A stretch of DNA of 37,043 nt from Candidatus Benthicola marisminoris (GTDB taxonomy: Bacteria; Gemmatimonadota; Gemmatimonadetes; Palauibacterales; Palauibacteraceae), in the NCBI GenBank assembly GCA_023554335.1, contig JAMJQR010000103.1, positions 1-37,043 on the forward strand. Direction: 5' to 3'. Positions 1 to 37,043 of this stretch are shown piece by piece. Numbering within the stretch: position 1 is the stretch's first letter; every line of letters starts with the position of its first letter. The notes under the pieces were generated by a model, which saw only the letters and a program-made list of their open reading frames with translations, had not been told where the DNA came from and did not search any database. The position numbers and the translations under genes were made by a program.

Positions 1-1239
1 CGGCGCGACCATTTGCCCGAGGCAGCTCTCAGCCTGGTCCTGCCGGCTGGAGCCGACGCTCACCCGACCGAGTCCGCGGGACTCGCCTCGCTGGTGGCCA
101 AAGTGCTTCCCGAGGGCGCCGCGGGCCGCACGGCGCGGGACATGGCCATCTGGGTGGACGGACTGGGCGCGCATCTCGGTGTGGCGGTGGGGTACGACGC
201 CATGATCGTCCGCCTGCACACTCTGTCCGAACATCTTGAGGCTGGCCTCGATCTCCTGGCCGCCGTGGCGCTCGAGCCGGCGTTCCTGGATGAGGAGGTC
301 GAGCGCTGCCGTGCGGAGCGCCTGGATGCGATCCGGAGGTACCGCGACGAGCCGGCCGAGGTTGCCGCCGACGTGCTTGCCGAGCTCCTGTATGCCGACC
401 ACCCGTACGGACGTCTGACGCGCGGCCGCCTCGATTCGGTAGCCCGCATCGATCGTGACGACCTCGTTGCATTTCACGAGAACAGGTTCAGTCCCGAGGG
501 GGCGCTGCTGGTCGGATGTGGCGATCTGCCAGCCAACTTCGAGGATCTGGTGTCGGGTCGGTTCGGGGGCTGGTCCGGCCCTCAGGCGGATTCGCGGCCA
601 CCGGCCGCCATTTCCACGGCGGACAGCCCGGGCATCGTCCTGGTGGACCGCCCCGGAAGCGGCCAGTCGGAGATCCGGATCGGCGGAATCGGCATTCGTC
701 GAAATGACGAGAGAGAGATCGCCGCCCGGGTGACCAACGCCATCCTGGGGGGCCTGTTCAACTCGCGCCTCAACATGAACCTGCGGGAGGACAAGGGCTG
801 GACGTATGGAGCGAGGTCCAGCCTGTCCCTCCGCCGCTCTCCGGGTCCCGTCACCCTCCGCGCTGCGGTCGAGACCGCCGTGACCGCCGATGCCGTCCGC
901 GAAATGATGGGCGAAATCGAGGGTCTGAGGTCGGCTTCCCCCTCAGAAGCCGAGATGGAAACGGCCCGCGGAGCGCTCACCCGTTCCTTGCCGCTCCGTT
1001 TCCAGACGAACGGACAGATCGCCGGCACCCTGGTCGAACAGGCGGTGTACGGCCTCGAGGACGACTACTGGAGCCGCTTTCCTGGCCGAATCAACCTCGT
1101 GTCCGCCGACCAGGTGCGAGAAGCGGCTGTCCACCTGCTCGATCCCGAGGCTCTCGCCGTGCTCGTGGTGGGTGACGCCGGCGCCGTGAGATCGGGGCTG
1201 GAGAGACAGGGCCCCGTCACGGAGAAGGAACCGCCTTGA
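1..1239 (+). CDS. M16 family peptidase-like protein, non-catalytic subunit type (5' partial)
   Basis: The reading frame is open from base 1, so the start lies upstream; a TTG at 13 falls inside the conserved fold and is unlikely to be the true start. About 412 residues are visible, with the two-lobed M16 (pitrilysin/insulysin/processing peptidase) pattern: an N-terminal PEAALSLVLPAG strand, a middle segment around NRFSPEGALLVGCGDL, and a C-terminal lobe with NSRLNMNLRED. The zinc motif HxxEH is absent: where active members read roughly GLAHFLEH, this one reads GLASLVAK. The Arg/Tyr pair typical of the non-zinc partner is present (Arg codon 784, Tyr codon 805). Established for M16B enzymes: one subunit carries HxxEH and the partner carries R/Y. 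I infer that the zinc subunit is encoded just upstream, outside the window, and that the pair works in the periplasm or envelope. The protein could also be the C-terminal half of a fused M16 polypeptide. Confidence 0.85.
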   Translation, partial: RRDHLPEAALSLVLPAGADAHPTESAGLASLVAKVLPEGAAGRTARDMAIWVDGLGAHLGVAVGYDAMIVRLHTLSEHLEAGLDLLAAVALEPAFLDEEVERCRAERLDAIRRYRDEPAEVAADVLAELLYADHPYGRLTRGRLDSVARIDRDDLVAFHENRFSPEGALLVGCGDLPANFEDLVSGRFGGWSGPQADSRPPAAISTADSPGIVLVDRPGSGQSEIRIGGIGIRRNDEREIAARVTNAILGGLFNSRLNMNLREDKGWTYGARSSLSLRRSPGPVTLRAAVETAVTADAVREMMGEIEGLRSASPSEAEMETARGALTRSLPLRFQTNGQIAGTLVEQAVYGLEDDYWSRFPGRINLVSADQVREAAVHLLDPEALAVLVVGDAGAVRSGLERQGPVTEKEPP

Positions 1240-1245
1240 GGTTCG

Positions 1246-1872
1246 GTGTGTTTTCGGTTACTCTGGGCGCGTGCGAGCGGTGACCGATTGAGCGATTCGG
1301 GGGAGGTGTTGGAGCCGGGAGCGCGGGCCAGCCGGTCCGTATACCGCGGCAAGATCCTGGACGTGAGAGAGGACACCGTCCGGTTTCCGAACGGAAGCGA
1401 GGGGGTCCTCGAGATCGTTCGGCACCGTGGCGCGGCCGCGGTCCTGCCGTTGTACAGGCCGGCGGAGTGCGCCGAGGGCACGGGCCCGGACGTGATCCTG
1501 CTGCGGCAGTATCGGTATGCGGTGGGCGGCACGCTCTGGGAAGCGCCGGCAGGCAAGCTGGACGAGGGGGAGCCCCCGGACGTCTGTGCAGCCCGGGAGC
1601 TGGAGGAGGAGGCGGGGGTCTCGGCCAGCCGGTTGATTCCGCTGACCACCCTCCTCACCACGCCCGGTTTCTCGGACGAGCGAATCCACCTCTTCCTGGC
1701 CGTAGGCCTGGAAGAAGGGCGGCAGGCGCTGGAGGAGCACGAGATCATCGAGTGCCGCCGAATGCCGCTGGCCACTGCCGTGGACATGGTTCTGGCCGGT
1801 GACATCGTGGACGGAAAGACCGTCTGTCTCGTGATGATGGCCGCCGCATCGCCGGGGTTGTGGGACGGTTGA
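1246..1872 (+). CDS. Nudix hydrolase, ADP-ribose pyrophosphatase type
   Basis: A 208-residue Nudix protein. The full Nudix box GX5EX7REUXEEXGU is intact at residues 103-125 (G103, E109, then RELEEEAG), which supplies the Mg2+-binding glutamates. The N-terminal part, with SVYRGKILDVREDTV and EIVRHRGAAAVLPL, matches the NudF/ADP-ribose pyrophosphatase branch, which hydrolyses ADP-ribose and related nucleoside diphosphate sugars to AMP and a sugar phosphate in the cytoplasm. The GTG start at 1246 follows GAGG with a 5-base gap and lies 6 bases after the M16 stop, suggesting co-transcription. TTG at 1288 and TTG at 1309 (behind GGGGAGG) are alternative starts and would remove a poorly conserved leader. 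The exact substrate cannot be read from sequence. Confidence 0.9.
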   Translation: MCFRLLWARASGDRLSDSGEVLEPGARASRSVYRGKILDVREDTVRFPNGSEGVLEIVRHRGAAAVLPLYRPAECAEGTGPDVILLRQYRYAVGGTLWEAPAGKLDEGEPPDVCAARELEEEAGVSASRLIPLTTLLTTPGFSDERIHLFLAVGLEEGRQALEEHEIIECRRMPLATAVDMVLAGDIVDGKTVCLVMMAAASPGLWDG

Positions 1873-1945
1873 GCTTTGCGGGAACGGTCCGAACGGCAAC
1901 AATCGCGGACCGGCAGGTGTCAGAAGGACAGGGGAAGAGGTCTGG

Positions 1946-1966
1946 CCCGGTGATGACTGCACCGGG
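1946..1966. repeat. GC-rich inverted repeat in the sigma-factor leader
   Basis: A perfect 7-base stem, CCCGGTG (1946-1952) and CACCGGG (1960-1966), with a 7-base loop. It sits in the 202-base gap between the Nudix gene and the sigma factor gene. There is no T-run after it, so it is not a classical intrinsic terminator; it could be an operator, an mRNA hairpin or chance in GC-rich DNA. I found no convincing -35/-10 pair in this gap, although a break in transcription is likely here. Confidence 0.35.
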
Positions 1967-2074
1967 ACGCGCATACATGCGACAGCGGAGCGACACACGG
2001 AGAGGCCTTTGCACGGCCACGCCCGTCGCACGGTCGCTCCCGGGCGGGGATGCCGGGGAACGCGGGAGAGAGAC

Positions 2075-2728
2075 ATGATCGACGCAATGGAGTCCAGCCG
2101 TCCCGAGAGGGTCGAGCCACAGCTCGATGAGAGGGCGCTGCGGGCGAACCTCCGCGAGCTCGACGATGCGGCGCTGGTGGCCGAGTACCTGGATGGTCGC
2201 AGGCACGCCTTCCATGAGCTGGCGGAGCGCTACCATACGCGCCTCTTGAACTTCATCTATAGGACGATCGGCGATCGCGATCGGGCGGAAGACCTCGTCC
2301 AGGAGACTTTCGTTCGCGTCTATCGCCACCTGCACCGGTTCGATCCGACCAAGAAGTTCTCGACGTGGATCTACACGATCGCGAGCAACCTGGCGAAGAA
2401 CGAGCTTCGGAACCGCTCCCGCAATCCCCTGGTGCTGTTCCAGGCGATCAAGAAGAACTGGGAGGCGGATCACCGTCCTCTCCAGTGGGAGGACAGCTCT
2501 TACTCGCCGGACGACCTGTACCGCAAGCGACACTTGCGGGAGCAGGTGGAGAAGGCGGTCGCCGAGCTTCCCGAGCATCACCGGGTCGTGTTCGTGCTCC
2601 GGGAGATGGAAGGGAAGACCTACGAGGAGATTTCCGAGATCACCGGCGTGACCCTCGGAACGGTCAAGTCGAGGCTGAACCGGGCGCGGAACAAGTTCGC
2701 CCTGATCGTTGGTCCAATGCTCGAGTAG
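2075..2728 (+). CDS. ECF-family RNA polymerase sigma factor
   Basis: A 217-residue sigma-70 family protein with only regions 2 and 4, the ECF (group 4) layout. Region 2 spans about residues 46-113 and contains the core-binding and -10-melting segment DRAEDLVQETFVRVY and then FSTWIYTIASNLAKNELR. Region 4 spans about 154-207, with the helix-turn-helix YEEISEITGVTLGTVKSRLNRA that reads the -35 element. ATG 2075 was chosen because it follows the purine-rich GGGAGAG and removes a non-conserved upstream extension starting at 2009. The next gene is a zinc-finger anti-sigma factor, the usual partner, but it lies 176 bases downstream, beyond a hairpin terminator. The factor directs RNA polymerase to a stress or envelope regulon; which signal it answers is not visible. 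Confidence 0.95.
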   Translation: MIDAMESSRPERVEPQLDERALRANLRELDDAALVAEYLDGRRHAFHELAERYHTRLLNFIYRTIGDRDRAEDLVQETFVRVYRHLHRFDPTKKFSTWIYTIASNLAKNELRNRSRNPLVLFQAIKKNWEADHRPLQWEDSSYSPDDLYRKRHLREQVEKAVAELPEHHRVVFVLREMEGKTYEEISEITGVTLGTVKSRLNRARNKFALIVGPMLE

Positions 2729-2758
2729 TCACGACGGTGCATCTGGATCCATTGCGTG

Positions 2759-2784
2759 GAAAGGCGGCCTCCGGGTCGCCTTTC
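2759..2784 (+). terminator. Hairpin terminator after the sigma factor gene
   Basis: A perfect 8-base inverted repeat, GAAAGGCG (2759-2766) and CGCCTTTC (2777-2784), with a 10-base loop, 30 bases after the sigma-factor stop and followed by a short TT. The 3' arm itself carries TTTC, giving a weak U-tract. It probably stops or attenuates transcription between the sigma factor and its anti-sigma factor. Confidence 0.55.
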
Positions 2785-2803
2785 TTGCATCCGGGAACTC
2801 CGG

Positions 2804-2829
2804 GGAACAACCATTCGACACGCGCGTAA
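2804..2829 (+). promoter_or_regulatory. Candidate ECF-type promoter for the anti-sigma gene
   Basis: GGAAC at 2804-2808 and CGTAA at 2825-2829 are separated by 16 bases, matching the general ECF pattern (GGAAC, 16-17 bases, CGTA/CGTC). A second GGGAAC lies just upstream, at 2793-2798. The element lies between the terminator-like hairpin and the anti-sigma start at 2905, so a transcript from here would carry a leader of about 70 bases that includes a small ACGGCC/GGCCGT hairpin (2850-2867). This fits autoregulation by the adjacent sigma factor, but only by pattern. Confidence 0.4.
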
Positions 2830-2904
2830 TAATCGCACGCTGGAGGCAGACGGCCCGCATCGGCCGTTGGGGCGGTTCACACTAACGGAAGTCTGGCACT
2901 CGCG

Positions 2905-3468
2905 ATGTCGTGCGATCAGTTCATCGAACGGTACACGGACTTCAGGGACGGTCTCCTGGATTCCGAAACTCGGGCAGAAGTCGAAGGACATCTGGCCGAC
3001 TGTGCGTGTTGCGAGCGTTATCACCGCGTCATGCAGCGAGGCCTCGAGCTCCTTTCCGACATCCCCTCCGCCGAGAGTTCCGACGATTTCATGCCGCGCC
3101 TGAGGCATCGCCTGTACAATGTCGATTGTGGCGTGACGGAGGGGCGGCGGAGCTTCGGTGGCAGCGCGGCGCTGGTAGGGGTGGCGGCCGTCGGATTGCT
3201 GGCCCTCTTCTGGCTCCCGTTCGCGGCGAGCGTGCCCCTGGAGATGGAGCTGGCGGCGGTTTCGGTGCAGCCACCTCCTCCGGGATCCGCGGACCTTCCG
3301 TCGCTCTTCCGCAGCGGTCCGTTCGTCAGTACCCTGCGGGTCGAGGGCGATTCGTATACGGACGGATATCTCACGGAGTTCGAGTGGCCGCCAGCTTCAG
3401 CAGTACACACCGCCGTAGCCATCGAAGCTTCCTACCTTCGGTCGGAGCCCGCACACCTCAACCGCTGA
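2905..3468 (+). CDS. Zinc-finger anti-sigma factor, single-pass membrane protein
   Basis: A 187-residue protein with an N-terminal anti-sigma (ZAS) domain: C3, then H29-x3-C33-x2-C36, the zinc-binding HxxxCxxC signature. A hydrophobic segment at about 87-108 is a single transmembrane helix, followed by an extracytoplasmic tail of about 78 residues with a PPPP stretch and no recognised domain. The known role of such proteins is to hold a cognate ECF sigma factor at the membrane until a signal triggers release; the sigma factor at 2075-2728 is the obvious partner. ATG 2905 has only a weak GGAAG about 13 bases upstream, so translation may be modest. The expression link to the sigma factor is unusual because a terminator-like hairpin separates the two genes. 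Confidence 0.85.
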   Translation: MSCDQFIERYTDFRDGLLDSETRAEVEGHLADCACCERYHRVMQRGLELLSDIPSAESSDDFMPRLRHRLYNVDCGVTEGRRSFGGSAALVGVAAVGLLALFWLPFAASVPLEMELAAVSVQPPPPGSADLPSLFRSGPFVSTLRVEGDSYTDGYLTEFEWPPASAVHTAVAIEASYLRSEPAHLNR

Positions 3469-3514
3469 GTCCGACGATGCGAATGGACCGCGGATTTCGG
3501 GCGCGAGGACTCGC

Positions 3515-4543
3515 TTGAGTCTCGCCGCCGATCGTCGTCTGGCCGCTCTCGTGGAGCGCGGAGAGGTGGACGGTGTCTTCTTCTTCCACGGGAACGCCGC
3601 CCGTCTGCGGGACGATGCGGCCCGCACGCTCGTGGAGGCGGCAATCGATCCGGCGACCCGCGATTTCAACCTGGATACCTATCGTGCGGCGGAGGTCAGC
3701 CCAGAGGCGCTCGCTGCATCTCTCTCCATGCCGCCCGTGATGGCCCCCCGCCGGGTCGTGGCGTTGTTCGGGGCCGAGAGGCTGACGCCGACCGGCTGCG
3801 GAGTGGTGGAGAAGATCCTCGAAAAGACGCCGCCTGACCTCACCCTCGTGGTGACCGCGACGGTGCCCAAAGGCTCACGGAAGGCGTTTTATCGAAAGCT
3901 GAAGGACGGCGCGACATCCCTCGAGTGGTCGGCTCCCCGGGACGCGGAGATTCCGGGTTGGCTCATGGAACGGGCCCGCGACCGGCATGGCGTGGTGCTG
4001 GAGGCGCGCGCGGCCGAGGCGCTGGCGGAGGCGGTGGGAGCGGATCTCGGCCTGCTCGAGGCGGAGCTCGACAAGCTGACCTCCGTCGGAAACGCTGAGA
4101 CGATCACGGTTGAAGAGATCGCCGCGCTCGTCCCGAACGTCCGCGAGGTGAACCGCTGGGCATGGCTCGACTCGGTCGCGGAGCGCGATTACCGCGGCGC
4201 CCTCTCGCAGTTGCCCGCCCTCCTCGCCGGACCCGACTCGAGCGCCGTCGGCCTCATCAACGCGATGGCGGACCACCACTTGCTGCTGGGAATCGCAGCC
4301 GAGGGGGGAGCGAGTCTGCTCGAGCGGACCCTGAGCGAGGTGGGCAAGCCCTACCTCAAATTCAAGGTGCGGACGTTCGTGGGTCAGGCCCGGAGCTGGA
4401 CCGGGGAGGAGATCGAGCAGGCACTTCGGTGGATACGCAAGGCGGATGCGCGTTCGAAGACGACGGGGGGCGGACGCGACCGGGCGGTCCTGGAAGAGCT
4501 GCTTCTCGGCTTGCAGGCGCTCAAGGCGGGGGCCGCCCGATGA
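3515..4543 (+). CDS. holA: DNA polymerase III subunit delta
   Basis: A 342-residue protein, close to the length of E. coli HolA (343). It has the features of the delta clamp-loader subunit: an N-terminal FFFHGNAARLRDDAARTL segment, a middle VVALFGAERLT strand, VVTATVPKGSRKAFYRKLK, then a lid region (VGADLGLLEAELDKL) and a helical C-terminal collar (WIRKADARSKTTG, LLLGLQAL). Delta opens the beta sliding clamp within the clamp-loader complex. The start is TTG at 3515; no in-frame ATG lies near it, and the conserved N-terminus begins directly after. The stop overlaps the next start as ATGA (4540-4543), so translation of the two is probably coupled. Confidence 0.93.
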   Translation: MSLAADRRLAALVERGEVDGVFFFHGNAARLRDDAARTLVEAAIDPATRDFNLDTYRAAEVSPEALAASLSMPPVMAPRRVVALFGAERLTPTGCGVVEKILEKTPPDLTLVVTATVPKGSRKAFYRKLKDGATSLEWSAPRDAEIPGWLMERARDRHGVVLEARAAEALAEAVGADLGLLEAELDKLTSVGNAETITVEEIAALVPNVREVNRWAWLDSVAERDYRGALSQLPALLAGPDSSAVGLINAMADHHLLLGIAAEGGASLLERTLSEVGKPYLKFKVRTFVGQARSWTGEEIEQALRWIRKADARSKTTGGGRDRAVLEELLLGLQALKAGAAR

Positions 4544-5364
4544 GACCTCACCTGCGGTTTTCGATCGTTCTGGGCCTGGCGCTCCAATGCGCGGCGGCGG
4601 GGGCAGCCAGCCAGCTCGCCGCGCAGTCCGGGAGCCTTCTCGATTCCGTGGAGCGGGAAGCGGATCTCGGACGCGTGGAGGCCGCCCGCACATTGCTCTC
4701 CGACTGGTTCGGGTCCGCGGAGGCCTCCGACCGGGGCGCCGACGTAGAGCGGGCCAGGTTCCTGCGGGCACGGCTTTCCGCGGACCTTGATTCCGCGCGG
4801 GTAGACTACCTCTGGGTGGCCGTCCGGGGCGGAGATCGCTACGGGGCGGCGGCCCGGCTCCGGCTCGCGCAGATGTATGTGGCCGAGGGACGGCTGGACC
4901 GGGCAGCTGAGGACCTGGACACCATGCGCCGCGACTATCCCGGCCATTCTCTCATCTTCGAGTCCTGGTTGTGGACGGGGAACGTGCGTGCGGCGGCCGG
5001 CGACCTCGACGGGGCGTGCACGGCCTGGCGCAGTGCCGCAAGCACCCCGGGTGGGCAGGCCGCGGCCTCGGACCGTGACCTGATCCGAGCAGCGCTGGAG
5101 GATTGCGGCGCAGCGGCGGGATCGCAGGCTCCCCAGACCTTCTCCGTGCAGCTCGGGGCCTTCAGCTCCCGCGAGACGGCTGAGGATCTTCGCGGCCGGG
5201 TCATGAGCGCGGGCGCGACGGCGCGAGTCGTGGATCCCGCGGAAGCCGGCGGCCTGTATCGAGTCCGCTCCGGGCGCTTCTCCGGACGCGAGGAGGCAGC
5301 CCGCCACGCGGTTCGGCTCGCGGAGCAGGGCTTCGAGAGCATCGTCGTTCCGGGGGAGCCATGA
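4540..5364 (+). CDS. Secreted SPOR-domain protein with a repeat-like helical middle
   Basis: A 274-residue protein. It opens with a signal peptide (basic MRPHLR, a hydrophobic stretch, then Ala-rich AAAGAASQLAA). Residues about 35-190 are Ala/Leu/Arg-rich helices that look like tetratricopeptide repeats (RLRLAQMYVAEGRLDRAAED). Residues 199-274 form a SPOR domain (FSVQLGAFSSRETAEDL, then YRVRSGRFSGREEA). SPOR domains are known to bind denuded glycan strands of peptidoglycan, often at division sites, so the mature protein is probably periplasmic. It overlaps holA upstream (ATGA) and mutS downstream (ATGA at 5361), so it is embedded in a DNA-metabolism operon. Its exact role is unknown. Confidence 0.85.
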   Translation: MRPHLRFSIVLGLALQCAAAGAASQLAAQSGSLLDSVEREADLGRVEAARTLLSDWFGSAEASDRGADVERARFLRARLSADLDSARVDYLWVAVRGGDRYGAAARLRLAQMYVAEGRLDRAAEDLDTMRRDYPGHSLIFESWLWTGNVRAAAGDLDGACTAWRSAASTPGGQAAASDRDLIRAALEDCGAAAGSQAPQTFSVQLGAFSSRETAEDLRGRVMSAGATARVVDPAEAGGLYRVRSGRFSGREEAARHAVRLAEQGFESIVVPGEP

Positions 5365-7940
5365 GCCGCGCCGAGGCCAACACGCCCCTGATCCAGCAGT
5401 ACCTGGACATCAAGGCCAGGCACCCGGACTCCATCCTGTTCTTCCGGGTCGGGGATTTCTACGAGATGTTCTTCGACGATGCCGAGGAGGGAAGCCGTCT
5501 GCTCGGCATCACGCTCACATCCCGCAACAACGGGGGCTCCGGGGACGTCCCTCTCGCAGGCGTTCCGGCGAAGGCGCTCGACGACTATTTGCCCCGTCTC
5601 GTTCGGCAGGGTCGCAGGGTAGCGATTTGCGAGCAGGTGGAGGATGCGTCGCAGGCCGAGGGGATCGTGCGCCGTGAGGTGACCGAGATCGTGACGCCCG
5701 GGGCTACGCTGGAAGACTCCCTCCTCAACGCGGGCCGCAACAATTTCGTGGCGGCGGTAGCGGGGACCGGCCCGGTTGGCATCGCTACGGCCGACCTGTC
5801 CACGGGCGAAGTGGAGGTCAGGGAGTGCTCGGCCGCGGCGCTTGCCGATGAGCTCGACCGGCTCGAGCCGGCCGAAGTGGTGCGCGCGTCGGATGGCGCC
5901 CACGTGCCCCCCGGCGCATGGATGGTCACCGATCGCGAGCCGTGGAGGTTTGCGCCGGACGTGTCCGCCGAGGTGATCAAGCGCGTGTACCGCGTGCGCG
6001 ACGTAGCCGGTTTCGGACTCGACGAGTCGGATGCCGATCACATGCTGTCAGCGGTGGGAGCGGTGCTGGGCTACCTGGAGGAAGTCCGTCCCGCCGGGAC
6101 GGGTCACCTCAAGGCGCCCCGCGTCGAGCGCTCCGGCCGCTACCTGCACCTCGACGAGATGACGCGGCGCAATCTCGAGGTGGTCGAGTCGATCCGCGGC
6201 GACTCGGATGCCACCCTGCTGCGGGTGCTCGACCGGACGCTGACTCCGATGGGCAGGCGGATGCTGCGGCGCCGGCTCCTCGCGCCGCTGGTGGACCTGA
6301 AGGAGATCGAGGCGCGGCTCGAAGCGGTCGCTGAACTGCACGAAGCCGCCGGCGACCGGCGAGCGATGCGCGAGTCCCTCCGGCACATTCAGGACCTGGA
6401 GCGCCTGGCGGCCAAGATCTCTGCCGGACGGGTGCAGCCGCGGGAGCTACTCGCGCTGGCACGTTCCCTCGGAGCTCTGCCGGCGATCACCCAGGCCGCG
6501 GGCGACCCGAAGGCCGCCCGGCTTCGCGACCTGCTCGCGGACTTCGATGTACTGGACGACGTCCGGGACGCGATCGAAGAAGCGATCGACCCCGAAGCGC
6601 CGGCCCTGTTGTCGGCCGGCGGCGTCATCCGCGACGGGTATTCGTCCGAGCTGGACGAGCTGCGTTCCCTGCGTGACGGGGCCGTGGACTGGATCGCCGG
6701 CCTGCAGCAGAGCGAACGTGAGGCCACCGGCATCGACAACCTGAAGATCGGCTACAACAAGGTCTTCGGTTACTACATCGAGGTGACCCGCTCTCACCTG
6801 GGCAAGGTGCCGGACCGCTATCTCCGCAAGCAGACGCTGACCAACGCGGAGCGCTACATCACGCCCGAGCTGAAGGAGTGGGAGGAGAAGATCCTGGACG
6901 CCGAGACCGGGATCGCGGCGGAGGAAAGCCGGCTCTTCGCGGCGCTCAGGGAGTCCCTGGAATCGGCGACGGGGCGGCTGCAGGACACGGCGGAGCGGGT
7001 GGCCGCCCTCGACGTGCACTCGACGCTCGCCGACGTGGCGGAGCGAAACGACTACGTCCGTCCCCGCATGAACGGCGGCTTCGGATTGGAGATTCGAGCC
7101 GGGCGGCACCCGGTGGTGGAGCAGATGATCGCGCGGGAGGACTTCATCCCGAACAACGTCACGCTGGAGCGCGACGCCTTCGCGATGATCCTCACCGGGC
7201 CCAACATGGCGGGGAAGTCCACGGTCCTCCGGCAGATCGGACTGATCGCCCTGATGGCGCAGAGCGGCAGCTTCGTGCCGGCGGACGAGGCCAGCCTGGG
7301 GGTGTGTGACCGGATCTTCACGAGAGTGGGCGCATCCGACAGCCTGGCGCGTGGTCAGAGCACGTTCATGGTCGAGATGATCGAGACGGCGGCCATCCTC
7401 AGCGGGGCCACCGACCGCAGCCTGATCCTCCTGGACGAGATCGGCCGAGGAACCTCGACGTACGACGGCGTCGCGATCGCGTGGGCCGTGACCGAGTTCA
7501 TACACGACCGAATCGGGGCGCGGACCGTCTTCGCCACGCACTACCATGAGCTGGTGGAGCTGGCGGACAAGCTGGACGGAGTCACCGCGTGGAACGTGGC
7601 GGTTCGGGAGACGGGCGAGGACATCGTCTTCCTCCGCCGTCTCGAGCCAGGCGGCTGCGACCGATCCTACGGGGTCCACGTGGCGCGGCTCGCGGGCGTG
7701 CCGCGGGAAGTGATCGACCGGGCCTTCGCCGTGCTCCACGAGCTGGAGGATGGACCGGGCGGCGGTACGCGGCTCAGCCACCTGGGAGAGCGGGAGCGTG
7801 GCCAGCTCACCCTTTTCGATCTCCGTCCCTCGCGTCTCACGCAGCGCGTCGCCGGTCTGGACCTGGAGCGGATGACGCCGATCGAGGCACTCGTGGAGCT
7901 CGAGGAGCTGCGCCGCCTGGCGGATGAGGAAGGAGCGTGA
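5361..7940 (+). CDS. mutS: DNA mismatch repair protein MutS
   Basis: An 859-residue full-length MutS (E. coli, 853). The mismatch-reading Phe-x-Glu is present as F33-Y34-E35 within GDFYEMFFDDA. The connector, lever and clamp regions follow. The ATPase has its P-loop GPNMAGKS at 613-620, then the signature SLARGQSTFMVEM and Walker B LILLDEIGRGTST, with the ATHYHELVEL segment. It binds base mismatches and small loops as a dimer and recruits MutL; no mutL is in this window. It is translationally coupled to the SPOR gene upstream (ATGA) and to the lipoprotein gene downstream (GTGA at 7937). All catalytic motifs look intact. Confidence 0.98.
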   Translation: MSRAEANTPLIQQYLDIKARHPDSILFFRVGDFYEMFFDDAEEGSRLLGITLTSRNNGGSGDVPLAGVPAKALDDYLPRLVRQGRRVAICEQVEDASQAEGIVRREVTEIVTPGATLEDSLLNAGRNNFVAAVAGTGPVGIATADLSTGEVEVRECSAAALADELDRLEPAEVVRASDGAHVPPGAWMVTDREPWRFAPDVSAEVIKRVYRVRDVAGFGLDESDADHMLSAVGAVLGYLEEVRPAGTGHLKAPRVERSGRYLHLDEMTRRNLEVVESIRGDSDATLLRVLDRTLTPMGRRMLRRRLLAPLVDLKEIEARLEAVAELHEAAGDRRAMRESLRHIQDLERLAAKISAGRVQPRELLALARSLGALPAITQAAGDPKAARLRDLLADFDVLDDVRDAIEEAIDPEAPALLSAGGVIRDGYSSELDELRSLRDGAVDWIAGLQQSEREATGIDNLKIGYNKVFGYYIEVTRSHLGKVPDRYLRKQTLTNAERYITPELKEWEEKILDAETGIAAEESRLFAALRESLESATGRLQDTAERVAALDVHSTLADVAERNDYVRPRMNGGFGLEIRAGRHPVVEQMIAREDFIPNNVTLERDAFAMILTGPNMAGKSTVLRQIGLIALMAQSGSFVPADEASLGVCDRIFTRVGASDSLARGQSTFMVEMIETAAILSGATDRSLILLDEIGRGTSTYDGVAIAWAVTEFIHDRIGARTVFATHYHELVELADKLDGVTAWNVAVRETGEDIVFLRRLEPGGCDRSYGVHVARLAGVPREVIDRAFAVLHELEDGPGGGTRLSHLGERERGQLTLFDLRPSRLTQRVAGLDLERMTPIEALVELEELRRLADEEGA

Positions 7941-8356
7941 GAATCCGGTCCCGGCGCTCGCGCGCGGCGGCCAGCGCCGCCCTCATGCTCGGCGTCGCGG
8001 GATGCGCCGACACGGTGAATCCCACCGTGGGAGGTCTTCGCCTCGGAGTCGAGAACGCACCTCTCAAGCCGCCGGTCCGAACGGACACGCTGCACCCCTT
8101 CGAGTACCCAGCGGCGGCCTGGTCCTATGGAGCGAGCGGCACCACGGTGCTGAAGATCCTGATCTCCGAGCGGGGAACGGTGGACTCCGCGTTCGTCCTC
8201 CAGTCCAGCGGGGACCGGGCGCTCGACTCGGCGGCCATCGCGAACTCGCGCCTGCTCGAGTGGGAGCCGGCCGAGCAGGGCGGTGAGCCGATTCCGATCT
8301 GGGGAAGGCTGCCCGTCATCTATCCGACACCCGAGGACCGACCCGATGACCCATAA
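7937..8356 (+). CDS. Lipoprotein with a TonB-C-like domain
   Basis: A 139-residue protein starting at GTG 7937, overlapping the mutS stop as GTGA. An Arg-rich N-terminus and a hydrophobic stretch lead to a lipobox V20-A21-G22-C23, so Lgt (encoded at 26634) would modify Cys23. Residues about 57-125 resemble the TonB C-terminal domain: GTTVLKILISERGTVDSAFV, then SSGDRALDSAAIANSRLLEW and a closing strand with PVIYP. TonB normally carries this fold on an inner-membrane helix and uses it to contact outer-membrane transporters; here there is no helix and no Pro-rich spacer. The function is therefore not predicted; binding in the periplasm is an inference. It overlaps the next gene by 11 bases. Confidence 0.75.
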   Translation: MRIRSRRSRAAASAALMLGVAGCADTVNPTVGGLRLGVENAPLKPPVRTDTLHPFEYPAAAWSYGASGTTVLKILISERGTVDSAFVLQSSGDRALDSAAIANSRLLEWEPAEQGGEPIPIWGRLPVIYPTPEDRPDDP

Positions 8357-9380
8357 GGCGCATCCGCGACCGTACGACGACGTCCTCGCGACCATCGGCT
8401 GGACGCCGATGATCCGCCTGAATCGAGTGACCGACGGCGCCCGGACGCCCATCTACGTCAAGGCGGAGTCCTTCAATCCCGGGGGGTCGGTCAAGGATCG
8501 CATCGGGATTGCCCTGATCGAGGCGGCGGAGGCGGAGGGCGCGCTTCACCCGGGCGGCACGATCGTGGAGGGAACCTCGGGGAACACGGGAATCGGCCTT
8601 GCGGTGGCGGCCGCCGTGAAGGGCTACCAGTGCGTGTTCACGATTCCCGACAAGATGAGCGACGAAAAGGTCCGGCTCCTGCGGGCTTTTGGCGCCCGTG
8701 TGATCGTGACGCCGACCGTGGAGCCCGATCATCCAGAGTACTACGGGACGGTGGCCCGGCGGATCGCGGAGGAGACACCGAATTCGTTCCTGGCCGACCA
8801 GTTCTACAACCAGGTCAACCCGGACGCGCACTATCGCACCACCGGCCCCGAGATCTGGGAGCAGACCGAGGGGCGGGTCACGCATTTCGTGGCATCCCCG
8901 GGCACCGGCGGGACCATCAGCGGCGCCGCCCGATTCCTGAAGGAGAGGAATCCCGACGTCCGTGTCATCGCGGGCGACCCGGAGGGCTCCGTGTTCGCCG
9001 GCTACTCCAGGACGGGCGAGGTCGGAGAGGGAGCTGCGTACAAGGTCGAGGGAATCGGAAACGACAAGCTCCCGGCCACGCTCCACTTCGACTGGATCGA
9101 CGAATTCCGGACCGTGGACGACCACACCTCCTTCCACATGGCTCGCCGCATTACGCGAGAAGAGGGCCTCTTCGTGGGTGGGTCTACCGGTTTGATCGTG
9201 CACATCGCGGTGGAAATCGCCCGGGAGGTGGACGACCCGGAGGCGTGCATCGTGGCCATCCTGTGCGATACCGGGGAGCGGTATCTCTCCAAGGTGTTCA
9301 ACGACGAATGGCTCGAGGAGAACGGCATGGGCGACCTGGTGGATCGACCCGAGTCGCCCGACGGGCCCGAGGAGCGGTGA
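8346..9380 (+). CDS. Cysteine synthase / cystathionine beta-synthase family PLP enzyme
   Basis: A 344-residue fold-type II PLP enzyme. The PLP lysine is K50 in NPGGSVKDR; the TSGNTG loop that contacts the substrate carboxylate and the phosphate-binding SPGTGGTISG loop are present. Segments such as NQVNPDAHYRTTGPEI, DPEGSVFAG, KVEGIGNDKLP, LFVGGSTG and LSKVFNDEWL are closer to cystathionine beta-synthase catalytic cores than to E. coli CysK. No C-terminal CBS (Bateman) pair is present, so it is a core-only enzyme. It makes either cysteine from an activated serine plus sulfide or cystathionine from serine plus homocysteine; sequence alone does not decide. ATG 8346 overlaps the lipoprotein gene end; an upstream extension from 8283 is not conserved. 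Confidence 0.88.
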   Translation: MTHKAHPRPYDDVLATIGWTPMIRLNRVTDGARTPIYVKAESFNPGGSVKDRIGIALIEAAEAEGALHPGGTIVEGTSGNTGIGLAVAAAVKGYQCVFTIPDKMSDEKVRLLRAFGARVIVTPTVEPDHPEYYGTVARRIAEETPNSFLADQFYNQVNPDAHYRTTGPEIWEQTEGRVTHFVASPGTGGTISGAARFLKERNPDVRVIAGDPEGSVFAGYSRTGEVGEGAAYKVEGIGNDKLPATLHFDWIDEFRTVDDHTSFHMARRITREEGLFVGGSTGLIVHIAVEIAREVDDPEACIVAILCDTGERYLSKVFNDEWLEENGMGDLVDRPESPDGPEER

Positions 9381-9384
9381 GCGG

Positions 9385-10407
9385 ATGAACATCGCGGTGG
9401 TTCTCGGCGGGACGAACGAAGAGCGGAATGTCTCGCTCGCGACGGGCCGGGCCGTGGTAGCGGCGCTCAGGGAGCGTGGGCACGAGGTCGTGGCGGTGGA
9501 TCCGGCACATGGTGCCGTGCCGCGCGAGGAGGAGGGGCGCATGCTCGGCGGCGCCGTCGGGGCCGACCCACCCACCCTGGCGGACCTGGGACGCCTCGGC
9601 AGCTCGGCACTCGGCGCGGCTCTGGCCGAACTCCCGGCGGTTCGGCGCGCGGAGGTCGTATTCCTGGCGCTGCATGGAGAGTTCGGCGAGGACGGCACGA
9701 TGCAGGGGCTCCTGGACCTGGCCGGCGTGGCCTACACGGGAAGTGGATGCCTCGGGAGCGCGGTAGCATTCGACAAGCGAGTCTCCAAGGAGCTGCTCAC
9801 GTTTGCAGGTGTCCCCACGCCCGCCTGGGCGCCGTCGGCCGCGGACCCTGCAGCCATCGTGGACGCCCTGGGGCTGCCGCTGGTCGTCAAGCCGTCGTCG
9901 GGCGGGTCGACGGTGGGGCTGACCGTGGTGCACCGGGCGGACCAGCTGGAGGAGGCGATCGCGCTGGCGGCGGAGTACGACGACGACGTGTTGTGCGAGG
10001 CCTTCATACCGGGCCGCGAGCTCACGGTGGCGGTGCTCGAGGGCGAGGCTCTTCCCCCGGTCGAGATCATCCCGAGCCACGAGATCTACGACTACGAGTG
10101 CAAGTACACGCCCGGCATGTCCCAATACGTCGCCCCGGCCGACCTGTCGGGTGAGGAGACGGCGCGGCTCCAGGATCTCGCCATCCGCGCATACGATGCG
10201 CTCCGCCAATCCTCGTACAGCCGGATCGACTTCCGACGCGCAGATGACGGGTCGCACTGGTGCCTGGAGGCCAACAGTCTGCCCGGGCTCACCCCGACGA
10301 GCCTCGTACCGAAAGCCGCGGCTGCCGCGGGCATCGAGTTCCCGAAGCTGTGTGAGCGGATCGCACTCTCGGGGATCACTCGGTCCGTGCGCCGTGGGTC
10401 TCTCTGA
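9385..10407 (+). CDS. ddl: D-alanine--D-alanine ligase
   Basis: A 340-residue ATP-grasp ligase that joins two D-alanines for the peptidoglycan peptide stem in the cytoplasm. Visible motifs are the N-terminal VVLGGTNEERNVSL, the FLALHGEFGEDGTMQGLL block, YTGSGCLGSAVAFDK, the ATP-grasp VVKPSSGGSTVGLT and the metal/substrate end LEANSLPGLTPTSL. Length and motif order match Ddl. The start ATG 9385 is 5 bases after the previous stop, and its stop overlaps the next start (TGATG at 10405), so it is inside the same operon. No murein cluster surrounds it here. Confidence 0.95.
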   Translation: MNIAVVLGGTNEERNVSLATGRAVVAALRERGHEVVAVDPAHGAVPREEEGRMLGGAVGADPPTLADLGRLGSSALGAALAELPAVRRAEVVFLALHGEFGEDGTMQGLLDLAGVAYTGSGCLGSAVAFDKRVSKELLTFAGVPTPAWAPSAADPAAIVDALGLPLVVKPSSGGSTVGLTVVHRADQLEEAIALAAEYDDDVLCEAFIPGRELTVAVLEGEALPPVEIIPSHEIYDYECKYTPGMSQYVAPADLSGEETARLQDLAIRAYDALRQSSYSRIDFRRADDGSHWCLEANSLPGLTPTSLVPKAAAAAGIEFPKLCERIALSGITRSVRRGSL

Positions 10408-11327
10408 TGGGCTTTGCCGATCGCAGATACGACGCCCCGCGGCGAGGCGGCTATGGAGGAGGCGGATACGGCGGAGGCGCGGGCGCCCTGTTCGGCTACT
10501 CCCTGACGCCGTGGGTCAAGCGGCTCCTGATCGCCAACTTCGCGGTCTTCCTCGCGATCAGCATGCTGGGTCTCGTGCCCTATCCCCGGGCCGTGGACCT
10601 GTTCGGCTTCTCTACGCCGGACCTGTTCCGCCACCCGTGGTCTCCGGTCACCTACATGTTCGTCCACGCGAACCAGTTCGGGCACATCTTCTTCAACATG
10701 CTGATTCTCTTCTTCTTCGGCCCGCCTCTCGAGCGGGAGTGGGGTGGAAGAGAGTTCCTCAAGTTCTACCTGCTGTGCGGAATCGGAGCGGCGCTCGCCT
10801 CCGTTCTCCTGTACCAGTGGATCGGGCCCGTATCCGTGATCGGGGCTTCGGGAGCCCTGATGGGGGTGATGCTGGCGTTCGCGATGAAGTGGCCGAACGC
10901 CCGGGTCCTCCTGTGGTTCATCATTCCGGTGAAGGTGAAGTACCTGGTGGCCGTCATCATCGCGCTCGACCTCTGGGCCACACGCTCCGCCATGGCCGGA
11001 AACCCCGGGGGCGGCGTGGCGACCTGGGCTCACCTGGGCGGCGCGGCGACCGCCTGGATCTACCTGCGCTACGGGAATCGGATCGAGGCCCGTCTTCGCC
11101 GAATGAATCCGCGGCGAGCCAGACTCGGCGTGGAGAGCGGAAAGTCGCCGGGGTCGGGTGGCGGGAGCTCCACCCGGCCGCGACGGGATCGTCCGGTGGA
11201 CGGGGACGCGCTGGACGAGGTGGACCGGATCCTGGACAAGATCCGGGACTCCGGAATCGAGTCCCTGACGGCGAAAGAGAAGACGTATCTGGATGACATG
11301 AGCCGCCGGTATCGCGGCTCGCCGTAA
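10407..11327 (+). CDS. Rhomboid family intramembrane serine protease
   Basis: A 306-residue membrane protein with about six hydrophobic helices. The catalytic serine is S148 in GASGAL and the catalytic histidine is H209 in AHLGGA; the oxyanion-side motif HANQFGHIFFNM is also present. Rhomboids cleave membrane-embedded helices of other proteins. The N-terminus carries a Gly/Tyr-rich stretch (GGYGGGGYGGGAG). The cytoplasmic C-terminus (about residues 265-303: DEVDRILDKIRDSGIESL, then a conserved Thr-Ala-Lys-Glu) is a small helical tail seen in rhomboids of several diderm phyla. The gene overlaps ddl by one base and ends before a hairpin terminator. Substrates are unknown. Confidence 0.92.
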   Translation: MGFADRRYDAPRRGGYGGGGYGGGAGALFGYSLTPWVKRLLIANFAVFLAISMLGLVPYPRAVDLFGFSTPDLFRHPWSPVTYMFVHANQFGHIFFNMLILFFFGPPLEREWGGREFLKFYLLCGIGAALASVLLYQWIGPVSVIGASGALMGVMLAFAMKWPNARVLLWFIIPVKVKYLVAVIIALDLWATRSAMAGNPGGGVATWAHLGGAATAWIYLRYGNRIEARLRRMNPRRARLGVESGKSPGSGGGSSTRPRRDRPVDGDALDEVDRILDKIRDSGIESLTAKEKTYLDDMSRRYRGSP

Positions 11328-11332
11328 GGCGG

Positions 11333-11365
11333 CCGAGCCCCTTTCCACGGGGCGAGGTCTTTTCT
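11333..11365 (+). terminator. Intrinsic terminator after the rhomboid gene
   Basis: GCCCC (11337-11341) pairs with GGGGC (11349-11353) around a 7-base loop. The stem extends through two possible sheared G-A pairs to CC/GG (11333-11334 and 11356-11357). TCTTTTCT follows directly. It lies 5 bases after the rhomboid stop and probably ends the holA-to-rhomboid operon. Confidence 0.6.
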
Positions 11366-11370
11366 ACTAT
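11342..11370 (+). promoter_or_regulatory. Weak candidate sigma-70 promoter for the EF-G gene
   Basis: TTTCCA (11342-11347) and TACTAT (11365-11370) are 17 bases apart, each matching 4 of 6 consensus positions. The site overlaps the terminator and lies about 78 bases before the EF-G start. A promoter is expected in this gap, but this particular match is weak. Confidence 0.25.
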
Positions 11371-11447
11371 GTGGCCCCCTGCGATGCGGCTCCCAGCCGC
11401 GCCGCCGGGGTCTCTTGGACACAACCCCTCACAGGAGGTGTGGTGCG

Positions 11448-13544
11448 ATGGGTACCGAGTACGGTTCCTCCGACATCAGAAATATCGCGGTTCTCGGTCA
11501 TGGCGGCAGCGGCAAGACGACGCTCGTGGACGCCATGTGCTTCATAGCCGGTTCCACCACCAGGCGCGGTTCGGTCGAGAACGGCACTGCCCACACCGAC
11601 TTCACACCGGAAGAGCACGACCACGGAATCTCCATCAATCTGGCCGTAGCCCGCGCCGAATGGATGGGCACCAAGCTCAACCTGATCGACACCCCCGGAT
11701 ACCTCGACTTCTTCGGTGAGGTGGAGGCTGCGGTTCGGGTCGTGGACGGTGGCTTGCTGGTCGTGAGCGCCACGAACGGCGTGGAGGTCGGGACCGAGCG
11801 CGTGTGGGCGGCCTGCAGCAAGCGTTCCCTGCCACGGATGTTCTTCGTGTCGATGATGGACCGGGAGAACGCCAGCTTCGAGAAGTGCTTCAACCAGATT
11901 CGGGACACCCTGTCGTCAGAGGCGATCCCTGTGGAGGTGCCGATCGGCACCGGCGACAGTTTCAGCGGCATCGTGAACCTGTTTTCGAACAAGGCGCACC
12001 TCTACAAAGACGGCTCCTCGAAGGGCGAGTACGAAGAGACGGAGATCCCCGGTGAGTTGCTGGACACGGTCGAGCAGTACCGGGAGCAACTGATCGAGAC
12101 GATTGCGGCTACCGACGATGAGCTCCTCGAGGCCTATCTCGAAGGCGAAGAGCTGGATCGCGACAAGGTACTGGCGGCCATGTCGGCGGCCATGTGGCGC
12201 GGCGAACTGTTCCCCATCTTCTGCGGGTCGGGGGACAGCGGATACGGTGTTCGCGCCATCATGAACAAGCTGGTGGAACTCATGCCGTCACCGGCCGACG
12301 CGGGCACGGTCGAGGTCGCGAGCGCGAAGGGCGACATCACCGAGTTGAAACCGCTGGACTCAGAGCCGCTCACGGCGATGGTGTTCAAGACGACGCAGGA
12401 GCCACGGGTAGGTGAGTTGACTTACTTCCGGGTATTCTCCGGCTTCGTGCGTGGGGGCATGACAGCCTCCAATCCGGGTCACTCGATCGATGAGCGCCTC
12501 ACGCATCCAGCGACGCCCGATGGCGCGAGTCGCTCGGAAGTCGAGGTCCTGCACGCCGGTGACATTGGGGTGGTCGCGAAGCTCAAGGACACGCACACGG
12601 GAGACACCCTTTGCGCGCAGGGTAAGGACTTCCGGCTGGCCCCGATCGACTGGCCGAAGCCGGATATCGCGATTGCCATCTTCCCGGCCTCGCGCGGCGA
12701 GGAAGACAAGCTGGCCAACGGACTGAACCGGGTGCACGAGGAAGACCCGACGTTCGTCGCCGCCTTCGACCCCGAGCTGGGCCAGACGATCGCCCGCGGA
12801 CTGGGCGAGCTGCACCTCAACGTCGCGATGGAGCGTCTGAAGCGGAAATTCGGCGTAAACGTCGAGACTGAAGCCCCTCGCATCGCGTACCGTGAGACGA
12901 TCACCAAGACGGCCCAGGGCCAGGGCCGGTACAAGAAGCAGACCGGTGGCCGTGGCCAGTACGGTGATTGCTGGCTTCGGCTGGCGCCCCGGACTCGCGG
13001 AGAGGGCTTTGAGTTCATCAGCAAGATCGTGGGCGGCGTGATCCCCAGTAAGTTCGTGCCGGCTGTGGGCAAAGGGGTCCAGGAGGCCCTGGACCGAGGG
13101 ATTCTTGCCGGCTACCCGGTCGTGGATGTCGCCGTGGAGTGCTACGACGGGTCGTACCACGCAGTGGACAGCTCGGAGCAGGCCTTCAAAGTCGCCGGAT
13201 CGATGGCGTTTCAGAAGGTGGCCCGCGATGCGCGCCCGATCATCCTGGAGCCGATCCTGGAGGTTGAAGTGCGGACGCCCGAGGAGTTCATGGGCGAGGT
13301 CATCGGCGATCTGAACCAGCGTCGGGGCCGCATCATGGGCATGGAGGCGGACGGGCACTGGCAGGTCGTCAAGGCGAAGGTGCCGCAGGCGGAGATGTAC
13401 CGCTACTCGACGGCGCTGCGTTCCCTCACGCAGGGGAAGGGCGCGCATGCGAGGGACCTGGCGGGGTACGAACCGGCGCCGGCGGATGTGACGCAGAAGA
13501 TCATCGCGGAGTCCGAGGCGAGGAAAGAGGAAGAGCACCGCTGA
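11448..13544 (+). CDS. fusA2: Elongation factor G-like GTPase (EF-G-2 / FusA2 type)
   Basis: A 698-residue translational GTPase with all five EF-G domains. The P-loop is GHGGSGKT (17-24), unlike the AHIDAGKT of canonical EF-G. Switch I reads DFTPEEHDHGISI. Switch II reads DTPGYLDF (81-88), with Tyr85 where canonical EF-G has its catalytic His. The NKxD base motif is degenerate: S135-M136-M137-D138. Domain IV/V segments such as YKKQTGGRGQYGDCWL and GEVIGDLNQRRGRIMGME are well conserved. These changes match the EF-G-2 branch typified by Thermus thermophilus EF-G-2, rather than the main translocase. ATG 11448 follows a strong AGGAGGTG (11431-11438); a TTG upstream at 11415 is less likely. The main fusA is presumably elsewhere in the genome. 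Confidence 0.9.
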   Translation: MGTEYGSSDIRNIAVLGHGGSGKTTLVDAMCFIAGSTTRRGSVENGTAHTDFTPEEHDHGISINLAVARAEWMGTKLNLIDTPGYLDFFGEVEAAVRVVDGGLLVVSATNGVEVGTERVWAACSKRSLPRMFFVSMMDRENASFEKCFNQIRDTLSSEAIPVEVPIGTGDSFSGIVNLFSNKAHLYKDGSSKGEYEETEIPGELLDTVEQYREQLIETIAATDDELLEAYLEGEELDRDKVLAAMSAAMWRGELFPIFCGSGDSGYGVRAIMNKLVELMPSPADAGTVEVASAKGDITELKPLDSEPLTAMVFKTTQEPRVGELTYFRVFSGFVRGGMTASNPGHSIDERLTHPATPDGASRSEVEVLHAGDIGVVAKLKDTHTGDTLCAQGKDFRLAPIDWPKPDIAIAIFPASRGEEDKLANGLNRVHEEDPTFVAAFDPELGQTIARGLGELHLNVAMERLKRKFGVNVETEAPRIAYRETITKTAQGQGRYKKQTGGRGQYGDCWLRLAPRTRGEGFEFISKIVGGVIPSKFVPAVGKGVQEALDRGILAGYPVVDVAVECYDGSYHAVDSSEQAFKVAGSMAFQKVARDARPIILEPILEVEVRTPEEFMGEVIGDLNQRRGRIMGMEADGHWQVVKAKVPQAEMYRYSTALRSLTQGKGAHARDLAGYEPAPADVTQKIIAESEARKEEEHR

Positions 13545-13553
13545 TCGCGGTGC
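13535..13553 (+). repeat. Perfect hairpin enclosing the EF-G stop codon
   Basis: GCACCGC (13535-13541) pairs with GCGGTGC (13547-13553) around a 5-base loop, TGATC, that contains the EF-G stop TGA. No T-run follows. It could be a weak terminator, an mRNA end stabiliser or chance, and it separates EF-G from yebC. Confidence 0.4.
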
Positions 13554-13574
13554 CCAGAGACGGAGTAGAGACGT

Positions 13575-14324
13575 TTGGCAGGACACAGCAAATGGTCGCA
13601 GATCAAGCGCCAAAAGGCGGTCAATGATCAGGCGCGCGGCAGAGTATTCTCGAAGATGGGGAGGGAGCTCGCCGTAGCGGCCCGCCAGGGCGGGGGTGAC
13701 CCCAACTTCAATCCACGTTTACGGACGGCGATCGCCAACGCGAAAGCCGAGAACATGCCGCAGGCCAACATCGATCGTGCCGTTCAACGGGGCACGGGCG
13801 AGTTGCCGGGCATGGTGTTCGAGGAGACCACGTACGAGGGCTACGGCCCCGGCGGCGTCGCCATCTTCCTGGAGTGCGTGACGGACAATACCAACCGGAC
13901 GGTAGCCGAAATCCGTCACATCATGAGCAAGGGCGGAGGCAACCTCGGCCAGAGCGGGTCCGTGGCCTGGATGTTCGAGCGGAAGGGACAGATCTACCTT
14001 GACGCGGAGCGGTACGACGAGGAGGTAGCCCTCGAGTCGGCCCTCGGCGCGGGAGCCGAGGACATGGTGACCGAGGACACGGTGCACGTTCTGACCACCT
14101 CGGTGGCGGACTTTCACGTGGTCCAGGACGGACTGCGCGAGCAGGGAGTCGAGTTCGAGGAAGCCGAGCTCGCCCTGATTCCGACCACGACCATGAAGGT
14201 GGAGGGACGCGAGGCCGAAAGACTGCTCAGGCTGGTGAGCACGCTGGAAGAGCAGGACGACGTGCTGAAACTCTACTCGAACTTCGAGGTGGATGACGAA
14301 GCGTTCGCGTCGCTCGAAGGCTGA
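13575..14324 (+). CDS. yebC: YebC/PmpR family protein (TACO1-like)
   Basis: A 249-residue YebC-family protein with the hallmark N-terminus MAGHSKWSQIKRQKAVNDQA, then NIDRAVQRGTGE, the YEGYGPGGVAIFLECVTDN block and KGGGNLGQSGSVAWMFE. The start is TTG at 13575, fixed by the conserved MAGHSKW. Members have been described as transcription regulators and, more recently, as ribosome-associated factors that relieve stalling at proline-rich stretches; which applies here is not visible. Its position directly before ruvC reproduces the widespread yebC-ruvC order. A divergent EF-G lies just upstream, so the neighbourhood suits a translation role. Confidence 0.95.
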   Translation: MAGHSKWSQIKRQKAVNDQARGRVFSKMGRELAVAARQGGGDPNFNPRLRTAIANAKAENMPQANIDRAVQRGTGELPGMVFEETTYEGYGPGGVAIFLECVTDNTNRTVAEIRHIMSKGGGNLGQSGSVAWMFERKGQIYLDAERYDEEVALESALGAGAEDMVTEDTVHVLTTSVADFHVVQDGLREQGVEFEEAELALIPTTTMKVEGREAERLLRLVSTLEEQDDVLKLYSNFEVDDEAFASLEG

Positions 14325-14326
14325 GT

Positions 14327-14360
14327 CGGTCCACGGCTCCGGCGCCGGTCGTCGGGACCG
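14327..14360. repeat. Nested inverted repeat between yebC and ruvC
   Basis: CGGTCC (14327-14332) and GGACCG (14355-14360) are inverted repeats that enclose a perfect 10-base palindrome, CCGGCGCCGG (14339-14348). They fill most of the 47-base gap before ruvC. No T-run follows. It may be an operator or an mRNA hairpin; GC-rich DNA makes chance possible. Confidence 0.35.
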
Positions 14361-14371
14361 CTAGGCACTCC

Positions 14372-14872
14372 GTGCGCGTACTCGGGATCGACCCCGGATC
14401 CACCGTCACCGGCTACGGCGTCATCGAAGGCCGGGGCACCGACTGCCGGCTCATCGAGTGCGGCGTCATCCGCTCGCCCCGGAAGGGCGATCTGGCCGTC
14501 AGGCTCCTTCACATCTACAGTGACATACAGGCGGTGATCGAGCGGCTGCAGCCGGACTGCATGGCCGTCGAGGGGGTGTTCTATCGCGAGAACCCCCGCA
14601 CGGCCGTGGTCCTGGCGCATGCCCGCGGCGTGGCGCTGCTGGCAGGAGCGGAGAGCGGCCTGGTGGTGGCGGAGTATCCGCCGGCGGAGATCAAGAAGGC
14701 GGTGGTCGGTACCGGACGGGCGACCAAGACACAGGTGGGGTTCATGGTACAGAAGCTGTTGGGACTCGCTGAGCCGCCCCGACCGTCGGATGCGTCGGAC
14801 GGCTGCGCAGCGGCCCTGTGCCACCTCCTCATCGGGACCGGGCCCCTCGCCCGCCGGGGATCATCGGCATGA
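14372..14872 (+). CDS. ruvC: Holliday junction endonuclease RuvC
   Basis: A 166-residue RuvC with all four catalytic acidic residues at the expected places: D7 in GIDPGS, E67 in VEGVFY, and D140 and D143 in PSDASDG (E. coli D7, E66, D138, D141). It cuts four-way junctions symmetrically in concert with RuvAB during recombinational repair. The start is GTG at 14372, which directly begins the conserved MRVLGIDPG. The stop overlaps the ruvA start as ATGA (14869), so translation is coupled. Confidence 0.96.
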   Translation: MRVLGIDPGSTVTGYGVIEGRGTDCRLIECGVIRSPRKGDLAVRLLHIYSDIQAVIERLQPDCMAVEGVFYRENPRTAVVLAHARGVALLAGAESGLVVAEYPPAEIKKAVVGTGRATKTQVGFMVQKLLGLAEPPRPSDASDGCAAALCHLLIGTGPLARRGSSA

Positions 14873-15462
14873 TCAGCCGGGTGCGCGGCGAGCTGGCCGC
14901 GGTTCGCTCCGATCGGGTCGAGGTCATGACGGTGGCCGGAGTGGGCTACGAGATCATCGTTCCCGCGCGGGTGTTCGAGACGCTCCCCGAGCCCGGGGGA
15001 GAGATGGACCTTCATACCGCCCTGGTTTCCAGGGATGACGCGCTCGAGCTGTTCGGGTTCGGCAGCGCACTGGACCGGGAGCTGTTCCTGCGACTGCAGG
15101 GCGCGTCCGGCGTCGGACCCCGGCTGGCCCTGGCCATTCTCGGGACGCTGCCGTCCCGACGGATCGTGAGCGCGCTGCGCAGCCGGAGTCACGAGACGCT
15201 TCAGATGGTCAGCGGCGTGGGCCGGAAGACGGCGGAGCGAATGGCACTCGAGCTGGCGGACAAGCTCGAGGACCTGGCTGTCTCGACCGGGTCGGCCTCC
15301 GACGACGAACCCCTCGACGGGACGACGGCGGCCCTGGAAGCGCTTCGTGCGCTGGGCTACTCTCAGCTGGAGAGTGAGAGCGCCCTCCGGGCCGCCCGGC
15401 GCGAGCTGGACGGAGAGGTCGAGACCGGGGAGTTGATTCGAGCCGCGCTGCGGCACCTGTAG
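14869..15462 (+). CDS. ruvA: Holliday junction DNA helicase subunit RuvA
   Basis: A 197-residue RuvA. Domain I begins [12 protein letters not shown] and has the [15 protein letters not shown] strand region. Domain II contains the helix-hairpin-helix motifs [13 protein letters not shown] and [16 protein letters not shown], which grip the junction DNA. Domain III at the C-terminus ([19 protein letters not shown]) contacts RuvB. RuvA tetramers bind the junction and load the RuvB motor. ATG 14869 was chosen over an upstream in-frame start at 14818 because the conserved N-terminus begins there and it forms the ATGA overlap with ruvC. Confidence 0.96.
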
Positions 15463-15482
15463 CGGCGACCGCGGAGAGCCCG

Positions 15483-16518
15483 ATGTCCGAACGCGTCGAA
15501 GTCACGACTCCCGAGCCGCTGGACGGCGAGGCCGGGCAGGAGCGTTCCCTCCGGCCGGATCGGCTCTCGGAGTTCGTCGGCCAGGAGAAGGTCAAGGACG
15601 CGCTCGACGTGTACATCCAGGCCGCCCTGCAGCGGCAGGAGGCCCTGGATCACGTGCTGTTCTTCGGCCCTCCGGGACTGGGCAAGACCACGCTGGCCAT
15701 CCTCATGGCCCGCGAGCTCGACGTGAACATCAAGATCACTTCGGGTCCCGTGCTGGAGAAGCCGGGGGACCTGGCCGGGCTGCTCACCAATCTCGATCAC
15801 GGCGACATCCTCTTCATCGACGAGATCCACCGGCTGCGGCCGGTGATCGAGGAGTACCTCTATCCCGCGATGGAGGACTACCGGATCGAGATCCGCCTCA
15901 GCGAGGGCGCCCGGGCGCAGACCGTGTCCATGAAGATCGAGCGGTTCACCCTCGTCGGGGCGACGACCCGGTTCGGGCTGCTCACCGCTCCGATGCGCGC
16001 CCGGTTCGGCGTGATCGAACGCCTCAACTACTATCCGGCCGAGGAGCTGCAGCAAATCGTCGAGCGCTCAGCGGACATCTTCGGGGTTTCCGTGGACCAG
16101 GACGGCGCGTCCGAGATCGCCCGCCGCTCGCGCGGCACCCCGCGCATCGCCAACCGCCTCCTCCGCCGGGTTCGGGATTTCGCGCAGGTCAAGTCCGATG
16201 GAAACATCGACGGAGAGACCGCGCGCGGCGCGCTGGAGATGCTGAACGTGGACGAGTACGGCCTGGACGAGATGGACGCCCGGGTGCTGCGCGCGATCAT
16301 CGAGAACTTCGGCGGCGGTCCCGTGGGGCTGGGCTCGCTCGCCGTGGCCGTGGGGGAGGACGCCAACACACTGGAGGAGGTGTACGAGCCGTACCTCATC
16401 CAGAACGGGTATCTCCACCGCACGGCCCGGGGCCGGGTGGCCACGCCGAGGGCGTTCCAGCGGTTCGGGTATGCGCTGCCCTCGGACGGCGAGGCCGCCC
16501 AGGGGGGGTTGTTCGGAG

Positions 16519-16529
<11 letters not shown>
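15483..16529 (+). CDS. ruvB: Holliday junction branch migration ATPase RuvB
   Basis: A 348-residue AAA+ motor. Walker A is GPPGLGKT at 62-69, Walker B is DEIH at 113-116, sensor 1 lies in VGATTR and the arginine-finger segment in APMRARFG. The C-terminal winged-helix DNA-binding domain ends in [17 protein letters not shown]. Hexamers pump DNA through the RuvA-bound junction. The opening [15 protein letters not shown] is the classical RuvB start region; about 20 extra residues precede it. It is 20 bases downstream of ruvA and overlaps queA by 11 bases. Confidence 0.97.
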
Positions 16530-18736
<2,207 letters not shown>

Positions 18737-18803
18737 ACCAGCCCACTGACCAACGGGAAGCCGGACCCGACAAAGGCGGATCCGGAGTCCAGGAGACGAA
18801 AAC

Positions 18804-19115
18804 GTGCTGATCCTCACACTGCTTCAGGCCCAGCCGGCCGCCCCGAATCCGTTCGGGACGGTCTTCATGTTCGGTGCCATATTCCTGATCTTCTACTTCC
18901 TGCTCATCCGGCCGCAGCGCAAGCAGCAGAAGGCGCACGACGAGATGGTCAAGACCCTCTCGCGTGGGGACGAGGTCGTCACGATCGGCGGAATCGTAGG
19001 GAAGATCATTCACCTGACGGACGACCGGGTCACCATCAAGACGGCGGAAGACACGCGCGTCGAGATCGAACGTGCGAAGGTCGGACGCAAGGCCGGCCCC
19101 GCGCAGGATGGCTGA
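18804..19115 (+). CDS. yajC: Preprotein translocase accessory subunit YajC
   Basis: A 103-residue YajC: a short Gln/Pro-rich start, one transmembrane helix at about 17-36 (FMFGAIFLIFYFLLIRP), the RPQRKQQKAHDEM segment, and a small soluble domain with LSRGDEVVTIGGIVGKI. YajC associates with SecDF and the Sec translocon in the inner membrane. The start is GTG at 18804 behind AGGAG. It follows tgt, as in many bacteria, but secD and secF do not follow; the next gene is def. Confidence 0.94.
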   Translation: MLILTLLQAQPAAPNPFGTVFMFGAIFLIFYFLLIRPQRKQQKAHDEMVKTLSRGDEVVTIGGIVGKIIHLTDDRVTIKTAEDTRVEIERAKVGRKAGPAQDG

Positions 19116-19125
19116 CGCCACCCCG

Positions 19126-19629
19126 ATGAGCGTACGCGAGGTCCGGTATCTGGGAGATCCCGTTCTCAGGGAGGTATGCCGCGAGGTCGAGGCGGTGGAC
19201 GAGGAGATCCGGTCCCTGGTGGATGACCTCATCGAGACGATGTACGAGCAGGATGGCATCGGCCTGGCCGCGCCCCAGATCGGCATACCGCTGCGCGTCT
19301 TCGTCTACGATGTCCGCGACGAGGACGTCGAACCGGGAGTGCTGGTCAACCCGCGAATCGTGGATGCGACCGGCACCCAGCGTGAAGTCGAAGGCTGCCT
19401 CAGCATTCCGGGGCTCGAAGAGGTCGTCGAGCGAATGGACCGTGTCGTGATCGAAGGTCTCGACCGGGACGGAGCACCGGTGCGGCTGGAGGCTGAAGGA
19501 CTGTTGAGCCGCTGTCTTCAGCACGAAAACGATCACCTGGATGGCGTGCTGTTCATCGACCGGGTGAGTCCGCTGAAGCGACGCATGCTGCTCAAGAAGT
19601 GGTCGAAGACGGAGGGGTCCAGGCGATAG
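19126..19629 (+). CDS. def: Peptide deformylase
   Basis: A 167-residue peptide deformylase that removes the N-formyl group from new proteins. The three metal-site motifs are intact: GIGLAAPQ at 44-51, EGCLS with the metal cysteine, and QHENDHLDG (HExxH type) with two metal histidines and the catalytic Glu. I chose ATG 19126 because MSVREVRYLGDPVLREV aligns with the E. coli Def N-terminus; ATG 19108, overlapping the yajC stop, would add six residues and cannot be excluded. Neither has a clear ribosome site. fmt follows 43 bases later, the classical def-fmt pair. Confidence 0.95.
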   Translation: MSVREVRYLGDPVLREVCREVEAVDEEIRSLVDDLIETMYEQDGIGLAAPQIGIPLRVFVYDVRDEDVEPGVLVNPRIVDATGTQREVEGCLSIPGLEEVVERMDRVVIEGLDRDGAPVRLEAEGLLSRCLQHENDHLDGVLFIDRVSPLKRRMLLKKWSKTEGSRR

Positions 19630-19635
19630 CCGCGA

Positions 19636-19665
19636 CCCCGGGACTCGATCCGCGAATCGACGGGG
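19636..19665 (+). repeat. Bulged hairpin between def and fmt
   Basis: The outer stem is CCCCG (19636-19640) with CGGGG (19661-19665). After a 4-base bulge, GGAC, an inner stem TCGAT (19645-19649) pairs with ATCGA (19656-19660) around a 6-base loop. It ends 7 bases before the fmt start, so the 3' GGGG, the only nearby purine-rich ribosome-site candidate, would be base-paired. Confidence 0.35.
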
Positions 19666-19672
19666 ACATGGA

Positions 19673-20605
19673 ATGAGAATCCTATTCTGGGGCACACCCG
19701 ACTTCGGCGTGCCGTCCCTGCGCGCCCTCCAGGAAGAGGGACACGTCGTGGTGGCCGTGGTGACGCAGCCGGACCGGCCCGCGGGCCGGGGGCGCGCGCT
19801 GCGGCCGGGAGCGATCAAGTCCGTGGCGCTCGAAGAGGGAATCCCCGTTCTTCAGCCCGACAAGCCGCGCGGCGAAGAGTTCCTGACAGAGCTGCGAGCC
19901 CTCAAGCCCGAGGTGTCCGTCGTGGCGGCGTATGGCGAGATCCTTACCGAGGAAGTGTTGGAGCTCCCCGGTCGCGGATCCGTGAACGTCCACGCATCGC
20001 TGCTTCCGGAGCTGCGCGGCGCCGCGCCGGTCAACTGGGCCATCATCCGTGGACACGAGCACTCGGGTGTGACGATCATGCGGATGGTGCGGGAGCTGGA
20101 CGCCGGTCCCGTGCTCTATCGGGTCGCCGTGGAGCTGGATCCGGACCTTACGGCGGGAGAGCTGTATGAGATGCTCTCGGAGATCGGGGCCACGGCCCTG
20201 GTCGAGGCTCTGGCGCAGATGGAAGCGGGTACGCTGAGCGAAGAGCCCCAGGTTCACGAGCACGCGACGTACGCGCCCAAGATGAGCCGGGCCGCCGCGC
20301 GGCTGGACTGGCGACTTCCGGCGGCGGAGCTGGACCGGTGGATCCGCGGCTGCGATCCCTGGCCCGGGGCCTGGACCACGCACGAGGACCGGTCCATCCA
20401 GGTCTTTCACCCGGAGATCGAGCCGTCACGTGATGACGGCCCCCCCGGAATGGTACTGACGGCGGATACGAGGGACGGTCTGCTCGTGGCTACCGGCGCC
20501 GGAGCGCTTCGGATCGGCGAGGTGAAACCGGCCGGCCGGCCCCGGATGGCGTCGGAGGCCTGGATCAACGGGCGGGGCGTGTCGGAGGGTCAGTCGTTCG
20601 AGTGA
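19673..20605 (+). CDS. fmt: Methionyl-tRNA formyltransferase
   Basis: A 310-residue Fmt that formylates initiator Met-tRNA using 10-formyl-tetrahydrofolate. The N-terminal catalytic domain opens MRILFWGTPDFGVPSL and carries the active-site Asn105, His107 (NVHASLLPELRGAAP) and Asp143 (ELDAGPVL). The tRNA-contacting loop region TQPDRPAGRGRAL and the C-terminal beta-barrel domain (PPGMVLTADTRDGLLVATG) follow. Its stop overlaps the thiE start (GTGA at 20602). It pairs functionally with def upstream. Confidence 0.96.
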   Translation: MRILFWGTPDFGVPSLRALQEEGHVVVAVVTQPDRPAGRGRALRPGAIKSVALEEGIPVLQPDKPRGEEFLTELRALKPEVSVVAAYGEILTEEVLELPGRGSVNVHASLLPELRGAAPVNWAIIRGHEHSGVTIMRMVRELDAGPVLYRVAVELDPDLTAGELYEMLSEIGATALVEALAQMEAGTLSEEPQVHEHATYAPKMSRAAARLDWRLPAAELDRWIRGCDPWPGAWTTHEDRSIQVFHPEIEPSRDDGPPGMVLTADTRDGLLVATGAGALRIGEVKPAGRPRMASEAWINGRGVSEGQSFE

Positions 20606-21237
20606 AGCTCCCCTTCCTTCACGTGGTGGCAACCGACGATGTGGCCGCCTCTCCGGGCTTCGAGCGAGACGCGGAAGCTCTCTTGAGGGCCGGGGGCGAG
20701 AGGCTGGCGCTTCATCTTCGGCTTCGTGGTTCGACCGGGCGCGAGTTCCACCGGCTGGCCGATCTGCTTGCGGCGGCGGCGCGTCCGGCCGGTGCCTGGC
20801 TGGTGGTGAACGGCAGGTTGGACATCGCGCTGGCCGCCGGTGCCGACGCGGCGCAGCTGGGGACGGGTTCGCTGCCCCTGCCGGCGGCGCGATCGGTCGC
20901 CGGGCGGCAGCTGGCCCTCGGGGCTTCCGTACACTCGGAGGCGCAGGCGCGGGATGCCGCTCGCCAGGGAGCCGACTACCTGGTGGCGGGATCGATTTTC
21001 GAGACGGCCACGCATCCAGGTCGGCCGCCGGCCGGACCGGAGCTGGTTACGGCCTGCGCGCGCGCGGGCGTGCCGGTGATCGGAATCGGGGGCATCGACC
21101 GCCACAACGCGGATCGAGTCCTCGAGGCCGGCGCGGCGGGCCTCGCGGTGGTGCGCGCGGTCTGGGAAGCACCGGATCCGGCGGGTGAAGCGCTCCGCCT
21201 GATCGAGCGGACGCAGGCAGAACGAGTGCGATCATGA
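20602..21237 (+). CDS. thiE: Thiamine phosphate synthase (ThiE/TenI family)
   Basis: A 211-residue TIM-barrel protein of the ThiE/TenI family. Visible features are VVNGRLDIALAAGADAAQLG, the ASVHSEAQARDAARQGADY strand, AGSIFETATHPG, and the phosphate-binding PVIGIGGIDRHNADRVLEAG. ThiE joins the thiazole phosphate and the HMP pyrophosphate to give thiamine phosphate; TenI relatives aromatise the thiazole instead. The weak N-terminal motif and QLG in place of the usual HLG leave TenI possible. GTG 20602 overlaps the fmt stop, and its own stop overlaps thiS, so it is coupled on both sides. No TPP riboswitch precedes it. Confidence 0.85.
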   Translation: MKLPFLHVVATDDVAASPGFERDAEALLRAGGERLALHLRLRGSTGREFHRLADLLAAAARPAGAWLVVNGRLDIALAAGADAAQLGTGSLPLPAARSVAGRQLALGASVHSEAQARDAARQGADYLVAGSIFETATHPGRPPAGPELVTACARAGVPVIGIGGIDRHNADRVLEAGAAGLAVVRAVWEAPDPAGEALRLIERTQAERVRS

Positions 21238-21437
21238 TGAACCTGGAAATCAACGGAAAGCGTCGCGAGGTGGCGGACGGGAGATCCATCGCCGGCCTCC
21301 TGGAGGACCTCGAACTCGATCCGCGCCTGGTGGTGGTCGAGCTGAACCGGCGGATCGTACGGCGAGACGAGATCGACGACGTGGCGCTGGCGGATGGGGA
21401 TCAAGTGGAGATCGTCCACTTCGTGGGCGGCGGTTAA
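21234..21437 (+). CDS. thiS: Sulfur carrier protein ThiS
   Basis: A 67-residue ubiquitin-like protein. The start is MNLEINGKRREVADG and it ends VEIVHFVGGG, with the C-terminal Gly-Gly that is adenylated and thiocarboxylated to carry sulfur to thiazole. Size and fold pattern (VVVELNRRIVRRDEI) match ThiS. It starts at ATG 21234 inside the end of thiE (the second ATG at 21237 is an alternative) and is followed by thiG, its direct partner. The activating enzyme ThiF is not in the window. Confidence 0.93.
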   Translation: MMNLEINGKRREVADGRSIAGLLEDLELDPRLVVVELNRRIVRRDEIDDVALADGDQVEIVHFVGGG

Positions 21438-21462
21438 ATCGAAAAGGACATAGAGACAGGAA

Positions 21463-22269
21463 ATGAACCCGAACAGCAACGACATCTCACCGGCCGACCC
21501 GGCCCCCCTGCGCATCGGCGAAACGGAATTCAGCTCGCGCCTGATCGTCGGCACCGGAAAGTACCGTGACGCCGAGCAGACCGTAGCCGCGCTTCGCGCT
21601 TCCGGCGCCGAGATGGTCACGGTGGCCGTACGCCGGGTGGATCTGGATGCCACGAAGGAAGAGAGCCTGCTCCACCACCTGGACCGGGACGAGTTCTTCC
21701 TGCTGCCCAACACGGCGGGGTGCTACACGGAAGAAGACGCGGTGCGATATGCGCGGTTGGGCAGGGAAGCGGGGCTCAGCAGCTGGGTCAAACTGGAAGT
21801 GATCGGAGACCAGGAAACACTCCTGCCCGACACGGAGGCGCTCCTCGCGGCGACCCGGACCCTGGTGGCCGAGGGCTTCACCGTCCTTCCGTACACGAAC
21901 GACGATCTGATCACCGCGCTGAAGCTTCAGGACGCGGGGGCGGCGGCGGTCATGCCGCTGGCCTCCCCGATCGGCAGCGGTCTGGGATTGCTGAACCCCC
22001 TCAACATCCGGCTTCTGAAGGCCCGGCTCGACGTGCCGGTCATAGTGGACGCGGGGGTCGGCACGGCTTCCGACGCGTGCGCGACCATGGAGCAGGGCGT
22101 GGACGGGATTCTCATGAACACGGCCCTCGCCGCGGCGGAGGATCCGGTGCTGATGGCCTGGGCGATGCGACAGGCGGTCCAGGCGGGAAGGGCCGCGTGG
22201 CTCGCCGGACGGATGCCGAAGAGAGAGTGGGCGGTACCCTCCAGCCCGTCCACGGGCATGCTGGATTGA
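21463..22269 (+). CDS. thiG: Thiazole synthase ThiG
   Basis: A 268-residue ThiG, which condenses deoxyxylulose 5-phosphate, dehydroglycine and ThiS-bound sulfur into the thiazole of thiamine. The Schiff-base lysine is K110 in WVKLEVIGD. Other family blocks are [10 protein letters not shown] near the start, [28 protein letters not shown] and [19 protein letters not shown] ribosome site (ACAGGA) lies just before ATG 21463. The stop TGA overlaps the rsmB start as TTGA. No thiH or thiO (dehydroglycine source) is present nearby. Confidence 0.96.
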
Positions 22270-23612
22270 CTTCCGCGCCGGCGACGACGGGGATCGACCC
22301 GCGTCTCGCGGCGTTCCACATCCTCTGCGACGTGGATCGGGGGGAGTTCGCGGACCGCGCCGCCGCGAGACGGCTCGCCGGCCTCGCGCCCGCCGATCGC
22401 CGGCTCGCGGTGGAGATGGCGTACGGGTCGATCCGGTTGCGAAACCGCCTCGACACGGAGCTGGCCGGTCTTCTCGACCAGCCCATTCGGCGCGTGGACT
22501 CGCGGGTCCTCCAGTGGCTGCGTCTCGGACTGTACCAGCTCCGCGAGATGCGGGTGCCGGACCACGCGGCCGTGGACCAGGTGGTGCGTGGCGTCAAGGA
22601 AACCGCGCCCGCGCGGTTCGCCGGTCTGACCAACGCCGTGCTCCGCCGAGCCGCCCGCGACCCTCGCAGCGAAGCCCTGTTCGGTGACCCGGCTGCGGAG
22701 CCGATCCGATACCTGACCGCCTGGGGATCGCACCCGGAGTGGCTCGTCCGCCGGTGGCTGGAGCGCTGGCCGCTTGCCTCGGTTCGTCGTCTGGTTGAGA
22801 ATGATAACCGGGCGCCCCCCGTGACCCTTCGGCTGTATGACGGTGCGACGGAAACGGGCATGGAACTGGAACCGACGCCCGGCGTTCGGCTGGTCCGCGA
22901 GGCCGGCTGGCGAGGCGTGTTTCGGATCGTCGAGGGCGAACCGGAGGAAGCGCTCGGCAGCCTTCCGGCGGTCGTGCAGGACCCCGCCGCCGCCGCCGTG
23001 GTAGACTACGTGGGTGAGGCGATCGATGGGCCGATCGTGGACCTGTGCTCGGCGCCCGGCGGGAAGGCGATGGGCCTGGCGAAGGCGGCTGGAGCGGGAC
23101 GGCTCCTGGTGGCCGCCGATGTGAGCCGCCGGAGGCTGTCGCGGGTTCGCGAGGCGGCCGATCGTCTCGGTGTCCGGCCAGGTCTCGTCACCATGGACGG
23201 GCGAGCCCCGGCCGTTCGGGATGCGGCCACGGTGTTGCTGGACGCGCCGTGCACGGGCACGGGAGTACTGCGGCGCCGTCCCGATGCCCGCTGGCGCCTC
23301 GACCCGCAGCGTCTTCGGTCGCTGGTGGAGCTGCAGCGAGAGCTTCTGGACGCCGCCGCCGGTATCGTGCGCCCGGGCGGGCTTCTCGTGTATGCCACGT
23401 GCTCGCTGGAGGCGGAGGAAAACGAGGAGCAGGTGGATCGTCTTCTGAAGCGGCACCGGGATTTCGAGAGGGAACCACCGGACCCACGCTGGGTCCGGGA
23501 GGGATCGACGGATGAGAACGGCGACCTGCGGGTGCTGCCGTGGTTATGGGACTCGGACGGAGCGTTCGCGAGCCGCCTGCGCAGGGTGAGCGGCCCGGAC
23601 ATGGGAGACTGA
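22266..23612 (+). CDS. rsmB: 16S rRNA (cytosine-967-C5)-methyltransferase RsmB
   Basis: A 448-residue RsmB/Sun-type RNA m5C methyltransferase. Residues about 8-140 form a NusB-like RNA-binding domain ([16 protein letters not shown], then [15 protein letters not shown]). The Rossmann methyltransferase has the SAM loop DLCSAPGGK (259-267), the PCTGTG motif with C329 and the nucleophile C379 in [17 protein letters not shown] at 22266 was chosen because it overlaps the thiG stop (TTGA) and directly precedes the conserved region; the open frame upstream to 21720 lies inside thiG and is not protein-like. def-fmt-rsmB is a classical order, here split by three thiamine genes. Confidence 0.92.
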
Positions 23613-23616
23613 CAGG

Positions 23617-24615
23617 ATGAGCTACAAGCGGCGCCGCGGGCTGGGTGGGGGACGTGGGGCGAAGGGCGGCGGACGGGGCGGGGATCCGCCACGCGAGACA
23701 CCGTCCGCGGACACCGAAGATGGGGCTCAGCTGCCCGAGGGCACGGCCGCCTCGGCCGCCCCGCCCCGGGCACCGACCCTTACCGAGCTGTTCGCGGCCG
23801 GATCGGAAGCGGAGCCCGCGCAGACTTCGGTCAAGGAAGGACGAAGCTGGGGCCGCTGGCTTATCTCCGCGGCCGTGGTCGCGGCCTTTTTCGGGGGCGG
23901 CTACCTGGCGGCGGCCCAGTGGGTCTTCCCGGGAGGCACCCCCGCGGAGGATGCGTCCGTCGTGCAGGTGCCGGAGCTGGTGGGCCTGACGGAGGACGAG
24001 GCGCAGGGACGGCTGGAGCGGGTGGGTCTCGAGTACACGGTGCGCTCCGGCATCACACACCATCAGGCTCCGGAGGGCGCAGTCCTCGCTCAGGATCCGC
24101 TTCCCGGGCAGTACGCACGTCCGGGCGCTCCCGTGTACGTGTCGCTCAGTCGGGGTCCGGAGTTGCACGTTCTGCCCGACGTGTCGGGCCTGTCGGATCG
24201 CCAGGCGGTGATCGTCCTCGAACGGCTGGGATACCAGGTCTCCGTCGAGGAGATCATTCACACGCTGGAAGCGGGCCGGGCCGTGGAAACCCGTCCGGAG
24301 GCGGGCACCGAGCTCGCGGTGCCGGCTGAGATCGTACTGGTCGTGAGCGGGGGGCGGCCCGTAGTTCAGGTCCCCGAGCTGGTGGGGAGGCACGTAGATG
24401 ATGCGGAAGCCGCCCTGTCCGCTGCCGGACTCGAGCTCGGGGCCATCACGTATGACCCGGGAGCGCTGGAGGCGCCCGGTCGCATCGTGGGACAGTACCC
24501 GCCGGCGGGCTACAGCCTGCGCGAGGGGGGCGGTGTAGAGGTCCGGGTCGCAGGTGACGTGAATCGGGTGGACCCGACGCGAAGATGGTACGAAAACGAG
24601 CGGCCGGACAGTTGA
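23617..24615 (+). CDS. Membrane protein with three PASTA domains, no kinase
   Basis: A 332-residue bitopic protein. Residues 1-76 are a low-complexity, basic, Gly/Arg- and then Pro/Ala-rich cytoplasmic tail. A transmembrane helix lies at about 80-101. Three PASTA repeats follow outside the membrane: about 115-181 (starting VVQVPELVGLTEDEA), 183-247 (VLPDVSGLSDRQAVIVLERLG) and 249-314 (VVQVPELVGRHVDDAE). PASTA modules, known from Ser/Thr kinases such as PknB and from some penicillin-binding proteins, bind muropeptides or mediate contacts. Here neither a kinase nor a transpeptidase domain is attached. ATG 23617 follows a GACAGG site 4 bases after rsmB. A cell-wall sensing or scaffold role is an inference. 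Confidence 0.85.
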   Translation: MSYKRRRGLGGGRGAKGGGRGGDPPRETPSADTEDGAQLPEGTAASAAPPRAPTLTELFAAGSEAEPAQTSVKEGRSWGRWLISAAVVAAFFGGGYLAAAQWVFPGGTPAEDASVVQVPELVGLTEDEAQGRLERVGLEYTVRSGITHHQAPEGAVLAQDPLPGQYARPGAPVYVSLSRGPELHVLPDVSGLSDRQAVIVLERLGYQVSVEEIIHTLEAGRAVETRPEAGTELAVPAEIVLVVSGGRPVVQVPELVGRHVDDAEAALSAAGLELGAITYDPGALEAPGRIVGQYPPAGYSLREGGGVEVRVAGDVNRVDPTRRWYENERPDS

Positions 24616-24631
24616 GCGAGGCGGTCATTTC

Positions 24632-25558
24632 GTGAACTGGGAGTCGCTGCTCCGGGACCACTGGCTGTACAAGCTGGCGGCCGTATTCATCGTGTTTCTC
24701 CTGTGGCTCGATCTGACCGCGGGCGAGCGGCAGTCGCAGGAGGTGATCTCCCGCCTGGTGATTGACGTCCAGGACTCGGCGTGGGTACTCCTGGAGGGAC
24801 CGGACGCCGTGGCGGTCACGTTCCAGGGACGCAATCGCGACCTTCTCGCACTGATCGGTGATGATCCCGAGGTGCGAGTGGGCATCGGTGAAGTCACGGG
24901 CCCGGTGATGCGCCTCACGCTCGATCCCGACCAGGTCGTGTACGATCGAGAGCTCGGCGTGCGCGCTACGCTGGTCGTTCCCACCTCCATCGAGCTCCGG
25001 CTCGAGAGACTGGCTGAGCGCCGAGTGCCGGTGATCGCGGACCTGGCCACCGTTCCCGCCATGGGCTTCACGGTCATGCGACCGCTGCTCGTCGAGCCGG
25101 ACAGCGTCACCGTCCGGGGAGGCGAATCCCAGATCGAGTCCATTCGGCAGATCGCCACGCACCGGGTCTCGCTCGAGGACCTTCAGCACGCGGTCATGCG
25201 GGACCTGCCGCTGGCCGTGCCGGCCGGCGCGAGGGGTGTGGAGATCGATCCCCCGAGCGTCCTGGTGACCGTGCCCGTGGACTCACTGGTCGTCCGCGAG
25301 GTCCGCCTCCCGATCCGGACCGTGGGTGACGCGGCTGAACGGATCCGGGTCCAGCCGGACTCGGTGGACGTGGTGGTGCGCGGTGCGGCAGCCGCGGTGC
25401 GCCGTCAGCTGGATTCCGTGTCCTGGGCGACGGTCCGGGTGGACGCCGTGCCCGCCGGCCCGGAGCTCGCCCCCGTGGAGATGGAGCTGACCGCGGGGGG
25501 CTTCGTTTCGGCCTCCGCCCGTCCCGAAAAGGTTACGGTCCGGCCGGAAGGGCCCTGA
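24632..25558 (+). CDS. YbbR-like domain protein (CdaR family)
   Basis: A 308-residue protein with one N-terminal transmembrane helix at about 12-30 (WLYKLAAVFIVFLLWL, the typical YbbR entry) and an extracytoplasmic part made of consecutive YbbR-type beta repeats, for example VRATLVVPTSIELRLERLAERRVPV and later RVQPDSVDVVVRGAAAAVRRQL. In many bacteria the CdaR/YbbR protein is encoded next to the c-di-AMP cyclase cdaA and glmM and modulates the cyclase. Neither is next to it here. The start is GTG 24632, 16 bases after the PASTA gene; tsaD follows after 3 bases. Its partner is unknown. Confidence 0.8.
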   Translation: MNWESLLRDHWLYKLAAVFIVFLLWLDLTAGERQSQEVISRLVIDVQDSAWVLLEGPDAVAVTFQGRNRDLLALIGDDPEVRVGIGEVTGPVMRLTLDPDQVVYDRELGVRATLVVPTSIELRLERLAERRVPVIADLATVPAMGFTVMRPLLVEPDSVTVRGGESQIESIRQIATHRVSLEDLQHAVMRDLPLAVPAGARGVEIDPPSVLVTVPVDSLVVREVRLPIRTVGDAAERIRVQPDSVDVVVRGAAAAVRRQLDSVSWATVRVDAVPAGPELAPVEMELTAGGFVSASARPEKVTVRPEGP

Positions 25559-25561
25559 AGG

Positions 25562-26632
25562 ATGAGCTTCCGGGGCGGACCCGTCCTCGGGATCGAGTCG
25601 TCCTGCGACGAGACGTCCGCGGCCGTCGTGGCGGACGGCGAGGTCCTCGGCCACGTGATTCTCTCCCAGGACGCACACGCCCTGTACGGTGGGGTGGTGC
25701 CGGAGATCGCCGCGCGCCAGCACCTGGCCCACATCGACGGGGTCGTGGCCGGTGCGCTCGAGGAGGCGGGGATCGAGCCGAAGGACCTGCGCGGCGTCGG
25801 AGTCACCGCCGGTCCGGGGCTCGTGGGGGCGCTTCTGGTAGGATTGAACTGGGCGAAGGGCTTCGCCTACCCGCTGGGCCTGCCGATCGTAGGGGTGCAC
25901 CACATGGAGGCGCACCTCTACGCCAACTCCCTGGAGTCGAGCGGTGCGACGCCTCCGTTCGTGGCCCTCCTCGTATCCGGCGGACACACGCTGCTTCTGC
26001 ACGCTCCGCGCTGGGGGGAGTACCGGCTTCTCGGGGCGACGAGGGACGATGCGGTGGGTGAAGCCTTCGACAAGGTGGCGCGCCGCCTGGGTCTGGGCTT
26101 TCCGGGAGGGCCGCAGATCGAGAAGTTGGCCCGGCGGGGAAAGGCCGGGAGGTATCGGCTTCCCCGCCCCATGCTTTCGAAGAGAGACGGGCCGAGAGAC
26201 GCCGCGTACTTCGATTTTTCGTTCAGCGGCCTCAAGACGGCCGTGTCTCTGCTGGTGGCGGAGGTCGAGGCGAATGCCGCCGGAACGGACATGGAAGCGT
26301 CCCGGGCGGACCTGGCCGCAGAGTTCCAGGAAGCCGTGGTCGACGTCCTCGTGGCCAAGACGATGCGGGCCGTGGAGCACACGGGTTGTCGTCGGGTCCT
26401 TCTGGGCGGCGGCGTGGCCCGGAACGGCCCGCTCCGGGAGCGGCTCACGGAAGCCCTGGTGCCGACCGGCGAGCTGTTCGCGCCTTCGCCCAGGCTCTCG
26501 ACGGACAACGCGGCGATGGTGGCCCGACTGGCGGAGCACCGGCTGACGGCGGGCGAAGCCCACGGCCTGGACCTGAACGCGGACCCGGGACTTTCTTTTC
26601 CCGGTCTCGTGGATCGCGAACGAACGGAGTGA
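25562..26632 (+). CDS. tsaD: tRNA N6-adenosine threonylcarbamoyltransferase TsaD
   Basis: A 356-residue TsaD (Kae1/Gcp family), the ASKHA-fold enzyme that moves the threonylcarbamoyl group onto A37 of ANN-decoding tRNAs. It opens with VLGIESSCDETSAAVV, has the metal-binding motif H114-M-E-A-H118, the nucleotide region LLVSGGHTLLL and DDAVGEAFDKVARRLGL, and the late ATP-site motif LGGGVARNGPLRERL plus STDNAAMVA. It works with TsaB, TsaC and TsaE, which are not in this window. It lies in a run of envelope genes, three bases after the YbbR gene and two bases before lgt. Confidence 0.97.
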   Translation: MSFRGGPVLGIESSCDETSAAVVADGEVLGHVILSQDAHALYGGVVPEIAARQHLAHIDGVVAGALEEAGIEPKDLRGVGVTAGPGLVGALLVGLNWAKGFAYPLGLPIVGVHHMEAHLYANSLESSGATPPFVALLVSGGHTLLLHAPRWGEYRLLGATRDDAVGEAFDKVARRLGLGFPGGPQIEKLARRGKAGRYRLPRPMLSKRDGPRDAAYFDFSFSGLKTAVSLLVAEVEANAAGTDMEASRADLAAEFQEAVVDVLVAKTMRAVEHTGCRRVLLGGGVARNGPLRERLTEALVPTGELFAPSPRLSTDNAAMVARLAEHRLTAGEAHGLDLNADPGLSFPGLVDRERTE

Positions 26633-26633
26633 C

Positions 26634-27473
26634 ATGTATCCCGAACTCTTCACGCTGAACCTCCCGGTCGTGGGGCAGTTCACGATCACTTCGTTCGGCG
26701 TCATGATGGCCATCGCCTTTCTGGGCGGCTACCAGGTCATTCGGGTCGAGCTGAAGCGACGGGGGAAGGACGAGCACCTGGCGGGGGACATTCTGCTCGG
26801 TGCCCTCGTGGGCGGGATACTTGGCGCCAAGCTCTACTACCTCCTGCTCAACTGGCCGCTCACCGTGCGCGATCCGATCGGAATGCTCACCAGCCGATCG
26901 GGGCTGGTTTGGTACGGCGGGCTGATCGGAGGTTCGCTCGGCGTCATCTGGATGATCCGGCGGGCGGGCCAGACCGTCGCCGAAATGGCGGACGTGGTGG
27001 CGCCCGGTCTAGCGCTGTCGTACGCCCTGGGCCGGGTGGGCTGCTTCCTCGTCGGAGACGACTACGGGCGCCCCACCGACAGCTGGGTCGGCGTCAAGTT
27101 CCCCAACGGGGCGCCGCCGTCGACGGCCGGAAACCTGCGGCGTGGGTTCGGCGTCGACGTTCCCGCCGAGATTCCTGATGAGCAGGTGCTGGCGGTCTAT
27201 CCCACCCAGCTGTTCGAGGTGGCCATATCGCTTGTGATCTTCTTCGTGCTGTGGCGCCTGCGGTTCCGCGACCGAAAGGCCGGCTGGCTGTTCTCGCTCT
27301 GGCTGGTTCTGGCCGGTGCGGAGCGCCTGTTCGTCGAGTTCTTCCGGGCCAAGGATGACCGTTTCTTCGGCGCGCTCTCGCTGGCCCAGATCATCAGCAT
27401 CGGATTGATCGGGCTCGGCGTCTGGCTCATGCAGCGTCTCGGACCCGAATCCAAGGGGACTTCCCGGAAGTGA
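26634..27473 (+). CDS. lgt: Prolipoprotein diacylglyceryl transferase Lgt
   Basis: A 279-residue polytopic inner-membrane enzyme that attaches diacylglycerol to the lipobox cysteine of pre-lipoproteins. Diagnostic segments are LVWYGGLIGGSLGV, the signature GRVGCFLVGDDYGRPT, VYPTQLFEVAIS, and the late ERLFVEFFRAKDD. About seven hydrophobic helices are visible. The region around residues 160-182 (PPSTAGNLRRGFGVDV) is a slightly extended periplasmic loop. Its stop overlaps the next start as GTGA (27470), coupling lipoprotein maturation to the outer-membrane genes tamA and tamB. Confidence 0.96.
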   Translation: MYPELFTLNLPVVGQFTITSFGVMMAIAFLGGYQVIRVELKRRGKDEHLAGDILLGALVGGILGAKLYYLLLNWPLTVRDPIGMLTSRSGLVWYGGLIGGSLGVIWMIRRAGQTVAEMADVVAPGLALSYALGRVGCFLVGDDYGRPTDSWVGVKFPNGAPPSTAGNLRRGFGVDVPAEIPDEQVLAVYPTQLFEVAISLVIFFVLWRLRFRDRKAGWLFSLWLVLAGAERLFVEFFRAKDDRFFGALSLAQIISIGLIGLGVWLMQRLGPESKGTSRK

Positions 27474-29626
27474 AGATGGCCTGGCGAGCGATCGCGGTGG
27501 GCGTCGCTCTGATCGCGACGGGCTCGCGTGACGCCGCCGGCCAGACCTTTGCCGACCCCGAGGTCGTGGACATTGCCTTCGAGGGCAACTCCGCGTTCTC
27601 GGACGGCGATCTGGAAGACGCCATCCTCACCGCCGCGACGCGTTGTCGCACCTTCCTGTTCGTATTCCCGTTTCCGCTCTGTCCGCTGACCGACTGGGGC
27701 GTGGCCCACATCCGGGAGTACCTGGATGAGGGAGAGCTCCCGCTGGACGTGCTTCGGCTCCGGCTTTACTACCGGCAGCGAGGGTTCCGGTCGGCCACCG
27801 TCGACACGACGGTCACCCGCGTGGAGGATCGGGTTCGAATTCAGTTCGACGTGGTGGAAGGAGAGCCCACCCGCATCCGCACGCTGGAAGTGAGCGGTGC
27901 CGAGGATCTACTGGACTCGGCGGCCGTGAGCCAGGACCTGCCGATCACGGTCGGTGACCGCCTCGACCTGGTGACCCTGGGCGATGCCGAGCGACGACTC
28001 GCCGAGCGCCTGCGCAAGGACGGCTACGTCCAGGCCCAGGTCCTCCGCGAGTACTTCATCCCCACGGACACCCGCCAGGCCGACGTGATCCTCCGGGTGG
28101 TGGAGGGCCCGCGGGTGCGCGTGGGTGAAGTGAGGATCGTGGGTTCGGGCGAGGTGGGCGACGGGGTCATCAGCGAGCTGCTGCGCTTCCGATCGGGCGA
28201 CTGGTTCCAGGAGGACCGGATCGTCGAGAGTCAGCGAAGTCTGTATGGCCTGCAGGCACTTCGCTGGGCGAACATCGCGTCGGAGCCGCGAGCCGACACG
28301 GACACGCTGATCGACCTCCGTGTCGAGGTCGCGCCGGCGCCGAAGCGATCGATCCAGGCGGGTGCCGGCCTTCAGACGGATGAGTGCGTGCAGGCTCAGG
28401 CCAGCCTCACGTATCGCAATTTCCTCGGCGACGCGAGGATTCTCCGGTTCACGGGCCGAATCTCCAACCTGCTCGCAAGCGAGCTTCAGGGCGAGTTTCC
28501 GTGTACCGACGTCAGCGCGAACCCGGTCTACCAGGAGCTCAACTATTTGCTGGAAGTCGGATTCGAGCAGCCCGTGTTCTCGGATGGGCGCAACAACCTG
28601 CGCGCGAGCGTCTTCGGCGAGCGGGAAACCGTGCCCGATCTCTACGTGCGCAACGCGGTCGGTGGCCAGATCTCGTTCAGCCGCCGTCTCCAGCGCACCA
28701 TGCAGCTGACGCTGGGCTACCAGCCGGCTCTCACCTCGTTCGCAGAGGAGTCCGCGGACATCTACTTCTGCGTCAACTACGGCGTGTGCGACCCCGAGGA
28801 CATCGAGGTGCTGACCGACGCGAGGTGGCTGTCACCGATCACGGGCCTCTGGACCTTCGACCGCACGGACAACCCGTTCGCGGCCACGAGGGGATGGTAC
28901 CTGGCCGTAGAGCTGGAGCAAGCCGGGGATCTCACTCTCTCGGACTACCAGTACACGCGCGGAACGATCGATGGGGCGGCGTTTCAGCGACTGTCCCCCA
29001 CGATCGTGGGTGGGGTCCACCTCAGAACGGGTGGGATCCTGCCGTATTCGGGCAACATCTTCGAAGGCGACATCACCACGGACGCCATCGTCCATCCGCA
29101 GAAGCGGTTCTTCGCGGGTGGTCCGCAGAGTGTTCGCGGGTTCGGGCTCAACCTCCTTGGCCCCACGGTGCTCGTGCTGGAGGAGGACGACTGCGAGGGC
29201 TTCGCGACCTTCGAGGAATGCGTCCAGAACATCCCCCCCACCACGTACAACGAGCGTCCGCTGGGCGGGAACGCCGTGTTCGAGGGGAGCGTGGAGGCCC
29301 GCTTCCAGGCCGGGCGGCGCTGGTCGATCGCCGCGTTCGTCGACTTCGGCCAGGTGTGGGAGACGGTCGATGACCGGGCCGCGCTGGTTGCCACGCCCGG
29401 TGCCGGCGTCCGCTTCCGCAGTCCGGTCGGCCCTCTCCGCCTCGATGTCGGGTACAACCCTACCGGGACGAAGCTAAAGGACGTGGTCGTGCTCCTGGAC
29501 GATGGCTCGATCCAGGAGGTGCCCTTCCCGGTGCCGTACGATCCGTTCACGTACGACAATCCCTCGGCACTGACCGAGCTCTGGCGCCGACTGCGGCTCC
29601 AGTTCTCGATCGGCGAGGCGTTCTGA
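27470..29626 (+). CDS. tamA: Omp85-family outer membrane protein, TamA/BamA-like
   Basis: A 718-residue Omp85 protein. A signal peptide with cleavage after AAG (residue 24) is likely. Three POTRA-like domains follow: about 32-115 (VVDIAFEGNSAFSDGDLE), 116-200 (IRTLEVSGAEDLLDS) and 201-287 (VRVGEVRIVGSGEVGDG). A 16-strand-type barrel from about 292 ends in a Phe (LQFSIGEAF). The lid-loop motif is V555-R-G-F558. Three POTRAs plus the adjacent tamB fit TamA rather than the five-POTRA BamA. POTRA1 has an unusual hydrophobic insertion with two cysteines (CRTFLFVFPFPLC), and the barrel loops hold several more cysteines. It probably inserts or assembles outer-membrane proteins. The start is GTG, overlapping lgt. 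Confidence 0.85.
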   Translation: MKMAWRAIAVGVALIATGSRDAAGQTFADPEVVDIAFEGNSAFSDGDLEDAILTAATRCRTFLFVFPFPLCPLTDWGVAHIREYLDEGELPLDVLRLRLYYRQRGFRSATVDTTVTRVEDRVRIQFDVVEGEPTRIRTLEVSGAEDLLDSAAVSQDLPITVGDRLDLVTLGDAERRLAERLRKDGYVQAQVLREYFIPTDTRQADVILRVVEGPRVRVGEVRIVGSGEVGDGVISELLRFRSGDWFQEDRIVESQRSLYGLQALRWANIASEPRADTDTLIDLRVEVAPAPKRSIQAGAGLQTDECVQAQASLTYRNFLGDARILRFTGRISNLLASELQGEFPCTDVSANPVYQELNYLLEVGFEQPVFSDGRNNLRASVFGERETVPDLYVRNAVGGQISFSRRLQRTMQLTLGYQPALTSFAEESADIYFCVNYGVCDPEDIEVLTDARWLSPITGLWTFDRTDNPFAATRGWYLAVELEQAGDLTLSDYQYTRGTIDGAAFQRLSPTIVGGVHLRTGGILPYSGNIFEGDITTDAIVHPQKRFFAGGPQSVRGFGLNLLGPTVLVLEEDDCEGFATFEECVQNIPPTTYNERPLGGNAVFEGSVEARFQAGRRWSIAAFVDFGQVWETVDDRAALVATPGAGVRFRSPVGPLRLDVGYNPTGTKLKDVVVLLDDGSIQEVPFPVPYDPFTYDNPSALTELWRRLRLQFSIGEAF

Positions 29627-29639
29627 TGAGTGGCCCGCG

Positions 29640-32600
29640 ATGAGACGCGGCAGCCGACGCTCGGTAGAGCGAGACCTGGGTCTGAAGGGCCCGTTCGGCA
29701 TGCCGACGCCGATATGGCGTTTGATCAAGGTTCTCGGCCGCTCCATGGCCGTCCTGGTGGGCCTCGCCAGCCTGACCGCCGCCGGAGCCATCCTGCTGCT
29801 CAGCCAGACCGTGGTTGGGCGGTCGGTGGTGGCTGACAAGGTCGAAATCCTGCTCGCCGATGTGGTGCACGGCGATGTACGGGTCGGTCCGATCATCGGC
29901 GGCAACATGCTGACGCGAGCGCACCTGGCGCACTTCGAGATTCTCGAGTCGGACGGCACTCCGTTCGTGTCCCTGGACAGCGTGCGTGTGAGCTACAATC
30001 CACTCGGGTTCCTGGTCGGGACCTACCGGTTCAGCGATGTCACGGTCGAGCGTGCGCGGGTCTCCCTGCTGCAGGCCGAGGACCGGACGTGGAACTTCGA
30101 TCGGCTCTTTGGGGACGACCCCCGGGCGGAAATCGATCCGGATTCCGTCGCGGCGGCCGACTCGCTGCGTGGGCCGAGCCGCACCCGTGTTCTGCTCACG
30201 GATCTCGAGATCCGTCGCGGGACCCTGCGGGTCACGACACCGTGGGCCGCCGATCTGTCGGGGGCGGAGCGCGACTCGATGGTGGCGCAGGGGATGCGCG
30301 GCGACAAGCTGTGGCGGGTCATCCGCGCGGGTCCCGGGCAATGGGTGCGGGAGATCCGCCTCGACTCCCTGTCCGGCGGCTTCCCGCTCCTCCGCATCGT
30401 CGACCCGGCACGGCCCTTCCGCGTCGAAGCCGCGGGCCTCGAGACGGCGGCGTCCGTGGTGACTCAGACCCTCGACGTGCAGCGGTTCGACGGCAACGCC
30501 AGCTTCCGCGACACGATCGCCGTCGAGATCGAGGCCCTTCAGACGGGGGACAGCGACCTGAGCGGCTCAGGGTGGATCGTCCCGTCGGACCCCGAACAAT
30601 TCCGGTTCGGCCTGGACGCGGATCCGATCGCCTTCAGCGACCTGCAGTGGTTGCCCGTTCCGACGCCTCGACGTGGTGGCGGACCGGCAAGGATCGACCT
30701 GTGGACGCGGGGCGAGGTCATCGTGGTAGACGTCTCCGGGGCCGACGCGCGGTCGGGCGACTCCCGGGCGCGCGGGAATTTCGTGCTGGCGCTCGAACCC
30801 ATGCCGCGTTTCGAGAGCCTGGACATGCTCCTGCAGCCGCTGCGCATACGGCTGGTGGACGAGGTCCTGGCCCGGGACTCGCTGATCGACGGCTACATCA
30901 CCGGAACGGTCAGCGGAACCGGGCCCATAGATCTTCTCCAGATCCAGGCCGATCTGACGCTGACGGACCTCGATGAAGCCATGGCACCGTCGTTCGTGAC
31001 GGCCGAGGGCGGCCTGGCGATCATCGAGCCGCGGGACATGCAGGATCTCGAGCTCACGTTCCTCGAGTTCGAGCCGCGCTGGACCGCAATCGTAGGGATC
31101 ACCCACCTCCTGGGCGGGCGACTCGAGGGCCGCACCGAGCTCACCGGGACCGTGGGCCAATGGTTCGATTTCGATGCGGATCTGCTGCAGTCACTGCCCT
31201 CCGGGGCCACGTCCGACGTCACCGGCGCCGGTAGCGTCGTTCTCGGAGAGGAGCCCGGAGTCACTGTGGAGTTCCTCGTGGATCCGCTTTCTCTGGCGGC
31301 GCTCCAGCCGTACGCTCGCCCCGACGTCGAGCTGGTGGGCGACGTTCGTGGGCCCCTCACAGCCCGGGGCCTGTTCTCCGACCTGCGCGTGATCGCGGAC
31401 ATGAGGACGCCCCGCGGACTGGTGAACTTCGACGGTCGTTTCGACCTGATGTCGGAGGACAAGCGATACGACGCCCGCCTCACGGCACGCGACATCCAGC
31501 TACGGCAGTGGGTGGAGCAGGCTCCGTCCACGCGCCTGGCTGTGGAGGGCAGGGTGCAGGGAATCGGCACCGATCCCGCGACGTTGGAGGCGACGTTCGA
31601 TCTCACCGTGCTGCGCTCCCTCGTGGAGGGGGCGCGTGTGGACTCGAGCTTGCTACGGTTCACGGTGTCGGACGGACTGGCGGTGGCGGATACGTTTGCG
31701 ATCCAGACGGATGCCGGCCGCGTGAGAGGGCGGGGGAGCTTCGGCCTGGCCGAGGAGACAAGCGGCTCGCTGATTCTCGACGTCAGCGCTCCCAACTTGG
31801 CCTCGTGGAATCGGTGGGTGGTTCCAGGACGGAACCCGGCACGCCAGGACACCAGTCTCGAGGGCCTGTTTGCGGCTTTCCCGGGCGACGAGGAAGAGGC
31901 GCCGGGTGCGACGCCCGTCATCGCGGAGGCGCCGGACACGCTCGCCGGGTCCTTCCAGGCGCTGGGCGTCCTGTATGGCAACGTGCATGACTTCTCGTTC
32001 GGCGGACGGCTGCATGGCCGGGAGGTGGAGTACGGAATGTTCCGGTCCGACTCCCTGCTTCTCACGGTGGACATCGACGATCCCAGGGCCCTCGACCGGC
32101 TGGTCGCGAGCGCCACGCTCTGGCAGCTGCAGGGCGCCGGCACGACGCTCGATACGGCAGAGGTCCTGTGGGTACGCCAGGACACCGCGCGAAGCGAGGT
32201 GGACCTGTATGCCAGGCGCGGAACCGACCTGGAGCTCGATACGCGCGCTCTGATCGACTGGACCGCCGCTGAGCGCCGATTCGACGTGGAGAGGTTCGCG
32301 GCGTCGCTGGGCGGGCAGCGTCTGTCGCTGGACGACCGTGCCGAGATTCGCTGGGGCGACGAGGGGTTCGCGTCCACCGGGCTGCGGCTCTCCGGGGCCG
32401 ACGGCACCCGCTTCGAGGTGGAGGGCGTGGTGCCGGACAGCGGGGCGCTGCGGCTGGACGCCACGATCAGGGGCCTGGATCTCTCCTCCGTGCTGCTGGC
32501 GCCCGATGAGGCGCTGCCCTACGGGGGAATCCTGGAGGCGGACGGGCGACTCCGGGGTACGGCGGATGACCCGGTGTGGACCCTGGTGTTCGAGGTAACG

Positions 32601-34226
32601 GATCCAGACGTCCGGGGTCTGAGATACGAGCGGCTGGAAGGTGACGCCGACTATGCCGACGGGAGGATGACCCTGGGCGTCGGCCTTCACGACAACGGGA
32701 CGCTGCTCGGCCGCCTGGATGGGTCGGTCCTCACCAACTTGGCCCTCAGGGATATCGAGAACCGGTTGTCTCCGGATCCGCTGCACCTGGTCCTCGAGGC
32801 GGACAGCCTGCCCATGGAGCCGCTGGAGCTGGCGTTCGAGAGCCTCCGGGACGTGAGTGGGTACGGGGCCGGCCGGATCGAGTTCATGGGAGAGCCGGGG
32901 GCCCTGAACCTGCGGGGCGCAGCGACGCTGGGATCGGCGGCGGCTACCGTCCCCTACCTCGGCGTCCGGTTCGAGGACGTGACCGCATCTCTGACGTTCG
33001 ACGGGACCCGGGCCGGAGTCCAGGCCGGGCGGTTGACCTCGTCGGCCGGGGGGAACGCCACCGTGAGCGGCGCGATCGACACCCGCGAGCTGACCGACCT
33101 GGGTTTCGATCTCGACTTCTACATGAACCGGTTCCGGGCCATGGACCGGAGACTGGCCAGCTTCCTGCTGGATGGAGAGGGACACCTCGGCGGATCGTAT
33201 CGGTCGCCTGAGCTCACCGGGGCCTTCCGCATCTCGGAGGGCCAGCTTCGGGCGGAGCGCTTCATGCGCTCACGTCGCGCGGTGGACCTCAGCGACCCCA
33301 TGGTCACGGCCCTCATCGATACCACCCTGATCATGGAGCAACGCCTGTTCGAGTCGGCCCAGAATCCGTTCATGCAGAACCTGCGCATGGACTCGGAGAT
33401 CAGCTTCGGCCCGAACTTCTGGCTCCGCTCCGACGCACTGGAGGTCGAGCTGGCCGGTACGCTGGACGTCCAGATGGACCGGGCACGGGGTGACCTGGTC
33501 GCGTTCGGGAGCCTCAATCTTCCCCGGGGCAAGTATCGCTACGTGTCGGGCTCCGGCACCGATCTGTCCAGCCTCTATTCACGGCAGCTCCAGATCGCGG
33601 GGGGAACGATCACGTTCACGGGGGCCCCGGGAATGGACCCGAACCTGGACATCCAGGCGGAATACGAGACGAGGTCGGACCTGGGGCCCGTGACGATCAC
33701 CGTGGACATCGGTGGCACGGCCACCGTGCCGACCCTGCAGACGTCCAGCGACCCGCCTCTCCCGGCGGCCGACGAGATCTGCTTCCTGCTCTTCTCCACG
33801 GCCTGCCTCGGGGCCGGGACCGAAGGCGGTGAGTTTGCGGCCTCGCTCGTGCGCGAGAGCCTTCTCGGAACGGTGAGTAACCAGTTCTCACAGGTGCTGG
33901 TCAGCGGCGTGGGGCTGGTGGACTACTTCGACATCCGGTCCACCGGGCAGGCGGGACCGATCGAGTCGGGCAGCACCACGAGCCTCCTGTACGGAACAGA
34001 GCTCGAGGTCGGCCGGTACCTCACCCCGGATCTCTTCGTGCGTGCCACGCAGCCCCTGGGAGGGCAGCTTCCCGGCTTCGGCCTGGAATGGTCGTTCTCC
34101 CGATCGTGGCGGCTGGAGTTCGTTACGGAGGACCGCTTCAAGCGATACGCGTCGTACGGATACTCGTTCAGCTCGTTCAGTCGCCGGACCTACGGGCTCA
34201 TGCTCTTCCGGGACTGGAACTTCTAG
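29640..34226 (+). CDS. tamB: TamB-like translocation and assembly module protein (DUF490 family)
   Basis: A 1528-residue protein, the largest in the window. An inner-membrane anchor lies at about 35-55 behind a basic tail. A very long periplasmic region of repetitive beta-strand segments follows (recurring patterns such as VRGLRYERLEGDADYADGRM and VTASLTFDGTRAGVQAGRL), forming the AsmA/TamB groove that carries lipids or OMP segments. The conserved C-terminal TamB domain includes GTITFTGAPGMDPNLDIQAE at about residues 1323-1342 and a terminal strand ending RDWNF. It starts 13 bases after tamA, matching the common tamA-tamB pair. ATG 29640 is used; ATG 29700, nearer the anchor, is a credible alternative start. 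Two cysteines (CFLLFSTAC) sit in the C-terminal domain. Confidence 0.88.
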   Translation: MRRGSRRSVERDLGLKGPFGMPTPIWRLIKVLGRSMAVLVGLASLTAAGAILLLSQTVVGRSVVADKVEILLADVVHGDVRVGPIIGGNMLTRAHLAHFEILESDGTPFVSLDSVRVSYNPLGFLVGTYRFSDVTVERARVSLLQAEDRTWNFDRLFGDDPRAEIDPDSVAAADSLRGPSRTRVLLTDLEIRRGTLRVTTPWAADLSGAERDSMVAQGMRGDKLWRVIRAGPGQWVREIRLDSLSGGFPLLRIVDPARPFRVEAAGLETAASVVTQTLDVQRFDGNASFRDTIAVEIEALQTGDSDLSGSGWIVPSDPEQFRFGLDADPIAFSDLQWLPVPTPRRGGGPARIDLWTRGEVIVVDVSGADARSGDSRARGNFVLALEPMPRFESLDMLLQPLRIRLVDEVLARDSLIDGYITGTVSGTGPIDLLQIQADLTLTDLDEAMAPSFVTAEGGLAIIEPRDMQDLELTFLEFEPRWTAIVGITHLLGGRLEGRTELTGTVGQWFDFDADLLQSLPSGATSDVTGAGSVVLGEEPGVTVEFLVDPLSLAALQPYARPDVELVGDVRGPLTARGLFSDLRVIADMRTPRGLVNFDGRFDLMSEDKRYDARLTARDIQLRQWVEQAPSTRLAVEGRVQGIGTDPATLEATFDLTVLRSLVEGARVDSSLLRFTVSDGLAVADTFAIQTDAGRVRGRGSFGLAEETSGSLILDVSAPNLASWNRWVVPGRNPARQDTSLEGLFAAFPGDEEEAPGATPVIAEAPDTLAGSFQALGVLYGNVHDFSFGGRLHGREVEYGMFRSDSLLLTVDIDDPRALDRLVASATLWQLQGAGTTLDTAEVLWVRQDTARSEVDLYARRGTDLELDTRALIDWTAAERRFDVERFAASLGGQRLSLDDRAEIRWGDEGFASTGLRLSGADGTRFEVEGVVPDSGALRLDATIRGLDLSSVLLAPDEALPYGGILEADGRLRGTADDPVWTLVFEVTDPDVRGLRYERLEGDADYADGRMTLGVGLHDNGTLLGRLDGSVLTNLALRDIENRLSPDPLHLVLEADSLPMEPLELAFESLRDVSGYGAGRIEFMGEPGALNLRGAATLGSAAATVPYLGVRFEDVTASLTFDGTRAGVQAGRLTSSAGGNATVSGAIDTRELTDLGFDLDFYMNRFRAMDRRLASFLLDGEGHLGGSYRSPELTGAFRISEGQLRAERFMRSRRAVDLSDPMVTALIDTTLIMEQRLFESAQNPFMQNLRMDSEISFGPNFWLRSDALEVELAGTLDVQMDRARGDLVAFGSLNLPRGKYRYVSGSGTDLSSLYSRQLQIAGGTITFTGAPGMDPNLDIQAEYETRSDLGPVTITVDIGGTATVPTLQTSSDPPLPAADEICFLLFSTACLGAGTEGGEFAASLVRESLLGTVSNQFSQVLVSGVGLVDYFDIRSTGQAGPIESGSTTSLLYGTELEVGRYLTPDLFVRATQPLGGQLPGFGLEWSFSRSWRLEFVTEDRFKRYASYGYSFSSFSRRTYGLMLFRDWNF

Positions 34227-34255
34227 CTGTACATTCCGGTCCCTGGAGGTTGTCG

Positions 34256-35086
34256 ATGAACTACGTGAAGACATTTGGCCTGATGGCCCTTATGACGGCC
34301 CTGTTCGTGGCCGTCGCCGGCTGGTTCGGCGGGCGCTCGGCGATGTACATCGCCCTGGCTTTCGCCGCCCTGTTCAATTTCGGGTCCTACTGGTTCTCGG
34401 ATCGAGTCGTGCTGCGCATGTACCGGGCGCGTCCGCTCGAGCGGGAAGAGGCTCCCGGACTCTACGATATGGTCGACGAGCTGCGGCAGCGGGCCGGGCT
34501 CCCGATGCCGGCCATCGCGATCTCCGGCGCACCGCAGCCCAATGCCTTCGCTACCGGACGGAATCCGGAGAACGCGGCGGTGTGCGTCACGCAGGGAATG
34601 CTGCAGGTCGCGGACAGGGACGAGCTGGCCGGCGTGATCGGGCACGAGCTGGCCCACATCAAGAACCGGGACATGCTGATCGGCACGGTGGCAGCCACGC
34701 TTTCCGCCGCGGTCGTCATGCTGGCGCGAATCGGCTTCTGGTTCGGCGGAGACGAGAACCGGGGCGGGCTGATCGGTGGCCTCCTCATGCTCGTCCTCGC
34801 GCCGCTGGCCGCCATGCTGATCCAGATGGCCATCAGCCGGGCCGGCGAATACCGGGCCGATCGAGTGGGCGCGGAGATCAGCGGACGCCCACAGGCGCTG
34901 GCGTCGGCGCTTCAGAAGCTGGAGGCGCAGGCACGCCGCCGCCCACTGGACGTGAACCCGAGTGCGGCCCACCTGGCGATCGTGAATCCACTGCGAGCAG
35001 GAGGTCTGACCTCGCTGTTCCGTACCCATCCCCCGACCGAGGAACGCGTGCGCCGCCTCGAGGAGATCGCCCGGCGTGGGGTCTGA
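34256..35086 (+). CDS. htpX: HtpX-like membrane zinc metalloprotease
   Basis: A 276-residue M48B peptidase. Two hydrophobic helices open the protein (about 4-24 and 28-48). The zinc motif is HELAH at 130-134, and the third ligand Glu lies in SRAGEYRADRVGA. Two more hydrophobic stretches (about 142-160 and 170-190) complete the HtpX layout. The block AISGAPQPNAFATGRNPENA is diagnostic. HtpX degrades damaged membrane proteins in the inner membrane alongside FtsH. ATG 34256 follows GGAGGT with a 6-base gap, the clearest ribosome site in this part of the window; an upstream frame from 34088 lies inside tamB. It overlaps the next gene by 11 bases. Confidence 0.95.
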   Translation: MNYVKTFGLMALMTALFVAVAGWFGGRSAMYIALAFAALFNFGSYWFSDRVVLRMYRARPLEREEAPGLYDMVDELRQRAGLPMPAIAISGAPQPNAFATGRNPENAAVCVTQGMLQVADRDELAGVIGHELAHIKNRDMLIGTVAATLSAAVVMLARIGFWFGGDENRGGLIGGLLMLVLAPLAAMLIQMAISRAGEYRADRVGAEISGRPQALASALQKLEAQARRRPLDVNPSAAHLAIVNPLRAGGLTSLFRTHPPTEERVRRLEEIARRGV

Positions 35087-35996
35087 ATACCCGATTCCGC
35101 ATTCGGACCGCTACCTGGTCCTCCTGAACCCGAACGCGGCCGGGGGGCAGCGGGACGTGCTTCGCCGCCGGATCGCCGGGGCCATGGCGTCTCACCACGT
35201 ACCCTTCGACATCGTGGAGTCCACGAGCGTCGAGGACGGTCTGAGGGTCGTTCGCACGGCAGTCGAGTTGGGGTGCAAGGCCGTGGTCGCCGCGGGAGGC
35301 GACGGCACGATCGCCCTGGCCCTGCGGGGAACAGCCGGGAGCGAAGTGCCCGTGGCGCTCCTCCCGTTCGGGACGGGCAACCAGCTGGCCCTCAACTTCG
35401 GTGTGCCCGTCTCGCTGGAGGACAGCGTACGCGTGGCGGTGGAGGGAGTGGTGGAGCGGATCGACCTGGGGCGGATCGGCGACGAGTACTTCGCCCTGAT
35501 CGCCGGAGCCGGACTCGACGCGGAGGTGATGGCCAGCGCCACTTCGGAGCTCAAGAACCGGCTCGGAGTCCTCGCCTACCTGGTCGGCGGACTGAAGCAC
35601 GTGGTCACCCCCAGCCGCACGCAGTTCCGCATCGTGGCGGACGACGAGGAGATCGAGGTCGAGGCATCGATGGTCCTGCTGGCAAACGCGGGCATCATCG
35701 GCGCGGGAGGACTGCCCGTGGAGCTGAAGGTGGCGCCCCGAACTTCCTTCCAGGACGGGCTTCTGGACATCGCGATCTTCTCGCCGCGCCACCTCCCGGA
35801 CATGGCCGCGATGCTGACCCGGGTGGTCTTCCAGCGGTACGCGGGAGATGACCGGATGGTCTTCCTGCAGGCCCGGAAGATCACGGTGGAGTCCGATCCG
35901 CCGGTGTCCGCGCAGATCGACGGCGAGCCGAGGGGGGAGACCCCGATCGTGGCCCAGATCGAACCGCTGGCGGGCCGCATTCTCGTTCCCGGGTGA
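35076..35996 (+). CDS. Diacylglycerol kinase family lipid kinase (YegS/DgkB type)
   Basis: A 306-residue soluble lipid kinase. It opens YLVLLNPNAAGGQRDVL, has the nucleotide-binding GGDGT at 74-78 and the LLPFGTGNQLALNFGV segment, and the C-terminal beta-rich lobe (FQDGLLDIAIFSPRHLPD, then VSAQIDGEP), as in YegS, BmrU and DgkB. The family phosphorylates diacylglycerol or related lipids at the membrane surface; the exact lipid is not readable here. GTG 35076 overlaps the end of htpX. It may recycle diacylglycerol released by envelope reactions, which is inference. Confidence 0.9.
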   Translation: MGSEYPIPHSDRYLVLLNPNAAGGQRDVLRRRIAGAMASHHVPFDIVESTSVEDGLRVVRTAVELGCKAVVAAGGDGTIALALRGTAGSEVPVALLPFGTGNQLALNFGVPVSLEDSVRVAVEGVVERIDLGRIGDEYFALIAGAGLDAEVMASATSELKNRLGVLAYLVGGLKHVVTPSRTQFRIVADDEEIEVEASMVLLANAGIIGAGGLPVELKVAPRTSFQDGLLDIAIFSPRHLPDMAAMLTRVVFQRYAGDDRMVFLQARKITVESDPPVSAQIDGEPRGETPIVAQIEPLAGRILVPG

Positions 35997-36039
35997 AGGC
36001 GACCGCGGGCCGCTGAATCCTCCCGAAACCCAGAAGACG

Positions 36040-37043
36040 ATGCCAACCGTTCCGACCCGACCGAGTCTCGACTCCGCGCAGCTGGCCGCGATCGTACGCG
36101 AGCAGGGCACGCCCGTCTACGTGTACGACGGACGGGTCCTCGACGCCGGCGTACGGCGCTGGATCGAGGCGGTTGGAGACCCGTCGCACATCTGCTATGC
36201 GGTGAAGGCCAACTACAACCTCGGCGTCCTGGCCCGGCTCGCCAGGCACGGCATCGGCTTCGAAGCGTCCACCGTCGGCGAGATGGCACGCGCCATGGCG
36301 GCGGGGGTCCCGGCGGACCGAATCGTCCTCGGGGGAGTTCCCAAGACTCCTGAAGCGGTGGCGGAGGGAATTCGACAGGGCCTCGACCTGGTCGTCCTCC
36401 AGGCGATGCACGAGGTGGAGGCGGCCATCGAGGCTGCCGCGGAGCGGTCGGGTGTCCCGGTTCGGATCGGCCTCCGCGTGCGTCCGGGTATCCGGGCCGG
36501 CGCCCACCCTTCTCTGGAGACGGGCCGCACCGACGCGAAGTTCGGCTTCGGGCCGGGTGAGATCTCGGCCGCCTGGTCGGCGCTCGCGGCAGCCGATGGG
36601 TTGGAGCCGACGACGCTGGCCTTCCACCTGGGGTCCGGCCTCGATTCGCTGAAGCCCTATGAGGGAGCGATCGACGTGCTGCTGTCGCTGGTGCGCCAGC
36701 TGGAAACGACCGGAAACCCCGTGCGCGAGCTGGACGTCGGCGGAGGTCTCGGAGTCGCGTACGACGGGGATGGCGCCGATCTCGAGCCGGCTGATCTCGT
36801 GCGGATCTCGGTGGACCGACTGGCCGGCACCGGGCTCGAGGTGCGCTACGAGCCCGGCCGCTCGATCGCCGCCCGCGCCGGAACGCTCGTCACGAAGGTG
36901 CTGTACCGGCGGGAGAGGGACGGCCACCCTGCCCTGGTGTGCGACGGAGGATTCACCGATTTCGGACGATACTCGCTGTATGGCGCGCAGCACAGAATCG
37001 AGCCGCTGAACGGAGTCCTCGACGGCCCGGCCACCGTGGAAGT
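36040..37043 (+). CDS. lysA: Diaminopimelate decarboxylase (3' partial)
   Basis: The first 334 codons of a fold-III PLP decarboxylase; the frame is still open at the window end. The PLP lysine is K56 in CYAVKANYN. Later conserved parts are VLGGVPKTPEAV, LDVGGGLGVAY (the glycine loop for PLP phosphate), YEPGRSIAARAG and CDGGFTDFGRYSLYGAQH, matching the family's DxGxxDLxRPALYGAxH. LysA removes CO2 from meso-diaminopimelate to form lysine. Differences from the norm include FHLGSGL where most LysA have HIGSQ, and FEASTVGE for the usual DVVSGGE. The catalytic cysteine region lies beyond the window. Related substrates (ornithine or carboxynorspermidine) are less likely. The start ATG 36040 has no clear ribosome site. 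Confidence 0.85.
   Translation, partial: MPTVPTRPSLDSAQLAAIVREQGTPVYVYDGRVLDAGVRRWIEAVGDPSHICYAVKANYNLGVLARLARHGIGFEASTVGEMARAMAAGVPADRIVLGGVPKTPEAVAEGIRQGLDLVVLQAMHEVEAAIEAAAERSGVPVRIGLRVRPGIRAGAHPSLETGRTDAKFGFGPGEISAAWSALAAADGLEPTTLAFHLGSGLDSLKPYEGAIDVLLSLVRQLETTGNPVRELDVGGGLGVAYDGDGADLEPADLVRISVDRLAGTGLEVRYEPGRSIAARAGTLVTKVLYRRERDGHPALVCDGGFTDFGRYSLYGAQHRIEPLNGVLDGPATVE

Follow-up and report, generated by a model that had tools for sequence, protein, structure and literature searches.

Sigma-dependent transcription of a sigma factor's own anti-sigma gene is known from FliA-FlgM, although the flagellar sigma28 is not an ECF factor and FlgM is secreted. Among ECF systems, the sigH-rshA locus of C. 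glutamicum possesses a SigH-controlled promoter that drives the anti-sigma gene only, and its sigma gene is read from sigma-independent promoters, i.e. the same feedback wiring as proposed below (PMC3489674). In E. coli, promoter P3 of rseA yields a sigmaE-dependent rseA transcript without rpoE, likewise in an envelope-stress system, and a sigma54 input is named for the rpoE operon promoters (PMC8595263). HrpL of P. syringae is a further ECF factor whose gene stands under sigma54 and is subject to negative autogenous control (PMC5263251). The classical hallmarks of ECF systems are co-transcription with the anti-sigma gene and positive autoregulation; known pairs and sigma genes under autoregulation are also the basis on which target promoters of ECF factors are predicted (PMC8103513).

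The window, i.e. the whole analyzed stretch of 37,043 nucleotides, is contig C270 of a Gemmatimonadota MAG (2.57 Mb, 280 contigs, 88% complete; "own genome" in the following). The product of its sigma gene has the sigma2 and sigma4 domains only, joined by a short linker (Pfam: Sigma70_r2 at residues 49-116, Sigma70_r4_2 at 155-207), which places it among the ECF (group IV) factors. Its five best solved relatives include E. coli RpoE (1or7) and B. subtilis SigW (5wuq); it scores below the NCBIfam equivalogue cut-offs for RpoE (118.9 vs 236.15 bits) and SigW (131 vs 209 and 114.9 vs 243.1 bits). The downstream gene encodes a predicted class I (ASDI) anti-sigma factor, whose zf-HC2 domain reaches 25.2 bits at a Pfam cut-off of 22.2 and whose zinc motif reads C3...H29xxxC33xxC36. 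Judging from its sequence, this protein likely crosses the membrane once and exposes its C-terminal part outside the cytoplasm; TIGR03988 and NF052375 match it weakly, under their cut-offs. The gap of 176 nt between the two genes accommodates a hairpin of 12 pairs, the element GGAAC-N16-CGTAA and a predicted leader of about 69 nt (Table 1). The gene holA lies 3' of the anti-sigma gene. A NUDIX hydrolase gene (window positions 1246-1872) is located 5' of the sigma gene and, as judged by eye, likewise in many relatives.

Table 1. Features of the sigma/anti-sigma locus, in window coordinates.
Feature	Position	Strand	Remarks
Putative sigma-gene promoter CAAC-N16-GTGTC-NNA	1897..1924	+	kept in relatives' sigma upstreams
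ECF sigma factor gene	2075..2728	+	ATG 2075, stop 2726-2728, 217 aa
Terminator-like hairpin	2758..2785	+	12 pairs, TCCG loop, weak T-run
-35 box GGAAC of predicted anti-sigma promoter	2804..2808	+	
-10 box CGTAA of predicted anti-sigma promoter	2825..2829	+	spacer 16
Predicted 5' leader	2836..2904	+	about 69 nt, small hairpin 2850-2867
Anti-sigma factor gene	2905..3468	+	ATG 2905, stop ends 3468, 187 aa, Pfam zf-HC2

The sequence-only reading had proposed GGAAC-N16-CGTAA at 2804-2829 as an ECF-like promoter, and boxes, positions and spacing are exactly as it claimed; from the usual spacing, the anti-sigma transcript is predicted to start at about 2835-2837. GGAAC-N15..17-CGTAA matches the window once (expectation 0.05; a match arises in 5 of 100 shuffles) and the whole own genome seven times, as compared to one match of the reversed pattern. 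Because of these seven matches, the boxes alone are no proof. Conservation of the boxes among relatives had been named as one of two points on which the proposal should stand or fall. A homologue of the sigma factor is found in all 60 genomes searched, the own one included, with a merely distant best match in G004, G042, G051 and G057; by title, the relatives of the locus come nearly all from Gemmatimonadota MAGs. The dataset consists of 140 loci, i.e. 60 (the window's included) plus the best 80 of 303. Removal of 25 exact duplicates left 115 unique loci, near-identical ones being kept; an adjacent anti-sigma gene was recognized in 103 of them, and the other 12 lie outside the gap count. The outcome is clear-cut: GGAAC-N15..17-NGTA is present in 95 of the 103 gaps, with a spacer of N16 or N17 in every match, and in at least one genome of 22 of the 23 labelled genera with an adjacent anti-sigma gene. 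The genus count includes L009 and L020, whose anti-sigma gene was missed by the script; both, as well as L178 and L222, carry the motif although they belong to the 12 loci outside the gap count. For the first 48 gaps, 40 of which contain the motif, dinucleotide shuffling (200 rounds) gives 0.3 on average and never more than 3; the shuffles ignore relatedness among loci, for which the genus count partly corrects. Even the columns not forced by the pattern are skewed in the 95 loci (C after GGAAC in 72%, A as the third base after GTA in 75%). Their motif logo reads GGAACC...GTANNA, which resembles RpoE and SigW promoters, and GTA lies a median of 62 nt from the anti-sigma start. The sigma gene itself is preceded by this motif at only one of the 115 loci, which is not the window. 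Because 95 of 103 gaps stand against this one sigma upstream, we regard 2804-2829, on comparative grounds, as a conserved ECF-type promoter of the anti-sigma gene that is not common to the sigma gene; single motif matches among the loci may be due to chance.

Of the eight gaps lacking the motif, six come from genus g6, where they measure 39-46 nt; the other two are those of L062 and L059. In L059 (G050, the only genome of its family in the comparison set), the motif lies upstream of the sigma gene, and a putative anti-sigma gene follows 31 nt after it; this swap ties the motif to the sigma/anti-sigma pair, albeit in one genome only. In L061, the motif match sits within a hairpin. The g6 genomes without a separate promoter (L022, L028, L029, L038, L042, L045) offer a naturally occurring contrast to the proposed feedback layout. 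Furthermore, behind the paralogous sigma genes of L063, L065 and L066, the place of an anti-sigma gene is occupied by a similar gene of coiled-coil appearance (by eye). Four MAGs titled Gammaproteobacteria also contain this locus (L166, L169, L170, L174); they closely resemble Gemmatimonadetes records, e.g. L171, and are probably mislabelled.

The structure behind the sigma gene had been described as a terminator-like hairpin of 8 bases at 2759-2784. The hairpin is real, but its size was understated: GGAAAGGCGGCC-TCCG-GGTCGCCTTTCT forms 12 consecutive pairs (G-U counted) between 2758 and 2785. The surrounding segment 2729-2803 folds with z = -3.8, and none of 200 shuffles is equally stable. 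A simple terminator scan of positions 1500-4500 predicts no site, and the T-run is weak (TTTCTTG), for which reason partial read-through is possible in the window. In 53 of the 95 motif loci, a stem that spans 10 bp or more and contains no fewer than 7 GC pairs lies between sigma stop and promoter (1.9 expected from shuffles); the other 42 are without a long stem. A looser definition (at least 7 bp, 5 GC pairs) is matched in 65 of 100 gaps (26.2 expected); 37 of these 65 have at least three T around the stem's end, a count without shuffle baseline. In several relatives, e.g. L008, L013 and L016, textbook terminators with T-runs are present. We infer that the sigma transcript stops at least partly at 2758-2785. 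As to the anti-sigma transcript, a leader of about 70 bases with a small hairpin had also been proposed; this hairpin exists (ACGGCC/GGCCGT at 2850-2867), but nothing supports its importance. The leader is no more stable than its shuffles (z = -0.14), an alignment of five genus members reveals no clean covariation, and the Rfam search of the leader returned no family (one match of 21.7 bits vs a gathering threshold of 218), so that we rejected a regulatory RNA.

What drives the sigma gene, a point on which the sequence-only reading is silent, apparently differs between lineages. The putative promoter type of the window, CAAC-N16-GTGTC-NNA, has 41 matches, as compared to seven reversed ones, in ten genomes of genera g1, g2 and g4; it precedes the sigma gene in nine of them, the window included, and the tenth (G004) is without a clear sigma orthologue. 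The genomes for this search and for the TGTGAC search below were chosen after the elements had already been seen there. Genes for close homologues of a second ECF sigma factor (L306:1596-2135, 180 aa) have a slightly looser form, CAAC-N15..17-NKGTC, in front of them in 25 of 29 cases (0.56 expected). This second factor hence seems to activate its own gene and might also act on the sigma gene of the window, which suggests an ECF cascade; because no close homologue of it was found in the own genome (88% complete; best 47%), we put forward this particular driver as a hypothesis. In the window's genus, CAAC-N16-GTGTC is probably read by another ECF factor. Boxes of this type also precede TonB-like and lipoprotein genes (by eye). 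In the 14 searched genomes of the window's family f1, TGTGAC-N17-CGTCYTA has 15 matches, which by eye precede this sigma gene (9), a different ECF-like gene (5; genomes of L265, L266, L272, L275 and L262) and a gene for an exported protein (1).

Outside f1, a sigma54-like element (scored as TGGCACG-N4-TTGCW with GG and GC invariant and at least 9 of 12 matches) lies upstream of the sigma gene in 62 of the remaining 81 loci (5.4 expected), a set that contains the loci from the best 80 of 303, which carry no family label, as well as a paralogue from f1 (L051). In f1 the element is at chance level (3 of 34 loci vs 2.5 expected), and the window's sigma gene has none (best 8 of 12); f2 loci reach only 7-8 on this score. 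Loss of rpoN as the cause of the promoter swap was rejected, as 58 of 60 genomes, the window's included, possess rpoN. Genus g15 (G044, G053; L057, L058) possesses the sigma54-like element, and no anti-sigma gene was detected behind its sigma gene.

More challenging is the delimitation of other targets. In the genome scan for the same motif, put forward as a check by the sequence-only reading, the strict form GGAAC-N16-VGTANNA is not enriched genome-wide in 60 genomes (373 matches vs 540 with frame-matched N13 and 780 reversed). In the own genome, the NGTANNA form likewise amounts to five matches vs 14 reversed; only the count in the genus with the CGTA form leans the other way (118 vs 74). 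Because there is no genome-wide enrichment, the regulon is either small or looser than the pattern; regulon sizing by strict motif counting was rejected on these figures, which speak against a large regulon. Upstream of htrA/degP homologues, the motif occurs at 12 of 30 loci (0.34 expected; the sample is 30 of 59 listed matches). These are seven of seven in family f2, four of four in f4 and one of one in f9, as compared to none of nine in f1 and none of nine elsewhere; the best htrA homologue of the own genome is also without it. Two f4 loci, L232 and L233, are not independent in this test because the query came from a picked match, and without them 10 of 28 remain. The htrA upstreams hint at an RpoE-like regulon. 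The motif is also present at htrA of genus g15. Among 20 other matches (L103-L122), 10 are followed at a distance of 34-130 nt by an ORF whose start resembles a signal peptide, a bias that is only suggestive because these matches were picked by eye, among those listed, for promoter-like sequence and similarity between genomes. Genes behind the motif encode SLT/LysM transglycosylase, TPR, DUF3108 and TolB_N proteins (Pfam). In the window's genus they include a small lipoprotein of G000 with an apparent orthologue in G003 (L070, L140; by eye), for which no Pfam family was found. Some similar matches in the genus are coding (by eye), and others precede pyk, sucC, ileS, rho and the methylmalonyl-CoA mutase gene (names by eye), for which an ECF role is doubtful. 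Taken as a whole, the predicted targets look like an envelope-stress regulon that is small and varies between lineages.

That two functionless short boxes merely happen to stand at a plausible spacing would agree with a whole-genome pattern frequency at or below background; given their presence in nearly all gaps and labelled genera, where close to zero is expected, we consider such a coincidence extremely improbable. A real promoter raises the question of its reader. The recognition helix of the window's sigma factor, GTVKSRLNRARN, aligns with GTVRSRIFRARE of E. coli RpoE, such that K198, S199 and R203 correspond to R171, S172 and R176, which in RpoE contact GGAAC according to the account of -35 contacts from RpoE and SigW structures in PMC6713349. 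The -35-contacting residues of RpoE and SigW are kept or conservatively changed in the window's factor, and K198, S199 and R203 agree with an RpoE-like specificity without being discriminating. GGAAC-contacting residues are common among ECF factors, and for this reason another one could read the box; the anti-sigma factor would then report a different stress and cross-inhibit this sigma factor. The own genome would offer candidates, since it yields 14 matches to the sigma factor, itself counted, and in one case (L124, contig C139) a GGAAC-N16-CGTA site is followed, after about 0.8 kb and an intervening ORF, by an ECF-like gene. However, the motif accompanies the sigma/anti-sigma pair in the examined loci, the swap in L059 puts the same motif upstream of this very sigma gene, and the own genome's 22 GGAAC-N16-CGTA sites, except those of C139 and the window, have no gene similar to this or the second ECF factor within stretches of 1.7-3 kb. 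We therefore rate a foreign reader as rather unlikely; the adjacent upstream sigma factor is most likely the one that reads 2804-2829.

A transcript comprising both genes could still be the main source of the anti-sigma factor, with a hairpin that terminates weakly or else serves in processing or in setting the stoichiometry, and with the internal promoter as a booster. Such boosters have been reported for rshA of C. glutamicum and for P3 of E. coli rseA, and the weak T-run of the window, the 42 motif loci without long stem and the promoterless short gaps of g6 point in the same direction. The textbook terminators of some relatives and the excess of stems over expectation, pronounced under the stricter definition, oppose it, and we hold this option to be possible, if somewhat doubtful. 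Hairpin and own promoter, as read from the compared loci, argue against co-transcription as the main route to the anti-sigma factor. The idea that the sigma factor could drive its inhibitor separately is supported, and fits better than a shared sigma-dependent promoter because the sigma gene is without the motif.

With reasonable confidence, we hence propose that 2804-2829 is an ECF-type promoter for the anti-sigma gene alone, that the upstream sigma factor is its likeliest reader, and that a separate sigma promoter and a stop at the hairpin complete a negative loop. According to this model, an input promoter (sigma54-like in many relatives outside f1, or dependent on another ECF factor) would give rise to the sigma factor, whose transcript would end, at least in part, at 2758-2785. 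Free sigma factor would fire GGAAC...GTA and thereby produce its own inhibitor, probably membrane-bound, as well as, in some lineages, envelope proteins (htrA, lytic transglycosylase, TolB, lipoproteins); the inhibitor would then recapture the sigma factor. The promoter, the hairpin and the absence of this motif from sigma upstreams emerge from comparison of the loci; which sigma factor occupies the box, how efficiently the hairpin terminates, and the dynamics are parts that the model presumes. The net wiring would be a negative loop without positive autoregulation of the sigma gene, and this second classical hallmark indeed appears to be missing, with the motif at one of 115 sigma upstreams, on the presumption that the sigma factor reads GGAAC-N16-NGTA. 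We are evenly divided on a wider generalization, in which one widespread envelope-stress ECF factor of Gemmatimonadota forms a pure negative-feedback module, its gene being fired by sigma54 as a regulator-gated input and terminated; in f1, promoters of other, self-activating ECF factors would have taken over this input, giving a cascade from ECF to ECF to anti-sigma, with the output loop kept.

Should this hold, an ECF factor of this type would be missed by prediction from autoregulated sigma genes, because its signature precedes the inhibitor gene. The layout offers a testable case, across many genera, of a sigma factor with negative and apparently no positive self-control, in which one output loop is kept while the input promoter is exchanged between lineages, and it provides a candidate RpoE-like regulon for Gemmatimonadota. 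Among the matches listed in openly licensed literature, neither this arrangement nor any envelope-stress sigma circuit of Gemmatimonadota is described. The sequence of 2804-2829 fits an anti-sigma-only promoter of the sigH-rshA type. The C. glutamicum promoter differs by its position inside the sigH coding region; sigH and rshA are not effectively separated, because both are also co-transcribed from four sigH promoters, which are of the housekeeping type, neither sigma54 nor ECF (PMC3489674). P3 of E. coli rseA likewise lies within rpoE and has a leader of 228 nt, and rpoE, besides being transcribed together with rseA, has a sigmaE-dependent promoter of its own (PMC8595263). For HrpL, the feedback is ascribed to promoter occlusion, and the authors see no evidence for an anti-sigma factor (PMC5263251). 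Sigma-dependent promoters that serve an anti-sigma gene only are thus already known from rseA P3 and rshA, and the Gemmatimonadota layout is a variant of them.
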